The position numbers and the translations under genes are program-made. From the NCBI RefSeq assembly GCF_013403985.1, contig NZ_JABFDF010000003.1, positions 434,001 through 498,000 on the forward strand: DNA of 64,000 bases, read 5' to 3'. A model generated the notes under the pieces. The model did no database searches. It was given only the letters and a program-made list of their open reading frames with translations, and had not been told where the DNA came from. Positions 1 to 64,000 of this stretch are shown piece after piece; position 1 is the stretch's first letter; the number at the start of each line of letters is the position of its first letter. This DNA is from Winogradskyella ludwigii. Lineage in GTDB: Bacteria > Bacteroidota > Bacteroidia > Flavobacteriales > Flavobacteriaceae.

Positions 1-294
1 TTTAAACTCCCCACTAATAATATTGTAATCAAAATTAACATTATGAGCCACAAAAGTAGTGCCTTCTGTAATATTTAAGATATCGTCTGCAACGTCTTTA
101 AATACTGGTGCATCTGCAACCAAATCATTGTCAATACCTGTGAGTGCTACTATATGTGAAGGAATAAAAGATTCTGGATTAATGAGACTTGTAAACTCAT
201 CTATAACGGTTTCACCATCATATTTAAAAATCGAAATTTCAGTCATTCGATTTCCTTTACCTGTGGTTTCAACATCAATAACGGTATATATCAT
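1..294 (-). CDS. DnaQ-family 3'-5' exonuclease (5' part only, runs off the window)
   Basis: The frame read leftward from an ATG at 294 stays open to base 1 (98 codons). Near its start it holds the exonuclease I motif D-V-E-T-T-G (DxE), and near the window edge H-N-V-N-F-D, which fits motif Exo II of the DEDDh exonucleases related to DNA polymerase III epsilon. These enzymes remove mismatched 3' nucleotides using two metal ions. In Bacteroidetes many such proteins continue into a GIY-YIG or other nuclease domain, but that part lies outside the window, so I cannot say whether this is the replicative proofreading subunit or a repair nuclease. The family call is firm; the exact role is not. Confidence 0.85.
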   Translation of the reverse strand, partial: MIYTVIDVETTGKGNRMTEISIFKYDGETVIDEFTSLINPESFIPSHIVALTGIDNDLVADAPVFKDVADDILNITEGTTFVAHNVNFDYNIISGEFK

Positions 295-611
295 TTTTAG
301 TTTTGAAGCGTTCTTGTTTATTTTTTAAACCTACAAGTTAATTAATTTTAATGGGATTTATACGTTTTTATCGCTTTGGAAGTATATATCTCAAACTGAA
401 TCATAAACAATTGATTGTAACTAAACCACAAAGCGCATTGGCTTGTAATTAAAATGCTCAACGGAAAATATTGGACTGTTTGTAGTTCGTTTTTTACATC
501 CTGATTATGGCGTCTATAAAAAATTATGAAAGATTTCAATTAAAATGTTGATAGTTAAAAAAAATGGCACCATCTTTGTAATTCAATAAGTATTATAAAT
601 TAAATTACATT
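295..611. other. Intergenic region upstream of the first csp gene
   Basis: This 317 bp gap between the divergent exonuclease and csp genes contains the csp promoter (548-578). A 63-codon minus-strand frame at 348-539 has no recognisable family features and I do not regard it as a gene. I see no other structure. Confidence 0.6.
548..578 (+). promoter_or_regulatory. Bacteroidetes-type promoter of the first csp gene
   Basis: TTG at 548-550 is followed after 20 bp by CATCTTTG (571-578), one base from the TAnnTTTG -7 element of the Bacteroidetes primary sigma factor. The predicted start of transcription is near 583-585, giving a leader of about 27 nt. The motif match is seen directly; use in the cell is inferred. 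Confidence 0.55.
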
Positions 612-803
612 ATGAGTAAAGGAACAGTAAAATTTTTCAACGATGCCAAAGGATTTGGTTTTATCACTGAAGAAGGAGTAGACAAAGATCACTTCGTACA
701 CATTTCTGGATTAGTAGACGAAATTCGTGAAGGCGATGAAGTTGAATTCGATCTTGAAGAAGGTAAAAAAGGATTAAACGCAGTAAACGTAAAAGTTATT
801 TAA
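612..803 (+). CDS. Cold-shock domain protein (CspA family)
   Basis: This 63-residue protein is a single cold-shock domain with both nucleic-acid-binding motifs: K-G-F-G-F-I (RNP1) and H-F-V-H-I (RNP2). Csp proteins bind single-stranded RNA and DNA and melt mRNA secondary structure, particularly after a temperature drop, although some members are constitutive. The length is typical of the family. A promoter lies at 548-578 and a strong hairpin terminator at 827-857, so it is monocistronic. Its 3' half and terminator were duplicated downstream (see the repeat entries). The family is certain; whether it is cold-induced cannot be told from sequence. Confidence 0.95.
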   Translation: MSKGTVKFFNDAKGFGFITEEGVDKDHFVHISGLVDEIREGDEVEFDLEEGKKGLNAVNVKVI

Positions 804-1017
804 TACATATACGTCAAGTTTAAAGTAAAAGCCCATCAGTAATGATGGGCTTTTTTTAGCTATAAACTGAACAGGAATTAAGAGTTCTTTATTTTTTAAT
901 TCTAATTGGCTTTAACTGAATAATACCAAAAACATCTATATTTTTATAATCGCATAAGTGACATCGATCTCTTACCTTTTATAACCAATATTAGTTCTAC
1001 TAGTATATTTATGATGA
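711..1017. repeat. Tandem duplication, copy A (csp 3' end, terminator, decayed desaturase 3' end)
   Basis: This unit aligns along its whole length with 1018-1330 at an offset of 306-308 bp. Its left part is the intact 3' half of csp. Its right part (893-1017) is a degraded copy of the last ~125 bases of the desaturase gene. The order and orientation are those expected from one tandem duplication across the junction of two convergent genes. Confidence 0.85.
827..857 (+). terminator. Rho-independent terminator of csp
   Basis: A perfect 12-bp stem (AAAAGCCCATCA, loop GTAA, and its complement) ends in a run of seven T. The A-run on the other side makes it potentially bidirectional. It is part of the ~307 bp duplicated unit, and a second version is at 1133-1157. 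Confidence 0.9.
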
Positions 1018-1020
1018 TTA
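893..1020 (-). pseudogene. Decayed duplicate of the desaturase 3' end
   Basis: Read on the minus strand this matches the last ~43 codons of the desaturase at 1197-1937, beginning at the third histidine box. The copy has an in-frame stop where the intact gene encodes the tyrosine after W (W itself has changed to R), and a one-base deletion about 12 codons later shifts the frame. It has no start of its own. It is a relic of the tandem duplication and not an independent gene. Confidence 0.85.
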
Positions 1021-1107
1021 GTAGAAGAAATTTGTGAAGGTGCTGAAGTTGAATTTGATTTTAAGAAAGTAAAAAAGAATAAAACGCAGTAAACGTAAAA
1101 GTTATTT
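1018..1107 (+). pseudogene. Decayed duplicate of the csp 3' half
   Basis: It matches the second half of csp (L-V-D-E-I-R-E-G-D-E region) but has no start codon and carries a one-base deletion after the V-E-F-D segment, which brings a stop into frame within about 12 codons. The non-coding tail and terminator are better preserved than the coding part. Confidence 0.8.
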
Positions 1108-1132
1108 AATACATATAATTCAAGTTTAAAGT

Positions 1133-1157
1133 AAAAGCCCATCATTACTGACGGGCT
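1133..1157. terminator. Second (duplicated) terminator, between csp remnant and desaturase
   Basis: AAAAGCCCATCA, loop TTAC, TGACGGGCTTTTTTT. It is the copy of the hairpin at 827-857 with one internal A/C mismatch in the stem. A-runs and T-runs on both sides mean it can end transcription of the desaturase (minus strand) as well as rightward read-through. Confidence 0.75.
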
Positions 1158-1196
1158 TTTTTTAGCAATAAACTTAACGGTTTAATTAAGACTTAT

Positions 1197-1937
1197 TTAT
1201 TTTTTAACTCTAATAGGTTTTAACTGAATAACACCAAAAGCATCTAATATTTTTATAATCACATAAGTAACATCGATCTCGTACCACTTGTAACCAAAAT
1301 TAGCTCTACTTGCATATTTATGGTGATTATTATGATAACCTTCACCCATCATAAGAAAATCGAAACGAAAAAGGTTTTTACTCGTATTCTTCATTTTAAA
1401 ATTTACATAACCGTAAATATGACCAAACCAATTAATAATAACTCCGTGTATTGGTGCCATTAAAAATGTGATTGGTAATAAGAGCCATTGCCACCATGAT
1501 GTTACAAATAAGGCAAAGAATAAGATGTAGAGTGAAATCCATAACAATCTGGAAAAACGAGAACTCGCAAAACTATCAAAAGCTTTCCATTGTGGTACGT
1601 TTTTAGTAAAACGATCATCGACCGCTATACGTTGTTGGTTAATATCTTGATAAATGGTTTTGGTTTTCCACATCATAGCAAACACATTATCATCAAAAGA
1701 TGGTGAGTGCGGATCTTTTTCTGTATCAGTATATGCGTGATGCATACGATGCATAATACCGTAACCATAAGCACTTAAATAACTGGAACCTTGAAAAATC
1801 CATGTAAGCACAAAAGTAATACGCTCCATGGTTTTAGACATTGTAAAGACTTGGTGAGCTGCATAACGATGCAAAAAGAAAGACTGAAAAAACAGACCTC
1901 CATACCACAGTACTGCTACAAAAAGGATTATAATCAT
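1197..1937 (-). CDS. Fatty-acid (acyl-CoA) desaturase, delta-9 type
   Basis: An integral-membrane di-iron desaturase that introduces a double bond into acyl chains. All three histidine boxes are present: H-R-Y-A-A-H (about residues 23-28), H-R-M-H-H (63-67) and H-N-N-H-H (202-206), with hydrophobic segments at the N terminus and near residues 130-180. I place the start at 1937, where the protein begins M-I-I-I-L and matches the usual ~245-residue length; an ATG at 1979 would add 14 unlikely residues. Unsaturated lipids keep membranes fluid in the cold, which fits the flanking csp genes. Its 3' end is duplicated at 893-1020. Substrate chain length and CoA versus lipid-bound form are not visible. 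Confidence 0.9.
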   Translation of the reverse strand: MIIILFVAVLWYGGLFFQSFFLHRYAAHQVFTMSKTMERITFVLTWIFQGSSYLSAYGYGIMHRMHHAYTDTEKDPHSPSFDDNVFAMMWKTKTIYQDINQQRIAVDDRFTKNVPQWKAFDSFASSRFSRLLWISLYILFFALFVTSWWQWLLLPITFLMAPIHGVIINWFGHIYGYVNFKMKNTSKNLFRFDFLMMGEGYHNNHHKYASRANFGYKWYEIDVTYVIIKILDAFGVIQLKPIRVKK

Positions 1938-2159
1938 AACTTTTTTTACAAAGATAAGTGCACAATACGTGCCAAACAATGAACCTAAATCAATAAATAG
2001 AGCTGTATAGCTAAGTTTAACTTAACCTTAATAAAATAAAAAGTTAATTATTAACCCCGTTTAGGACGCATCTTACTATTGGGCTTATATAAAATAGACT
2101 TGTCACTTTTTTAATACTGAATATGACATGATTCGAATAGCTTTAGCGCAAAACATCAC

Positions 2160-2729
2160 CTAAACACGCTTTCTAATTCTGCTCAAAGCTTGTGCTGTTA
2201 TACCAATATAAGAACTAATATATTTTAGAGGAATTATTTTTAAAAGTTCAGGACGTTCTTTAAATAACTTCAAATACCGTTCTTCTGCAGTAAGATTCAA
2301 TAAGTTTTGTTCTCTGTTAGATTTTAATAAGAATAAGCGCTCTGCAGTTAATCGTCCTATTAAATTTCCAATTTGTGTGGTTTTATAAACATCTTGTAAA
2401 TCAGAGTAAGTGATACTTAAAAGTGTCGTTTCAGAAAGGGCTTGTAATTGATATGCTGAAGGTGTTTGTGTTAGAAAAGAATCATAGGCGCTAACAAACT
2501 GATCTTTAAAGCTAAAACCAAAAGTTATTTCTTTTTCGGACGCTTCTTTAGGAATATATAAACGTACCACACCAGATTCTATAAAAGAAATATGGTTCTC
2601 AATAACGTTTGTTTTTAAAAAAACAGCTTTCTTTTTAATCACACGACGTTGCAGTTTAGATGTAAAAAACTCCCAATCTGATTGAGATATGGTGGCTAAT
2701 TGATCTAAATAAGCTTTTATCTGTTGCAC
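2160..2729 (-). CDS. Crp/Fnr-family transcriptional regulator
   Basis: 189 residues: an N-terminal cyclic-nucleotide-binding-like beta-roll (about 25-115), a connecting helix, and a C-terminal winged helix with the recognition-helix segment Y-I-G-I-T-A-Q-A-L-S-R-I-R near the end. There is no cysteine cluster of the FNR iron-sulfur type, and the phosphate-binding cassette typical of true cAMP binding is not evident, as in most short Bacteroidetes members of this family. Its ligand is unknown. The adjacent minus-strand desaturase is a possible target, but the 222 bp gap shows no clear operator. Family assignment is firm. Confidence 0.88.
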   Translation of the reverse strand: MQQIKAYLDQLATISQSDWEFFTSKLQRRVIKKKAVFLKTNVIENHISFIESGVVRLYIPKEASEKEITFGFSFKDQFVSAYDSFLTQTPSAYQLQALSETTLLSITYSDLQDVYKTTQIGNLIGRLTAERLFLLKSNREQNLLNLTAEERYLKLFKERPELLKIIPLKYISSYIGITAQALSRIRKRV

Positions 2730-2847
2730 GCGTTTTAATACTATTAATTAAGATTGTAAAGATACATATTCAATCAATCATTAAATCGAAAAAACATAAG
2801 AAACAACGATATCTTCACATGTTTCTTACATACTCTATTATTTATAC

Positions 2848-2855
2848 TATTTTTG
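2848..2855 (+). promoter_or_regulatory. Putative -7 element of the second csp gene
   Basis: TATTTTTG fits TAnnTTTG exactly, without a clear TTG at -33. If used, the transcript has a leader of about 75 nt, which is long for this genome and resembles the long leaders of cold-regulated csp mRNAs. Activity is inferred. Confidence 0.4.
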
Positions 2856-2934
2856 TCGTGTTAATTAACGAAAGCAATATCAAAATAGAAATAAGTTGCT
2901 TTTACAATAGTATAATAAAATTTAAAACAAAAAG

Positions 2935-3183
2935 ATGATTAGAGATTTCTTAAATAAATTGTTTAATTCTAACAAAGAAAAGGAAACGAAAGAAGGTACC
3001 GTGAAATTTTTTAATGCAAAGAAAGGATTTGGGTTTATAACTGTTAAAGATTCTAACGAAGAGATTTTTGTTCATACAACTAACCTTGTAGATAAGATTA
3101 GAGAGAAAAACAAAGTAACATTTAACGTTGAAAAAGGCGAAAAAGGGCTAATTGCAACGAATGTAAAGGTGGTGAAAAAATAA
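2935..3183 (+). CDS. Cold-shock domain protein with charged N-terminal extension
   Basis: 82 residues: a lysine- and glutamate-rich N-terminal extension of about 20 residues followed by a complete cold-shock domain with K-G-F-G-F-I (RNP1) and I-F-V-H-T (RNP2). The protein is related to the 63-residue Csp at 612-803 but divergent, so it is an older paralogue and not part of the recent duplication. The extension begins M-I-R-D-F-L-N-K-L-F, an amphipathic segment not found in classical Csps and of unknown role. A 9-bp inverted repeat spans the stop codon (3170-3192). The family call is certain. Confidence 0.92.
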   Translation: MIRDFLNKLFNSNKEKETKEGTVKFFNAKKGFGFITVKDSNEEIFVHTTNLVDKIREKNKVTFNVEKGEKGLIATNVKVVKK

Positions 3184-3192
3184 TTTTCACCA
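3170..3192 (+). other. Inverted repeat spanning the csp stop codon
   Basis: TGGTGAAAA and TTTTCACCA form a perfect 9-bp hairpin around AATAA, which contains the stop codon. There is no proper T-run after it, so it is a weak terminator candidate or an mRNA 3' stabilising hairpin. Confidence 0.5.
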
Positions 3193-3393
3193 GTTTCCTC
3201 ATCAATATTTTTAATTATTAGAGTTCTTCTCGGACCTAATAACGAAAGGCTCAGGCTTGTTTCGTGTTTAGATTTAGATAAAATGGTTTGTTTAAATACA
3301 CTTTAGGCAGCATCTATTTTGGGCTTCATATCTAAAAAGTCTTCCGTTCTGAATAATACAAGGTCATTTCCGCTTTACCAAGATCGGTATTCT

Positions 3394-3401
3394 TACCTTT
3401 G
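3394..3401 (+). promoter_or_regulatory. -7 promoter element of the DEAD-box helicase pair
   Basis: TACCTTTG matches TAnnTTTG and lies 14 bp before the helicase ATG, implying a very short leader of about 9 nt. No good -33 TTG is visible at the expected distance. Confidence 0.45.
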
Positions 3402-3415
3402 CAAAAATTATTTTT

Positions 3416-4759
3416 ATGTCAAAGCGTTTTTCCGATTTAGGACTTAATGAAAAGTTACAACAAGGTTTAGTTGAACTAGAGATTACAGTTCCAACAGATA
3501 TTCAAGTCAAGACCATTCCTGTGGTATTACATCAAAAGAGCGATGTCGTGGCTTTAGCCAAAACAGGAACAGGAAAAACTGCAGCATTTGGATTGCCTTT
3601 ATTGCAATTAATTAATGTAGAAAACACAGAAATACAAGCTGTGATTTTGGCACCAACACGAGAGTTAGGTCAGCAAATTAGTGCCAATCTAGAATCTTTT
3701 GCAAAACATATTCCAGATATTTCTATTGCTACTGTTTGTGGTGGAGTACCAATTAAACCTCAGATAGAACGTTTACAAAACCCAACACATATTGTTGTAG
3801 CTACACCTGGACGTTTAGCAGATTTAGTAAAACGACAAGCCGTAAACATTTCAAACATCTCTTATTTTATATTAGATGAAGCCGATGAAATGGTAAGCGC
3901 CTTAAAAGAAGGCTTAGACGCTATTATCAAAGAAATCCCTAAATCTAGGAGAACATTATTGTTTACAGCAACAATGCCTGGAACCATAAAACAACTGGTT
4001 CAGAATTATATGTCCAAACATGTTATTCATATTGAAGCAGATATGGCAACCGTTGGTCATCAAGGTATAGATCATCAGTTTGTTGTTGTAGAACCTATAG
4101 AAAAACTAGATGTTTTACTTCATTTTTTAAATTCTAAATTAGGACAACGCGGTATTATTTTTTGTAAAACGAAGGCTGCAGTAAATAAACTAGCTAAGAA
4201 ATTAGCGATTAATAAGTTTTCTTCTGGTGCTATTCATGGTAGTTTAAGTCAAGGTATTCGAGATCGCATCATGGGACAATTTAGAGAAGGCCATATTGAT
4301 ATTTTAGTCGCTACAGATTTAGCTGCACGTGGATTGGATATAAAAGATGTTGCTTACGTTATTAATTACCATTTACCAGACACATACGACGCGTATGTTC
4401 ATAGATCAGGAAGAACCGCAAGAGCAGGAGCAAAGGGCTTAGCATTAACCATTCTTCAACAAGAAGAAGTTAATGACATCGCTGATTTTGAAGATGAGTT
4501 AGGCATTCATTTTTCTGAATTAAAAAAAGCAGATGCTCAAAGTATAGAAGAAAACAATACGCTTTTGTGGGCAAAGAAAATATTTAAAACAAAACCAAAC
4601 CGTTCAATTTCTGAAACGTTACGAAAAGACGTAAGAACGATTTTTCATCATTTAACGAAAGAAGAATTGATTGAAAAGGTAATGGCACATCAATTAGCAC
4701 AAACTTCGTTAGCGCCAACAAAAGCAGACGATTCTAAAACAAAAAGTAAAAAGAACTAG
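3416..4759 (+). CDS. DEAD-box ATP-dependent RNA helicase
   Basis: 447 residues with the full DEAD-box set: a Q-motif region at the N terminus (F-x-x-L-G-L ... P-T-D-I-Q), Walker A A-K-T-G-T-G-K-T (about 48-55), P-T-R-E-L, T-P-G-R, D-E-A-D (154-157), a T-A-T motif III, and H-R-S-G-R-T-A-R-A (motif VI). After the two RecA folds comes a ~75-residue tail ending in a lysine-rich stretch likely to bind RNA. These enzymes unwind short RNA duplexes in ribosome assembly or mRNA decay, often in the cold. It is followed after 2 bp by a second helicase gene, so the two are almost certainly one transcript. RhlE/CshA-like in layout; the substrate is unknown. Confidence 0.93.
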   Translation: MSKRFSDLGLNEKLQQGLVELEITVPTDIQVKTIPVVLHQKSDVVALAKTGTGKTAAFGLPLLQLINVENTEIQAVILAPTRELGQQISANLESFAKHIPDISIATVCGGVPIKPQIERLQNPTHIVVATPGRLADLVKRQAVNISNISYFILDEADEMVSALKEGLDAIIKEIPKSRRTLLFTATMPGTIKQLVQNYMSKHVIHIEADMATVGHQGIDHQFVVVEPIEKLDVLLHFLNSKLGQRGIIFCKTKAAVNKLAKKLAINKFSSGAIHGSLSQGIRDRIMGQFREGHIDILVATDLAARGLDIKDVAYVINYHLPDTYDAYVHRSGRTARAGAKGLALTILQQEEVNDIADFEDELGIHFSELKKADAQSIEENNTLLWAKKIFKTKPNRSISETLRKDVRTIFHHLTKEELIEKVMAHQLAQTSLAPTKADDSKTKSKKN

Positions 4760-4761
4760 TC

Positions 4762-6075
4762 ATGGCAAATAATATAAAAGCGCAACAAGAGATTCTCGAA
4801 AAACTAAGCATTTACGAGCTCAACCCAATGCAGGAAGCGGCCTTGGAAGCGATTGATAAAAATGATAAGACGATTCTTTTATCTCCAACAGGAACTGGTA
4901 AAACCTTGGCCTTTTTACTACCATTACTAGAACGTTTAGATCCGGAATGCGAAGAAGTACAAGCCTTAATTATTGTACCATCTAGAGAGTTAGCGATTCA
5001 GATAGAAACTGTAATTAGAGATATGGGTTCTGGTTATAAAGCCAATGCTATTTATGGTGGACGTGCTATTTCTAAAGATAAAATAGAATTAAAACATACT
5101 CCAGCCATTTTAATTGGTACTCCAGGACGTTTAGCAGATCATTTTGAACAAGCACGTTTTACCACCAAGTTTATAAAAACACTGGTGATTGATGAGTTTG
5201 ATATCTCTATTGAAGTTGGAGCAAGCGGTGAAATGAAATTTATCATGGGCTACTTAGCCAATGTTAATAAGCGTATTTTAACTTCTGCTACAGAAGGAGC
5301 TTCGATTCCTGCATATTTAAAAATGGATGGTGCTAAAACCTTAAATTATCTAAAAGAAAAATCGAGTCCAAAATTAACCATCAAAACCGTATTATCTCCA
5401 TCAGCAAATAAGCATAATACGTTAGTAGATTTATTATATCATCTAGGAAACGAACCTGGTATTGTATTTTGTAATAAAAAAGAACGCCTCGAAGATTTAA
5501 GTCGTTTTTTAGACAAACGAAATATAGCACACACTTGTTTTCATGGCGGTATGGAGCAACGCGATCGTGAGCGTGCTTTAATTAAATTAAGAAATGGAAG
5601 TGTATCGTTTTTAGTCGCTAGTGATCTGGCCGCTAGAGGAATTGATATTCCTGAAATGAGTTACATTATTCATTACGAAATTCCAGAAGCTATACAAGAA
5701 TACACACATAGAAATGGTAGAACTGCTAGAGTTAACGCTAAAGGCACAGCCTATCTTATAAAAGGTGATAAAGAAATATTCCCTGATTTTGTTGAGAAAT
5801 CTAAAGTGCAAATGCTCTCTAAATCTGGAGAAATTAAACCTCCGTTTTGGACAACCTTATTTATTTCTGGTGGACGAAAGGATAAAATTTCTAAAGGAGA
5901 TATAGCAGGTTTATTTTTTAAACAAGGTCATATTTCTAAAGATCAATTAGGAGTTATTGAGTTGAAACAAGATTGTGCTTTTGTTGCCGTTCCTGCTACT
6001 ATTGCAGATGATTTGGTAGAACAATTGAATAATGTACGTTTGAAGAAAAAGAAAGTTCGCGTTTATACAGTTTAG
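4762..6075 (+). CDS. DEAD-box helicase, DbpA-like, with D-E-F-D motif II
   Basis: 437 residues. Walker A is S-P-T-G-T-G-K-T (41-48). Motif II reads D-E-F-D (144-147) where almost all family members have D-E-A-D. Motif III is T-S-A-T and motif VI H-R-N-G-R-T-A-R. The last ~70 residues (G-R-K-D-K-I-S-K-G-D-I onward) resemble the DbpA-type RNA-recognition domain that directs E. coli DbpA to 23S rRNA. The most likely role is therefore a step in large-subunit assembly. It starts 2 bp after the first helicase stops and ends 12 bp before the convergent esterase gene stops. The alanine-to-phenylalanine change does not remove the metal or ATP ligands, so activity is expected. Confidence 0.9.
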   Translation: MANNIKAQQEILEKLSIYELNPMQEAALEAIDKNDKTILLSPTGTGKTLAFLLPLLERLDPECEEVQALIIVPSRELAIQIETVIRDMGSGYKANAIYGGRAISKDKIELKHTPAILIGTPGRLADHFEQARFTTKFIKTLVIDEFDISIEVGASGEMKFIMGYLANVNKRILTSATEGASIPAYLKMDGAKTLNYLKEKSSPKLTIKTVLSPSANKHNTLVDLLYHLGNEPGIVFCNKKERLEDLSRFLDKRNIAHTCFHGGMEQRDRERALIKLRNGSVSFLVASDLAARGIDIPEMSYIIHYEIPEAIQEYTHRNGRTARVNAKGTAYLIKGDKEIFPDFVEKSKVQMLSKSGEIKPPFWTTLFISGGRKDKISKGDIAGLFFKQGHISKDQLGVIELKQDCAFVAVPATIADDLVEQLNNVRLKKKKVRVYTV

Positions 6076-6087
6076 TAAATTCTCGAA

Positions 6088-6831
6088 CTAAAGCAAAGGC
6101 TTTAAAACTTCCCAAACTGTATTTGCTAATATTTTATGACCTTCAACTGTTGGATGAATACCATCTGCTTGATTAAGCTCTGCAATACCACCAACATCTT
6201 TTAATATAAAAGGGATAAATTCTAGATGGTTTTGATTTGCCAGATCTATAAAAATCTGTTTAAATTCTGAAGTATAGTCTTGTCCCATATTTGGAGGTAA
6301 CTGCATTCCTGCTAAGATAATTTTAGTTTCAGGACTTTTCTTATTTACCGCATCTATTATGGCTTGTAAGTTATCTCGAGTTTCAGAAAGCGGTACACCA
6401 CGTAAACCGTCATTGGCTCCTAATTCTAATATAAACAGATCAATTTTCTGATTCAAAATCCAACTGATTCTACTTTTTCCACCAGCTGTAGTTTCGCCAC
6501 TTAATCCAGAATTAATTACGGTATAATTTAAATTTATAGCATCTATTTTTTGTTGCAATACGGCAGGAAAGGCATCATTACTGTCTTCTAGTCCATAACC
6601 AGCAGTTATACTATCTCCAAAACATAAGATCGTTTTTGTATTAGTTTCAATCAGAGTCAGAGAGTCTTCTGTTTGCGTTTGTGTTTCGCTTTCAGATAAA
6701 GTTTTATCTGCTGAATTATTACCACAAGCCATCATTAAAAAGCCCATAATAAAATAACAAAACTTTAAGAGTTTAGAGACAGGTAGAGTTGGTAAAATTG
6801 AAACCAATTGATTATTTTGAGCCTTCGACAT
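6088..6831 (-). CDS. TesA-like SGNH/GDSL esterase, lipoprotein
   Basis: 247 residues. The N terminus has a hydrophobic segment ending in L-M-M-A-C, a lipobox, so it is probably anchored in the envelope by a lipidated cysteine. The catalytic domain shows block I F-G-D-S-I-T-A-G-Y-G-L with the nucleophile serine, the block III G-A-N-D-G segment, and D-G-I-H-P-T near the end with the Asp/His pair. This is the TesA/arylesterase-lysophospholipase subfamily. It is divergent from a YbbA/YbbP-type ABC transporter, the same arrangement as tesA-ybbAP in E. coli. Its physiological substrate is unknown. Only 26 bp separate it from the transporter start, so the promoters must overlap the coding regions. 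Confidence 0.88.
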   Translation of the reverse strand: MSKAQNNQLVSILPTLPVSKLLKFCYFIMGFLMMACGNNSADKTLSESETQTQTEDSLTLIETNTKTILCFGDSITAGYGLEDSNDAFPAVLQQKIDAINLNYTVINSGLSGETTAGGKSRISWILNQKIDLFILELGANDGLRGVPLSETRDNLQAIIDAVNKKSPETKIILAGMQLPPNMGQDYTSEFKQIFIDLANQNHLEFIPFILKDVGGIAELNQADGIHPTVEGHKILANTVWEVLKPLL

Positions 6832-6857
6832 AAGTGGTCTTAAAAATTAAAATTAAC

Positions 6858-7547
6858 ATGCCAAAGATATTAAAGATAACTGGTCTAGAAAAGACATATT
6901 CTAGCGGTAACAAACAATTAACGGTCTTACACGATATTTCATTCGATGTAGAAAAAGGACAAACCTTTTCTATTGTTGGTCCATCTGGAAGTGGCAAAAC
7001 AACCTTATTAGGTTTGTGTGCGGGCTTGGATGAGCCTAATTCTGGTAGTGTTGAGCTTTGTGGTGAAGATTTAAATGACTTAAATCAAGATCAACGTGCA
7101 CAATTAAGAAACAAGAGCGTTGGTTTTATTTTTCAGAATTTTCAATTGTTACCAACATTAACCGCTTTAGAAAATGTAAGTGTTCCTTTGGAATTACAAG
7201 GCCATAAAGATGCTGTAAAAAAGAGTATGACACTATTAGAAAAAGTAGGTTTAGCAGATCGTTTTGACCATTATCCATCTCAACTCTCTGGTGGAGAACA
7301 ACAACGTGTTGCTTTAGCTAGAGCTTTTGCTAATGCACCTTCTATTTTATTTGCTGATGAACCTACAGGTAATTTGGACGAAGAAACAGGAGAGAAAGTC
7401 ATTCAATTATTGTTTGATCTTAATAAAGAAGCTGGAACTACGTTGGTCATTATTACACATGACCTGGATTTAGCTAACCGAACACAACAAATCTTACGGC
7501 TTAAAGGCGGACAAATTTTAACAAACGAACGTACTGAAGTTCTGTGA
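6858..7547 (+). CDS. ABC transporter ATP-binding protein, YbbA/LolD type
   Basis: 229 residues from the ATG at 6858; the ATG at 6834 would add eight non-conserved residues and nearly touch the divergent gene. Walker A is G-P-S-G-S-G-K-T, the signature motif L-S-G-G-E-Q-Q-R, and Walker [10 protein letters not shown], as in the LolD/MacB/YbbA group whose partners are FtsX-like permeases. The permease gene begins 19 bp downstream. The pair probably acts mechanically on envelope substrates, not as a classic importer. Proximity to a TesA-like lipase points to lipid or lipoprotein handling, which is an inference. Confidence 0.93.
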
Positions 7548-7566
7548 ACCCATTCACATCCTTATT

Positions 7567-10092
7567 ATGAATAAAAATACAAAATGGCTTTTTAAAATGG
7601 CATGGCGAGATGCCAAGGCAAGCCGTGTGCGTTTATTATTGTTTATGGCTTCCATTATCTTAGGCATAGCTGCTGTGGTTTCTATTCAGCTGTTTAGCAC
7701 CAATCTTAAAGATAATATTAAGCTACAATCTAAGGCTTTAATGGGTGCTGATTATATTATTGACACCAAACAAGTTCCAACAGAGCGTGCACAAGCAATT
7801 ATAGACTCTTTACAACCCGATGCTTCTGAAATAAACTTTGTTTCTATGATTGCTTTTCCTAAAAATGGAGGCACCAAATTAGTAAAGGTAAGAGGGCTTA
7901 AAGGTGATTTCCCTTTTTATGGAACTATAGAAACACAACCTACCTCTGCATCAAATGATTACCAAGACTTAGGTGGAGCATTAGTTGACGCAACTTTAAT
8001 GCTTCAATTTAATGTAAAACCTGGCGATTCTATAAAAGTCGGTGAGTTAACATTACCAATTTTAGGGACTTTAAAAGCCATTCCTGGAAGTACAGCAATT
8101 TCTACCTCTGTAGCTCCACCTATTGTAATTCCGTATCGATTTTTAGACGATACAGGACTTTTACAATTTGGAAGTCGAAAGGAATATCAATTCTTTTACA
8201 AAACATCTCCATCTTTAGATTTAGATCTATTTAAAAAAAATATTCAGCCTTTACTTGACGATGAAAACGCCGATTTAGATACACATACTAGCACAAGTAG
8301 ACGCTTAGGTAGGCGTTACGATAATGTTGGTCGGTTTTTAAATTTAGCCGCTTTTATAGCCTTATTGTTGGGGTGTATTGGTATTGCGAGTTCTGTACAC
8401 ATCTATATTAAAGAAAAACTCAGTGCTATTGCTGTTTTAAAATGTTTAGGAGCGTCAAGACGGTCTAGCTTTTTAATTTTTGCTATTCAAATTGCAGGTA
8501 TTGGTATCCTTGGAGGTTTAATTGGATCGCTTGTTGGTATTGGGTTACAAGAACTATTCCCATATATTTTAAAAGACTTTTTACCTTTTTCTGTTGAAAT
8601 TTCAATAGGTATTCAACCCATACTTATTGGTGTTTTTCTAGGTCTATTCATGTCGGTTTTATTTGCACTATTGCCATTACTTAGAACTTGGTACGTCTCA
8701 CCCTTAGAAGTATTACGTGTGGATGAACAAGGTTCAAAAGAGCCTTTAAAAGTAAGATTATTAGTGTTTACAGCAATTATTACGTTTCTATTCCTGTTTT
8801 CATTTTGGTTACTAAAAGATGCCTTATTGGCTCTAGGATTTATTGTGACCACTCTAATTGCCTTTACAACTTTAGCAGGTGTTGCTTTATTATGTATTAA
8901 AGGTATTAGACGTTATTTTCCGAAAAGTTGGGGATTTACAGCAAGGCAAAGTTTACTAAATCTGTTTAGACCAAATAATCAAACGGTTGTTTTAATTGTA
9001 GCTATTGGTTTAGGGACAAGTTTAATTAGCACTTTATACTTTACAAAAGACATTCTACTGGCTAAAACGGATGTTGGCCAAAACTCAGAAAATGCCAATA
9101 TTATTATATTAGATGTGCAATCTGAGCAAAGTGATGCTGTTGAACTAAGCATTACTTCTAAAAATTTGCCGATTATAGATAACATTCCGATTGTTACAAT
9201 GCGAATGCATAAAATAAAAGGGAAATTGGTCAATGATTTACGACAAGATTCGACCAAACTATCACATAGTTGGGTGATTAATCATGAATTTAGAAGTACG
9301 TATCGTAATACACTTATTGATTCTGAAAATGTGATAGAAGGTGAGTGGACACCACAATTAGCGCTTGGTGAACCTATCGTTATTTCTATTGCTAATAATG
9401 TAGCAGAGCAAGCTGAATTAACGATTGGTGATGTTATTGTTTTTAATGTTCAGGGCGTGCTTATGGAAACTACGATTGGCAGTATACGAGAAGTTGATTG
9501 GAGACAATTACAACCCAATTTCAACATTGTATTTCCTAAAGGAGTATTAGAGCAAGCTCCACAATTTAATGTGATTCTAACGTCGGTTAAAGATGAAACT
9601 AGTTCTGCAGATTTACAACGTGATTTGGTAGCAAAATATCCTAACCTCTCAATTATTGATTTGCGACAAGTTTACGACACAGTAGAAAACATTTTAGATA
9701 AAGTTTCTTGGGTTATTAATTTTATGGCGTTCTTCAGTATTATTACAGGTATTATTGTATTGATTGGCTCCGTGAGAACTAGTAAGTATCAACGTATTAA
9801 AGAAAGTGTATTATTACGAACGCTTGGAGCTAAAAACAAACAAATTTTACAAATCTCTGCATTTGAATACCTGTTTTTAGGTTTAATTGGTAGTTTGGTT
9901 GGGATTTTATTAGCCTTACTAAGTAGTCTCTGTTTAGCATTAATACTTTTTAATGAACCTTTTACACCATCTATAATTCCGTTTGTAGTCTTTTTGCCAG
10001 GAATTACATTATTAGTTTTAGGTATTGGACTTAGTAATATTAGATCTGTATTAAGCAGCACTCCTCTTGAAGTATTACGTAGAGAGAGTTAA
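7567..10092 (+). CDS. ABC transporter permease, YbbP/FtsX-like
   Basis: 841 residues with the ten-helix YbbP layout: one N-terminal membrane segment (about 20-42), a periplasmic MacB-PCD-like domain (45-250), three helices (about 260-385), two more around 400-450, a second N-half repeat starting near 475 with another periplasmic domain, and three C-terminal helices (about 720-830). FtsX-type domains appear twice, each ending in a P-L-E-V-L-R motif (about 377 and 835), a hallmark of the family. With the upstream ATPase it forms the YbbA-YbbP complex. The function in any organism is poorly defined; in E. coli it is linked to tesA, as here. Confidence 0.92.
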   Translation: MNKNTKWLFKMAWRDAKASRVRLLLFMASIILGIAAVVSIQLFSTNLKDNIKLQSKALMGADYIIDTKQVPTERAQAIIDSLQPDASEINFVSMIAFPKNGGTKLVKVRGLKGDFPFYGTIETQPTSASNDYQDLGGALVDATLMLQFNVKPGDSIKVGELTLPILGTLKAIPGSTAISTSVAPPIVIPYRFLDDTGLLQFGSRKEYQFFYKTSPSLDLDLFKKNIQPLLDDENADLDTHTSTSRRLGRRYDNVGRFLNLAAFIALLLGCIGIASSVHIYIKEKLSAIAVLKCLGASRRSSFLIFAIQIAGIGILGGLIGSLVGIGLQELFPYILKDFLPFSVEISIGIQPILIGVFLGLFMSVLFALLPLLRTWYVSPLEVLRVDEQGSKEPLKVRLLVFTAIITFLFLFSFWLLKDALLALGFIVTTLIAFTTLAGVALLCIKGIRRYFPKSWGFTARQSLLNLFRPNNQTVVLIVAIGLGTSLISTLYFTKDILLAKTDVGQNSENANIIILDVQSEQSDAVELSITSKNLPIIDNIPIVTMRMHKIKGKLVNDLRQDSTKLSHSWVINHEFRSTYRNTLIDSENVIEGEWTPQLALGEPIVISIANNVAEQAELTIGDVIVFNVQGVLMETTIGSIREVDWRQLQPNFNIVFPKGVLEQAPQFNVILTSVKDETSSADLQRDLVAKYPNLSIIDLRQVYDTVENILDKVSWVINFMAFFSIITGIIVLIGSVRTSKYQRIKESVLLRTLGAKNKQILQISAFEYLFLGLIGSLVGILLALLSSLCLALILFNEPFTPSIIPFVVFLPGITLLVLGIGLSNIRSVLSSTPLEVLRRES

Positions 10093-10139
10093 TGTTATAA
10101 AACCAGACCTAATAAGGCGTTGTAACTAATTTTAGTAAA

Positions 10140-10547
10140 ATGATAACATACCAAGTAGAATATAATTTGTCCCCAACTGAGTTTAAAGACGTACTCGTTA
10201 AATCTACACTTGGAGAAAGACGTCCTGTGGATGATTTGGATAGAATTAACGCCATGGTAGAGAATGCCAATTTAATCATTACAGCAAGAGACAACACTAA
10301 ATTAATAGGAGTTTCGAGATCTATAACGGATTTTGTGTATTGTACTTATCTTTCAGATTTAGCCATAGATGAAGACTATCAAAAACGCGGCATAGGAAAA
10401 GAGCTCATTAGGTTAACCAAACAAGAAACACCAAAAGCTACACTCATTTTATTGGCTGCACCAGCCGCCGAAAATTACTATCCACATATTGGAATGACTA
10501 AAACTGAGGTTTGCTTTTTATTGAAGGATTTAAATCATTTGAAATAA
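10140..10547 (+). CDS. GNAT-family N-acetyltransferase
   Basis: 135 residues. The core motif A is visible as L-S-D-L-A-I-D-E-D-Y-Q-K-R-G-I-G-K-E-L-I (acetyl-CoA pyrophosphate loop Q-x-x-G-I-G), followed by the beta5 segment I-L-L-A-A-P-A-A and a Y-Y-P-H-I-G-M motif typical of small-molecule acetyltransferases. The acceptor substrate cannot be told. It stands alone after the YbbAP operon with a 47 bp gap and could be read through from it. Confidence 0.88.
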   Translation: MITYQVEYNLSPTEFKDVLVKSTLGERRPVDDLDRINAMVENANLIITARDNTKLIGVSRSITDFVYCTYLSDLAIDEDYQKRGIGKELIRLTKQETPKATLILLAAPAAENYYPHIGMTKTEVCFLLKDLNHLK

Positions 10548-10631
10548 AGAAATAGGATTAACAATCAAATCCTAATAAACATTTTTCATACTATTTATAA
10601 ATCGTTTTTCTATCAAATCACAAGAAGCCTC

Positions 10632-11276
10632 TTAATCAAAAGTATGACGTTTCTCAGCTGTAGAAGATGCGCTTAGTAATTCATTGAATCTTTTTATCAC
10701 ATTAAAATTTTCTGTAATTGCTGTAGATACTGCAATACCAGAAATTCCTGCGGCTAATATATCAGCCACATCATCTATGGTAATGCCACCAACACCAATA
10801 ATGGGTATAGGCGTTTTTAAAACATCTGTAATAGCTGAAAAACCAGACAAACCTAAAATTGGAGGTAAATTGTCTTTGGTTGTTGTTTCTCTAAAGGGAC
10901 CTAAACTAATATAATCAATTTCTGTATCCAATAATGCTTCACATTCTTGAAGCGTATTTGCTGTAGCACCAATCATTTGCCAAGCATACAAATATTTTCT
11001 TGCCACAGAAATACTGCAATCTTTAGGGCCTAAATGAACACCATCTGCTTTAACTTCTTTTGCAATTTTATAATGATCATTAATAAGCAATCGTGTTTGA
11101 AAATGAGACGTAATCGCTCTCGCTTCCGTCGCTATCTTTAATACTCTTTTTTCTGAAACATTTTTCAATCGCAATTGTACCAATTCTGCACCAGATGAAC
11201 AGGCTTTCTGAATGTTATCTAAATGCTCTTTTGGTGAGTTCCCTTGAGAAATATAATGGAGTTTAGGTATAGTCAT
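10632..11276 (-). CDS. thiE: Thiamine phosphate synthase
   Basis: 214 residues with a TIM-barrel fold. It joins the hydroxymethylpyrimidine diphosphate and the thiazole phosphate carboxylate to give thiamine monophosphate. Family motifs are Q-L-R-L-K (diphosphate binding), L-L-I-N-D-H, G-V-H-L-G (with the metal-binding Asp region before it), I-S-L-G-P and the phosphate-binding G-V-G-G-I near residue 160. It is alone here, away from thiC/thiG, and I see no TPP riboswitch in its leader. Some Bacteroidetes carry several ThiE/TenI-like proteins, so it could be a paralogue; the intact catalytic motifs favour ThiE. Confidence 0.87.
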   Translation of the reverse strand: MTIPKLHYISQGNSPKEHLDNIQKACSSGAELVQLRLKNVSEKRVLKIATEARAITSHFQTRLLINDHYKIAKEVKADGVHLGPKDCSISVARKYLYAWQMIGATANTLQECEALLDTEIDYISLGPFRETTTKDNLPPILGLSGFSAITDVLKTPIPIIGVGGITIDDVADILAAGISGIAVSTAITENFNVIKRFNELLSASSTAEKRHTFD

Positions 11277-11682
11277 ACTTTTTGTGTCAGATGGAATTAA
11301 AAATTAAATACATCAGTTCGCTAAGATTCATTTTGTAGCAAAGATGTATTTAATTCTAATGATTAAAGCGAAGGTAATTAATATTATCCTGATGAAACTT
11401 ATCATCACTTTTTTAAAAATAAAACAGACAAACAACGATTGTGTTATTCGTAAAATAACAACCCTGATTTTAACGAATTCATAAATATTTAATAGTGTCG
11501 CAATTATTTAGATAAAAATAAAATACCATAAAAGTCTTCAATTCATTGTTATTACTGCTATTTAAGCCCAATTACAAATCAGACGATAGATTTAGAAATT
11601 TAATGTTTTTTAGAACATGATTTCTATCATATAATAAAAAGTAGTGCTAAGCTAAATTTGTAGAGAGATAAAATAGAATATT
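11277..11682. other. Intergenic region with divergent promoter elements
   Basis: This 406 bp gap separates thiE (minus) from the methylmalonyl-CoA operon (plus). On the minus strand CATCTTTG at 11339-11346 is a near match to the -7 element for thiE. On the plus strand TAAATTTG is at 11653-11660. No riboswitch, RNA gene or repeat is recognisable; the middle is AT-rich without structure. Confidence 0.5.
11653..11660 (+). promoter_or_regulatory. -7 promoter element of the methylmalonyl-CoA operon
   Basis: TAAATTTG is an exact TAnnTTTG match located 22 bp before the epimerase ATG. No clear TTG lies 18-22 bp upstream, so the promoter may need an activator. Nearly 10 kb of co-directional genes follow. 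Confidence 0.5.
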
Positions 11683-12090
11683 ATGAATATATCACACATT
11701 GAGCATTTAGGTATCGCAGTAGAGAATTTAGATGAAGCCATAAAATATTATGAACAGGTCTTAGGAATGAAGTGCTATTCTATAGAAGAGGTTGTCGACC
11801 AGAAGGTAAAGACAGCCTTTTTTTTGGTAGGTAATACAAAAATTGAATTACTAGAAAGCACCTCTCCAGATGGCCCTATTGGAAAGTTTATTGCTAAAAA
11901 AGGACCAGGTATTCATCACATTGCATTTGCTGTAGATAACACAACAGAAGCTCTAAAATTAGCAGAAGAACGAGGAGTAAGATTAATAGACAAAGCATCT
12001 AGAAAAGGAGCAGAAGGCTTAAACATAGGTTTTTTACATCCAAAATCTACAATGGGTGTGCTTACAGAACTTTGTTCTAAAAACGGATAG
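11683..12090 (+). CDS. mce: Methylmalonyl-CoA epimerase
   Basis: 135 residues of the vicinal-oxygen-chelate (glyoxalase) fold with two beta-alpha-beta-beta-beta modules. The metal ligands fit the family: H in I-E-H-L-G-I-A-V near the N terminus, H in G-I-H-H-I-A-F around residue 85, and the glutamate in L-T-E-L near the end. It interconverts the 2R and 2S forms of methylmalonyl-CoA, linking the mutase (2R) with carboxylase/decarboxylase chemistry (2S). It is the first gene of the operon, 36 bp before mmdA. Neighbours make the assignment secure. Confidence 0.93.
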   Translation: MNISHIEHLGIAVENLDEAIKYYEQVLGMKCYSIEEVVDQKVKTAFFLVGNTKIELLESTSPDGPIGKFIAKKGPGIHHIAFAVDNTTEALKLAEERGVRLIDKASRKGAEGLNIGFLHPKSTMGVLTELCSKNG

Positions 12091-12126
12091 TTACAAATTA
12101 TATAAAAGATTAGCAAAGATAACATT

Positions 12127-13686
12127 ATGGCAAATCAAGATAAAATTAATGAGCTCATAGAAAAAAGAGCCAAAGCCAAGTTGGGAGGAGGAGAAAAACG
12201 TATAGATTCTCAGCATGCTAAAGGAAAATTAACCGCTCGCGAACGTATAGACATTCTTTTAGACGACGATAGTTTCGAAGAGTTTGACATGTTTGTAACA
12301 CACAGAACAAAATCTTTTGGGTTAGACAAGCAAATATATTTGTCTGATGGTGTTGTTACAGGTCACGGAACAATTGATGGAAGAATAGTCTATCTTTTTG
12401 CTCAAGATTTTACGGTTTTCGGAGGTTCATTATCTGAAACCTACGCTTTAAAAATTTGTAAAGTCATGGATATGGCTATGAAAATCGGAGTCCCTTTAAT
12501 AGGATTAAATGATTCTGGTGGTGCACGTATTCAAGAAGGTGTGAGATCTTTAGCAGGTTATGCAGAGATATTTCAACGAAACATAATGGCTTCTGGTGTT
12601 ATTCCTCAAATTTCTTCCATTTTAGGGCCTTGTGCTGGTGGAGCTGTTTATTCACCGGCGTTAACCGATTTTACAATTATGACGGAAGAAACCAGTTACA
12701 TGTTTGTTACAGGTCCTAAAGTTGTAAAATCTGTAACAGGTGAAGTGGTTACAGCAGAGCAACTTGGTGGAGCAAAAATACACTCAACCCGTTCTGGAGT
12801 ATCTCATTTCTTAGCTGCTAATGACGAAGAAAACTTAATGCTTATTCGTAAAATATTGAGTTATATGCCTTCTAATAATTTAGAAGAAGCACCAATATTA
12901 ACCTGTAATGATCCTATTGATAGATTAGAGGATGCTTTAAATGAAATTATTCCCGAAAACCCTAATCAACCTTATGATATTGTTGATGTCATTTCAATTC
13001 TTACAGATAACGGAGAGTTTACTGAAGTGCATAGAAATTACGCTAGAAATATATGTGTAGGTTTTGCTAGATTTAATGGACATCCTGTTGGTATCGTTGC
13101 CAATCAGCCAAAATTTTATGCAGGTGTTTTAGATATTGATGCCTCTCGTAAAGCAGCACGTTTTGTTCGTTTTTGTGATGCCTTCAATATTCCTATTGTA
13201 ACGTTGGTAGATGTGCCTGGTTTCCTACCAGGAACAGGACAAGAGTATGGCGGAATTATTTTACACGGAGCCAAATTACTATTTGCATATGGAGAAGCTA
13301 CTGTACCAAAAGTAACTATTACGCTACGTAAATCTTATGGTGGAGCTCATGATGTTATGAGTTGTAAACAATTGCGTGGTGATATAAATTACGCTTGGCC
13401 AACTGCAGAAATTGCTGTAATGGGAGCTAAAGGCGCTGTAGAAGTTTTAGAAGGTTCTAACATTAGAAAAATAGAAAGTGATTCTGAAAAAGAAGATTAC
13501 ATACAGCAAAAAGAAGATGAGTACACTGAACGCTTTGCTAACCCTTATCAAGCGGCTAAATATGGATTTATAGATGATGTTATTGAACCTAGAAATACAC
13601 GTTTCAGAATTGTTAGAGCTTTAGAGTTACTTCAGAACAAGAAAGATGTAAATCCACCTAAGAAACACTCAAATATTCCATTATAA
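12127..13686 (+). CDS. mmdA: Methylmalonyl-CoA decarboxylase / propionyl-CoA carboxylase carboxyltransferase subunit
   Basis: 519 residues, the normal size for the carboxyltransferase subunit. The two crotonase-like halves show the oxyanion-hole segments G-G-A-R-I-Q-E-G and [10 protein letters not shown] in the first half and [10 protein letters not shown] and Y-G-G-A-H-D-V-M in the second. It moves CO2 between (2S)-methylmalonyl-CoA and biotin. With the downstream beta, gamma and biotin-carrier subunits this is the alpha subunit of a sodium-pumping decarboxylase. No biotin carboxylase gene is nearby, which argues against an ATP-driven carboxylase. Its stop overlaps the gamma-subunit start by one base (T-A-A-T-G). 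Confidence 0.93.
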
Positions 13687-14045
13687 TGATACAGCTACTC
13701 ATAAACACAGATCCCATAAGTGAAGGGTATGTAATTTTAATTACAGGATTATTAATTGTTTTTAGTGCCTTAGTGATACTAGCACTTTTCTTTAACTACG
13801 GCTTACCTGTAATGCTATACATATACAAGATAATTACCAAAGGAAAAGATAAAAAAATCAGTGAAATTAAAGTTAAAGGAGACAGTGGTTTTACGGGAGA
13901 GATTTCGGCAGTTATCGGAGCTTCAGTCCACATGTATTTAAGCGAACAACATGATATTGAAAGTGGAATTTTAACAATCAAACAAGTTAAAAAAACCTAT
14001 TCGCCATGGAGTTCAAAAATATATGGCATTCAAAATAGATTATAA
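13686..14045 (+). CDS. Sodium-pumping decarboxylase gamma subunit (OadG family)
   Basis: 119 residues: one strong membrane helix (about 16-50), then a basic linker and a C-terminal domain with the conserved Y-S-P-W-S-S-K-I-Y-G segment that is typical of Bacteroidetes gamma subunits. OadG/MmdD proteins are small scaffolds that hold the carboxyltransferase onto the membrane beta subunit. It is translationally coupled to mmdA by a shared base. Sequence conservation in this family is low, so the call rests on topology, the C-terminal motif and position. Confidence 0.8.
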   Translation: MIQLLINTDPISEGYVILITGLLIVFSALVILALFFNYGLPVMLYIYKIITKGKDKKISEIKVKGDSGFTGEISAVIGASVHMYLSEQHDIESGILTIKQVKKTYSPWSSKIYGIQNRL

Positions 14046-14138
14046 AATATGAAATGAGCGTGTTCTAAATATCATCACTCAAAGATATGATTCATTGTGA
14101 ACAGCATGTGAGTATAAAACCACAATAAAAACAAACAC

Positions 14139-14558
14139 ATGAAAAGTTATAAATTCAAAGTCAACGAAAACGGCTACACAGTAAATATAAAATCACACGA
14201 AGGTAATGTGATCAATTTAGAGGTCAACGGAACATCTTATGATGTGGTGATGAAAGAAGATATCAAAAAATCTAAAACACCAACCTTAGTTCGTTCTGCT
14301 TCAAAACAACCAGCAGTGCCTTTAAAAGTAAACCCAAAATCTACAACAACTAAAATTGTAGCACCAATTCCAGGAGTTATCCTATCACTTAACGTAAAAA
14401 TTGGAGATACCATAAAAGAGAACGATTTATTATTAGTCCTAGAAGCTATGAAAATGGAAAACAATATCGTAGCTGAAAAATCTGGTGTGGTAACAGCTAT
14501 TAAAGTTGAAGTAGGACAACAAGTATTACAAGATGCATTAATGATAGAATTGGAATAG
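14139..14558 (+). CDS. mmdC: Biotin carboxyl carrier protein of the decarboxylase
   Basis: 139 residues. The C-terminal ~70 residues are a biotinyl domain with the E-A-M-K-M-E-N motif; K105 is the expected biotinylation site. A proline-rich linker precedes it and an N-terminal ~45-residue beta domain resembles that of oxaloacetate/methylmalonyl-CoA decarboxylase carriers. It shuttles CO2 from the carboxyltransferase to the membrane beta subunit. It lies 93 bp after the gamma gene and 56 bp before the beta gene. Confidence 0.92.
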   Translation: MKSYKFKVNENGYTVNIKSHEGNVINLEVNGTSYDVVMKEDIKKSKTPTLVRSASKQPAVPLKVNPKSTTTKIVAPIPGVILSLNVKIGDTIKENDLLLVLEAMKMENNIVAEKSGVVTAIKVEVGQQVLQDALMIELE

Positions 14559-14614
14559 ACCTTTTTTAACTTAATGTTATTCACTTAAGCATACTAACCA
14601 TTAGTTACAACAAA

Positions 14615-15937
14615 ATGAAAAAATTAATTATAATATTTAGTGCATTGTCATTACTGCTTTTTATAAGACCAGTACTTGGATTAGGCGCTAATATAAACTC
14701 AGAAACAGCCACCTCTGTAACAACAGCACAAGTTGATCTTACAGAAGACGAAAGTGTTTTAGATGGAGCATTCGATGGTATAAAAAAGTTTTACAGTTAT
14801 ACAGGATTTGCAAATTCTACTTCTGGAAACGTCATAATGATTATTATAGGAATCATTTTTATTTATTTAGGTATTAAATTCGATTACGAGCCTTTATTAC
14901 TTATCCCAATTGGAGCTGGTGTTATACTAGGAAATATTCCTTTTGTCGCCGGAAACCAAACCGGTATTTATGAAACAGGATCGGTTTTAAATTACCTCTA
15001 TTTTGGTGTTGTAAAAGGAATTTACCCTCCGCTTATTTTCTTAGGTATTGGTGCCATGACTGATTTCTCTTCGCTAATCGCTAATCCAAAATTAATGCTT
15101 TTAGGAGGTGCAGCACAAATAGGAGTATTCGCTACATTTCTAGGGGCTTTATACTTAGGATTTAATCTTCCTGAAGCTGGTGCCATAGGAATCATAGGTG
15201 GCGCAGATGGACCTACAGCTATATTCTTATCATCTAAATTAGCAAACGGAATAAATATAATGCCAGATGGCACAACAGTTAAAAATCTAATTGGGCCCAT
15301 TGCAATTGCCGCTTATTCTTACATGGCTTTAGTTCCTGTAATTCAGCCACCTTTAATGCGTATGCTAATTTCTAAAAAAGACAGAAAAATTAAAATGAAA
15401 CCACCTAGAGCGGTAACTCAAAAGGAAAAAATGATTTTCCCTGTTGTAGCTTTAATTTTAACCACATTTATTTCACCTAGTGCTTTACCATTATTAGGAA
15501 TGTTATTCTTTGGAAACTTACTAAAAGAATCAGGTAGAACAGAACGTTTAGCAGATACTGCAAGAACTAAATTAATAGATATTGTTACCATTTTATTAGG
15601 TGTAACCGTTGGTGCTTCTACTCAAGCAGATATTTTTATCACTAAAGATTCGATGTTAATCTTTGGACTTGGAGCCATATCATTTGTCATTGCTACTTGT
15701 GGTGGCTTGTTATTTGCCAAATTCATGAATCTATTCTTAAAAGAAGGCAATAAAATAAATCCACTAATTGGAGCAGCAGGTGTTTCAGCTGTTCCTGATA
15801 GCGCAAGAGTTGTTCATACAGAAGGCTTAAAATCAGATCCAAGTAACTATTTATTAATGCATGCTATGGCACCAAATGTTTCGGGTGTTATTGGTTCTGC
15901 TATTGCAGCCGGTATCATTTTAAGTTTCTTAGGATAA
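14615..15937 (+). CDS. mmdB: Sodium-translocating decarboxylase beta subunit (OadB/MmdB family)
   Basis: 440 residues, about 60 longer than the minimal family length because of an N-terminal hydrophobic segment and a short extracytoplasmic stretch (about 1-70). About nine membrane segments follow. The G-G-A-D-G-P-T motif (195-201) contains the aspartate (D198) corresponding to the essential sodium-site aspartate of Klebsiella OadB, and N-V-S-G-V-I-G-S near the C terminus matches the second conserved sodium region. It decarboxylates carboxybiotin and exports Na+ at the same time, so decarboxylation charges the membrane. It could also run in reverse at the cost of the gradient. Confidence 0.93.
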   Translation: MKKLIIIFSALSLLLFIRPVLGLGANINSETATSVTTAQVDLTEDESVLDGAFDGIKKFYSYTGFANSTSGNVIMIIIGIIFIYLGIKFDYEPLLLIPIGAGVILGNIPFVAGNQTGIYETGSVLNYLYFGVVKGIYPPLIFLGIGAMTDFSSLIANPKLMLLGGAAQIGVFATFLGALYLGFNLPEAGAIGIIGGADGPTAIFLSSKLANGINIMPDGTTVKNLIGPIAIAAYSYMALVPVIQPPLMRMLISKKDRKIKMKPPRAVTQKEKMIFPVVALILTTFISPSALPLLGMLFFGNLLKESGRTERLADTARTKLIDIVTILLGVTVGASTQADIFITKDSMLIFGLGAISFVIATCGGLLFAKFMNLFLKEGNKINPLIGAAGVSAVPDSARVVHTEGLKSDPSNYLLMHAMAPNVSGVIGSAIAAGIILSFLG

Positions 15938-15994
15938 GATGATTACGCTTAATAAATCCAACATAAAAGACACTAATTATTAAATTATAACAAC

Positions 15995-17284
15995 ATGAAA
16001 ATACCAAATGTAATGACGGCTAGTGATGCTGTTAAACTTATAAAGTCAAACGATCGTGTTTTAATTCAAGGAGGTTCTGCAACACCACAAAGTTTAGTAA
16101 GAGCTATGGTAGATCGTGCACCAGAATTGAGTAATGTAGAAATTGTTCATTTACATACTGAAGGAGAAAGTGGTTACACAAACCCTGAGTTACGTGAAAG
16201 TTTTCATACCAAAGCCTTTTTTATTGGTGGTAATGTTAGAAAAATGGTTGGTAACACCGTTGATTATATTCCTATTTTCTTAAGTGATATTCCTAGTCTT
16301 TTTCGTGAAGGTTATATGCACTTAGATGTTGTTTTAGTAAATGTTTCACCACCAGACAAACATGGCTTTTGTTCTTTAGGTGTTTCTGTAGATATTGTAA
16401 TTTCTGGTATTGAAAAAGGAAAGACAATAATAGCGCAAATTAACCCTAAAATGCCACGTACGTTTGGAGATGCTTTGGTACATTTAAATAAGTTTGACGC
16501 TTGTGTTTTAGTCGATGAAGAGATTCATGAAATGAAATTTGTAGCACCTTCAGCAGAAGAACAAGCTATTGGTAAAAATATTGCAGGAATTATTGATGAT
16601 GGAGCTACGCTTCAAATGGGAATTGGCGGAATTCCAAATGCTGTTTTAACATTTTTACACAATCATAAAAATTTAGGAATTCATACTGAAATGTTTTCTG
16701 AAGGTATTGTAGATTTAGTAGAAAAAGGCATTGTTAATGGATCTCAGAAAAAAGTTAATCCTTATAAAATAATATCTGGTTTTGCCATGGGAACACGTCG
16801 TTTATACGACTTTATGGATGATAATCCAGAAATTGAAATGAATGATATTGCCTATGTTAATGACACGTCTATAATTAGGCAAAACCCTAAAGTTACAGCC
16901 ATAAATTCTGCTATTGAAATTGACTTTACAGGTCAAGTTTGTGCAGATTCTATTGGTACTAGAATGTTTTCTGGTGTTGGTGGTCAAATGGATTTTATGC
17001 GTGGTGCAGCCTTATCAAAAGGAGGGAAGCCAATTATTGCCATAACATCTACAACTTTGAAAGGTGTTTCTAAAATTGTACCTTCACTCAAACCAGGAGC
17101 AGGTGTTGTAACCACAAGAGCACATGCAAGATATGTAGCTACCGAATATGGTATTGCAGAATTATTTGGACGAAGTTTAAAAGAACGTGCACAATCATTA
17201 AGAGACATTGCACATCCTGATAGTAGAGAAGAATTAGATAAAGCTATTTTCGAAAGATTTGGAAGTAGTTTAATGATAAAATAA
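15995..17284 (+). CDS. Acetyl-CoA hydrolase/CoA-transferase family protein
   Basis: 429 residues of the Cat1/4-hydroxybutyrate CoA-transferase family. The segment A-I-E-I-D-F-T-G-Q-V aligns with the region holding the active-site glutamate (E308 here), and G-x-G-G-I-P and G-V-G-G-Q-M-D-F are typical oxyanion/CoA loops. Such enzymes move CoA between acids, for example from propionyl-CoA or acetyl-CoA to succinate. Placed between the decarboxylase and the mutase, the best guess is a succinate:propionyl-CoA (or acetyl-CoA) transferase that closes the succinate-propionate cycle. The exact acids cannot be read from sequence. Confidence 0.85.
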   Translation: MKIPNVMTASDAVKLIKSNDRVLIQGGSATPQSLVRAMVDRAPELSNVEIVHLHTEGESGYTNPELRESFHTKAFFIGGNVRKMVGNTVDYIPIFLSDIPSLFREGYMHLDVVLVNVSPPDKHGFCSLGVSVDIVISGIEKGKTIIAQINPKMPRTFGDALVHLNKFDACVLVDEEIHEMKFVAPSAEEQAIGKNIAGIIDDGATLQMGIGGIPNAVLTFLHNHKNLGIHTEMFSEGIVDLVEKGIVNGSQKKVNPYKIISGFAMGTRRLYDFMDDNPEIEMNDIAYVNDTSIIRQNPKVTAINSAIEIDFTGQVCADSIGTRMFSGVGGQMDFMRGAALSKGGKPIIAITSTTLKGVSKIVPSLKPGAGVVTTRAHARYVATEYGIAELFGRSLKERAQSLRDIAHPDSREELDKAIFERFGSSLMIK

Positions 17285-17304
17285 TTTGAATAATAGTCAT
17301 TATT

Positions 17305-19095
17305 ATGAATAACAAAAACAAACCGCTCTTTTCAGAATTCCCACCTGTGTCAACAGAACAGTGGATGGAAAGAGTGACAGCCGATTTAAAAGGTGCTGAT
17401 TTTGATAAAAAACTAGTTTGGAAAAATCTAAACGGTATCAATATTCAACCTTGCTATAACAGTGAAGATAAAATCACACAACTTAAAAATACAGGAGAGA
17501 ATTCTCAAGCATTAGTCAATTATCGAGCAGTGACAGTTTGCTGTTCTGAAACAGGAAATACTTCAGCTAAAAAAGCCATTGAAGAAGGTATTAATGGTAT
17601 CATTTTTCAAATTATAGGTGAAGTAAAAGTGGAAGAACTTTTAAAAGATATCGATTTAAATAACGTTACGGTTTCTTTTGAATTGTATACCAATGCCATA
17701 GCATTCACTAAAGAATTAGTGGCATTCGCAAAAGGTAAAGACTTAAAGGGATACATTGACACTAGAATCATATCTAACTATGTTACCATAGGTTCTTTTG
17801 AAAGTAATCAAATTGAAATCGCTGCAGAATTAATAAAACTCACCGCAGACTTTCCTAACTTTAAAGCACTTACCATTTCAGGGACTGAATTTTTAGATTC
17901 AGGTGCTAATCAAGTTCAAGAGATTGCATATACCTTAAATGCCTTAGTATTCTTAACAGAACAACTAAAAGTAAAAGGTGTTGCTGTTCAAGACGTTTTT
18001 AGTAACCTAAATATTTTACTAGCTATAGGTTTAGAGTATTTTGTTGAAATAGGAAAGTTTAGAGCCTTCAACAATTTATTAGCAGAAGTTGCAGCTAAAT
18101 ATGGCATTGCAGATTTCTCAAATACTATTACAGCGAAAACATCTATTTGGAGTAAATCTATAACAGATGCAGAAACAAATTTATTACGTTGTACCACTGA
18201 AGCCATGGCTGCAATCTTAGGAAATGTAGATGGTGTTTTAATTGATGCTTACGATAAAGAATTTAAAAGCGTTTCTGATTTTTCTAGTCGAATTGCAGGG
18301 AATATTATTACCATATTAAGAGAAGAATCTTATTTTGGTAAAGTCTCAAATCCTGTTGATGGTTCTTATTATATTGAAGAAGTCAGCACTAAAATTGCAG
18401 AAAAAGCCTTAGAATTATTTAAAGCAATTGAAGCAGAAGGTGGATTTCATAAAGCTTTCGAAGACGAAACAATTCAACAACATATTGCTGAAATACGACT
18501 TCAAAAACTAAAACTAATTAGTCAACGAAGAACTGCCATGGTTGGTATTAACAAATATCCTAACCTTATGGAAACTGTAGATTCAGAACTTCTTTCTAAA
18601 GTAAACGTAGATAATCCTAAAGTGTTAACACCAAGACGAGCGTCTTTAGAGATTGAAGCCATGCGACGGGTTACAGAAGAATTAGTCGCGGCAACTAACA
18701 TAAGACCAATTGTACAATTAGTTAGTTACGGAAATTTAACCATGCGAAAAGCAAGAGCAGCATTTGCTTACGACTTTATTGGTGTCAGTGGATTTGATGT
18801 ACACCAAGAAGAAAGTTTTAAAAATGCAGAAGTTGCAGCAACCGAAAGTGCTAAATCCGATTCGCACGTGGTGGTTATTTGTAGTTCTGATCAAGATTAC
18901 GATGAAACAGCCCTTGACTTCATAAAAGCATTTAGAGCAATTAATACAGATAAAGTATTATTGTTAGCAGGTGCACCAAAAAATATAAACGAATTAACTG
19001 AAGCAGGTTTAGATGGTGTGGTTAATATGAGAACAGATGTTCTTGTAACACTTTCTAGCATTCAGAATAAAGTTCAAAAAACCTTAAAATCTTAA
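17305..19095 (+). CDS. mutA: Methylmalonyl-CoA mutase small (beta) subunit
   Basis: 596 residues, similar in architecture to the large subunit: a TIM-barrel-like half and a C-terminal B12-binding-like fold. The D-x-H-x-x-G cobalamin-ligand motif is absent, as expected for the non-catalytic subunit of the heterodimeric mutase. It has an A-R-A-A-F-A-Y-D-F segment and a P-V-D-G-S-Y-Y substrate-barrel motif. It is 20 bp after the CoA-transferase gene and 4 bp before the large subunit. Confidence 0.92.
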
Positions 19096-19099
19096 GACT

Positions 19100-21232
19100 A
19101 TGCAACCAGATTTTTCAGATATAACATTAAATTCTGCTGTTAAACAAACCGTTGAAGCTTCAGAAAGCAAGGAGATTTGGAATACACCTGAAGGTATTCC
19201 TGTAAAGAAACATTTTACAAAAGCCGATATTTCAGCTGCAGAGCATTTAAGTTTTTCGGCAGGTGTTCCACCATTTTTAAGAGGACCTTACAGCGCTATG
19301 TATGCTATGCGTCCTTGGACCATTAGGCAATATGCAGGTTTTTCTACAGCAGAAGAATCTAACGCATTTTACAGAAGAAACTTAGCTGCTGGACAAAAAG
19401 GATTGTCAGTAGCCTTTGATTTAGCCACGCATAGAGGTTACGATTCCGATCATCCACGTGTTACAGGAGATGTTGGTAAAGCTGGTGTGGCGATAGATTC
19501 TATTTTAGATATGGAGATTTTGTTCGATCAAATTCCATTAGATAAAATGTCGGTTTCTATGACTATGAATGGAGCTGTATTACCAATTATGGCTTTTTAC
19601 ATTGCAGCAGCCAAAAAACAAGGAGTGTCATTAGATCAACTTTCAGGAACCATTCAGAATGATATTCTAAAGGAATTTATGGTGCGTAATACGTACATCT
19701 ATCCACCATTACCTTCAATGAAGATTATTGGAGATATTTTCGATTATACGACTAAAAACATGCCTAAATTCAATTCCATTTCTATTAGTGGTTACCACAT
19801 GCAAGAAGCTGGTGCAACGGCAGATATTGAATTAGCATATACGTTAGCCGATGGTATGGAATACATTAGAACGGGATTAAAATCGGGTTTAAAAATTGAT
19901 GAATTCGCACCACGTTTATCTTTCTTTTGGGCTGTAGGAATGAATCATTTTATGGAAATTGCTAAAATGCGTGCTGCACGTATGCTTTGGGCAAAAATTA
20001 TAAAATCGTTTAATCCAACCAATCCAAAATCGATGGCATTGCGTACGCATAGTCAAACATCGGGTTGGAGTTTAAGTGAGCAAGATCCTTTTAATAATGT
20101 CGCAAGAACTTGCATTGAAGCAATGGCTGCCACATTAGGAGGAACACAATCGTTACACACAAACGCTTTGGATGAAGCCATTGCATTACCAACAGATTTC
20201 TCGGCAAGAATTGCTCGTAACACACAGATTTTTATTCAAGATGAAACGCAAACCACTAAAGCGGTTGATCCTTGGGCTGGTTCTTATTATGTAGAATATT
20301 TAACACAAGAAATTGCTAAGAAAGCTTGGAAACTGATTGAAGAAGTTGAAGAACTAGGCGGCATGGCAAAAGCGATAGAAACTGGAGTGCCTAAATTACG
20401 TATTGAAGAAGCTTCTGCTCGTAAACAAGCCCGTTTAGATTCTGCTCAAGATATTTTGGTTGGAGTTAATAAGTTTAAAACCACTGAAAAAACAAATATT
20501 GAAATCTTAGATGTTGATAATACTGTTGTAAGAGATTCTCAGATTGCACGCTTAAATAAAATGAAAGCCGAACGTAATTCTGAAACTGTTGCTGCTAATC
20601 TAAAAGCATTAGAAAATTGTGCTGGTGGAGCAGGAGGTAATTTATTAGAATTAGCCGTTGAAGCTGCAGAAAATTTTGCTACTTTAGGTGAAATATCTGA
20701 TGCTTTAGAAGTTCATTTTGGAAGACACAAAGCAGATACTAAATTAATAAGTGGTGTGTACGGAAAAGAAGTAAATAACGATAATACCTTTGCAAAAGCT
20801 CAAAAAATGACTGATAAATTTGCAGAAATTGAAGGTCGACGACCAAGAGTAATGATTGCAAAAATGGGTCAGGATGGACACGATAGAGGTGCAAAAGTAG
20901 TCGCTTCTAGTTTTGCAGATTTAGGTTTTGATGTAGATATGGGAGGTTTATTTCAAACACCAGAAGAGGTTGCAAAACAAGCCATTGAAAATGATGTACA
21001 CTTTGTAGGAGCATCAAGTTTGGCTGCTGGTCACAAAACGTTAATTCCGCAATTAATAGGTGAATTAGAAAAATTAGGACGACCAGATATTATGGTTTTT
21101 GCAGGAGGAGTAATTCCGGCACAAGATTATGATTATTTATTAGAACGAAAAGTAGCGGCTATTTTTGGTCCTGGAACCGTAATTTCAGAATCTGCTATAA
21201 CTATTATGGAAAAATATTTAGAACAGGAATAA
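19100..21232 (+). CDS. mutB: Methylmalonyl-CoA mutase large (alpha) subunit, B12-dependent
   Basis: 710 residues, the normal length. The N-terminal barrel has the substrate-binding R-G-P-Y and [17 protein letters not shown] segments and the radical-site G-Y-H-M motif. The C-terminal cobalamin domain has D592-G-H594-D-R-G, the D-x-H-x-x-G motif supplying the lower cobalt ligand, then G-A-S-S-L and G-G-V-I-P. It catalyses reversible rearrangement of (2R)-methylmalonyl-CoA and succinyl-CoA. It ends the operon at a bidirectional terminator; MeaB, its GTPase chaperone, is encoded convergently. No B12 riboswitch is visible upstream of the operon. Confidence 0.96.
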
Positions 21233-21252
21233 ACTTTAAATAATTAATATTT

Positions 21253-21285
21253 AAAAGCCCAAACATTAATTTGTTTGGGCTTTTT
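21253..21285. terminator. Bidirectional terminator between mutB and the thioesterase
   Basis: A 13-bp stem (AAAAGCCCAAACA and its complement) with loop TTAATT, A-run on the left and T-run on the right. It serves both the rightward mutAB operon and the leftward meaB-thioesterase pair. Confidence 0.9.
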
Positions 21286-21329
21286 ATGTTATTCACAACA
21301 TCTAAATATAGTTCTAGTAAAAATATGTA

Positions 21330-22082
21330 TTAGTAACGTTTCCAAATGGTTCTAGCAATAGCACAAACTTTATCACTGCTTTCAATTTTTATAGTATGTT
21401 CAAAAGCGTTTTTTTCTATAAGTTCCTTTGTTAACGACAAAACAGTATCACCATACTGTGCTTCCGCAATAAAACGACCATCTATGGAATGTAGATAATA
21501 GTTATTGGTAATATCTTCAGGTATAGATTCAATAACCCATTGTAAATATCTAATATTGTTGACATGTTTGTTCATGTCTGTGTCATATCTATTGACTCTA
21601 AATTGCTTTACATAATCTGTAAAACTGATAGCCTCTATTTTTTTCTTGATATTTCTACTGATAGATTCTTCTGAGAAAAAAGACCATTTTTCTTTAATCT
21701 CTTCAAAAATTGGAACTGGTCTTCTTTTTTCAATATCAAAGAACACCCATAAACCTTTAGCTCGTCCAATAATATTTTGATGTTCATCATAAATAATATT
21801 TTCTCTGTAGCCTTTAATAGAGGAGTAGCTAGAAAGCCAAGTTCTAATGGTAATTTTTTCTTTATAACTAGGATAACGATCTATTTGTAAAACACCTGAA
21901 ACTAAAACCCAACCTACATTCTTTTTTACAAGATCAAATAAACTATGATCTATTGAATAACAATGATCTGCTGCAGTTTCCTCTAACAAGCCTAACATAA
22001 TTGTTGGCGTTGCTAAGCCTAGCTCATTCATTTCAAAATATCTTAACTCAAATTGTTTGTCAAAGAATTTATCAAACGTCAT
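21330..22082 (-). CDS. Acyl-ACP thioesterase family protein
   Basis: 250 residues forming two hotdog domains, the layout of the acyl-ACP thioesterase family related to plant FatA/FatB. The N-terminal half has a D-x-N-K-H-V-like counterpart only in the second half (D-T-D-M-N-K-H-V-N-N-I-R-Y, around 163-175), the position of the catalytic Asn/His region. It would release free fatty acids from acyl carrier protein or CoA. It lies 26 bp after meaB and is thus in one unit with it, although its role in methylmalonyl metabolism is not obvious. It may control acyl-chain release when propionyl-CoA primes fatty-acid synthesis (inference). Confidence 0.85.
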   Translation of the reverse strand: MTFDKFFDKQFELRYFEMNELGLATPTIMLGLLEETAADHCYSIDHSLFDLVKKNVGWVLVSGVLQIDRYPSYKEKITIRTWLSSYSSIKGYRENIIYDEHQNIIGRAKGLWVFFDIEKRRPVPIFEEIKEKWSFFSEESISRNIKKKIEAISFTDYVKQFRVNRYDTDMNKHVNNIRYLQWVIESIPEDITNNYYLHSIDGRFIAEAQYGDTVLSLTKELIEKNAFEHTIKIESSDKVCAIARTIWKRY

Positions 22083-22108
22083 TTTATGGCTATATAAGGT
22101 TTGAAAAT

Positions 22109-23116
22109 CTATTTAAACGATTTTTTAAAGGTGTCAATAATTTGCTGAGCAGCTTTAACAGGTGAAATTTCTGAAGAGACTATATCTTTTTCTAAAACAG
22201 AAAGTTTAGTCTTAATATCCTTAGAGTTATAAAACATATGTTTTAATTCTTCATTAATATTATTATACATCCATTTTATTTGTTGATGATCTCTATTTTT
22301 TAAGAAATAACCATTCTCATCCACTAGTTTTTTGTATTTCAGAATTACGTCCCAAATATGAGAAATTCCAATATTCTTTATTGCTGAAGCCGTACTTACC
22401 TCAGGACTCCAACCAGATTCTGCTAACGGAAAAATATGTAGGGCATTTTGATATTGTCTTTTGGCTAATTTACTCATGGTAATATTATCACCATCTGCCT
22501 TATTAATGACCACCATATCGGCCATTTCCATAATCCCTTTCTTAATGCCTTGTAATTCATCTCCAGCACCTGCAAGCATTAATAACAAAAAGAAATCTGT
22601 CATGCCATGAACAGCTGTTTCAGATTGTCCAACACCAACAGTTTCAATTAAAATAACATCGTAACCAGCAGCTTCGCAAAGCAACATGGTTTCTCCTGTT
22701 TTATTCGCAACACCTCCTAAAGTATCTCCAGAGGCAGAAGGTCTAATGTACGCTTCTTGTAAAATTGCTAATTCTTCCATTCTAGTTTTATCACCTAGAA
22801 TACTTCCTTTAGTTCGCTGACTTGTTGGATCTATAGATAAAATAGCCACTTTATGTCCTAGTTTTACGAGATGCAAACCAAAAACTTCTATAAATGTGCT
22901 TTTTCCAACACCAGGAACTCCTGTAATACCAATACGAATTGATTTCCCTGAACTTGGTAAAATCTCTTGAACGATTTCTTTAGCTAATACTTTATCACTT
23001 TCTAAATTACTTTCTATAATAGTAATTGCTCTAGAAAGAATAACACGATCTCCTGCCAATACACCATCAATATACGATTTTGCTGATAGTCTATTTTTTG
23101 GTTTGTAGTTTTTCAT
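22109..23116 (-). CDS. meaB: Methylmalonyl-CoA mutase-associated GTPase MeaB
   Basis: 335 residues of the G3E P-loop GTPase group. Walker A is G-V-P-G-V-G-K-S-T; the D-P-T-S and E-T-V-G-V-G-Q-S-E segments form switch regions, and N-K-A-D is the guanine-specificity motif. MeaB loads and protects the cobalamin cofactor of methylmalonyl-CoA mutase, whose genes end 0.9 kb away in the opposite orientation. It is followed by the thioesterase gene. The C-terminal ~50 residues fit the MeaB dimerisation arm. Confidence 0.94.
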   Translation of the reverse strand: MKNYKPKNRLSAKSYIDGVLAGDRVILSRAITIIESNLESDKVLAKEIVQEILPSSGKSIRIGITGVPGVGKSTFIEVFGLHLVKLGHKVAILSIDPTSQRTKGSILGDKTRMEELAILQEAYIRPSASGDTLGGVANKTGETMLLCEAAGYDVILIETVGVGQSETAVHGMTDFFLLLMLAGAGDELQGIKKGIMEMADMVVINKADGDNITMSKLAKRQYQNALHIFPLAESGWSPEVSTASAIKNIGISHIWDVILKYKKLVDENGYFLKNRDHQQIKWMYNNINEELKHMFYNSKDIKTKLSVLEKDIVSSEISPVKAAQQIIDTFKKSFK

Positions 23117-23333
23117 TTTAAGAGGTTGAAAGCTAAGTTTGTTTAGTAAAAATCAGCTTTAACAAAGATACTCATAATGAAAAAAACGACCACAAAATAA
23201 AGGGTGTTTTTAATAGAATTTTTATAATTTAATATAAATAAAATTCATTGAAATGCGAAGTAGGTGAGTGGTCTGTAAAATTTTAACCAACACATTTTAA
23301 TTGTTTTGAATTGAAGAAAAAGTGATACTAAAA

Positions 23334-24068
23334 CTAAATATTTAATCGGCTATAAACCATAGATTTATAACTTTCTCCAATTGGTATTCTTTCATCATTA
23401 ATAATGACTCTGTTTTTCTGAATTGAAGTGATCTTATTCACATTTACAATGTAAGATCTATGGACTCTGATAAATATATGTTCTGGTAATTTAGATTGAA
23501 TGTCTTTAAAACTCATTAAGGTTAAAATAGGTTTAGAACCTTCAGAATAAATCTTTAAATAATCTTTTAACCCTTGAATATGAATAATACTTTTGATATC
23601 AATTTTTACATTTTCATATTCAGATTTTACAAAGATAAAATCATCTACACTAGCAACTGTAGCGGCTGTATCTCCTGTTGCAGAAGACACATTAAAGGCA
23701 GTACTAACATTTAACCGCATCATTTCTTTCACACGATTTGCGGCTTTTAAAAAACGTGGAAAGGGAATAGGTTTTACTAAATAATCTACGGCATTTAAAT
23801 CGAAACCTTCTAAAGCATATTCTGGATACGCTGTTGTAAAAATAAAATAAGGCACTTTGCCTTCAAGAGATTTTATAAGTTCTATACCTGAAATATTTGG
23901 CATTTCAATATCAGAGAACACCAAATCAATACTGTTATTATTAATAAATTCTAAGGCTTCAATAGCATTGGTAAACGTACTAATAACGTCAACATTACTT
24001 AAAGCTTTACAATACGATTCTATAATATCTATTGCTAATGGCTCATCATCTATTATTATGCAATTCAT
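23334..24068 (-). CDS. LytTR-family response regulator
   Basis: 244 residues: receiver domain (1-120) with D-D-E-P near the N terminus, phospho-acceptor D53 in F-S-D-I-E-M-P, and the P-x-P switch lysine (K-P-I-P); then a LytTR DNA-binding domain (about 140-240) with the R-V-H-R-S-Y-I-V-N motif. The gene overlaps the end of the sensor kinase gene by 23 bp, so the two are co-translated. It closes a minus-strand series that starts with a beta-barrel protein at 27525, which suggests these envelope genes are either its targets or its signal source. Confidence 0.93.
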   Translation of the reverse strand: MNCIIIDDEPLAIDIIESYCKALSNVDVISTFTNAIEALEFINNNSIDLVFSDIEMPNISGIELIKSLEGKVPYFIFTTAYPEYALEGFDLNAVDYLVKPIPFPRFLKAANRVKEMMRLNVSTAFNVSSATGDTAATVASVDDFIFVKSEYENVKIDIKSIIHIQGLKDYLKIYSEGSKPILTLMSFKDIQSKLPEHIFIRVHRSYIVNVNKITSIQKNRVIINDERIPIGESYKSMVYSRLNI

Positions 24069-25101
24069 TATCCTTTAAGTTTATTGTTAAATGAACCTTG
24101 TAATTTGTTTTAGTTTCTTCGATAATTAATTCGTGATTTTTGTTATACAAATGATTAAGTTGATTCTTAATATTTTTTAAACCTACACCAGAATTTTTTT
24201 CGTCGCGTCTATATAAACCAATTATATTCTCGACTTCAAAGATTAAATTATTATCTAAAACTTTAATTTTTATATCTATATGGGTATTGCCTTCATAGTC
24301 TGTTCCGTACTTAAAAGCATTTTCAATAAAGGAAATTAATAATAATGGATAGATTTTTAAATTTCTTGTTTCACCTTTTATGTTAAGTTTAACAGCTTCA
24401 GAGTTTTTAAGGCGTAATCGCTGTAATGCGATGTAGTTTTTTAAATAATTGATCTCTTTTTCTAATAAAACTTGTTTATCTCCAGCTTCGTAAAGCATAT
24501 AGCGCATTAATTCTGATAAGGTTATTACAGCCTCTGGAGCATCATTAGATTTACTTCTTACTAAAGAATAAATACTATTTAATGAATTGAATAAAAAATG
24601 AGGGTTTAATTGATTTCTTAAGAATTGAAGCTTAATCTCTTTGTGTTCGTTTTCGAGTTCTTTTGATTCACTCTCTTTTTTATAAAAATCTACTACCAAA
24701 CTAAAAATACCACCTAAAAGATATATTGTTAAAGAAAATACAACAGGAATTGCATGTCTTATTCCCATTAATCCTCCTGGTCTGTTTGGAGGTTGAGGCA
24801 TATTATCCCTAAACCTATCTACTAGAGTGTTTACTATTAATTCTTGACTGACATAGTTAAACAGTAATAAAAAAAGGACTGAAACTATTATGTATAAAAA
24901 TAATTTTCGTTTTAATAAAAGATAAGGAACAAAAAATAAATAGTTAGTGTAGAATAAAACAGGACGTATAAGCTGCCTTAAATATAATTCTGAAGGTACC
25001 TCACCCAATTCAATATAAGCAGTTAATAATGGAAATATACTTATACATAACCATACTAAGATATGAACCGTAAGTTCTTTATACGAGATGTTTTTTATCA
25101 A
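24046..25101 (-). CDS. LytS-type sensor histidine kinase
   Basis: 351 residues. Four membrane segments lie in the first ~140 residues, with a P-P-N-R-P-G-G loop before the fourth. The His_kinase domain has the N-P-H-F-L-F-N-S-L box with phospho-acceptor H168, followed by an HATPase_c domain with the N box I-E-N-A-F-K-Y-G and G-V-G-L-K-N. There is no large periplasmic sensor domain, so it likely senses within or close to the membrane or through a partner protein. The DUF4907 gene just upstream (23 bp) is a candidate partner. Confidence 0.92.
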   Translation of the reverse strand: MIKNISYKELTVHILVWLCISIFPLLTAYIELGEVPSELYLRQLIRPVLFYTNYLFFVPYLLLKRKLFLYIIVSVLFLLLFNYVSQELIVNTLVDRFRDNMPQPPNRPGGLMGIRHAIPVVFSLTIYLLGGIFSLVVDFYKKESESKELENEHKEIKLQFLRNQLNPHFLFNSLNSIYSLVRSKSNDAPEAVITLSELMRYMLYEAGDKQVLLEKEINYLKNYIALQRLRLKNSEAVKLNIKGETRNLKIYPLLLISFIENAFKYGTDYEGNTHIDIKIKVLDNNLIFEVENIIGLYRRDEKNSGVGLKNIKNQLNHLYNKNHELIIEETKTNYKVHLTINLKDNELHNNR

Positions 25102-25124
25102 AATTTAATAATTATTGAACCGAA

Positions 25125-25478
25125 TTAAATACTATTGTAATAAATATTATTCTTGTTCAGATCATCTTTGTTAATCTTAGGAAACATTTTTTTCTCGAGT
25201 TTATTAACAACGAGTTTTCCTATTTTTTCTGCATCCAATTTGGTTTTAAAAACTTGCTTCCCTTTTACAGCAGGAATATATTCTTGACTAATAAACAAAG
25301 CACCATTATTATAGACTTCGTAAATCCAAAAACTATCTTTTTCTTTAACCTTTAGTGAATATACAGTTTCATTAACATCTTTTTTATCGATAGTGCTATT
25401 TTGAAGATTATAAAACAAAATAGTTACAATTGAAATTACTACAAAAACGGTTATATAGCTATATATTCTTTTCATCAT
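25125..25478 (-). CDS. DUF4907 family protein, membrane-anchored
   Basis: 117 residues: an N-terminal hydrophobic segment (about 5-25) acting as signal anchor, then an ~80-residue domain. The pattern Y-E-V-Y-N-N-G, I-S-Q-E-Y-I-P-A-V-K-G, F-K-T, A-E-K-I-G-K-L-V-V-N-K-L and a final M-F-P is that of DUF4907, a Bacteroidetes family of unknown function. From memory, members often sit beside Kelch-repeat proteins, as here. It is separated from the Kelch gene by a terminator-like hairpin (25490-25542) and is 23 bp before the kinase gene. Function unknown; likely extracytoplasmic. Confidence 0.75.
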   Translation of the reverse strand: MMKRIYSYITVFVVISIVTILFYNLQNSTIDKKDVNETVYSLKVKEKDSFWIYEVYNNGALFISQEYIPAVKGKQVFKTKLDAEKIGKLVVNKLEKKMFPKINKDDLNKNNIYYNSI

Positions 25479-25489
25479 ATTTATAATTT

Positions 25490-25542
25490 AAAAAAAGAGC
25501 CAGGACTTATCAGGTATAGGGATACAAAATTTATCCTGGCTC
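25490..25542 (-). terminator. Intra-cluster terminator/attenuator between Kelch and DUF4907 genes
   Basis: Read on the minus strand, GAGCCAGGA pairs perfectly with TCCTGGCTC across a 28-nt loop (which itself contains a GTAT/ATAC mini-stem), followed at once by seven T. It is a convincing rho-independent terminator placed in the middle of a co-directional gene series, so expression of the kinase/regulator downstream may depend on read-through or a separate promoter. Confidence 0.8.
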
Positions 25543-25613
25543 GGGTATTGACTATTTAATTGACATCTACAAACAACAATAGTCAACGGAATCAATCTAA
25601 ACAATTCTTTATA

Positions 25614-26621
25614 TTAGTTATCGTCGTCGTCTTGTTCTTGTGTTGGGAAAAATTCCATGTTATCATCTAAATACAATGTTCCGTTTCTTCCTAAGGCTAC
25701 AAAAGCACGTTCACCATTATTAAATGAGACAGCATCTCTTCGTGCATAAAGTTCAAATTCTGTTTTTTCTTTCCATACTTCTGTTGCTGGGTTATATTCA
25801 TAAACAGTATCTGTACTTCCTCCATAATCTCCACAAGCCACATAACCTTTACCGTTTATTGTAAATGCTACAGCATTAGATCTAAATACGTAATCATCAT
25901 CATCTTCATCAATATCCTCAAGCTGTGACCAAACTTCTGTATCTAAGTTAAATACCCAGAAATCTGTTTCGTAAACACCATTACTAATACCTGTCCCTAA
26001 ATACACGTTATTATCAATTGTAAATGTTACACCATCTTTTCTTTTATCTCCTCCAAAGCCATAAACTTCAGTCCAAGAATCTGAAGTTGGATCGTATTTC
26101 CAGAAATCTTTTTTATCACTTCCATCAAAACCAGTACCTACATAACCAGCAGTAGTAGATCCAAAACCTACAGCACCGTATCTTGCAGAACCACCAAAAT
26201 CGGCAATTTGCGTCCAACTATTGGTTGAAGCGTTGTATTTATAAAAATCTGCTAATTCTTCGTTAGTATCTCCATTATAACCCGTTCCAATATAACCATC
26301 GTTATTAATTACAAAAGATACTCCTGCACTACGAACTTCACCTGGGAAATCTGATAATTGTTGCCAAGAATTAGTATCCATATTGTAACTCCAAAAATCA
26401 TCATAATAATCATCACCATCATAACCTGTTCCCATATAGCCAATGTTACCAATGGTAAAGGCTGTAGAACTACTTCTAGCTTCTTCATTAAATGTAGATT
26501 TCTTTACCCAGTTTCCTACGGTATCATCACTATCGTCATCGCTACTGCAGCTGTATGACATTGTTAGTATGGCTCCTAAAAAAAGAAACCTTAAGATTGA
26601 TTTGTTATTCATTTTTTTCAT
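25614..26621 (-). CDS. Kelch-repeat lipoprotein
   Basis: 335 residues. A lipobox M-S-Y-S-C ends the signal peptide, followed by an acidic D/S linker. About six Kelch repeats (around 50 residues each) fill the rest: each has a G-Y-x-G-T-G strand, a D-F-W-x-Y-N turn and a final S-W-x-x-x. This predicts a six-bladed beta-propeller anchored in the outer membrane; the last residues are strongly acidic. Bacteroidetes Kelch proteins of this type are often called galactose-oxidase-like, but no catalytic copper site is visible, so a binding or scaffold role is more likely. The gene starts 1 bp after the barrel-protein stop, implying coupling. Confidence 0.87.
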   Translation of the reverse strand: MKKMNNKSILRFLFLGAILTMSYSCSSDDDSDDTVGNWVKKSTFNEEARSSSTAFTIGNIGYMGTGYDGDDYYDDFWSYNMDTNSWQQLSDFPGEVRSAGVSFVINNDGYIGTGYNGDTNEELADFYKYNASTNSWTQIADFGGSARYGAVGFGSTTAGYVGTGFDGSDKKDFWKYDPTSDSWTEVYGFGGDKRKDGVTFTIDNNVYLGTGISNGVYETDFWVFNLDTEVWSQLEDIDEDDDDYVFRSNAVAFTINGKGYVACGDYGGSTDTVYEYNPATEVWKEKTEFELYARRDAVSFNNGERAFVALGRNGTLYLDDNMEFFPTQEQDDDDN

Positions 26622-26622
26622 T

Positions 26623-27525
26623 TTACTTATTATTTATGTTTAAACTAATTCCTATGTTTAATGACAATGAATCATCAGAATCAAAATCATATATGGCATT
26701 ATCATTTTTTGTAATAGAGAGTTCACTTGCTGTTAAATAACCAACATTAAAATATGTAGACCAATTAGAATCAAATTGAAAATTATATCCAAGCGCCACA
26801 TTTAGAGCCGTAAATTCATATTTTGAATTATAGAAAACAGCATCATTTTCCATACTAAATCCTGATGCATTATTTACGTAAATAGATTCCGGTTTCCCTG
26901 TTAAACTGATAATACTCTGTTCGTTTACAGCATAATATGCTCCTGTAATAGGAAAACCTATTTCATACCTAAACTTTTCATTTACATTATTAGAATAAGA
27001 GATCAGTGGATAAAAGTTTGGTTTACCAAATAACGAACCATATCCAGCACCTATATTTAAATAAGATTCTAGTCCATTATCTTTATGCCAAGTTTTAATG
27101 AAATTTGCAGCATAACTAAAAACAAAATCTTCACTTGTAATTTTCTCGTTAAATGTTGAAGACAAATAGGGAGAAAGCGTAATGTCTAAGTCCCAATTAT
27201 TAGCTAGTGCTTTTTTATACTTGGCGTAGATTTCTAAACTGTGTAACTCTTCAAATGAATTAAAATGATTGTACATATCATAATCTTCAAAATCACTACT
27301 TGTATTTGTGTAATGCACACCAAAACCAAAGGTTGGTTTTTTTAATAACGATGTAAAATCAACGGTTATAGATTTTTTTTCAAATTGAACATCATTTAAA
27401 CTGGTGTAAATGTTGTAGTCTAGGGCAACCAAATCTTCTGCACCAGTTGTTATAAACATATTTTGTCCATACATGGTTATAGAAACTAAACTAAAGGCTA
27501 TATAATAAATTGTTTTTGTACTCAT
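26623..27525 (-). CDS. Outer-membrane beta-barrel protein (DUF6268-like)
   Basis: 300 residues from the ATG at 27525, which opens a clean signal peptide ending M-Y-G-Q; an ATG at 27546 would add seven residues ahead of it. The mature protein alternates short amphipathic strands and turns and ends in I-N-I-N-N-K with aromatic-rich strands before it. The arrangement (K-A-L-A-N-N-W-D-L-D, G-K-P-N-F-Y-P-L-I-S-Y) resembles the barrel protein at 59694-60581, and both look like the DUF6268 family. It is the first gene of the minus-strand Kelch/DUF4907/LytSR series. Pore or transport function is unproven. Confidence 0.7.
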   Translation of the reverse strand: MSTKTIYYIAFSLVSITMYGQNMFITTGAEDLVALDYNIYTSLNDVQFEKKSITVDFTSLLKKPTFGFGVHYTNTSSDFEDYDMYNHFNSFEELHSLEIYAKYKKALANNWDLDITLSPYLSSTFNEKITSEDFVFSYAANFIKTWHKDNGLESYLNIGAGYGSLFGKPNFYPLISYSNNVNEKFRYEIGFPITGAYYAVNEQSIISLTGKPESIYVNNASGFSMENDAVFYNSKYEFTALNVALGYNFQFDSNWSTYFNVGYLTASELSITKNDNAIYDFDSDDSLSLNIGISLNINNK

Positions 27526-27739
27526 CGAGTGCGAACATACTAACACAAACTTTTACTCTAATTATAAAATAGACCTATACAGTTTTCATGTAGACAAACT
27601 CCTCATTTTAATCTATGAATCCAATTGTTAACTTTAATAGTATAAAAACTGCTTTTTGTAGATAAATATTAGCCGTAGGTATATTTCACTTTTTATTAGA
27701 TTAAAACGGTAGTTGATTTGTAGAAATTCTATAAAACAA

Positions 27740-29038
27740 ATGTTTAAATCCTATCTAAAATTATTTTCGGTAATTGTTATTTTAATTGTTGCTATTTCTT
27801 GTTCTGCAGATGCTGAAGAAGATGGGCTTTCAGCCGGAGAAGACTTTACAAATACAGATATTAGAGTGTTATCTATAGATACCTTTTCCGTTAAGTTTTC
27901 TACCATGAAATTCGATTCAATTATAACCTCTGATAGTAATAGGTTATTAATTGGAAAGTATAATGATGATGATATGGGAATTGTAAATTCTTCAGCATAT
28001 CTTCAACTTAGTAGCTCTACGTATTCTATAGATAATGAAGCTATTTTAGATAGTGTTGGTTTAATTTTAGGTTATGATACTTATTATTATAATGATACTA
28101 CTCAAGTATCAACACTTAATGTTCATAGGCTAATAGATAAAATGGAAAGTGATGATTCTTATTTTTACAATACCACAATAACGGCTTACGAAACGACACC
28201 TTTAGTGAGTAAAACATTTATTCCTACTCCAAGTAACGATTCTCTATCCATTACCTTACCATATACGTTTGGAGAAGAATTATTTAATGATATTAGAGAT
28301 AATAACATTACAGATGATGAGTCTTTTTACCAGAAACTAAAAGGTTTAACTATCCAACCAGGAGATAGTGATAATGGGGCAATTATTGGTTATTCCACAA
28401 CAAGTGATAACACGTATTTAAGATTTTATTACACCATACCAGATGAGCTAGAAACTGATGAGTACACTTATGATATTTCTATAAATAGTTATTATAATAA
28501 AACAGAAACAGATGTTACAGGTTTACCTTTAGCACTAATTACAGACCAAGAATACAATTTACTCTCTACTGAAAGCAATGGTATTAGTTACAACCAAGGA
28601 AGTACAGGATATGTTACCAAAATTGAGTTTCCATCCATAAAGAATATCTATGATATTAGCACTGAAGGCACCATACTAGAAGCCACGCTATATATAGAGC
28701 CAAATACAGCTTCGCATTCTGATATACAACCTTTAAGCGAAGAGCTACTGTTATACACCATTGACCAAAACAACGATTTGGCCAGTCAGGTTTCCAATAG
28801 TATAGATGTGGTTACAGGAACACTTTCTAGCGAAGATTCTGAGTTTAATAATATCGTATACAGTATTCCTGTAATAGATTTTATTGATCAAAAATTAACT
28901 GAAAGTCCAGAAACGGAAGATGCACTTATTTTAATTTCAAGCGATTTCAATTCTACAATAAATAAAATAATATTTAATGATAGTGAACGCTCAGATTACA
29001 AAACCAAACTAATAATTACTTATGCTATATATGAATAA
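27740..29038 (+). CDS. DUF4270 family lipoprotein
   Basis: 432 residues from the ATG at 27740, where the signal peptide begins M-F-K-S-Y; it ends in the lipobox V-A-I-S-C. An ATG nine codons earlier is less likely. The segment F-S-V-K-F-S-T ... D-S-I-I-T-S ... G-K-Y-N-D-D near residues 45-75 is the N-terminal pattern of DUF4270, Bacteroidetes lipoproteins of unknown function. The rest is rich in S, T, D and Y with beta character. It overlaps the following barrel gene by 8 bp and is divergent from the Kelch cluster. It is probably surface-exposed or periplasmic on the outer membrane. Confidence 0.82.
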   Translation: MFKSYLKLFSVIVILIVAISCSADAEEDGLSAGEDFTNTDIRVLSIDTFSVKFSTMKFDSIITSDSNRLLIGKYNDDDMGIVNSSAYLQLSSSTYSIDNEAILDSVGLILGYDTYYYNDTTQVSTLNVHRLIDKMESDDSYFYNTTITAYETTPLVSKTFIPTPSNDSLSITLPYTFGEELFNDIRDNNITDDESFYQKLKGLTIQPGDSDNGAIIGYSTTSDNTYLRFYYTIPDELETDEYTYDISINSYYNKTETDVTGLPLALITDQEYNLLSTESNGISYNQGSTGYVTKIEFPSIKNIYDISTEGTILEATLYIEPNTASHSDIQPLSEELLLYTIDQNNDLASQVSNSIDVVTGTLSSEDSEFNNIVYSIPVIDFIDQKLTESPETEDALILISSDFNSTINKIIFNDSERSDYKTKLIITYAIYE

Positions 29039-30266
29039 ATCTAAAAACTTAATTATTTGCGCAATGGCATTTGGGTTATTTGGCTTCTCTCAGTCTAATA
29101 ATCTAACAGGATCACCTTATTCACTTTTTGGGTTAGGTGTAGAAAGTAATTCTGGTACTGGTAGAAATAGTGGAATTGGTAATACGGGGATTTCCCTTGA
29201 TTCAGATTACGGTCTTAACCTCTACAATTCAGCTGCATTTGCATCATTAAGTCCAGATGAATTTATTTTGGACTTTGGTGGAGTATCAGAATTTGTTAAC
29301 TTATCTGGAAATGATATTAGCGAGCAAAAATCAACCTATAATTTCTCTAATATTTCCATCGGTTTTAATAGTGATGGAAAATATGGTATGGGATTAACTC
29401 TAAAACCATCTACAAGTGTAGGTTATTCTTTGGTAGGTTTACAAAGTAATATTGAAGGGGATAATGAGCAATTTACAACTAACATCGAAGGTTCTGGTGG
29501 ATTAAACGAAGCCCGTTTGGATTATGGTCGAAAAATAAATGATAATTTAAATATTGGTATTAAAGCCTCTTATTTATTTGGAAAAATAGAAGAAACGGAA
29601 TCTATTGTAACCACAAGCAGTTACTTAGAAGTTTCTGAAACTAACTATTATAGAGGTGCTCAGTTGGGTTTAGGATTACAATATAACCTTTTAGATAAAC
29701 ATGATTTTGGGTTCACAGTAGATTTCCCAACGGTATTAAATGGAACTAAAGATATTATTATTGGTAAATATTCTAATTCTGCTTATACCTTATTAGAAGA
29801 AACCGTAGATGAAACTATTGACGACTTTTATATTCCTTTAAAATTAGGATTTGGATATAGCACAAGATTTAAAAACTTGCTTTTATCTGCAGATTATAAT
29901 AAAAGTTTTTGGTCTACTACTGACCAATCTGATGCTATTGGAGATTACGTAGATCAAGATATTTATAGTATAGGTGCAGCTTACACTATAGATCGTACAA
30001 GTAAAAAGTTCTGGAAACGTGTAGATTTTAGAATGGGCCTAAACTATAATTCTGGTTATCTAGAAGTAGATGATACCAAAATTGATACTTATACGGCATC
30101 TTTAGGTATGGGTATCCCAATTGGAAGAAGATCTTTATTAAATATTTCATATTCATTAGGTAAAAAAGGAACTACTGAAAGTATCCTTATTCAAGAATAT
30201 GTAAACACACTTAGCATAAATCTATCTTTATCAGATTTATGGTTTCAAAAACGAAAGTTTAACTAA
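29031..30266 (+). CDS. Outer-membrane beta-barrel protein paired with the DUF4270 lipoprotein
   Basis: 411 residues from the ATG at 29031, which gives a typical signal peptide (M-N-K-S-K-N ... F-G-F-S-Q). The mature part starts S-P-Y-S-L-F-G-L-G, a motif common to a group of Bacteroidetes barrel proteins with a FadL-like N terminus (glycine-rich, Y-N-S-A-A-F-A-S-L-S). Regular strands follow to the end. Overlap of 8 bp with the DUF4270 gene means coupled translation, so the two products probably form a lipoprotein-barrel pair. Substrate unknown. Confidence 0.72.
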   Translation: MNKSKNLIICAMAFGLFGFSQSNNLTGSPYSLFGLGVESNSGTGRNSGIGNTGISLDSDYGLNLYNSAAFASLSPDEFILDFGGVSEFVNLSGNDISEQKSTYNFSNISIGFNSDGKYGMGLTLKPSTSVGYSLVGLQSNIEGDNEQFTTNIEGSGGLNEARLDYGRKINDNLNIGIKASYLFGKIEETESIVTTSSYLEVSETNYYRGAQLGLGLQYNLLDKHDFGFTVDFPTVLNGTKDIIIGKYSNSAYTLLEETVDETIDDFYIPLKLGFGYSTRFKNLLLSADYNKSFWSTTDQSDAIGDYVDQDIYSIGAAYTIDRTSKKFWKRVDFRMGLNYNSGYLEVDDTKIDTYTASLGMGIPIGRRSLLNISYSLGKKGTTESILIQEYVNTLSINLSLSDLWFQKRKFN

Positions 30267-30364
30267 AATCGAAGTCTTACCATCTTATAGTAAGTCACAA
30301 TTCCTGAAAAATCCCATCGATAAAAAAATAGCTTTTGTATAGACAAACGCATCAAACGTCTATT

Positions 30365-30399
30365 ACAGTTTAATATAATAGTATATCGTTTCATCTTTG
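30365..30399 (+). promoter_or_regulatory. Promoter region of the MacAB-TolC operon with possible LytTR sites
   Basis: CATCTTTG (30392-30399) is a near match to the Bacteroidetes -7 element. Upstream, ACAGTTTAA (30365) and ATCGTTTCA (30385) lie 20 bp apart on one face and loosely fit the paired GTT-containing sites bound by LytTR regulators. A LytTR regulator is encoded 7 kb downstream. Binding is inferred only. Confidence 0.3.
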
Positions 30400-30400
30400 A

Positions 30401-30420
30401 AGTGTTAAATAAAAAACACT
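30401..30420 (+). other. Inverted repeat at the operon start, just before the TolC-like gene
   Basis: AGTGTT and AACACT flank an 8-bp AT spacer and end 4 bp before the ATG. It lies at or just after the predicted transcription start, so it may be an operator or an mRNA hairpin near the ribosome-binding region. Confidence 0.45.
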
Positions 30421-30424
30421 CAAA

Positions 30425-31753
30425 ATGAAACGATTTTTTTTCATCTTATCCATACTTATCTCACAGATAATATTAGCGCAAGAAGCTCGTTCTGAGTCAT
30501 CAGAGGTTTGGACGTTAAGTGACTGTATTGAATACGCTATAGAAAACAACATTTCTATAAAAGATGCAGCTTTAGATACAGAACAAGCAAATGTAAATTA
30601 TAGTCAATCTAAATCGTCTAGATTACCAGATCTTTATGGTTCAGCTTCGCAGTCCTTTTCAAACGGAAACTCAATTGATCCTATAACTAGTGATTACGTA
30701 ACAGATCAAATTTATAGTACTAACGCTAGTCTTAATAGTACTATGACTTTGTTTAAAGGAAATCAAATCAACAATCAAATAGCTCAAGACGAGTTATTCC
30801 GAAACCAAAGTGTATTTTTAGAAGAAGCTGCTAAAAACAATATTATTGTTAGCATCTTAGAGAACTACTTACAAATTTTATATGCTAAAGAAGGCATTAC
30901 AATCGCTGAAAACAATCTCAATGTTTCAGAGAAAGAAGTAGAACGTGCTAAAGCGAGATTAGATGCTGGAACAATTGCCCTTAGCGATTATACAGAAGCA
31001 CAAAGCCAAGCTGCGACAAATAAATATACCATTATTACAGCAAAGAATACCTACCAACAAAACATTATAACCTTAAAACAATTATTAGAATTAAATCCAA
31101 CTCAAGATATTGAAATTGAAACTTTAGGAAATGATGTTGATTCTATAAATCTCGAGCTAGATAAAATGGCTATTTATAATAAAGCATTAGGCATTCTACC
31201 AGAAGTTAATGCAAGTAACATTGGAGTAGAAGCAAGCAAAAAAGATTTAGATATTGCTAAAGGTGCTTATTTACCAACCCTATCATTAGCTAGTAGTATT
31301 GGTTCTGGATATACAAGTGTAACTGATACTAATTTTTCAGATCAGTTTAATGTCAACTTTAATCAACGTATTTCATTGTCATTAAATATTCCAATTTTTA
31401 ATAAAAACCAGACTAAAGCGGCTGTACAAACAGCACAAATTAATATTGAAAAGGCACAGATTAGTCAACAAACAACTGTAAAAGAAGTTTATAAAAAAGT
31501 TGAAACAGCTTATCAAAATGCTTTATCTACACAAGAACAATTAGTTGCAGCAGAAGCTTCAAAAACAGCAGCAGAACAATCGTACAATTTAGCACAAAAG
31601 AAATACGAATTAGGAGCACTAAGCACAACAGATTTAGTGATTAGCCAAAATACGTATACAAACGCTCAGCAAAATTATTTACAAGCAAAATACTTAAGTG
31701 TTTTATACCACCAATTATTACAATTTTATCAAGGAAACGAAATCAAACTTTAA
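30425..31753 (+). CDS. TolC-family outer-membrane efflux protein
   Basis: 442 residues: signal peptide ending I-L-A-Q, then two repeated helical OEP domains (about 30-220 and 250-440) with the long alanine- and glutamine-rich coiled-coil helices of TolC channels. W-T-L-S-D-C-I-E-Y-A near residue 30 is the usual start of Bacteroidetes members. It is the outer-membrane duct for the MacA/MacB proteins encoded immediately after (12 bp gap), so this operon encodes a complete tripartite system. Confidence 0.93.
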   Translation: MKRFFFILSILISQIILAQEARSESSEVWTLSDCIEYAIENNISIKDAALDTEQANVNYSQSKSSRLPDLYGSASQSFSNGNSIDPITSDYVTDQIYSTNASLNSTMTLFKGNQINNQIAQDELFRNQSVFLEEAAKNNIIVSILENYLQILYAKEGITIAENNLNVSEKEVERAKARLDAGTIALSDYTEAQSQAATNKYTIITAKNTYQQNIITLKQLLELNPTQDIEIETLGNDVDSINLELDKMAIYNKALGILPEVNASNIGVEASKKDLDIAKGAYLPTLSLASSIGSGYTSVTDTNFSDQFNVNFNQRISLSLNIPIFNKNQTKAAVQTAQINIEKAQISQQTTVKEVYKKVETAYQNALSTQEQLVAAEASKTAAEQSYNLAQKKYELGALSTTDLVISQNTYTNAQQNYLQAKYLSVLYHQLLQFYQGNEIKL

Positions 31754-31764
31754 TCAACAGAATC

Positions 31765-32976
31765 ATGAAAAATAAAACGAAAATTATTATAAGTATAGTT
31801 ATAGTCGCAGCACTTGCTATTGCTGGCTTCAGTCTTTTAAAAAGCGATGATACCATCATTATAGAGCCTAGAACTGTTACAGCAAAACAAGCAAATGTAA
31901 CTACAATGGTTACAGCAACCGGAACCATTGAGCCTATAAACCAAGTAGATGTTGGTACACAAGTTTCTGGTGTGGTAGAAAAAGTTCTTGTCGACTATAA
32001 TAGCGTTGTTAAAGAAGGACAACTTATAGCAGAGTTAGATAAAACAAACCTAAAAGCATCACTTACACAAGCGCAAGCGTCTTATGATAATGCTGTAAGT
32101 CAAAAGAATTATACACAAACTATTTACGAAAGACAAAAAACATTGTTTAACAATCAAGTGATTAGCAAATCAGATTTCGATGATGCAGCTTACAGTTTCC
32201 AAACAGCAAAAGGAACGGTTACACAACGTTTATCAGATTTACAATCTGCGAGAACCAATCTTGGTTATGCAAATATATATTCGCCAATAGATGGTGTTGT
32301 ATTATCTAGAGATATAGATGAAGGGCAAACTGTAGCAGCAAGTTATAGTACACCAACTTTATTTACAATTGCTCAAGATTTAAAACAAATGCAAGTGGAA
32401 GCAGATGTTGATGAAGCAGATATAGGACAAGTAAAAGATGGACAACGTGTAGAATTTACAGTAGATGCTTACATCGGTGAAACCTTTGAAGGTGAAGTAA
32501 CACAAGTCAGATTAGATCCAACAGTAACCTCTAATGTAGTTACATACACTGTGGTAATTAAAGCAGATAATGAAGATTTAAAACTAAAACCAGGTTTAAC
32601 AGCAACCATTTCAATTTTTACTTTAGAATTAAATGATGTGTTAACAGCAGAAGCTAAAGCTATCAATTTTACACCAGAACCTGAAACATTAGCGACTTAT
32701 AATGCGCATCATAATTTAGCTGAAACCACAAACATGCCTTCTAAAAATGAGTCGATACTTTGGATATTAGGCAATAACGGTTCTATAGTTCCAAAAACAG
32801 TAACGCTTGGAGCAAGTGATGGTGTTAATGTTCAAGTTTTAAGCGGAATCGTAGAGGGAGATAAATTAGTTTATAGTTTAAAAGGTGTATCTAAATCGGA
32901 AGCATCTGGTACACCAGCAGGAGCAAACGAAAGTCCATTTATGCCACAACGTCCAGGAGGTAACAAGAAAAAATAA
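31765..32976 (+). CDS. MacA-like periplasmic adaptor (HlyD/RND membrane-fusion family)
   Basis: 403 residues: one N-terminal membrane anchor (about 5-25), a split biotinyl-lipoyl domain (G-T-I-E-P-I-N-Q-V-D-V-G-T-Q-V-S-G and the matching Y-S-P-I-D-G-V-V-L half), an alpha-helical hairpin (about 90-160), a beta-barrel domain and a membrane-proximal domain. It couples the inner-membrane MacB-type transporter with the TolC-like channel. The last ~25 residues are a G/P/K-rich tail of unknown role. The ATPase gene follows after 6 bp. Confidence 0.92.
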   Translation: MKNKTKIIISIVIVAALAIAGFSLLKSDDTIIIEPRTVTAKQANVTTMVTATGTIEPINQVDVGTQVSGVVEKVLVDYNSVVKEGQLIAELDKTNLKASLTQAQASYDNAVSQKNYTQTIYERQKTLFNNQVISKSDFDDAAYSFQTAKGTVTQRLSDLQSARTNLGYANIYSPIDGVVLSRDIDEGQTVAASYSTPTLFTIAQDLKQMQVEADVDEADIGQVKDGQRVEFTVDAYIGETFEGEVTQVRLDPTVTSNVVTYTVVIKADNEDLKLKPGLTATISIFTLELNDVLTAEAKAINFTPEPETLATYNAHHNLAETTNMPSKNESILWILGNNGSIVPKTVTLGASDGVNVQVLSGIVEGDKLVYSLKGVSKSEASGTPAGANESPFMPQRPGGNKKK

Positions 32977-32982
32977 AAAACC

Positions 32983-33726
32983 ATGAGTAAAGAAATCATA
33001 AAAATAGAAGATTTAAAACGTGAGTTTACCATGGGAACCGAAACGGTTCATGCGTTACGAGGAATTTCATTCTCAATAAAAGAAGGCGAGTTTGTTACCA
33101 TCATGGGATCTAGTGGATCTGGTAAAAGTACCATGCTTAATATTTTAGGTTGTTTAGACCAACCAACTTCAGGAGTATATGAAATCGATGGCGTTAGTGT
33201 AAAAGATTTAAGTCGTAATCAGCTAGCAACCATAAGAAACGAAAAAATTGGATTCATTTTTCAATCTTATAATTTACTAGCAAGAACATCTGCGCTAGAA
33301 AATGTAGAATTACCACTATTATATAATAGTAAAGTTTCAACAGAAGAACGCAGAGAAAGAGCCATAAAAGCATTAAAAATGGTGGGTTTAGAAGAAAGAA
33401 TGGGACACACACCTTCACAACTTTCAGGCGGACAACAACAAAGAGTTGCTATTGCAAGATCATTAGTTAATAACCCTGTAATGATACTCGCAGATGAAGC
33501 CACTGGAAACTTAGATACGCGAACATCTTACGAAATCATGTCGTTGTTTCAAGAGTTAAACAAAAAGGGAATTACCATTACGTTTGTAACTCACGAGCCA
33601 GATATAGCAACGTTTAGTAACAGAACTATTGTATTAAAAGACGGAGAGATTATGCAAGATTATAAAAATCATAATGTACAATCTGCAACCGATGAATTAG
33701 CCAAATTACCTAAACAAGACGATTAA
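32983..33726 (+). CDS. MacB-type ABC transporter ATP-binding subunit
   Basis: 247 residues with Walker A G-S-S-G-S-G-K-S-T, signature L-S-G-G-Q-Q-Q-R and Walker B L-A-D-E-A-T-G-N-L-D, as in LolD/MacB ATPases. In proteobacterial MacB the ATPase and permease are one polypeptide; here they are separate genes 2 bp apart, as is usual in Bacteroidetes. It powers periplasm-to-outside export of substrates such as peptides, siderophores or antibiotics through the TolC-like protein. Confidence 0.94.
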   Translation: MSKEIIKIEDLKREFTMGTETVHALRGISFSIKEGEFVTIMGSSGSGKSTMLNILGCLDQPTSGVYEIDGVSVKDLSRNQLATIRNEKIGFIFQSYNLLARTSALENVELPLLYNSKVSTEERRERAIKALKMVGLEERMGHTPSQLSGGQQQRVAIARSLVNNPVMILADEATGNLDTRTSYEIMSLFQELNKKGITITFVTHEPDIATFSNRTIVLKDGEIMQDYKNHNVQSATDELAKLPKQDD

Positions 33727-33728
33727 TT

Positions 33729-34949
33729 ATGAGACTATTAAATTTATTTAAAATCGCAACAAAAGCTATCATTCTTAATAAGACAAGAACTCTGTTAACC
33801 ATGTTAGGAATCATTATTGGTGTAGCCTCGGTAATTGCCATGCTAGCTATTGGAGAAGGTTCTAAAGAAAGTATTCGTGAAAGTATTTCTAGTATGGGTT
33901 CTAATATGATTACCATTAGACCAGGTGCAGATACAAGAGGTCCAGCAAGAGGTAGTGGAGGAGATGTACAGACTTTAACGCTTCAAAACTATGAAGTGAT
34001 AAAAGAAAAAGCCACGACGTTAAGTTATATAACACCAGTGGTAAATGGTGGTGGACAAGTAATTAGTGGTTCTAATAACTGGCCAAGTACTATTTATGGT
34101 GTCAACCCAGATTACTTAAAAATTAAAGTAGTCGATCTACAAAGCGGAAGTATGTTTACAGATGCTGAAGTAAAATCGGCTTCTAAAGTGGCTCTTATTG
34201 GTCAAACCGTTGTAGACAATGTGTTTCCTGATGGTCAAGAACCTGTAGGACAAATGATTCGTTTTAATAATATCCCATTTAAAGTGATTGGTGTTTTAGA
34301 AGAAAAAGGAGAAAATACCTTTGGACAAGATCAAGATGATGTGGTTATTGCACCTTACACAACGGTTCAAAAACGAATTCTAGCCATCGATTATTTAAAC
34401 CAAGTAATGGCTTCTGCTATTAGTGAAGATGATGCGCCAGAAGCTGTAACTCAAGTAACAGAAATTCTACGTACAGAACACAAATTGATGGATAGTGAAG
34501 AGGACGATTTTAGTGTACGTTCTATGGAAGAATTGATTTCTACGTTTAGTTCAACTAGCGAGATGTTAACCATTCTATTAGTGGCAGTTGCAAGTATATC
34601 TTTATTGATTGGTGGTATAGGAATTATGAACATAATGTATGTATCTGTAAAAGAAAGAACTAAAGAAATCGGACTGCGTATGGCCGTTGGTGCTAAAGGT
34701 GCAGATATTTTAATGCAGTTCTTAATTGAAGCCATTTTAATCAGTATTACAGGAGGTGTTTTAGGTGTAATTCTAGGCCTTGGAGCAACGGTCTTTATTG
34801 AGCAATTTTTGAATTGGCCTACAAGCGTTGCGTTGTATTCTATAATAATTTCTTTTGCTGTTTGTGCTGTGACGGGTATCTTTTTTGGATGGTATCCTGC
34901 TCGTAAAGCTTCAGCTTTAGATCCTATAACTGCCTTACGTTACGAGTAA
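33729..34949 (+). CDS. MacB-type ABC transporter permease
   Basis: 406 residues with the MacB topology: first helix (about 20-42), large periplasmic MacB-PCD domain (45-270), then three helices near 285-310, 335-360 and 370-390. The N terminus has the K-T-R-T-L-L-T-M-L-G-I-I-I-G segment and the cytoplasmic end the P-A-R-K-A-S-A-L-D-P-I motif, both highly typical. It undergoes mechanotransmission, not classic alternating access. It completes the efflux operon; substrate unknown. Confidence 0.93.
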   Translation: MRLLNLFKIATKAIILNKTRTLLTMLGIIIGVASVIAMLAIGEGSKESIRESISSMGSNMITIRPGADTRGPARGSGGDVQTLTLQNYEVIKEKATTLSYITPVVNGGGQVISGSNNWPSTIYGVNPDYLKIKVVDLQSGSMFTDAEVKSASKVALIGQTVVDNVFPDGQEPVGQMIRFNNIPFKVIGVLEEKGENTFGQDQDDVVIAPYTTVQKRILAIDYLNQVMASAISEDDAPEAVTQVTEILRTEHKLMDSEEDDFSVRSMEELISTFSSTSEMLTILLVAVASISLLIGGIGIMNIMYVSVKERTKEIGLRMAVGAKGADILMQFLIEAILISITGGVLGVILGLGATVFIEQFLNWPTSVALYSIIISFAVCAVTGIFFGWYPARKASALDPITALRYE

Positions 34950-34993
34950 TAAACGCAGGTCCTGAATAAGAAGTACGAATAAATAATTATGAA

Positions 34994-35020
34994 CGATTAG
35001 TTAGAAGCGTTAACTAATTG
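34994..35020. other. Inverted repeat between MacB permease and Lcl lipoprotein genes
   Basis: ATTAGTTA and TAACTAAT are perfect 8-bp arms around GAAGCGT, extendable to 10 bp with a G/T pair. It lies 24 bp before the next ATG. There is no T-run, so I take it as a possible operator or mRNA hairpin and not a terminator. Confidence 0.45.
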
Positions 35021-35043
35021 CATCGAATAATTCATAAAATATA

Positions 35044-36351
35044 ATGAAAACAATAATTTTTAATTTCAAAGCACTCACAATTATAGCTATAACGATGTTT
35101 GTGACGTCTTGTAAAAGTGATAAATCATCCACAATACAAGCCAAATACACACAGCTATCTGACATAAGTAAGCCAAGCTACGTTCAGGTAGCAACAGGAC
35201 AAGTATCTCTTTATGATGAAGATGGAAATATAATCACCGATTTAAAGTCAACTGATTCATTATTTGGTCAAGATGCTAATTACCTAAAAGGTAAGGAAAT
35301 GAAATATCTTAATAACGGAGATGGCACAATTAAAGATCTTAATACTGGATTATTATGGCAAGAAGTCCCTACAACAGAGGGTTTCGATTGGCAAGATGCC
35401 AAAGATTATGCAGAAAATTTAGAATTAGGAGGTTATGACGATTGGAGAATGCCAACATTAAAAGAACTATATTCTATCAGTGATTTCAGTGAAGGCTGGC
35501 CATATTTAGATACAACATACTTCTCACTAGTAAATAATGAGCATGTCGATAAAAGTGAACAATATTGGGCAGATAATCCATACGTTGGTCATACTGAAGA
35601 AGGTGGTTATACAGCTGCTTTTGGAGTCAATCATGCCACAGGGCATATTAAAGCGTATCCTGGAGAGGAGCCTGAAGATAGAGGAGACCGCAAAGGTCCA
35701 CCTCCAGGAAATCAAAAACCTAAGAATCAAGAAGGAGCAAAGCGCGATGAAAATAGACCACCACCTCTAGGAAATGGAGAACGCCCAACAGGAAATCCAA
35801 TGTTAAAACATGTACGAGCTGTTCGTGGTGTTGTTTATGGAACCAATGATTTTGTAGATAATGGAAATGAAACCATCACAGACAAGGCTACAGGCTTAAT
35901 GTGGTCTAAAAATGATAGTCAAAAAGGTTTCGATTGGAAAGAAGCCTTAACCTATGCCGAAGGTTCCGAATTGGCAGGCTATTCAGATTGGCGTTTACCG
36001 AATATCAAAGAATTACAGGGTATTGTGGATTATGATTTTGCACCTGGAGCAAAAGACACATCAAAAGAAGGGCCTGCTATTGATCCAATATTTAAAACTT
36101 CAGAAATCACCAACGAGAATAATGATATGGATTATCCATATTTCTGGTCAAGTACTTCAGCCCGATTTCAAAAAGGAAAACCCTATTATTATGCGTGGTA
36201 TGTGGCATTCGGACGTGCCGTAAACAATGAAGGTTTAGATTTTCATGGGGCAGGAGCAGTACGTTTTGATACCAAACACGAAAATGGACCTGCAAGTGAA
36301 GGAGGAGAACGCTATTATAATTATGTGCGCTTAGTCAGGAATATAGAGTGA
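35044..36351 (+). CDS. Lipoprotein with two DUF1566/Lcl-type domains
   Basis: 435 residues. Signal peptide with lipobox F-V-T-S-C. Two copies of the Lcl C-terminal/DUF1566 fold follow: the first about 95-190 (L-L-W-Q-E, D-W-R-M-P-T-L-K-E-L), the second about 285-433 (L-M-W-S-K, D-W-R-L-P-N-I-K-E-L, final Y-V-R-L-V-R). A proline- and charge-rich linker (about 215-260) separates them. This fold is C-type-lectin-like and in Legionella Lcl binds glycosaminoglycans; here ligand binding at the cell surface is a reasonable guess. It lies between an efflux operon and a two-component system. Confidence 0.85.
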   Translation: MKTIIFNFKALTIIAITMFVTSCKSDKSSTIQAKYTQLSDISKPSYVQVATGQVSLYDEDGNIITDLKSTDSLFGQDANYLKGKEMKYLNNGDGTIKDLNTGLLWQEVPTTEGFDWQDAKDYAENLELGGYDDWRMPTLKELYSISDFSEGWPYLDTTYFSLVNNEHVDKSEQYWADNPYVGHTEEGGYTAAFGVNHATGHIKAYPGEEPEDRGDRKGPPPGNQKPKNQEGAKRDENRPPPLGNGERPTGNPMLKHVRAVRGVVYGTNDFVDNGNETITDKATGLMWSKNDSQKGFDWKEALTYAEGSELAGYSDWRLPNIKELQGIVDYDFAPGAKDTSKEGPAIDPIFKTSEITNENNDMDYPYFWSSTSARFQKGKPYYYAWYVAFGRAVNNEGLDFHGAGAVRFDTKHENGPASEGGERYYNYVRLVRNIE

Positions 36352-36390
36352 GAAATGCTAATTGAATTTAGAATGAAAGCAATAATTTTA

Positions 36391-36420
36391 TTTGAAATTT
36401 TTCAATAAACCTTACTTTTG
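36391..36420 (+). promoter_or_regulatory. Promoter of the second LytS/LytR pair
   Basis: TTTG (36391-36394) and TACTTTTG (36413-36420) are separated by 18 bp, matching both elements of the Bacteroidetes consensus. The predicted leader is about 73 nt. It suggests the kinase/regulator pair has its own promoter in addition to any read-through. Confidence 0.6.
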
Positions 36421-36499
36421 AAACTATTGCTGCCAAAAAATAACGATCACAGATTAAATCAACTTTGTAATAGCTTTTGCTACGATTAAATAAGACCTA

Positions 36500-37534
36500 A
36501 TGTATAAAAACAATAAAATCACGGTATTTTCACACTTACTAGTATGGCTAGTATTGTTCAGTATGCCTTACGTATTATCTTATGGCCAATCGCAAGAAAT
36601 AAATAGGATTATAGCACATTTCTGGATTCCTTTAGTGCTTTATGCTGTCATTTTCTACACCAATTACTTTGTACTAATAGATCGGTTTTTATTTACTAAA
36701 AAAATGTGGCAATTTGTAGGTGTCAATTTCGTAATGATTGCTATGTTTATTACCTTAAAAGAACAAATAGAAAATAATTTCTTTGCAAGCTTATTAAAGA
36801 AACCTGCCAACGATGATGGTAATGGCCCTCCTTTTAAGATGTTTCTATATATCCAAATGCTGTCGTATATGGCGCCTTTATTATTTTCTATAGCTATAAA
36901 AACGACCAAACGTTGGATACAAACAGAAAGCGAACGCAAGGAAGCGGCTCATATTAAATTGAAGTCCGAGTTGCAGCATTTACATTACCAGTTACAACCA
37001 CATTTCTTTTTTAATTCATTAAATAATATATATGCTATGGTTGATATTTCACCAGACAGAGCAAAAACATCCATTCATAGTCTAAGCAAATTAATGCGTT
37101 ATATGTTGTATGAAACGAATGTAGAATCTATTCTTTTATCTAAAGAGATCGATTTTATGAAAAAATACATCGACCTCATGAAACTTCGTGTTTCAGATAA
37201 AACAGTAGTTAACTATAGTTTTCCTGTAAAAGAAACAGGTATCAAAATCGCACCTTTACTTTTCATTTCATTAATTGAAAACGCATTTAAACATGGAGTT
37301 TCTGCAAGTAAAGAAAGTTTGATTTCTATTGATATGTCATATTCTAATAATAAAGTGATCTTTGTTATAGAAAACAATAATTTCCCAAAACAGACGGATG
37401 ATAAAAGTGGCTCCGGTATTGGTTTACAGAATTTAATAAAACGTCTAGAATTATTATATCTTAATAAATATGAGTTTAAAACAACCTTAAAAGACGAGTG
37501 TTTTTCTGTACTTTTAGAAATTGAAACTACTTAA
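36500..37534 (+). CDS. LytS-type sensor histidine kinase
   Basis: 344 residues: four membrane segments in the first ~135 residues, a His_kinase domain with Q-P-H-F-F-F-N-S-L and phospho-acceptor H168, and an HATPase_c domain with I-E-N-A-F-K-H-G and G-S-G-I-G-L. It is a paralogue of the kinase at 24046-25101, with the phospho-acceptor at the same residue number, so the two arose from a common ancestor. The response regulator starts 8 bp downstream. The stimulus is unknown; the preceding Lcl lipoprotein and MacAB-TolC suggest envelope or exported-compound sensing. Confidence 0.92.
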   Translation: MYKNNKITVFSHLLVWLVLFSMPYVLSYGQSQEINRIIAHFWIPLVLYAVIFYTNYFVLIDRFLFTKKMWQFVGVNFVMIAMFITLKEQIENNFFASLLKKPANDDGNGPPFKMFLYIQMLSYMAPLLFSIAIKTTKRWIQTESERKEAAHIKLKSELQHLHYQLQPHFFFNSLNNIYAMVDISPDRAKTSIHSLSKLMRYMLYETNVESILLSKEIDFMKKYIDLMKLRVSDKTVVNYSFPVKETGIKIAPLLFISLIENAFKHGVSASKESLISIDMSYSNNKVIFVIENNNFPKQTDDKSGSGIGLQNLIKRLELLYLNKYEFKTTLKDECFSVLLEIETT

Positions 37535-37542
37535 AGGATATT

Positions 37543-38274
37543 ATGAGTAATATTAAGATTACATGTGTTATTGTAGATGATGAGCCCATGGCTCTTAATT
37601 TAGTTGAAAGCTACGTTGAAAAAACACCTTTTTTAGATTTTAAAAAGAAGTGTAGTAGTGCTATTGAGGCTATGGAATATATTAAATCCAATCCTGTAGA
37701 CTTACTGTTTTTAGATATTCAAATGCCAGACTTAACTGGGATCGAATTTTCTAAAATGCTACCCAAAGAAACACGTGTTATTTTCACAACCGCTTTTGAT
37801 CATTATGCTTTAGAGGGTTTTAAAGTTGAAGCCATAGACTATTTGTTGAAGCCTTTTGATTATGCTGAGTTTTTAGCCGCCGCCAATAAAGCCAATACGT
37901 GGTTTGAATTGGTAAGAGGGCAACGAAAAAGCATCTTGTCTGAAGAAAAAGAGTTTTTGTTTGTGAAATCTGAATACAAGCAATTACGTATTAAGCTAGC
38001 CGATGTGTTATATTTTGAAGGCCTAAAAGATTATATTAAAATATGGATAAAAGGCAACACAAAACCCATACTAACGTTAATGAGTTTAAAGTCTCTTGAA
38101 GAAGAATTACCTTCTACACAGTTTATGCGTGTGCACAGATCTTTTATTGTCTCGTTAAATAATATAGATGTTATAGAGCGCAGTCAGATTATTATTAATG
38201 AACAACGCATCACGGTTTCAGAGCATTACAAACCTACATTCTTAGAGTTTATCAATAATAATTCATTAAAATAA
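37543..38274 (+). CDS. LytTR-family response regulator
   Basis: 243 residues: receiver domain with V-D-D-E-P, phospho-acceptor D58 in F-L-D-I-Q-M-P and switch K-P-F-D; LytTR DNA-binding domain from about 140 with R-V-H-R-S-F-I-V. Similar to the regulator at 23334-24068 throughout. Probably cognate to the kinase 8 bp upstream. Likely targets are this locus itself and the upstream MacAB operon, whose promoter has a loose pair of LytTR-like sites. Confidence 0.93.
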   Translation: MSNIKITCVIVDDEPMALNLVESYVEKTPFLDFKKKCSSAIEAMEYIKSNPVDLLFLDIQMPDLTGIEFSKMLPKETRVIFTTAFDHYALEGFKVEAIDYLLKPFDYAEFLAAANKANTWFELVRGQRKSILSEEKEFLFVKSEYKQLRIKLADVLYFEGLKDYIKIWIKGNTKPILTLMSLKSLEEELPSTQFMRVHRSFIVSLNNIDVIERSQIIINEQRITVSEHYKPTFLEFINNNSLK

Positions 38275-38407
38275 TTTAGATAATCTTAATTCGTCTAGAA
38301 ATCCACCTTTTTAAGAGGTGAATACACCTTGTTTGTCTATTTCGTTTTATCAGCCTTATAAACATGGTTACATTTGCGCTATCATAATATATAATAAAAT
38401 CATACTC

Positions 38408-38707
38408 ATGAAAAAAACAGTACTATCATTTGCCGTAGTTATCACTATGTTTAGTTGTAACAGCGTAAAAAACGTTAATACATCATCGCTTACAGATGCT
38501 GCAACATTATTAAGTTCTTTAAGTTCTAATTCTACAGTACAACAAATTACAAGTCTTTTTAGCTTATTAGATACTAATAATGATGAAGCTATAAGTTCTA
38601 CAGAAGCTATTGGAACTGTATCAGATAATTTTAATGTTTTAGACACAGATAGTAACTCTAGTCTTAACTTAAGTGAGTTAACAGGTTTACTCGGTTTATT
38701 AAAATAA
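38408..38707 (+). CDS. Small EF-hand lipoprotein
   Basis: 99 residues from the ATG at 38408; an in-frame ATG at 38318 gives an unlikely leader. Lipobox M-F-S-C (C17). Two calcium-binding EF-hand loops are visible: D55-T-N-N-D-E-A-I-S-S-T-E66 and D79-T-D-S-N-S-S-L-N-L-S-E90, both with acidic or Asn/Ser ligands at positions 1, 3, 5 and 12. It is thus probably a calcium-binding envelope lipoprotein. It follows the response-regulator gene by 133 bp and ends at a good terminator. I know of no named family for it. Confidence 0.75.
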   Translation: MKKTVLSFAVVITMFSCNSVKNVNTSSLTDAATLLSSLSSNSTVQQITSLFSLLDTNNDEAISSTEAIGTVSDNFNVLDTDSNSSLNLSELTGLLGLLK

Positions 38708-38727
38708 AATTTGTTTAGTCTAATAAG

Positions 38728-38757
38728 AAGGTACACTTTAAACAGTGTACCTTTTTT
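38728..38757 (+). terminator. Rho-independent terminator after the EF-hand lipoprotein
   Basis: AAGGTACACT, loop TTAAAC, AGTGTACCTT followed by further T. A 10-bp perfect stem. Confidence 0.88.
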
Positions 38758-38961
38758 ATTTTATTCAAATTTCAACTGTTTTCCTTTTGGTTTTAAAAAG
38801 CCAATCTATTAAATACCTAGATTCATAGATAAAATTTAAGCACTCGTCTATTTCTTTTTTTTAACCCTCAAATGACAATTACCTTTATAGTATAATTAAG
38901 ATTATACAACGTCTAAAAGATTATAGAAGAGGAGAATTTTAATCATTTAAAACTTAAAATT

Positions 38962-39570
38962 ATGAAAGCATTTATTAAAACATGTATACTACCATCATTA
39001 TTTTTGATAGCTGTAAGCACACAAGTTTCGGCACAAACAAAAAGATCTACGGCAACAAAAAAAGTTGAAAAAACTACTAAAACTGTTAGCACGACAAATA
39101 ATAGTAGAACCACAAAAAGAATACCGAGTACCAAAGTAACTTACAAAAAAACAACGCGTAAAGTTCCTTCTGTAAGATCGGTACCTGCCACTAGAACGGT
39201 TGTAAAACACAACGGACAAAGTTATTACTATGCTAATAACAAATATTACACGCAGTCTAGAGGACGTTATATTGTAATTGCACCAAAAGTAGGTTTCAGA
39301 ATAAAAAAATTACCTACAAATTATAGAAGAATACAGCATAACAACTACAATTATTACAATGTAGATGGTACATTTTATATAGCGTATAACAATGAATACG
39401 AAGTTGTAGATCCTGAAATAGGTACTATAGTATATGAACTTCCAGACGATTACGAAAAAGTAACCATAGACGGACAATCGTATTACGAATATGCTAATAT
39501 TTTATACGAAAAAGTACAAGTAGATGGCACAAGAGCTTACGAAGTTGTTGGTATTATAGATATGCAATAG
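38962..39570 (+). CDS. DUF6515-like secreted protein
   Basis: 202 residues. Signal peptide ending V-S-A-Q; then a highly basic S/T/K-rich low-complexity stretch (about 25-80); then three repeats with the pattern Y-Y-Y-x-N-x-x-Y-Y, Y-x-V-V/I-x-P and G-x-x-I/V-x-x-L-P, the pattern of DUF6515 proteins in Bacteroidetes. Function unknown; the basic segment could bind nucleic acid or acidic polymers. A monocistronic gene between two hairpin terminators. Confidence 0.75.
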   Translation: MKAFIKTCILPSLFLIAVSTQVSAQTKRSTATKKVEKTTKTVSTTNNSRTTKRIPSTKVTYKKTTRKVPSVRSVPATRTVVKHNGQSYYYANNKYYTQSRGRYIVIAPKVGFRIKKLPTNYRRIQHNNYNYYNVDGTFYIAYNNEYEVVDPEIGTIVYELPDDYEKVTIDGQSYYEYANILYEKVQVDGTRAYEVVGIIDMQ

Positions 39571-39917
39571 TTATTAAAAAATATAAGATTAAGATTGATT
39601 GGTTGTTTTGAAGAAAAGGGGGAGTAGTTGTTATAACTATTCTCCTTTTTAATTTTAAGATAAAACCTAAATTACAACCTTGGCACTTACGGTTGTTATA
39701 CTTCTGAAAAATTTACGGTATTATAAGACAACCACTTTAGAAATGTTATTTATTTTTTAATGTTCAAAGGTGTTTTAAAAACTAAGATTAAACTTAACAT
39801 AAAATTCATCAAAAATACTTTGAGTTCTTAGTATTAAACTTATATTAAAACTAATAATTGTTTTGGTAATGTTGAAGTATTTCATGTTATTGCGCGATTA
39901 AAAATTTTAAATAATTA
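39571..39917. other. Intergenic region before the MarC-type gene
   Basis: 347 bp. The left part holds a hairpin/T-run terminator (39614-39650). The remainder is AT-rich and I see no coding frame, repeat or convincing promoter in it; TTGTTTTG near 39860 is one base off the -7 consensus. Confidence 0.5.
39614..39650 (+). terminator. Likely terminator of the DUF6515 gene
   Basis: An imperfect stem built from AAAAGG...TAGTT and AACTA...CCTTTT with a small bulge, followed by a T-run. Less regular than the other terminators here. Confidence 0.5.
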
Positions 39918-40541
39918 ATGGACAACTTAATTACATTCAGTATTACAGTGTTTACAGGCTTTTTTGCTATAACGAATCCGATATCAAACATGACTGTGTT
40001 CTTGTCGTTAACACAAGGAGCTAACGAAAAAACAAAACGAGATATTAATAAAAGAGCAAATGTTATTGCTTTTATTATTGTAACCGTTTTTGTACTCTTA
40101 GGTAAATTTATTTTTGAACTGTTTAATATTAGTATTCCTGCATTTAAAATTACGGGTGGTATCCTTATCTTTTTTATTGGTTTTGATATGCTACAATCCA
40201 AACAGTCCAATGTAAAAAGTCTAGAACATGTTCACATTGACGAAAATATTGCAGTATCACCATTAGCAATTCCAATTCTAGCAGGTCCTGGAACGATTGT
40301 TACAGCAATGAATTTTGTTTCCAATGTAGAAATTATACATATCGTTTTGGTCATTGCCATATTTGGGTCCATGAGTTTATTAACGTATTTCACCTTTAGA
40401 ATAAGCGACCTAATTGTTAAAATTGTTGGTCATAACGTGATTTCAGTAATTGGTAAAATAATGGGGTTAATTATAGCCATCATTGGCACAGGTATGATTA
40501 TCCAAGGGATTAAAATTTCCTTCAATTTAATAGCAAGCTAA
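39918..40541 (+). CDS. MarC/UPF0056-family integral membrane protein
   Basis: 207 residues with six predicted membrane helices. The N-terminal A-I-T-N-P-I-S-N-M-T-V-F-L-S-L-T and central S-P-L-A-I-P-I-L-A-G-P-G-T-I motifs, repeated at equivalent positions of the two halves, define the MarC family. The function is not established; the old link to multiple antibiotic resistance in E. coli was withdrawn, and a transport role is presumed. It stands alone with a hairpin 42 bp downstream. Confidence 0.9.
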   Translation: MDNLITFSITVFTGFFAITNPISNMTVFLSLTQGANEKTKRDINKRANVIAFIIVTVFVLLGKFIFELFNISIPAFKITGGILIFFIGFDMLQSKQSNVKSLEHVHIDENIAVSPLAIPILAGPGTIVTAMNFVSNVEIIHIVLVIAIFGSMSLLTYFTFRISDLIVKIVGHNVISVIGKIMGLIIAIIGTGMIIQGIKISFNLIAS

Positions 40542-40583
40542 ATCAAAAGAGAGTAAAATAGTTAGTAGCTCAGAAATATGAAC

Positions 40584-40613
40584 TAGTTTTTACTTTAAAC
40601 GAAGTAAAAACTA
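40584..40613 (+). terminator. Hairpin after the MarC-type gene
   Basis: TAGTTTTTACTT, loop TAAACG, AAGTAAAAACTA: a perfect 12-bp but AT-rich stem, followed by only a short T tract (ATTTTG). Probable terminator, weaker than usual. Confidence 0.55.
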
Positions 40614-40720
40614 AGATTTTGTTCATATTATCTCAAACATTTGTAAATATTAGATGATAAAACCGACTACATTTTTATAAATTTACCTTTTATTATCTAA
40701 CGTTGTAACTGAATATATTT

Positions 40721-41752
40721 ATGAACCCTAACCATATAGCGTATTCCATTTTAGACCTAGCTTTAGTTTCTGAAGACCACACGCTTAAGCAAACATTTGA
40801 TAATGCCTTAAAATTGGCACAACATGCTGAAGATTATGGTTATAAGCGTTATTGGTTAGCAGAACATCACAACGCAGAAAATATTGGAAGTGCAGCAACG
40901 TCTATTTTAATTGGCTATGTGGCTCAAGGCACTAAAACCATCAACGTAGGTGCTGGTGGTATTATGTTACCCAACCATTCTCCTTTAATTATAGCAGAAC
41001 AATTTGGGACGCTAGGAACATTATATCCTAACCGAATTGATTTAGGTCTAGGACGAGCTCCAGGAACGGATAAAGAAACAGCAGAAGCCATTCGTACCGA
41101 CTTCATGGAAGCTGCACAATCATTTCCTACTGAAGTAGAAAAAATACAAACTTACTTTTCTGTAGATAATGAAGAAGCAAACGTACGTGCTACTGTAGCA
41201 GAAGGAGTAAAAGTGCCTCTTTTTATTTTAGGTTCTAGTACAGAAAGTGCGCATTTAGCAGCAAAAAAAGGCTTACCATATGCCTTTGCAAGTCATTTTG
41301 CAACCACACACTTTTGGGATGCAATGGCCATTTATCGTGATGAATTTAAACCCACTAGAGCATTAAGGAAACCATACATTATGGCTGGTGTAAATATTAT
41401 CATAGCAGATACAAACGAGGAAGCAGAGCGTTTATCAACCTCTTTAATCCGAATGATCGTTGGTATATTTACAGGCAGACGTGCCAAGGTACAACCACCT
41501 ACAGATATGACAGATGAATTGAGGGATATTATGAGAAATCCACAAGTACATCAAATGCTCAAATATTCTTTTATAGGAAGTAAAGCTAAGGTTAAAGCAT
41601 TAGTTAAACAATTCCTAGCCCAATCTAAAGTAAATGAGCTTGTTGCGGTTACACACGTATATGATATCAACGACAGAATTAAATCTCATAAAATGTTCGC
41701 TGAAATTATAGACGAACTAAATGTGAGCACCTCAATAATGCAACCTCATTAG
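40721..41752 (+). CDS. Luciferase-like (LLM class) flavin-dependent oxidoreductase
   Basis: 343 residues, a TIM barrel of the bacterial luciferase superfamily. It has the typical start (Y-S-I-L-D-L-A), W-L-A-E-H-H-N (active-site histidines), G-A-G-G-I-M-L-P-N-H and the D-L-G-L-G-R-A-P-G motif that marks the F420-independent, FMN-using alkanal-monooxygenase-like subgroup. The substrate is unknown. The gene is monocistronic and convergent with the Nudix regulator (30 bp gap). Confidence 0.9.
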   Translation: MNPNHIAYSILDLALVSEDHTLKQTFDNALKLAQHAEDYGYKRYWLAEHHNAENIGSAATSILIGYVAQGTKTINVGAGGIMLPNHSPLIIAEQFGTLGTLYPNRIDLGLGRAPGTDKETAEAIRTDFMEAAQSFPTEVEKIQTYFSVDNEEANVRATVAEGVKVPLFILGSSTESAHLAAKKGLPYAFASHFATTHFWDAMAIYRDEFKPTRALRKPYIMAGVNIIIADTNEEAERLSTSLIRMIVGIFTGRRAKVQPPTDMTDELRDIMRNPQVHQMLKYSFIGSKAKVKALVKQFLAQSKVNELVAVTHVYDINDRIKSHKMFAEIIDELNVSTSIMQPH

Positions 41753-41782
41753 TATTTTAACCTATAGTCTTAATAGGAAAAG

Positions 41783-42514
41783 TTAAATACTGATTAAATA
41801 ATTTTTTTGGAACACTTTATCATAAACCTCTTTACTAAACATATACAGTTGCGCTGGCTTTTTGGACACACCAACTTGCTTTTCGTCTAATGCAATGATG
41901 TATTTCTTATTTATCAATTTGCGTCTAAAATTCCGATTATCAATATCTATTCCTAATATCGATTGATATAAATCTTGCACCTCATTTATGGTAAATTTAT
42001 CAGGAAGCAATTTAAATATAATAGGCTCAGATAAACATTTTACCTTTAAATCCTCATAAGCTTCTAATATAATCTGTTCGTGATCAAAACCCAATTCAGG
42101 TAACGTATCTACAGGAAACCATTTAGCGTGATAGTTATTGTTTTTTAAATTGACATCTTCAGTTTTTAATAAAAAATAATAGGCTACAGTGGTGGTTCTT
42201 TCATGAAACTCAGCATTTTTTATCCAAATCAAATCTTTCGGATTTAGCAATCGATCCGGATCACCAAAAGCTTTAAATTGTTTTTTATACTGATCGGTTA
42301 AACCAGTCAACTCTTTTAAGACACGCGTCGCAGTTTCATCTAAAGTCTCATTTTTATAAACATGATAGCCTGTTAATACATAATCATCAACCAAAACCAT
42401 TTTTTCAGACTCTAGGTAACGCTTTATTAATAAAACATTTAGGGACTTTGTATGTATATCATATCCAAAAACGACACAATCTACAGATATATTTAATATT
42501 ATTTCAGATTTCAT
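41783..42514 (-). CDS. Nudix-type transcriptional regulator (NrtR/AraR-like)
   Basis: 243 residues: an N-terminal Nudix fold (1-140) and a C-terminal winged-helix domain (about 155-235). The Nudix box region reads G-Y-H-V-Y-K-N-E ... T-R-V-L-K-E-L-T-G, in which the R-E-x-x-E-E core is degenerate, as in family members that use the domain to sense sugars or nucleotides and not for hydrolysis. In Bacteroidetes, relatives control sugar catabolic operons. It is divergent from the polyol locus, and palindromes lie at 42561-42581 and 42717-42739. The most likely role is local repressor or activator of that locus. Confidence 0.85.
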   Translation of the reverse strand: MKSEIILNISVDCVVFGYDIHTKSLNVLLIKRYLESEKMVLVDDYVLTGYHVYKNETLDETATRVLKELTGLTDQYKKQFKAFGDPDRLLNPKDLIWIKNAEFHERTTTVAYYFLLKTEDVNLKNNNYHAKWFPVDTLPELGFDHEQIILEAYEDLKVKCLSEPIIFKLLPDKFTINEVQDLYQSILGIDIDNRNFRRKLINKKYIIALDEKQVGVSKKPAQLYMFSKEVYDKVFQKNYLISI

Positions 42515-42560
42515 AAAATTAAAAATAAGGGTTTCTTTATTTAAGGCTAATATACCAAAA

Positions 42561-42581
42561 TATAATTAAACGTCAATTATA
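42561..42581. promoter_or_regulatory. Palindrome upstream of the Nudix regulator (possible autoregulatory operator)
   Basis: TATAATT and AATTATA are perfect 7-bp arms around AAACGTC. It contains the half-site T-A-A-A-C-G-T-C-A that also occurs in the palindrome at 42717-42739 and lies 47 bp before the regulator's start codon. Confidence 0.45.
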
Positions 42582-42680
42582 CATTATTAAAATCAGCTTT
42601 GTCACCGTTTAACTTACAGGTGTTAATTATCAATATAGCATACATTGATGATAAGCTAACATATATTTTTTGATAATAAT

Positions 42681-42712
42681 TTGATTTTTAATAAATATTT
42701 GTTTTACATTTG
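42681..42712 (+). promoter_or_regulatory. Promoter of the polyol-utilisation operon
   Basis: TTG (42681-42683), 21 bp, TACATTTG (42705-42712): both elements match the Bacteroidetes consensus. The predicted start is near 42718, inside the palindrome described next. Confidence 0.7.
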
Positions 42713-42716
42713 AAAA

Positions 42717-42739
42717 ATAAACGTAAATATGACGTTTAT
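42717..42739. promoter_or_regulatory. Operator-like palindrome at the transcription start of the polyol operon
   Basis: ATAAACGT and ACGTTTAT are perfect 8-bp arms around a 7-bp spacer and begin 5 bp after the -7 element, so a bound dimer would block initiation. The best candidate binder is the divergent Nudix regulator. Confidence 0.6.
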
Positions 42740-42768
42740 AAGTTTTGGATGTATTAAAAGCTCACAGA

Positions 42769-43641
42769 ATGAACAGACAAGAACATAATTTGGTAAAAAA
42801 CAACGTAAACAAGACCTCTCAAAATTGGAGTAATCTTCATTTACCAATGTTATGTTGTTTACTGTTTTTTGGATTTAATGTAACCTCTGCACAAGAAGAA
42901 AAAGAGACGCAAGACGATTACAAACCATTTAACATGAGTGCTCATATAAAAAACATGCACACTTGGCACGGATTTGTGGTTCACCCAGGAGCAATTTTTG
43001 CAACAAGTTTAGAGTATAATTCACGTGATTCTAAATTAACCTTAGGTTTATGGGGAGGTGCTGGCTTAACCACTATTGATGTGGTTAATAATAACACAGG
43101 AGACTATGTTAGTGCTAATTATCAAGAGCTGTCTATTTATGCAAAGTATCGTTTTTCAGATAATTTCTTTATAGAAGCCGTTTCGCATAATAATTTTACA
43201 GGCGTTGAAGAAAGAGGTGATAAATTAAGCTACTGGAGTTACGATAAGGATCAAGGATACAACTTTGTAGATTTAAATTTTGGCGTCAATGTTTCTAAAA
43301 ACACAGCATTATATTTTGCAACAATACTTGGTGGAGGATCTGGAGATTATGAAGTTCAAGATAATGGTGATTTAGAAAACTCTTGGACCCATTATTTTGA
43401 AATAAAAAGTAAAGTTTGGGAGAAAGACGATTATAAACTATCTCTTTTTATCGGTGGTGCATGGTCGTTTATTACAGACAAAACGTTTTATACAGAAGGC
43501 CAAGGCAATATTATTAATGTAGGAGCAAGTTTAAATAAAAACATTAATTTAGGTAAGGTAAAAATCCCTGCAGAAGTTACTGCGATGTGGAATCCCGAAA
43601 AGCAAAAAGCGGTATTACAACTAGATATCACAATTTTTTAA
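42769..43641 (+). CDS. Outer-membrane beta-barrel protein of the polyol locus
   Basis: 290 residues from the ATG at 42769 (an ATG at 42745 adds eight residues). The signal peptide is unusually long, with its hydrophobic core near residues 27-40 ending V-T-S-A-Q. The mature protein alternates strands and turns and ends L-Q-L-D-I-T-I-F with a terminal phenylalanine, the standard barrel-assembly signal. Being first in the operon, directly behind the palindromic operator and before the permease, it may be the outer-membrane entry pore for the polyol. No named family is recognised. Confidence 0.65.
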   Translation: MNRQEHNLVKNNVNKTSQNWSNLHLPMLCCLLFFGFNVTSAQEEKETQDDYKPFNMSAHIKNMHTWHGFVVHPGAIFATSLEYNSRDSKLTLGLWGGAGLTTIDVVNNNTGDYVSANYQELSIYAKYRFSDNFFIEAVSHNNFTGVEERGDKLSYWSYDKDQGYNFVDLNFGVNVSKNTALYFATILGGGSGDYEVQDNGDLENSWTHYFEIKSKVWEKDDYKLSLFIGGAWSFITDKTFYTEGQGNIINVGASLNKNINLGKVKIPAEVTAMWNPEKQKAVLQLDITIF

Positions 43642-43717
43642 ACCAAATAATGACGGCTATTTATAGTGCTTCTTTTATCAAAAAATAAAATAACGGCTAA
43701 TTTCAATAAATTATATT

Positions 43718-45433
43718 ATGGACACATCCAATGATTTCCAACAGTTCCAAAACCTAGAAGCAGAACAATTACCAATTGCCAAAAACAAATTGCACAATTG
43801 GACGCATTTTGCAGGTATTTATGCCGCTGAACATGTCGCTGCTACTGAGTTTGTTATTGGTGCTACTTTTGTGGCTTTAGGAGCAACAACCAAAGACATC
43901 TTATTAGGTTTGTTAATTGGTAATATATTAGCCGTTTTAAGTTGGACGCTCATTACATCTCCTATTGCTGTAGATACACGATTAAGTTTATACACCTACC
44001 TCAATAAAATTGCTGGAGATTCTATGACCAAGCTTTATAATTGGGCTAATGTCATTATTTTTACTGTGATTTCTGCAGCTATGATTACAGTATCGGCTAC
44101 AGCAGTACGATTTGCTTTTGATATTCCGGCACAACTCAATTGGTATCCCACAAATTTATGGTTTATAGTAATCGTTTTAATTGTAGGTTCTGTTGTGGTA
44201 TCTATTGCCATATATGGGTTTAAGGCAGTCTCTGAGTTTTCTGGAATCTGTGCTCCTTGGTTATTCGTTATGTTTACTTGTGGTGCTTTTGTTCTTTTAC
44301 CGGCTTTATCATTAGAGGTATTAGGAAAAACCATTCCTACAGGATGGAGCGATTTCGTAAGCTTAGGAGACCAATCCATTTGGACAGGCATAAATAGCGA
44401 TGGAGAGCCTGGTATCGGGTTAACGGAAGTCATTGGTTTTGCTTGGGCAGCAAATACCATTACACACTTCGGACTTATAGACATGGCGTTGTTTCGTTTT
44501 GCTAAAAAGAAATCTTACGGATTAACAACCAGTACAGGAATGATGTTTGGGCACTATGTGGCTTGGATTTCAGCCGGAATTATGGGAGCTGGTGCAGCCG
44601 TCATTCTCGGGAAATCAATTGTAGAACTAGATCCAGGTGATGTAGCATACTACGCTTTAGGTTGGTCTGGTTTTGTAATCGTTATTGTAGCAGGTTGGAC
44701 CACAGCAGTTGCTAACCTTTATAGAGCCGGTTTGGCAGCGCAAGCCATCTTTAAAAATCATTCGCGTAAAAAAACCACCATAGCTGTTGGTTTAGTTACC
44801 ATGGTTGTCGCTTGTTTTCCTTTTGTGTTTTCTCAAATATTACCCTTACTTACTTATGCGGGTTTATTAGTAGTCCCAGTCGGAGCGATTGTATTTGCTG
44901 AACATCAAATATTCCCTCGTATTGGTTATACACGCTATTGGTTACATTACCGCCAATTAACCGTGAGCAAACCTGCCATCGCTTCATGGGCACTTGGTCT
45001 TATCTTCGGATTTGGACTAAACGCATTAGATGTCATGTCTTTCTTTTACCTATTTATACCCACTTGGATATTTACCATAATCGTTTACACGCTTTTAGCA
45101 GGAAAATATGGTGCTAAAGACAAATATCCAGAAGCTGAAGAAAAAGAACTCGCACGTAACCTAAACATTGCAAAATTTCAAGAACAACAAGCAGAAACAG
45201 AGCAGGTGATTATTAAAGATATCTCAATATTTACTAAAATATTAAGAGGCATCTCGTTGTTGGTTTTAATTATAACAGTAATCTTAGCTTGTAATGTATT
45301 ATTTGGAAGTGCAGACGAAGAGATCTACACACAAAACAGAGAGCTATTCTATAAATACGCATTCATCTGTACAGTAATATATTTTGTTACGGCCTATTGG
45401 GCACTTAAACGTGGAAAAATCAAAAACACCTAA
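43718..45433 (+). CDS. NCS1-family permease, probably polyol importer
   Basis: 571 residues with about 12 membrane helices of the nucleobase:cation symporter-1 (purine/cytosine permease) family; the N-terminal N-W-T-H-F-A-G-I-Y-A-A-E-H-V-A and helix-rich core fit. It is longer than CodB (~420) because of an extra C-terminal ~100 residues with a charged stretch (about 470-500) and two more helices. Known NCS1 substrates are nucleobases, hydantoins and vitamins. Here the 6-bp gap to a polyol dehydrogenase gene and the following sugar kinase suggest that it carries a sugar alcohol instead. That is inference from context. Confidence 0.85.
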   Translation: MDTSNDFQQFQNLEAEQLPIAKNKLHNWTHFAGIYAAEHVAATEFVIGATFVALGATTKDILLGLLIGNILAVLSWTLITSPIAVDTRLSLYTYLNKIAGDSMTKLYNWANVIIFTVISAAMITVSATAVRFAFDIPAQLNWYPTNLWFIVIVLIVGSVVVSIAIYGFKAVSEFSGICAPWLFVMFTCGAFVLLPALSLEVLGKTIPTGWSDFVSLGDQSIWTGINSDGEPGIGLTEVIGFAWAANTITHFGLIDMALFRFAKKKSYGLTTSTGMMFGHYVAWISAGIMGAGAAVILGKSIVELDPGDVAYYALGWSGFVIVIVAGWTTAVANLYRAGLAAQAIFKNHSRKKTTIAVGLVTMVVACFPFVFSQILPLLTYAGLLVVPVGAIVFAEHQIFPRIGYTRYWLHYRQLTVSKPAIASWALGLIFGFGLNALDVMSFFYLFIPTWIFTIIVYTLLAGKYGAKDKYPEAEEKELARNLNIAKFQEQQAETEQVIIKDISIFTKILRGISLLVLIITVILACNVLFGSADEEIYTQNRELFYKYAFICTVIYFVTAYWALKRGKIKNT

Positions 45434-45438
45434 ACATC

Positions 45439-46938
45439 ATGGAAAACATAATTAAACTTAATCAAAAGAATTTAGCAGAAATTGCAAAACAAATACCTTG
45501 TCCTACTTACGATAGAAGTCAACTAAAAACAGGTATTGTACATGTGGGTATTGGCGGATTTCATAGAGCACATGAAGCCTTTTACACCGATGAATTATTA
45601 CATGATGAATCTATTAAAGATTGGGGAATCTGTGGTGTGGCTTTATTAGATTTTGACACTAAAATATATAACACCTTAAAAGAACAAGACGGCTTATACA
45701 CGTTAATTATAAAAGAACTCGATGGCACGCTTACCAAACGCGTTATTGGAGCAATAACAGAATGCTTATTTGCTCCTGAAGATCCTATTAAAGTGATTGA
45801 AAAAATGGCGAGTCCAGAGGTTAAAATCATCACCTTAACCATCACAGAAGGCGGTTATAACTATAATGAAGCAACCAAAGAATTCGATTTTAGCAATCCA
45901 TTAATTCAGCACGATTTAGAACACCCGAAAGCACCTAAAACTATTTTCGGTTATTTAACCCAAGCTTTAAAACTGAGAAAAGAACGCAGTTTAAAAGGTT
46001 GCACCATTCAATCTTGCGATAACATTCAAGGTAATGGACACATGACCAAAAGAATGTTACTTAGCTATGTAAAAACGGCTGAACCTGAATTATTAGCTTG
46101 GATAGAAACGAACGTCTCATTTCCAAATGCTATGGTGGATAGAATTACACCTGCAACATCTCCATTAGACATCGAAAAATTAAAAGAAACTTCTGGGATT
46201 GATGATGCCTGGCCAGTCGTTTGCGAACCGTTTAAACAATGGGTTATTGAAGACGATTTTATAGCAGGACGTCCAGCTTGGGAAACCGTTGGTGCACAAT
46301 TTGTAGATGATGTTGTGCCTTACGAAAAAATGAAATTAAGCTTACTAAACGCAGGACATTCTGTATTGGGAATTCTTGGGGCATTATATGGCTATTCAAC
46401 CATAGATGAAGCTGTAGGGAATGCAGATATCAGTTCGTTTTTAAGAATATATATGGGCAACGAAGTCACACCAACACTAGGTGATTTAGAAGGCGTAAAC
46501 TTAAAAAATTATAAATTCTCATTAATACAACGGTTTGGAAATACCTATATAAAAGATCAAATTGATCGTATTTGCTCACAGAGTTCTGCTAAAATTCCCA
46601 TATTTATTTTACCAACCATCAACACACAATTAGAGACAAAGGGATCTATTGATCATGCCGCTTTTATAATCGCTGCGTTTGCCATTTATAGTGTTGGCGA
46701 AAATGAATTTGGAACACAACTCATCATTAAAGATGCTATGGAAAGTGTTTTAAATGAAAAAGCCATCGCAGCCAGAACCAATCCTGAAGCCTTTTTAGAA
46801 ATAGAAGCCATATTTGGATCTCTTAAAGACAACAAAACGTTTGTAAAATCGTATTTCAACGCCTATCAAAACATTGTTCAAAACGGTATTGAAAAATCAG
46901 TGAAGGATATTAACAGTAATGTTTTAAACGAAATTTAG
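45439..46938 (+). CDS. Mannitol/polyol 2-dehydrogenase (long-chain family)
   Basis: 499 residues. The N-terminal Rossmann segment reads H-V-G-I-G-G-F-H-R-A-H, and the C-terminal domain carries the family's catalytic K-x-x-x-x-N-x-x-H motif as K-L-S-L-L-N-A-G-H (about 297-305). Such enzymes oxidise mannitol to fructose (or related polyols/uronates) with NAD. The size matches mannitol 2-dehydrogenase. The next gene, a PfkB kinase, starts right after the stop codon, so the pathway mannitol, fructose, fructose 6-phosphate is the simplest reading. Arabitol or another polyol cannot be excluded. Confidence 0.88.
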   Translation: MENIIKLNQKNLAEIAKQIPCPTYDRSQLKTGIVHVGIGGFHRAHEAFYTDELLHDESIKDWGICGVALLDFDTKIYNTLKEQDGLYTLIIKELDGTLTKRVIGAITECLFAPEDPIKVIEKMASPEVKIITLTITEGGYNYNEATKEFDFSNPLIQHDLEHPKAPKTIFGYLTQALKLRKERSLKGCTIQSCDNIQGNGHMTKRMLLSYVKTAEPELLAWIETNVSFPNAMVDRITPATSPLDIEKLKETSGIDDAWPVVCEPFKQWVIEDDFIAGRPAWETVGAQFVDDVVPYEKMKLSLLNAGHSVLGILGALYGYSTIDEAVGNADISSFLRIYMGNEVTPTLGDLEGVNLKNYKFSLIQRFGNTYIKDQIDRICSQSSAKIPIFILPTINTQLETKGSIDHAAFIIAAFAIYSVGENEFGTQLIIKDAMESVLNEKAIAARTNPEAFLEIEAIFGSLKDNKTFVKSYFNAYQNIVQNGIEKSVKDINSNVLNEI

Positions 46939-47823
46939 ATGAAAAATATAGTTTGTTTTGGTGAGGTGCTATGGGACGTATTCCCAACGCATAAAAAAAT
47001 AGGAGGAGCACCGCTAAATGTTGCTTTACGATTGCAATCCTTAGGCAACAACGTTTCTATGATTACGAGCATAGGTGCAGACAAAAAAGGTGAAAAAATT
47101 AAGACATTCATACAAGAACATGGTGTAAATATAAATAACCTACAAATTGACGAGATCCTAAAAACAGGTAAAGTAAAAGTCATGTTGAATGAAAAAGGAT
47201 CGGCTTCTTATAATATTATGTATCCAAGAGCATGGGATAATATTCAGCTCACAGCAGATGCTAAGATAGCAACAGAAATGGCAGATGCCTTTGTGTTTGG
47301 AAGTTTAATAGCAAGAGACGATGTATCAAGACATACATTACATGAACTCTTAAAATTAGCGAAATATAAGATTTTCGATGTCAACCTAAGAGCACCATAT
47401 TATACCATCGACGTTTTAAATCATTTAATGAATGAAGCCGATTTTATTAAATTCAACGACGACGAAATCTTTGAAATCGGAGAAAAGCTAAACTCTAAAA
47501 CACATTCTTTAGAGCAAAATATGCAATTCATCGCAAAACAGACCAATACCAAAACCATTTGTGTGACCAAAGGACGTCATGGCGCTATTTTATACTACAA
47601 CGATATGTTTTATTACAATAGTGGTTACCATATTGATGTGGTAGATACGGTTGGTGCTGGTGATTCTTTTTTAGCATCTTTAATTAATAAATTGATTAAT
47701 AATGGAAATCCTCAAGAGGCTTTAAATTTTGCCTGTGCTATTGGAGCACTTGTCGCAGGAAGTGAAGGAGCCAATCCTGAAATAAAAACAGAAGACATTT
47801 ATCAGTTTATAGCACCGATTTAA
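46939..47823 (+). CDS. PfkB-family carbohydrate kinase, probably fructokinase
   Basis: 294 residues. The N-terminal F-G-E-V-L-W-D-V-F-P and G-G-A-P-L-N-V-A motifs and the C-terminal D-T-V-G-A-G-D-S-F (PfkB signature 2 with catalytic Asp) are those of bacterial fructokinases. It begins directly after the dehydrogenase stop (no spacer), so translation is coupled. It would phosphorylate the ketose made by the dehydrogenase and so commit it to glycolysis. The operon ends at a terminator at 47887-47922. Confidence 0.9.
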   Translation: MKNIVCFGEVLWDVFPTHKKIGGAPLNVALRLQSLGNNVSMITSIGADKKGEKIKTFIQEHGVNINNLQIDEILKTGKVKVMLNEKGSASYNIMYPRAWDNIQLTADAKIATEMADAFVFGSLIARDDVSRHTLHELLKLAKYKIFDVNLRAPYYTIDVLNHLMNEADFIKFNDDEIFEIGEKLNSKTHSLEQNMQFIAKQTNTKTICVTKGRHGAILYYNDMFYYNSGYHIDVVDTVGAGDSFLASLINKLINNGNPQEALNFACAIGALVAGSEGANPEIKTEDIYQFIAPI

Positions 47824-47886
47824 TAAGTTATTCTATATAAGGATGACGCGTTCTCAATTAGAGTAAACAAAATTGAGAACAATAAA

Positions 47887-47922
47887 AAAAAGCCAGATAA
47901 ATAATAATTCATCTGGCTTTTT
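47887..47922. terminator. Bidirectional terminator after the polyol operon
   Basis: AAAAAGCCAGAT and ATCTGGCTTTTT form a perfect 12-bp stem around a 12-nt loop, with A-run and T-run ends. It can also end the convergent T9SS-cargo gene. Confidence 0.9.
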
Positions 47923-47947
47923 AAATTCAATAAATATAAAGATACGG

Positions 47948-49957
47948 TTACTTAGATATCACGCGTTTTACAATAGTACCTTCACTAGTGATAAAGCGTA
48001 TAAATAAGATCTTATTATTTTGAGATACAGTAGATAAATCAAGACTAATAACAGAATCATCATCATCTTTACTAATCGTATGCGTTAAACGTTTTAATAA
48101 ACGTCCACTAATGTCAACGATTTCAATAGTCGCATTCGCATCTAGAGTAGTGCTGTATTTTAAATGTAACGTCCCATTAAATGGAACAGGATAAGCTTCG
48201 AGATTAAAACTATGTCTATAAAAAGGACCTGATGAAGCAGAGCCATCGCAAGCATCTCCTAAACCATTACCATCAGAATCCGTCTGATCGGGATTATAGG
48301 CATATATACAGTTATCTACGCAATCTGCAACACCATCTTGATCCGTATCGGCAAAGCCTTCATCTATAACACCATCTCCATTGTTATCAATACCATCACA
48401 AATTTCTTCTATTTCTGGTTCATCACAAACATCACCAATTCCGTTACCATCTAAATCGGCTTGATCTGCATTAGCAACTTCTGGACAGTTATCAATACAA
48501 TCTGCAACACCATCTCCATCAGTATCTGCAAAGCCTTCATCGATAACACCGTCTCCGTTATTATCAATACCATCGCAAATTTCTTCTATTTCAGGTTCAT
48601 CACAAACATCACCAATGCCGTTACCATCTAAATCAGCTTGATCGGCATTAGCTACTTCTGGACAGTTATCTATACAATCTGCAACACCATCTCCATCAGT
48701 ATCGGCAAAGCCTTCATCGATAACACCGTCTCCGTTATTATCAATACCATCACAAATTTCTTCTATTTCTGGTTCGTCGCAAACATCACCAATGCCATTA
48801 CCATCTAAATCGGCTTGATCTGCATTAGCAACTTCTGGACAGTTATCAATACAATCTGCAACACCATCTCCATCACTATCGGCAAAGCCTTCATCGATAA
48901 TACCGTCTCCATTGTTATCAATACCATCGCAAATTTCTTCAGAAGTTGTTGGAGGAAAACCTACAGTTGTATCAAATAAATAAGGATGAACTTCTCCTGA
49001 ATTCTGCTCAAAGGCTTCAACTATAATTTGCCCATCAATATTAAAATTACTTCGATTATTAAAACGAGCATTGGGCGCGTAAATAGTGCCATAAATTTGT
49101 GCTCCTCCAGTATAATTAAGAGTCGAACTTACATCTGCAAAATTGTATAAAATATAAGGTGCATAACTTAAAGGACCTCCTACAATATTAGGCCAACTGT
49201 GTAATGTCACCACATCGGGATCTGCGCTAACAGTAGTAATATTAACAATAAATGGAGTCATTTCTGATGGCACTAAACCATTAAACTTAATCTCACTAAA
49301 GCTATTAAATTCTGCAACGGTTAAATTAATAACGTTGGTAGCATTCGGAATTAAATCAACCCATAATTTACCTTGACTAAATTCATTTAAGTTCCAAGAG
49401 ACATTGGTATTTTGTGTATTTAAATAATCTGAAACAGCTATAAACTCATTAAACGCAGCTGTAAAATCTATTTGAGGATCTGCAGCAATAGAGGTATAGG
49501 CCTGTGGCGTAGAAAGTGCGATACTTGGTGTACTATCAAAAGAACCTCCTAATGCTGTAATTCGGGTATTAGCAATCACATTGTTTTGGTCCACTTCAAA
49601 AATAGTACTCGTAGACAAATCACCGATCTTAATATAGTTGTTTTCTAAAACTTGTAGCCGACCAGAGACATAATTAACTTTACCGTTCACCACCAACGCA
49701 GTGGGTTGTGCATCTCCGTTATAATACGTGTTTCCGCCAAAGATATTCAGCGTGCCATCGAGAGTTAAATCACCTCCAATAGCCCAAGAACCTTCAGATT
49801 CTGTTTTGATGGCTATAGCATTACCAGAAGTAAAAACATTAAAATTTGTAGCGGCGGCTGTAGGATTTACAGCATCAGATTGTGCGTTTAGATGACTGCT
49901 AACATTGAAAAATGAATAGCAAACAACGAAACTAAATAGTAGTTTTTTAATTTCCAT
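47948..49957 (-). CDS. T9SS-exported choice-of-anchor A protein with MopE/thrombospondin-3 repeats
   Basis: 669 residues. Signal peptide ending L-N-A-Q; a choice-of-anchor-A-type domain (about 30-325; [12 protein letters not shown] near the start and a [11 protein letters not shown] segment near its end); four repeats of 59 residues from residue 340, each joining a MopE-type [10 protein letters not shown] motif to calcium-binding thrombospondin-3-type D-x-D-x-D-G-x-x-D loops with paired cysteines; and a C-terminal type A T9SS sorting domain (about 590-669; Y-P-V-P-F-N-G ... final V-I-S-K). It is therefore predicted to be exported and attached to the cell surface as an adhesin-like, calcium-stabilised stalk protein. 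Confidence 0.88.
48239..48940 (-). repeat. Four in-frame 177-bp coding repeats
   Basis: Units begin at 48940, 48763, 48586 and 48409 (minus strand), each 177 bp (59 codons). The middle copies are nearly identical, with scattered silent changes; the last diverges after its cysteine pair. They encode the MopE/thrombospondin-3 repeats. Confidence 0.92.
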
Positions 49958-50147
49958 AAAATGTATTTGTAGGTTAAGTATAACAAAAATAACATTTTAA
50001 GCGTTAATTATGTGTCGTTCATCGAATAGTGGAGGATAATTTTAAAAAATAGAACAAATAAATGGCTTGATTTAAGTATAATGTCTGATTATATCTCGAA
50101 TTTGAAAAATCTAGAAAGATCGCTTGTACACAAACATCTATAAGACA

Positions 50148-51014
50148 TTAAGGTTTAGTCTTTTCTGATTTTTTAAACTTATAAATCACCCCAAAGTTAA
50201 GTCCGAAGGAAGAATAAGGGACTTTAACGGCTAATTCTTTGGAAGGATCTGTATTATCACTCGACAACTCATCAACATAAGTCGTCGTTTTATAAGTTCC
50301 GGCAGGTAAATTATCTAACGTATAGAGCCCTTGTACGGCAACCGTACCATCAGGTAAAACAACATTGGTATTAAACGCTGTAATTTCAGAATCTTTTCGC
50401 TTCAAACTAATACCATAATACTCGGCTTCGGCAAACACACTAAAGTGATCGTTTAAAGGATACTCGTAACCAATAGCAGCGACAAAACCTAAAGGAAATT
50501 GGCCGTGATAATCTTCAACATAGTTCGTCTCAGAATACGAGCCAAGTGGCACACCTATGGCATCAGCTTCTGCTTGAGAAAACGTAGATTTCTGATGCAC
50601 AACAGCTTCAGTCTTACCTCCCAATTTAACAAGCGCACCAATACGACCATAAACATTAGGATTAAAGCGATAAACTAAAGACGCTGCAGCTCCAAAAGCA
50701 CGTGCTCTAGCAACAGCATCCACATCATATCCTGTAAGATGAACTTTAGAAACCGTCTGATCAGAACCGTGCAGATATCCCAAACTCAAATCAACTCCAA
50801 AATGCGCATTAAAAAAATACGTTCCGCGTAATTGAGCATTTAAACCTTCGCCATAACTACCATAGGCATTTTCTGCACCACCAGAGTTCTGAATTTCTCC
50901 AGTCTTCATTCCTGCACTACCAATGGCATAACCACCGCTTGCCGAAACTTGAAATTGTGCATAAGCTATGCTGCTTAGCAATAATGCTATACATACAATA
51001 AGAATCTGTTTCAT
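50148..51014 (-). CDS. Outer-membrane beta-barrel protein
   Basis: 288 residues. Signal peptide ending A-Y-A-Q; mature part starts Q-V-S-A-S-G-G-Y-A-I-G-S and shows about eight amphipathic strands with long loops (V-P-L-G-S-Y-S-E, Y-T-L-D-N-L-P-A-G-T), closing on L-N-F-G-V-I-Y-K-F-K, the usual OmpA/OmpX-like end apart from a lysine-rich tail. An outer-membrane protein of unknown function. It lies 190 bp from the T9SS cargo gene, with its own upstream region shared with the GAF kinase. Confidence 0.75.
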   Translation of the reverse strand: MKQILIVCIALLLSSIAYAQFQVSASGGYAIGSAGMKTGEIQNSGGAENAYGSYGEGLNAQLRGTYFFNAHFGVDLSLGYLHGSDQTVSKVHLTGYDVDAVARARAFGAAASLVYRFNPNVYGRIGALVKLGGKTEAVVHQKSTFSQAEADAIGVPLGSYSETNYVEDYHGQFPLGFVAAIGYEYPLNDHFSVFAEAEYYGISLKRKDSEITAFNTNVVLPDGTVAVQGLYTLDNLPAGTYKTTTYVDELSSDNTDPSKELAVKVPYSSFGLNFGVIYKFKKSEKTKP

Positions 51015-51163
51015 AAGATAAAAATTAAGAAGTCAAAAATTAACCATCCTAAAGATACGATTTCTTAAGGGGGTTTAACGTTAAGTTTTTCATAATTATG
51101 AAACGAAATTTAGATAAAAGCGATGCCAACAAAACCTAAAAAAATAACGTGTTTACAACATCT

Positions 51164-51171
51164 TATTTTTG
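51164..51171 (+). promoter_or_regulatory. -7 promoter element of the GAF histidine kinase
   Basis: TATTTTTG matches TAnnTTTG exactly, about 67 bp before the ATG. A -33 TTG is not obvious. Confidence 0.4.
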
Positions 51172-51237
51172 TAATACCAATGAAAATAGTATATTCGAAA
51201 AAGGAAAGAGACTCCTCCTTAAATACCAATAAGTCAG

Positions 51238-52545
51238 ATGAAAACCGAAAACCAAACGAATACAGAAAATAGTCTGAAACAACTAGAAAAAGACAGAATC
51301 ATTGAAAGACAACTTCGCTTTCAAGACTTATTAATTAATATTTCTACAACCTATATCAATTCAGATTTATCAGACATCGATAAATTAATTAATACATCCT
51401 TAAAACAAATTGGGGAGTTTGTAGAAGCAGACCGTAGTTATGTTTTCTCTTACGATTTCGAAAAAAATGAAACCTCAAACACCTACGAATGGTGCTCTAA
51501 AGGTATTGATCCCGAAATAGAGAATTTACAAAATATTCCTATAGAATATATCACACAATGGACAGATGCACACAAAAAAGGAGAAGCCTTTTATGTTGAA
51601 GACGTCAGCCTCTTGCCTAAGGATGGTGAATTAGGACTACGTGCCGTTCTAGAACCGCAAGGCATTAAAAGTTTGATTACCATACCTAAAATTAAAAACA
51701 ATGAATTAATTGGATTTATTGGTTTTGATTCGGTAAAAAAAATCAATAAATATAACGACAATGAAAAAGATATTCTTTTCGTTTATGCAAACATGCTAGT
51801 CAATGTTATACAGAGAAAAGAAAACGAAGTACAAATAAAAGCACAAGAAAAAAAGAAAGAAGAATTATTAAAAAACTTATCACTTCAAAACAAAGAATTA
51901 AACGAATATGCCCATGTAGTGTCTCATGATTTAAAAGCACCACTTATAAATATACATACACTAATAGGTTGGTTCATAGACGATAACAAAGAAGCACTAG
52001 GAAAAGAGCTTTTAGCTCCATTAAACAATGCATTGCTTAATGTCGAAAAAATGGATAATCTTATTAAAGGGATTTTAGATTATTCAACAATCGATAAATT
52101 AGAAGCGCAAGACTCACTTATCAATTTCAATTCTATTATTGAAGAACTACTTAAAACACTATTAATTCCAAGCAACATAACCATCAGCATTCAAGATAAT
52201 TTGCCTAACATCTATGGTAACGCATGGAAATTCAAACAGGTTTTTCAAAACTTAATTCAAAATGCCATTAAGTATTCGGATAAAGAAAATGGCAAAATAG
52301 AAATCGGATTCACGGAAAGCAAAGATCATTTCCAGTTCTTTGTCAAAGACAATGGCATCGGCATTAACAAAAATTACTTCGATAAAATATTTAAAGTCTT
52401 TACCAGATTAGAAAGCACAGGCACGTCTTCAGGTATTGGACTCTCCATTGTAAAAAAAATAATCACGTATTATAAGGGTGAGATTTGGCTAGAAAGCGAA
52501 GAGGGGAGTGGTACTACATTTTATTTTACACTTTCAAAATCCTAA
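51238..52545 (+). CDS. GAF-domain sensor histidine kinase
   Basis: 435 residues without membrane segments, hence cytoplasmic. A GAF domain (about 28-195) is followed by a coiled-coil linker (195-225), a HisKA dimerisation domain with phospho-acceptor in V-V-S-H-D-L-K-A-P, and HATPase_c (about 320-433) with N box Q-N-A-I-K-Y-S, D-N-G-I-G and G-S-G-T-T-F. GAF domains bind small molecules or chromophores; no chromophore cysteine is evident. There is no response regulator beside it, so it is an orphan kinase. The start follows an upstream -7 element. Confidence 0.92.
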   Translation: MKTENQTNTENSLKQLEKDRIIERQLRFQDLLINISTTYINSDLSDIDKLINTSLKQIGEFVEADRSYVFSYDFEKNETSNTYEWCSKGIDPEIENLQNIPIEYITQWTDAHKKGEAFYVEDVSLLPKDGELGLRAVLEPQGIKSLITIPKIKNNELIGFIGFDSVKKINKYNDNEKDILFVYANMLVNVIQRKENEVQIKAQEKKKEELLKNLSLQNKELNEYAHVVSHDLKAPLINIHTLIGWFIDDNKEALGKELLAPLNNALLNVEKMDNLIKGILDYSTIDKLEAQDSLINFNSIIEELLKTLLIPSNITISIQDNLPNIYGNAWKFKQVFQNLIQNAIKYSDKENGKIEIGFTESKDHFQFFVKDNGIGINKNYFDKIFKVFTRLESTGTSSGIGLSIVKKIITYYKGEIWLESEEGSGTTFYFTLSKS

Positions 52546-52826
52546 ACAATTCCTTCACAATTAAACGCAATTGGAAGTACGCTTTAAAGTGGCTAGAAAA
52601 CGAGACTGTTAATTGCAACTAAGTGATATATACCATTATGATGATTCGCACATTTTGACAAACGCAAAAGCAAATCATAACACTCCATCAGTTTAAAGTT
52701 TAGTTACCGCAACCTATAAAGGTTCTATAGAATTTAACCTTACTACCAGACCTAATAAAAAAGGGGCTTAATGAATACCTAAAGCTTCTGAAATTTATAA
52801 CAACAACGAAATAAACAACAGTAACA

Positions 52827-53312
52827 ATGAGAAAAATAGACGCATTATTAGCTGAATATGCCGTAAGCCACCAAACAAAATTAAATATTGCCATACATTA
52901 TGTTTGTGTACCGCTCATCTTTTTTAGTCTAATTGGCTTATTGGCTAGCATTCCTTTACCTGAATCTATCATTGGTGTTTTTCCAAAGGCACTAGCTCCT
53001 TATATTCATTTGGGAACACTTGTTATTTTATTGGGTTTAAGCTATTACTTACGCTTATCAATAGTGTTGTTTTTAGGTATAATCGTATTTTCTGTTCTGG
53101 TTCTTTTTACCATTCACCAAATTGAATTATTACAAATAGCACCACTTTGGATGCTAATGCTCGGAGTGTTTGTAGTCTCTTGGATTGGTCAATTTATTGG
53201 ACATAACCATGAGGGAAAAAAACCGTCGTTTCTAAAAGATTTACAATTCTTAATGATTGGTCCTGCCTGGACAATGAGTCATGTGTTTGATGCTTTTAAA
53301 ATTAAATTTTAA
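52827..53312 (+). CDS. Mpo1-like/DUF962 membrane protein
   Basis: 161 residues with four membrane helices. The N terminus L-L-A-E-Y-A-V-S-H-Q-T-K-L-N-I-A-I-H-Y-V-C-V-P (two conserved histidines) and the late I-G-H-N-H-E-G-K-K-P and G-P-A-W-T motifs identify the DUF962/YGL010w (Mpo1) family. Yeast Mpo1 is an iron-dependent dioxygenase in phytosphingosine degradation; bacterial members may act on 2-hydroxy fatty acids, which Bacteroidetes sphingolipids contain. A role here is an inference from the family. Confidence 0.88.
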   Translation: MRKIDALLAEYAVSHQTKLNIAIHYVCVPLIFFSLIGLLASIPLPESIIGVFPKALAPYIHLGTLVILLGLSYYLRLSIVLFLGIIVFSVLVLFTIHQIELLQIAPLWMLMLGVFVVSWIGQFIGHNHEGKKPSFLKDLQFLMIGPAWTMSHVFDAFKIKF

Positions 53313-53440
53313 CAAGAAATAAGAGGGATGAAGTGCTATACCTTAAGCTTATTTTTTTCATAATAAAATGTTATTTATAAAACAAGATTGATTTTAAGGC
53401 GTTATTATTACAACATCAAAACCTTATCAATCAATCAGCT

Positions 53441-56400
53441 ATGCCTTCAAAACCGCTATTCCTGTTGCTGTGCCTTATCATGTCGTTTGCAAAAGCACAG
53501 AACAATCAAACAAACACAACTTCCGCACCAGAAACCATCACCGAAACTATCAGAGGAACCATCGTAGATAAAACCGATGGCACTCCGTTACCATACGCAT
53601 ATCTAAAAATAGATAAAACAGCGTTGGGAACTGTTACGGAAGGCGACGGTAAATTTCAAATCACCATTCCTAAAAAGTACGATTCTTACACCATCACCAT
53701 AAGCTACTTAGGCTTTGAGGATCTTATACTAAACATTGCCGAATTTAAAGCACTGAACGGCACCACCATAAACATGACGTCCGAATCTGTGTCATTAGAT
53801 GAAGTCCTTGTGGAAGAAACAAAAGAGAAATTGCCTAGCGCAAAGTCTCTACTAAGAAAAGTCATTAAAAACATACCGTCAAATTACTCTACGTCTCCAA
53901 GCTTAATTACAGGCTACTACCGCGAAACCATGACCGAAAATGGCGAATACATTAAATACACCGATGCGGCTTGCGAATATTACGAAGCTCCATATCGTAA
54001 AAAGAAGTACAAATGGAGAGACTACCAAAGCCCATACGATTTCTCTATGAGCAGTGGCACATTTAATTTCGATGCCAATTCACTACACCGCATACATTTT
54101 CACCACCAAACTTTAAAAGAAGAACAGGTAAACGTTATCAATTCCAGATCCAGCAGCAGTTTAAGTAAACGTGAATTTCATGGCAATATTGAAGGTGGTC
54201 CTTTAAGTCTATTCTCCAGAAATAGAGTAAAATACCAACAGAGTTTCCTAGGTAAAAAAGCCACGCGTGATTTCGATTATACCATTTCAGAAGAATTAGA
54301 CGACTCAGGTAATTGGGTCTATGTCTTAGAGTTTCAGACTAAAACCACCAAAGCAGATCTCGATGCGGTGGCCTCTCCAGATCGCAGAAATAGAAAACAA
54401 TGGAACAAGGCGAACAAGCGTAAATTACTAAAGGGCAAAATCTATATTAACCCAGACAACTACGCTGTAATGCGTTATGAGAGTAGCATTCCTAACCAAC
54501 TCAAAGAATATTTCTGCGGTTACAAATACAACCAAGTCAAGCATTTCGATTACAAATTGGACGTACGCTTCAAGAAAAACGGTGAACACTATGTTATAGA
54601 TAACATGCGACACGAGGACGAATTCATCTTTAAAGATAGCATCACCCAAACTACGACCTATTATTCGGCAATTTCCGAATTTAAAACCTCCAAAATCAAC
54701 ACCAATATCGTTAAGAAATTCCCTAGAGAGGACAATTTTGCCAATACCATGTCCAATCACTTATACGAGTTCCCACTAGACTACGATAATAAATTCTGGC
54801 AAAACTACACCCTAAATAATCCCATAGCCACCATCGATACTATCATTAGAAAGGATATGGAATTCGAGAAAACCTTAGAACAACAATTTAGAGACAAACA
54901 CATCCGTAACGATTCCATGCCGCAACCCAAAGCGCCAATCATAACCTCTAGTTTTAAAATTCATGGCGAAACCTATACGGATAATTATGCTTGGCTAAAA
55001 GATACCAAAGCTCCAATAAACAATAAACCCGTCATGGAGTACTTGCGTCAAGAAAATAAATACACCGATAATTACAACATTCCACTAAAAAAAGCACAAC
55101 GGAACATTTTTAAACAATTAGTAAAAACAGTCGAAAAAAACACCAGCTCATTACCTGTCAAAAAAAATGGCTATAGCTATTACAGCAGCTACACGGAAGA
55201 TGATGAATACCCTATCTATTACAGAAAAGGCATCACCAAAGATACCCTTACAGAGGTGTTACTAGACGTTAACGAATTAGCTAAAGAAAAAGACTACTAC
55301 ACTGCAAGTCCTGGTGCCGTTAGTCCTAATAACCAATTCATCATGGTATACGAAAACACCACAGGAACAGATGAATACACCCTGAAAATAAAAGACCTTT
55401 CCAACCATACTTTTTTAACCGATTCTATTAATAGCGTAGGAGGAACGGTTTGGCTAGATAACAATACCTTTCTATACGTTAATGTCGAAAAAGGTACCTA
55501 CAGACAGTCTAAAGTAATGCGCCATAGCATTGGCACAGACTCCAATACCGATACCATCATCTACGAAGAAAAAGACCCTAGTTTTGGCGTTTCCATTCAA
55601 AAATCAAAATCTAAAGATTATATTTTCTTTAACACCTCTAGCAGTACCTCCTCTGAAAATTGGTATTTAAAGACGGACAACCCAACGGGAGACTTTAAAA
55701 TCATAAAACCACGTGAAAAAGGACACTTATATGGTGTGGAGCATCATAAAGACCTGTTTTATATCATCACCAATAAAAACGCCCTCAACTATAAAATAGC
55801 GACAGTACCTGTGAATGCTATTGAAACCAGAACATGGACTGATATCATTCCACATCAAAAAGGCGTATTAATTCAAAATTTGCAGGTATTCGATAACTAT
55901 CTCGTGATTAATGAAAAAGAAAACGCACAGCCTCGTCTTAAAATCATCGACCAAACCACTAAAGAAAGTCATTTTATTAAACTGAAAGAGGACTTTTACA
56001 ATATCGGTATCGGTTACAATCCAGAGTTTGCTACAGACAGTTTACAGTTCAGTTACAGTTCTTTCGAGACACCATCTACCACGTACAAGTACAACATGGC
56101 AACTAAAAAGAAACGGCTAGTAAAACAACACAGTAAACCCATTACGCATCCGTTCTATAAATATGTGGTAGAACGCAAATGGGTGACTGCAAAAGACGGA
56201 CAACTAATTCCGCTAACCCTCATTAGTCACAAATGGCGTTCTAAAAGAAAAAGCGATAACCACAAAGTCTACCTAACGTCCTACGGATCTTACGGTTCTG
56301 GCCAAGGCATACCTGGCGGCGTAACAGCACACATGCTGGTAAATTCAGGCTACGTCTATGCTATTGCACATATTAGAGGTGGGGACGATATGGGGAAAGA

Positions 56401-57001
56401 ATGGTACGAGGATGGTAAACTATTTAACAAGAAAAATACCTTTACAGATTTTATAGCTTGTGCAGACTATCTCATTGCAGAAAACTATGCTAAAAAGGGT
56501 AGTATTGTTGCCCAAGGTGGCAGCGCTGGTGGTCTATTAATGGGTGCCGTAATTAATGAACGACCAGAATTATTCAATACCGTAATTTTAGATGTGCCGT
56601 TTGTAGACGTTATAAATACCATGTTAGACGAAAACTTACCACTAACCGTTGGCGAGTTTGAAGAATGGGGAAATCCTAAAAACAAAAAAGCATACCAATA
56701 CATCAAGTCCTACAGTCCTTATGATAACGTGAAAGCACAAAATTACCCCAATCTACTGTTCTTCACTGGACTGAACGATACTAGAGTAGGGTATTGGGAG
56801 CCCGCTAAAATGGTAGCCAAACTAAGAGCTACTAAAACCGATGATAACGTACTGCTATTAAAAACAGACTTTTCTAACGGACACTCTGGTGGTTCTGGCA
56901 GATTTGCTGGCTTTAGAGATAGCGCGTATAAATTAGCTTTGATTTTTGAGTTGGAGCGATTATCAAAAATAACACCTAAAGCGCAGGTTTTAAATAATTA
57001 A
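53441..57001 (+). CDS. Carboxypeptidase-regulatory-like region fused to a prolyl oligopeptidase (S9)
   Basis: 1186 residues. Signal peptide ending A-K-A-Q. Residues about 36-125 form a CarboxypepD_reg-like (TonB-plug-associated) beta domain (R-G-T-I-V-D-K-T-D-G-T-P-L-P-Y-A-Y). About 130-490 resembles the stand-alone Bacteroidetes proteins that follow such domains (Y-Y-R-E-T-M-T-E-N-G near 160). From about 500 an oligopeptidase B-like protein begins (D-N-Y-A-W-L-K-D), with a beta-propeller and a C-terminal hydrolase domain: nucleophile S1028 in G-G-S-A-G-G, D1113 in L-N-D-T-R-V and H1148 in G-H-S-G-G-S-G-R. The gene looks richer in G/C-ending codons than its neighbours. It is expected to act as an extracytoplasmic peptidase. 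I do not recognise this fusion as standard. Confidence 0.88.
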   Translation: MPSKPLFLLLCLIMSFAKAQNNQTNTTSAPETITETIRGTIVDKTDGTPLPYAYLKIDKTALGTVTEGDGKFQITIPKKYDSYTITISYLGFEDLILNIAEFKALNGTTINMTSESVSLDEVLVEETKEKLPSAKSLLRKVIKNIPSNYSTSPSLITGYYRETMTENGEYIKYTDAACEYYEAPYRKKKYKWRDYQSPYDFSMSSGTFNFDANSLHRIHFHHQTLKEEQVNVINSRSSSSLSKREFHGNIEGGPLSLFSRNRVKYQQSFLGKKATRDFDYTISEELDDSGNWVYVLEFQTKTTKADLDAVASPDRRNRKQWNKANKRKLLKGKIYINPDNYAVMRYESSIPNQLKEYFCGYKYNQVKHFDYKLDVRFKKNGEHYVIDNMRHEDEFIFKDSITQTTTYYSAISEFKTSKINTNIVKKFPREDNFANTMSNHLYEFPLDYDNKFWQNYTLNNPIATIDTIIRKDMEFEKTLEQQFRDKHIRNDSMPQPKAPIITSSFKIHGETYTDNYAWLKDTKAPINNKPVMEYLRQENKYTDNYNIPLKKAQRNIFKQLVKTVEKNTSSLPVKKNGYSYYSSYTEDDEYPIYYRKGITKDTLTEVLLDVNELAKEKDYYTASPGAVSPNNQFIMVYENTTGTDEYTLKIKDLSNHTFLTDSINSVGGTVWLDNNTFLYVNVEKGTYRQSKVMRHSIGTDSNTDTIIYEEKDPSFGVSIQKSKSKDYIFFNTSSSTSSENWYLKTDNPTGDFKIIKPREKGHLYGVEHHKDLFYIITNKNALNYKIATVPVNAIETRTWTDIIPHQKGVLIQNLQVFDNYLVINEKENAQPRLKIIDQTTKESHFIKLKEDFYNIGIGYNPEFATDSLQFSYSSFETPSTTYKYNMATKKKRLVKQHSKPITHPFYKYVVERKWVTAKDGQLIPLTLISHKWRSKRKSDNHKVYLTSYGSYGSGQGIPGGVTAHMLVNSGYVYAIAHIRGGDDMGKEWYEDGKLFNKKNTFTDFIACADYLIAENYAKKGSIVAQGGSAGGLLMGAVINERPELFNTVILDVPFVDVINTMLDENLPLTVGEFEEWGNPKNKKAYQYIKSYSPYDNVKAQNYPNLLFFTGLNDTRVGYWEPAKMVAKLRATKTDDNVLLLKTDFSNGHSGGSGRFAGFRDSAYKLALIFELERLSKITPKAQVLNN

Positions 57002-57070
57002 ACTATTACGGCATGGATGGAAATAGCGGAATGGCATAATTAAAACATAACCTTAATTCGTATAGCATTA

Positions 57071-57697
57071 TTATATTAATCCTCCAAACAGAGCGTGGCA
57101 AGCAATAAAAGCAATTACTGATAAAATAATACCAATTAAAAAGATGTTAAATGATTTACGAAGCAATTTAAATTTACGATCAATTGTTTTCCCTAAATGG
57201 TAAGTGTCTTTTGCAATGGTTTTATAAAGCTCATCACCTTCATTCATTAAGTTAGTAACACTATTTACGTACTCTTCTTCTTCCATTTCTTGAAAATTAC
57301 CATAAAACATTAAATTGTTAGCCTCGCTTTTTCCGTGAACTAGTTCTGGACGCGTCGCGAATATAGCAAAGGCTATTGATGTTAGATTGGTAAACAAAAT
57401 CATTATAACTGGATAAATAAGATGAGGGTCTTCACTTAATTGATTCATTACAGTACCAAGTATTAATGATAAAATCAAAGCATTTATAGATATTAAAATG
57501 TTTGATTTTGTATCTATCATCGTATTTAAGGTATACTGATTTTTAGATAACAACCTAAATAATGTTTCTACACCGCGTTCAGACCTTGGTGCTACTTTTG
57601 CTAGTTTCTTTTTTAGCTGTTTTAAGGCCTCTTTATCTATATTTAATTCTTCCATTAAATACTTATCTTCTGCTTTTCCTTTTGATTTATCACTCAT
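57071..57697 (-). CDS. DUF5706/PycTM-like membrane protein
   Basis: 208 residues. A charged N-terminal region (1-45) with R-G-V-E-T-L-F-R-L-L-S-K-N-Q leads to two adjacent membrane helices (about 67-84 and 95-115), a soluble stretch, and a third helix near the C terminus (184-205). The sequence follows the pattern of DUF5706 (PycTM), the family that supplies the membrane-disrupting effector in Pycsar anti-phage systems. Many Bacteroidetes members carry an N-terminal HD domain; this one does not. No pyrimidine cyclase is nearby. Its start overlaps the polyphosphate-kinase stop by 4 bp (ATGA), so translation is coupled and the two products probably work together. Confidence 0.82.
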   Translation of the reverse strand: MSDKSKGKAEDKYLMEELNIDKEALKQLKKKLAKVAPRSERGVETLFRLLSKNQYTLNTMIDTKSNILISINALILSLILGTVMNQLSEDPHLIYPVIMILFTNLTSIAFAIFATRPELVHGKSEANNLMFYGNFQEMEEEEYVNSVTNLMNEGDELYKTIAKDTYHLGKTIDRKFKLLRKSFNIFLIGIILSVIAFIACHALFGGLI

Positions 57698-59688
57698 AAT
57701 AAAGTTTTATATATTATATGTTGAGAACACTCTCCTAATGCATCTTTTTCAACGTAATTGTTGTTTTGATTAGCATCTATTAATCTAGATTTTATAGTAT
57801 CGTTTAATTGTATGTCTAATAATTCTTTTAATTTTAAATGAATATCAGGATCTAGAATAGGTGTTATGACTTCTATTCTATGATCTAAATTACGTGTCAT
57901 CCAATCTGCAGAACCAAGGTACATTTTTTCTTTTCCACTATTTCCAAAAACATAAATTCTTCCGTGTTCTAAAAATCGATCGACAATACTAGTTATAACT
58001 ATGTTTTCACTTTGCCCTTCAATTCCTGGAATTAGGCAACAAATACCACGAATAAGCAATCTTATTTTTACACCTGCGTTACTAGCCTTATAAAGTAACT
58101 TAATCATTTTGGTATCTTGAAGACTATTTAATTTTAAAATTATATAGGCTTCTTTACCCGCTGTTGCATTTTCAATTTCTAAATCTATTAACTCTGTAAA
58201 TTTACTTCGTGTAGTAAATGGCGATACTAAAAGCTGGTTAGATTTTGGTATAATAATTTGTCGTTCTAACACTTGAAATACTTGGCAGAGTTCTCCTGTA
58301 ATTTTAGGATTTGCTGTCAATAATCCAAAATCGGTATAAATTTCTGATGTTTTTTCATTAAAATTACCTGTACTTATGTAGCCATATATATGCGATGTAT
58401 TTTCTTCAATACGCTCTATATATAAAATTTTAGAATGTACTTTTATTCCTGGATAACTATAAACTACATTAGCTCCATTCTCTTCTAATATTTTTCCCCA
58501 TTTAATATTATTTTCTTCATCAAAACGCGCTTTTGTTTCTATAAACACAAACACTTCTTTTCCGTTTTTAACCGCATTTAATAAAGCCTTTGCTACAAGC
58601 GAATCTTTTGATATTCTATATAAAGTAATTTTAATTCTTTGAACATTAACATCATTAGAAGCCTCTTCTAGCAATTGTATAACGGGTTGGTAGGATTGAT
58701 ATGGAAAACACAAAAGCCGATCCTTATCTTTAATAGCCTTAAACATGTTTGAATAACCGTTAAACTCTTTATTTGATAATGGTGGAAGATCTAAAAAAGA
58801 TAAATTTTTAGAGGTTGGATTTGGGAAACCGAATAAGTCTTTAAAATTATGATAAGTACCGCCTTTTATAATATCTGTCTCATTAATATCTAAAACTTCA
58901 TTTAACTTTAATTGTAGTTTTTTTGGGGTTAACTCATCAATTAATGCTCTTGTAACTTGACCACTAACTCTATTAGGTAATGCACTTTTAATCTTATCTA
59001 ACAAATTACCGGAATATTCATTGTCTATATACAACTCAGCATCTCTTGAAATTTTTATACTATAAAATTCCTGTTCATAAATTGTTTTTAGATGGTGTTT
59101 TAAGATATCGTCTACAAATGTTATGTAATGTTTATTATCTACCGAAGGAAGTACTACAAAACGAGGTGAGTCCTCATTGATTTTTACCCAAAGAAGCATA
59201 TCGTCTTCCATTTGGGAAACTAAATACAAGGCTTCATTTTCAAGAAAAGGTTTGTTTTTACTAAAATTTAAAGATTGTGAAAGTTGAATGTTTTCTTCAT
59301 AGTACTTTTTACTAAAAGCCTGTTGCTCTTTGTTAAACTCTTTATGAGATAATAGATTAATACCTTCGTTTTGTAATGCCGGAATAATTTCGGTAAAAAA
59401 AACACGTCCAAATTCTTTTTGTTGAATATCAACTTGCTTCTTAATTTCTCTTAATAATTTATTTGGCTTAGTTATTAAGCGTTTTCTAAGTGGCTTATCT
59501 AACTGCTTTATTTTTCTAATATCTGAAACTCTAACTTTAAAAAACTCATCCAAATTAGAAGAAAATATAGCCAAAAATTTAATACGCTCATACAATGGGT
59601 TTCCTTTATCTGTGGCTTCTTGAAGTACGCGATGATTAAATCTTAACCATGATAAATCTCTGTTATAATATTGGTCTGTGTTTAACAT
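57694..59688 (-). CDS. ppk1: Polyphosphate kinase 1
   Basis: 664 residues with the four PPK1 domains: an N-terminal helical domain (Y-Y-N-R-D-L-S-W-L-R-F-N at the start), a head domain (about 110-300) and two PLD-like C-terminal domains. Both active-site histidines are in place: H418 in V-H-S-K-I-L and H575 in L-E-H-G-R-I, the first being the autophosphorylated residue in E. coli PPK1. It makes polyphosphate from ATP, reversibly. It lies 6 bp after the barrel-protein gene and is coupled to the DUF5706 gene. The usual ppx partner is not here. Confidence 0.93.
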   Translation of the reverse strand: MLNTDQYYNRDLSWLRFNHRVLQEATDKGNPLYERIKFLAIFSSNLDEFFKVRVSDIRKIKQLDKPLRKRLITKPNKLLREIKKQVDIQQKEFGRVFFTEIIPALQNEGINLLSHKEFNKEQQAFSKKYYEENIQLSQSLNFSKNKPFLENEALYLVSQMEDDMLLWVKINEDSPRFVVLPSVDNKHYITFVDDILKHHLKTIYEQEFYSIKISRDAELYIDNEYSGNLLDKIKSALPNRVSGQVTRALIDELTPKKLQLKLNEVLDINETDIIKGGTYHNFKDLFGFPNPTSKNLSFLDLPPLSNKEFNGYSNMFKAIKDKDRLLCFPYQSYQPVIQLLEEASNDVNVQRIKITLYRISKDSLVAKALLNAVKNGKEVFVFIETKARFDEENNIKWGKILEENGANVVYSYPGIKVHSKILYIERIEENTSHIYGYISTGNFNEKTSEIYTDFGLLTANPKITGELCQVFQVLERQIIIPKSNQLLVSPFTTRSKFTELIDLEIENATAGKEAYIILKLNSLQDTKMIKLLYKASNAGVKIRLLIRGICCLIPGIEGQSENIVITSIVDRFLEHGRIYVFGNSGKEKMYLGSADWMTRNLDHRIEVITPILDPDIHLKLKELLDIQLNDTIKSRLIDANQNNNYVEKDALGECSQHIIYKTLL

Positions 59689-59693
59689 ATTTT

Positions 59694-60581
59694 TTAAATC
59701 TTAAGTCTAATTCCAGTTCTTAAATAAAGAGTATTAGAACTATCTAACGCTTCAATATTGTCCTTGTTTTCATCTCTTAAATTGACTGAACTGCTAAAAA
59801 TATAAGAAGACCTTGCGTAAAATTGAATGTTTTTAGTGAAATGATATTCATATTGCAATCCACCCAAGATTAAAGACATATTAATACTTTCGGCATCTAA
59901 AGTGCTATCTATTAGAATACCGTGTTGTAGATTGGCTGTAAAACCATCGAGCTCTGCATACAATTTAAATCGGTGTTTACTAGAAGCATGGTACTGCAAA
60001 TTAGTTTTAGGTATACCAAGGTTGTATGACCATTTGGGATGAAATTTCCTGTAATAACTAATAAATGGCAATGGATAAGGAAACCCACGATTTCCGGAAT
60101 ATGAAATACCTAAAATAAGACTCCATGGTTTTTTTGCATTTGGATCCTTTTTTTTATCTTTAATAAAAACAACATCTCCAGAGATTATAACATCTTCAAG
60201 ACTTAAATCATTAGCCGTTAAATTAGAACTAAAACCAGGTGTTAATCTCACGCCTAAACGCCAATCATTTTTTAAAAGTTTTGTGTAAGCAATATTAAGG
60301 TCTAGTAATTGAAAATCACTAATCGTTTCTTTATCAAAAGAAGGATTATCATCCATTACAAGCTTAATATTAGAATAATCAAGACCTAATAATAAATAAG
60401 ATCCTTCTTTTTTTAATTCAATAGGGTAGTTAAATAATCCGCGTATACGACTATATTCTATATCCGAGTTTCCTCTAGGAAGTATGGTGTAATCTATTTT
60501 AGCCAAATCGCTTAATTGGGCGAAACTAAAATTTGCAATAAATACAACACATATTAAAAACGAGTATTTTAAGTTTTTCAT
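59694..60581 (-). CDS. Outer-membrane beta-barrel protein (DUF6268-like)
   Basis: 295 residues: signal peptide ending F-S-F-A-Q, then alternating strands up to a final [10 protein letters not shown]. Segments such as [14 protein letters not shown] and [13 protein letters not shown] resemble the DUF6268 family and the barrel protein at 26623-27525. It overlaps the antiporter gene's end by 4 bp and precedes ppk1 by 5 bp. Function unknown; its place suggests it lets ions or phosphate reach the periplasm. Confidence 0.78.
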
Positions 60582-61819
60582 TTATATAATTTCTTTACAA
60601 CTTTACCAATACTCAAACCTTGAACAATAATTGAAAATAATACGATAATATAGGTGATATGAAGTATTAAATCTCCCGAAAGCCCTTTACTTAGGCTTAA
60701 AGCTAAAGCAATGGAAATACCTCCACGTAATCCTCCCCAAGTTAAAACAGCAATCGTTTTAATTGGTTTTTTTTCTTCGTGTTTTAATAATGAATAGGGC
60801 AAAAACACAGAAATAAACCGTGCCAATAGCACAATTAGAATGGCTAGAAGACCTAATAAAATATAATTTGTATTAAAATCTAACAGGTGAATAGCAAGTC
60901 CAATCAGAACAAATAAAATACCATTAAAAACATCATCTAAAATTTCCCAAAAAGAATTGATCGCTTTTTGCACTGGGTTTTTATCTTCACTGATATGTAT
61001 TCTGTTTCCTATAAACAGACCAGCAACGACCATGGCTAGTGGTGCGGATATATGTAAGATAAAAGCACCTGATGTTCCGCCCATAACTACAGCAAGTGTA
61101 ATCATTACAGCTAACTGTGGGTTTTCTTTTAAAGATTGTATACATTTTAATCCTAGAAAACCAATGAGTAATCCGTAAAGTAATCCACCAACGGCTTCTT
61201 CTAGAAACAATGTTCCTATTTCTCCTCCAATTTCTGTAGAACTGTGTTCTCCCGTTGCAGTAGCAATTAATAATATTCCAGAAAAAACAACAACACCAAT
61301 ACCGTCATTAAATAACGATTCTCCTTCTATTTTTATACCCAAACTTTTAGAGATATTGGCCTCTTTTAAAATGGCCATAACAGCAATTGGATCCGTTGGA
61401 GAAATTAAAGCACCAAATAAGAGTGCATGTAAAAAGGGGAGTTCTAAACTAAATAATTGTGCACCAAAAAACACTAAGCCACCAACTATAAATGTAGAGA
61501 TGAGAACTCCTAAAGTAGCAAAGAGAAAAATTGATTTTTTTTCTTTGTTAAGGGCTCCTAAATTAACGTGCAATGCACCTGCAAATAGTAAAAAACTTAA
61601 AATACCATCGAGTAACAATGTTTTAAAATCTGCGTTGACAATAATGTCACAAAAGAATCTATAAAATTCAGGAAAAACAGTTTTGCTTAACGTTATTGGA
61701 ATGATTAAAAGTAGACTCAAAATCATTAATCCAATAGTGGTTGGCAGTTTTAACCACTTATAATTAACGTAGTTAAAAAGTGCTGCTATGGTAAATATGA
61801 TACTGAACGATTCGAACAT
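60578..61819 (-). CDS. CPA1-family sodium/proton antiporter
   Basis: 413 residues, about 12 membrane helices. The ion-binding core is visible as S-P-T-D-P-I-A-V (helix with the conserved T-D) and N-D-G-I-G-V-V-V-F (Asn-Asp pair), as in NhaP/CPA1 exchangers. The C-terminal regulatory domain is missing, so it is the minimal form. It exchanges Na+ or K+ for H+ and would affect internal pH and sodium. It lies 1 bp after the potassium-channel gene. It could use the sodium gradient also fed by the decarboxylase at 11683-15937, but ion specificity is not readable. Confidence 0.9.
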
Positions 61820-61820
61820 T

Positions 61821-62486
61821 TTATTTTGATTTTGTATTTATATATTTCCCAACAAAAACAGCTATAACAATAGCAAGGTAAAACTGTCCGATGATATTCA
61901 TAACAAGTGTAAGTGATTGTGCAGGTGCTGTAAGTGGCGTAATATCCCCATAACCAACCGTAGTAATGCTTATAAAACTGAAATAGTAAAAGCTAAAGCC
62001 AGAAAATCCTTTGATGAGTTGAAATGAATTTGAATCGAAGAAATTAATAGTCTCAAAAAGAATACCTCCAAGTATTCCTAAGTAAAGAAATCCTAATAAG
62101 GGGCCTAAAATAAACTGTAAGCTAATTTCCTTTGTTTTTAATAATTGCCTTATTAAAATGACACAGAAACAAGTAAATAACAAAAACGAAAAGACCAATC
62201 TACATATTAAAATAAGTTTAGAATTTTCATTAGAAAGTTCTAGCCAAATAGTTGTTAACGTAAGAAACCCTATAACGTAGGTTGTTAGTTTTGCTAATTT
62301 CCTAGACGCCAGTAATACGCTACTTAAAATAACCAAAGTATAATTTATAACAACGACATAAGCAGGACTAAAGCTACTCAACGCCATATGTATAGGAGTC
62401 AATAAAAAATTAAAAGTTGCCAAGAGCGCAATTAAATACTTATATCGCGCAACGTTCTTCCAGTTAATTATTGATTGTAACTCCAT
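61821..62486 (-). CDS. Two-helix-pore potassium channel (Ion_trans_2)
   Basis: 221 residues. The pore region has the selectivity filter T-T-V-G-Y-G-D (175-181) flanked by two helices (about 130-150 and 190-215), preceded by four more hydrophobic segments (about 15-115) without the charged S4 of voltage-gated channels. No RCK or cyclic-nucleotide domain is present. It is thus a simple K+ channel with an extra N-terminal membrane domain. It is 5 bp from the protease gene and 1 bp before the antiporter gene. Confidence 0.9.
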
Positions 62487-62491
62487 TTATA

Positions 62492-63511
62492 TTAAAAATT
62501 AGCTTCAAGAGTTATCACTTTTCCTTTTCTCAATACTTCAATAAGTACTTGGCCGCCAACCTTGAGATTTTCAATTTGCTTTTTAATAGTACCTAAGTCG
62601 TGAGGTGAATTACAACTTAAGCCTTGAATACTTAAAATAATATCTCCGCCTAACCACATATTTTGACCTAATATTTCTGCTTGAAAAACACCTGGCTTTA
62701 ACCCAATTTTATCTGCAAAAGAATTAGGGGTTACACGTTGAATTAAGACTCCTGATTTTTGTGGTGTATTAAAAACTCCTGCTAATCCTTCGCTTAATAA
62801 AACACCATCAAATCCTGTCCAAAAACTATTAACATCAAATAAAACATTCTTTGCAGTATCAATATCCACAGCAAATCCAAGACCTTCAAATCCGCCACTA
62901 TTAGATAATATAAAACTAACAATACCAATAACTTCACCTTTTAGGTTAAACATTGGACCACCTGAGTTTCCTTGATTTATAGAAGCATCTGTCTGTATAA
63001 AACCAGCCATCTCTCCATTAGAAATCATATTTTTATCCATCTTACGACTGATGTGCCCAACAGATAAAGAATGCTCAAGGCCACGAGGTGCACCGATAAT
63101 AAGAATCTGCTCTCCAATTTTTGAATTACTAGAATTCCCTACGGTTGCTGGTTTTAGGTTTGGTGGAACTATTCTTAATTTGAGAAGTGCTACATCTGCT
63201 GCTGTTGAATTTGATATGACATCGGCAGGAAATGTAGTACCATCTTGTAGTTTAACAGAGATTTCATTTGCAGATTCAACAACATGTGAAGCCGTAATAA
63301 TAAAGCCTTCCTTATCAATGATAACACCAGATCCTAAACCACCTGAACGTGTTAATTGCTTGTCTTTTACTTTATATTCTACAACTTCTATAGTTACAAC
63401 TGACGGATCAAGTTGTTCAAATAATAGAGATAAATCTTGAGCATTTACGCTTGCAGTAAAACCAATTAATAATAAGATTAAATAGCTAATGCCTTTTATT
63501 TTATTCTTCAT
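62492..63511 (-). CDS. HtrA/DegP-like periplasmic serine protease with PDZ domain
   Basis: 339 residues. Signal peptide ending S-V-N-A; trypsin-like domain with catalytic H76 (T-A-S-H), D106 (A-A-D-V-A-L-L-K) and S183 (G-N-S-G-G-P); a C-terminal PDZ domain (about 245-335). The usual DegP length is longer with two PDZ domains; this is the one-PDZ DegS/HhoA-like form. Its start overlaps the malic-enzyme stop by 11 bp. It leads an operon of ion-transport genes, where it might process or quality-control envelope proteins. Confidence 0.9.
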   Translation of the reverse strand: MKNKIKGISYLILLLIGFTASVNAQDLSLLFEQLDPSVVTIEVVEYKVKDKQLTRSGGLGSGVIIDKEGFIITASHVVESANEISVKLQDGTTFPADVISNSTAADVALLKLRIVPPNLKPATVGNSSNSKIGEQILIIGAPRGLEHSLSVGHISRKMDKNMISNGEMAGFIQTDASINQGNSGGPMFNLKGEVIGIVSFILSNSGGFEGLGFAVDIDTAKNVLFDVNSFWTGFDGVLLSEGLAGVFNTPQKSGVLIQRVTPNSFADKIGLKPGVFQAEILGQNMWLGGDIILSIQGLSCNSPHDLGTIKKQIENLKVGGQVLIEVLRKGKVITLEANF

Positions 63512-64000
63512 AATTCTTATAGGCTTCCTTTACAGCTTCTGCAACTTTTGAAGCAATTTGTTTATTTAAACTTTTGGGTATAATGTGTTCTCTATCTGGC
63601 GTTATCACGCAATTTGCAATAGCATAAGCAGCTGCAATTTTCATTTTTGGTGTAATACGTTTTGCTCTACAATCTAGCGCACCTCTAAAAATTCCAGGAA
63701 ATGCTAATACATTATTTACTTGATTAGGATAATCACTTCGGCCTGTTGCTATTATCGCAGCACCACCTTTTAGAGCTTCTTCTGGCATAATTTCAGGATT
63801 AGGATTTGCGAGTGCAAAAATAACCGGATCCTTAGCCATCGTTTTAACATCTTCTGCGGTTAAAATATTAGCAACACTTACACCAATAAAAACGTCTGCA
63901 CCTTGAATCGCGTGTTTAAGCGTACCTTCAACATTTTCTGGATTAGAATAGTTAAGTAACTCAATTTTAACAGGATTTAAATCTGTTCTGTTTTTATGAA
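63501..64000 (-). CDS. Malic enzyme, C-terminal part (runs off the window)
   Basis: About 166 codons are open from base 64000 to the stop at 63501. The frame contains the NAD(P)-binding half of malic enzyme: G-A-D-V-F-I-G-V-S, F-A-L-A-N-P-N-P-E-I, G-R-S-D-Y-P-N-Q-V-N-N-V-L-A-F-P-G-I-F-R-G-A. It converts malate to pyruvate and CO2 with NAD(P) reduction. The protein ends soon after the G-A-L-D region, without the phosphotransacetylase-like domain of MaeB-type enzymes, so it is the short form. Its 3' end overlaps the protease gene by 11 bp, making it the first visible gene of that operon. Confidence 0.9.
   Translation of the reverse strand, partial: HKNRTDLNPVKIELLNYSNPENVEGTLKHAIQGADVFIGVSVANILTAEDVKTMAKDPVIFALANPNPEIMPEEALKGGAAIIATGRSDYPNQVNNVLAFPGIFRGALDCRAKRITPKMKIAAAYAIANCVITPDREHIIPKSLNKQIASKVAEAVKEAYKNYEE

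Follow-up and report, generated by a model that had tools for sequence, protein, structure and literature searches.

A conserved accessory locus of Bacteroidota joins predicted paralogues of the BAM subunits BamG and BamH to a Kelch lipoprotein, DUF4907 and LytSR

Work published in 2025 identified BamG and BamH as key subunits of the beta-barrel assembly machine (BAM) of Bacteroidota, and the loss of bamH was reported to hit mainly barrel-lipoprotein complexes (PMC12611786, PMC12578637). According to the accessible parts of these papers, a paralogous BamG-BamH pair, termed BamG2/BamH2, is present in B. thetaiotaomicron (Bt1785/Bt1786, a putative operon) and in F. johnsoniae. Proteomics of B. 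thetaiotaomicron did not detect the pair, F. johnsoniae showed no appreciable expression of it on rich medium, and both genes could be deleted, i.e. they are dispensable in laboratory culture of the two species (PMC12611786, PMC12578637). Double deletion of bamH and bamH2 in B. thetaiotaomicron resulted in the behaviour of the single deletion, and the one bamH suppressor described in F. johnsoniae was located in BamA. The same accessible parts assign BamG2H2 no function, inducing condition or regulator (PMC12611786, PMC12578637), and a Kelch protein, DUF4907, LytSR or an operator are not described there. In a B. thetaiotaomicron iron table, as partly accessible, the BT1785-86 row reads 3.6 and 0.437; we draw no conclusion from these values.

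The present analysis newly reveals that BamH2-BamG2, a Kelch lipoprotein, DUF4907 and LytSR constitute one conserved accessory locus. Its seven open reading frames and candidate regulatory sites were located as follows in the window, the whole 64-kb stretch of Winogradskyella ludwigii DNA that was analysed:

23334..24068, minus strand: LytTR response regulator (LytR); Pfam Response_reg 71 bits, LytTR 59 bits
24046..25101, minus strand: LytS-type histidine kinase; Pfam His_kinase 89 bits, hydrophobic segments within 8-141
25125..25478, minus strand: DUF4907 protein, predicted N-terminal membrane helix and small alpha/beta domain; Pfam 74 bits
25614..26621, minus strand: predicted Kelch-propeller surface lipoprotein; Kelch repeat models (Pfam)
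26623..27546, minus strand: outer-membrane barrel, optional member; weak OMP_b-brl match below cut-off
27590..27621, minus strand: direct repeat of LytTR type, oriented towards the barrel-Kelch-DUF4907-LytSR unit; 22.1 bits
27632..27684, plus strand: direct repeats of LytTR type, oriented towards bamH2-bamG2; strongest pair at 27653-27684, weaker pair 21 bp upstream
27713..29038, plus strand: BamH2 (DUF4270 surface lipoprotein); Pfam DUF4270 83 bits, predicted structure
29022..30266, plus strand: BamG2 (BamG-family barrel); NCBIfam BamG 373 bits, BamG cryo-EM chains

The preliminary description of this DNA had proposed seven genes in two divergent units with spacings of 1, 8 and 23 bp, and this layout is confirmed. 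On the minus strand, the response regulator and kinase genes overlap by 23 bp, the kinase gene is separated from that of DUF4907 by 23 bp and the barrel gene from that of Kelch by 1 bp; the gap between Kelch and DUF4907 amounts to 135 bp, so that coupling is loose at this point. The BamH2 and BamG2 genes overlap by 17 bp, or by 8 bp when counted from the second ATG of BamG2. For BamH2 a TTG start at 27713 is listed; the ATG at 27740 yields a normal lipoprotein signal and is the likely start. The minus-strand barrel has a GTG start, with an alternative ATG possible at 27525.

The plus-strand barrel, which matched no Pfam family at E 0.1, scores 373 bits with the NCBIfam BamG model (NF053685; curated cut-off 250) and matches the BamG cryo-EM chains 9hjm_F (4e-33), 9hiv_F (8.6e-29) and 9n2d_B (1.9e-27). 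By these sequence matches it is BamG2, a paralogue of the BAM subunit BamG. The extended N-tail of BamG threads the lateral opening towards BamA, and sequence comparison indicates that BamG2 keeps its motif, SPYSxxGxG. Columns in which at least 80% of both the BamG and the BamG2 group carry the same residue account for 7/26 positions of the N-tail versus 28/357 elsewhere. In a BamG tree of the Flavobacteriaceae set BamG2 forms a separate branch after one clean split; with distant canonical copies added the clean split is lost, and one split appears in 12% of the bootstrap trees. A sequence-profile search of the PDB with BamH2 found nothing, and a fold comparison was therefore used. The three best PDB matches of the predicted structure are the BamH chains 9hjm_G, 9n2d_C and 9his_G (E 9.6e-19 to 8.3e-18), followed by a next match at 6.3e-4, and the Pfam DUF4270 score lies well above the cut-off of 27 bits. 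On the basis of the modelled fold, the DUF4270 lipoprotein is BamH2, a paralogue of BamH. Two of the proteins previously listed as lacking a known function or ligand belong to the same protein families as canonical BamG and BamH (PMC12611786, PMC12578637, as far as accessible), as judged by NCBIfam and PDB for the former and by Pfam DUF4270 and predicted structure for the latter. The paralogy of the two proteins makes outer-membrane protein assembly likelier than ligand binding, and a primary role as ligand receptor or transporter was demoted by the BamG identity of the barrel. We consider it probable, though by no means assured, that the locus specifies an accessory alternative extracellular BAM module, controlled in Flavobacteriaceae by its own LytSR.

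The neighbourhood was read at 46 DUF4907 loci, 33 in Flavobacteriaceae and 13 outside. Kelch adjoins DUF4907 in all 46, BamH2 is present at 43 and BamG2 at 41, which answers an earlier call for a survey of DUF4907, Kelch and DUF4270 co-occurrence: the three are found together. In Flavobacteriaceae, DUF4907 is associated with a second DUF4270 protein (20/26 vs 3/173; Fisher 2.5e-19, a value that ignores kinship). Since the layout recurs in other genera and families, the gene arrangement goes beyond chance, and a fortuitous neighbourhood was ruled out by its recurrence across DUF4907 loci. The co-occurrence of the families in other genomes also bears out the coherent surface-exposed envelope system linked to LytSR that had been envisaged. 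As read from these sequences, BamG2 and BamH2 are inherited together with the Kelch lipoprotein, DUF4907 and, in Flavobacteriaceae, LytSR, which is present in 33/33 loci of the family. Of the two barrels proposed as participants, the one beside Kelch, whose Pfam barrel matches are all below cut-off, is an optional part of the locus (17/46 DUF4907 loci; 37/80 in a second set of loci). Efflux genes flank the locus in part of 131 loci (TolC 27, MacA 29, MacB 25); they are clumped among relatives and were left out as system members.

The Kelch protein carries a cysteine followed by acidic residues in 25/26 Flavobacteriaceae loci and is predicted to be a surface lipoprotein. In being of predicted propeller type and encoded beside BamH2, it recalls BamI, a surface lipoprotein with a six-bladed propeller that sits next to BamH in the BAM dome of B. 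thetaiotaomicron; the 60 listed of the 109 PDB matches of the Kelch protein are Kelch proteins or Kelch-based designs, and none of these 60 points to a sequence relation with BamI. A function as sialic-acid mutarotase seems less probable. The NCBIfam mutarotase models match only under their cut-offs, and the Pfam NANM model, with 49.6 bits slightly over its cut-off of 45, matches in parts; as Kelch repeats match generally and a lipoprotein at the cell surface is predicted, this role was set aside. As the most constant neighbour, found also at 5/5 BamH2 loci devoid of DUF4907, Kelch might be a client instead of a subunit, in that a BamG2H2-containing BAM variant would build just the Kelch lipoprotein and its barrel partner. 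This would agree with the preferential effect of bamH loss on barrel-lipoprotein complexes in the accessible published data. It is nevertheless unlikely in view of the 29/46 loci in which the barrel is absent, the 3/46 in which Kelch-DUF4907 persists without the BamG2H2 pair, and the genomes that use BamG2H2 with no canonical copy detected (see below). The same three loci, together with the 2/46 that possess BamH2 but not BamG2, also count against an alternative BAM module.

The structure model of DUF4907 (pLDDT 92) found no Foldseek match at E 0.001 and reached a best Z of 5.5 in VIA-align, within the range of common arrangements; according to the model the protein is membrane-tethered. Adjacent to it, the kinase and the response regulator with its LytTR domain show the features of a LytSR two-component system. 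The hydrophobic stretches of the kinase are confined to residues 8-141, upstream of the H-box, so that it has no large sensor domain, as initially noted. The suggestion that DUF4907 acts as its accessory sensor neither gains nor loses by these findings. Its operon linkage and the position of the DUF4907 gene between the Kelch and kinase genes in most Flavobacteriaceae loci would fit a surface sensor, in which an external ligand would be bound by Kelch, the barrels and the BamH2-like protein and its presence signalled via the tethered DUF4907 to LytSR, the BAM likeness reflecting ancestry alone. We regard this as quite improbable: outside Flavobacteriaceae a complete LytSR is not adjacent in 8/13 loci though Kelch-DUF4907 stay, no ligand-binding signature was found, and five genomes rely on BamG2H2, no canonical pair being detected in them.

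The divergent promoter region holds direct repeats of 9-bp half-sites with a 21-bp period. They share the half-site length, the 12-bp spacing and the period with LytTR operators (PMC6193735, as far as accessible) but differ in the half-site TTnGTAkAT, in often comprising more than two repeats, and in forming two arrays facing the divergent units. Half-site pairs at 21 bp were observed 30 times (shuffle mean 0.085, maximum 2). In the window, 27653-27684 is the best-scoring position (30.4 bits; 28.7 bits with the window locus excluded from training) and 27590-27621 the second best, while the pair 27632-27663 scores 8.3 bits. Weight-matrix sites face both units in 28/31 loci, and their placement suggests that the regulator controls the module; gene linkage suggests that the LytR of the locus may bind the repeats. 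The strict half-site pattern gives a 21-bp pair in 17/31 loci and occurs on both strands in just 4/31, which is weaker support than the weight matrix and, like the occurrence of the motif near another LytSR pair of the window, argues against the proposed control.

Canonical BamG and BamH are encoded elsewhere in the genome of the window, at two separate places: bamG near coaX, bamH near a glycogen-synthase-like gene. By contrast, the genes of BamG2 and BamH2 are direct neighbours and share their surroundings with Kelch, DUF4907 and LytSR. In 5/47 genomes searched the locus-linked BamG is the sole one detected. These five, without detectable canonical BamG and BamH, retain BamG2H2, Kelch and DUF4907; no bamH adjoins the glycogen-synthase-like gene in 5/5, and no bamG adjoins coaX in the 4/4 in which coaX was found. 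With no canonical copy detected, the pair would have to serve general clients there. Three of them (G205, G426 and G576) have no complete adjacent LytSR, so the replacement is uninformative on LytSR control in these cases. Some of the distant BamG2 sequences, including those of the canonical-less genomes G426 and G441, do not preserve the C-tail of BamG, which speaks against an alternative BAM. So do the poor or undetected expression and the dispensability of the pair, the unaltered double deletion and the BamA suppressor in the accessible published work. Expression and dispensability would equally suit a duplicated pair that is a silent relic, functionless at present; given the gene order and operator conserved across genera and the sole detected pair retained in five genomes, we deem this highly improbable.

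For the alternative BAM module we propose the following scenario: a signal, perhaps envelope or BAM stress, would cause the kinase to activate LytR, which would switch on both bamH2-bamG2 and the operon that encodes LytR itself. Docked on BamA, BamG2 might then replace BamG and carry BamH2 as canopy. The Kelch propeller might be an added canopy subunit, comparable to BamI, or a dedicated client, and DUF4907, tethered to the membrane and probably facing the periplasm, might act as a helper or as a partner of the kinase.

To our knowledge, and within the open-access literature, it would be new for the outer-membrane assembly machine to exchange its client-facing part under regulation. The locus supplies BamG2H2 with a regulator, a candidate operator and a constant partner, the Kelch lipoprotein; these, together with the natural genomes in which BamG2H2 seems to be the only pair left, bring an alternative BAM within reach of direct tests. 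With about even chances of being right, we propose that a second BAM, inducible by a signal, is widespread in Bacteroidota, in which a LytSR-driven swap of the BamGH canopy for BamG2H2 and Kelch, with DUF4907 inside, would retool assembly for other clients or stress, and that several lineages may have made the variant their only BAM.

The seven open reading frames of the preliminary description were all recovered in place and in kind, and domain searches bear out its LytTR regulator, LytS-type kinase, DUF4907 protein, Kelch lipoprotein and DUF4270 lipoprotein. The main correction concerns the families it had taken to be without known function, as one barrel is BamG and DUF4270 is the BamH family.

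29022-30266, + strand: BamG2 barrel, NCBIfam BamG, 373 bits (cut-off 250)

This barrel also matches BamG as resolved by cryo-EM in Bacteroidota BAM complexes (chains 9hjm_F, 4e-33; 9hiv_F, 8.6e-29; 9n2d_B, 1.9e-27). BamG2 retains the BamG N-tail motif SPYSxxGxG and, within the Flavobacteriaceae, the C-terminal WFxKxK; the C-tail is not retained in some distant rows, including those of comparison genomes G426 and G441. A PDB sequence search with a profile of the DUF4270 group of the window gave no match. In a fold comparison with PDB, the predicted structure of this protein, BamH2 (pLDDT 89.7), has as its three top hits the BamH chains from complexes of P. gingivalis, F. johnsoniae and B. thetaiotaomicron (E between 9.6e-19 and 8.3e-18, TM about 0.65), the next match following at 6.3e-4. 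In Kelch, acidic residues come directly after the lipidation cysteine in 25 of the 26 family loci, which is the pattern of lipoprotein export signals; the remaining locus has an uncertain start. DUF4907 has an N-terminal membrane helix, replaced by a lipobox in several loci.

The same genome contains a second, canonical copy of each gene. The second DUF4270 gene has a match (1.3e-66) to 9n2d_C, which PDB lists as Bam H, and adjoins what we take from its sequence to be a glycogen-synthase-like gene; the second BamG gene (442 bits) adjoins presumed coaX-like and TPR genes. In a BamG tree a single branch with support 100/100 parts 41 locus-linked rows from 30 canonical rows, the latter all from the Flavobacteriaceae. 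Upon addition of distant canonical BamG the split is no longer single but requires two changes, one split being found in 12% of bootstrap trees; the canonical and locus copies of f4, one of the sampled families, are still grouped apart.

Among 199 Flavobacteriaceae genomes 26 have DUF4907, as do 29 among 395 of the phylum, which makes 51 distinct genomes, and 46 of their neighbourhoods were read; the remaining five, all of one genus, have a DUF4270 match at most 4 kb from DUF4907 by coordinates. The co-occurrence of DUF4907, Kelch and DUF4270 expected in the preliminary description was confirmed, Kelch being adjacent in all 46 loci, with BamH2 present in 43, BamG2 in 41 and the small barrel in 17. 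Both LytSR genes occur in 33/33 loci of the family and 5/13 outside, one further locus having the regulator only. Kelch and DUF4907 were found together in eight sampled families, in six of them with BamH2. The locus is accessory, since the only other sampled genome of the genus lacks both DUF4907 and a second BamG. Within the family, Pfam detects a second DUF4270 in 20/26 genomes with DUF4907 versus 3/173 without (Fisher 2.5e-19, not corrected for relatedness); in the other six the locus BamH2 was picked up by a locus-trained profile. Kelch adjoins BamH2 in all five BamH2 loci found without DUF4907 (G049, G119, G173, G533, G549). A further set, the best 80 of 565 matches ranked by Kelch similarity and therefore biased towards close relatives, overlaps the 46 loci and contains Kelch, DUF4907 and BamH2 in 80/80 and BamG2 and LytSR in 78/80 each; its three incomplete loci all lie on cut-off sequence stretches. 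As to variants, L059:5741-9658 has three tandem Kelch genes ahead of DUF4907 with BamG2H2 not nearby, and additional kinase/LytTR regulator pairs lie near loci L030, L047, L139 and L140 (two in L140).

A Gibbs search of the DNA between the two divergent units in 31 family loci, from which two near-copies had been omitted, revealed a 32-bp motif of 21.6 bits, versus 12.2 and 12.4 in two shuffled sets, with half-sites TTnGTAkAT at a period of 21 bp. By fixed pattern, these regions contain 148 half-sites, against 36 on average and at most 57 after shuffling, and 30 pairs spaced 21 bp apart (mean 0.085, maximum 2; 200 dinucleotide shuffles), the next commonest distances being 42 (12 pairs), 68 (11) and 47 (10). 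The strict pattern yields a pair in 17/31 loci and pairs on both strands in 4/31. A weight matrix, trained on the same 31 loci that it scored (leave-one-locus-out scores were also computed), finds a site in 31/31 and sites in each direction in 28/31, against 50-shuffle averages of 1.32 and 0.06. Its two best-scoring positions in the whole window are:

27653-27684, + strand: operator-like site
27590-27621, - strand: operator-like site

In the 80-locus set, sites face both ways in 66 of 79 regions, and 78 have at least one; beyond the family, strong sites occur in G426 and G480, which have no adjacent LytSR, and G205 has neither. Operator-like sites (38309-38340, 15.8 bits; 38820-38851, 21.9 bits) also lie beside a gene pair at 36500-38274 that we take from sequence to be another LytS-like kinase with its LytTR-like regulator, so that LytR paralogues may share the candidate sites. 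A weaker one (30332-30363, 14.8 bits) is found upstream of a tolC-macA-ABC-macB-like efflux operon (30425-34949); of 131 loci, 27 have a TolC-like, 29 a MacA-like and 25 a MacB-like gene nearby, clumped among relatives. The locus repeats share the layout described for LytTR operators, nine-bp repeats with 12-bp spacing (PMC6193735), and from linkage the LytR of the locus would be the protein binding them. Five F. johnsoniae lines that had evolved alongside an antibiotic producer all carry a mutation in one LytTR regulator/kinase pair, FJOH_RS09515/RS09520 (PMC10197871, Table 2).

According to two papers (PMC12611786, PMC12578637), BamG and BamH belong to an extracellular canopy on BamA defined in 2025. 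Both are essential in F. johnsoniae; in B. thetaiotaomicron deletion of BamG was not achieved, and BamH is important, not essential. Among the papers listed from the open-access literature, none has a title or abstract describing the BamG2H2-Kelch-DUF4907-LytSR locus; DUF4907 had no match in that literature and DUF4270 one.

BamG was searched for in 47 chosen genomes, each of which gave at least one match. In five of them (G014, G205, G426, G441, G576) the locus copy is the sole full-length match, and a canonical-BamG profile, which detects the canonical BamG of the positive control G121 at 588 bits, added only two short weak matches. These five have one DUF4270 match each, at the locus, and all lack bamH beside the glycogen-synthase-like gene, where it is present in G121 and the comparators G286, G318, G480 and G340. 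The DUF4270 gene occupying that site in G180 is short and divergent (476 aa; L176:1778-3208). The coaX-like gene was located in four of the five genomes and not found in G205. In G426 a 40-codon bamG start (L162:1495-1617) is all that is left of canonical bamG between the coaX-like and TPR genes, a fossil of gene loss; at the coaX-like site G014 shows no more than a faint C-terminal trace (E 0.001-0.003), and for G441 and G576 none was found. The loci showed no runs of masked bases (N). The assemblies of G441 and G576 are drafts; that of G014 consists of a single contig and that of G205 of two. All five retain Kelch, DUF4907 and BamG2H2. As they fall in three families, and as G441 and G576 group within f4 with different genomes that retained both copies, the canonical pair was lost at least three times, perhaps five. 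Since BamG is essential where tested, yet its canonical copy was not detected in these genomes, the simplest reading of the gene content is that BamG2H2 is able to substitute for canonical BamGH.

To the observed identities, linkage, operator layout and losses we add a mechanistic scenario. LytR would activate both divergent units, BamG2 would occupy the BamG position on BamA, and BamH2 would form a canopy which Kelch either joins or is served by, while DUF4907 would act on the periplasmic side. A parallel to the Kelch propeller is BamI of the B. thetaiotaomicron dome, a six-bladed propeller lipoprotein touching BamH; we give Kelch about even chances of being a canopy subunit. Several observations count against the model. 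In both papers BamG2 and BamH2 are not appreciably expressed or undetected, deletable and given no function; the B. thetaiotaomicron bamH bamH2 double deletion is no worse than the bamH single one, and the sole described F. johnsoniae bamH suppressor maps to BamA (PMC12611786, PMC12578637). Moreover, Kelch-DUF4907 occurs without BamG2H2 in 3/46 loci and with BamH2 but no BamG2 in 2/46, and a complete adjacent LytSR is missing from three of the five genomes in which no canonical pair was detected. Our confidence is much higher for the protein identities and the locus itself than for the full proposal, which we nevertheless moderately favour: that the locus encodes an alternative extracellular BAM module, which in the Flavobacteriaceae would be controlled by LytSR.
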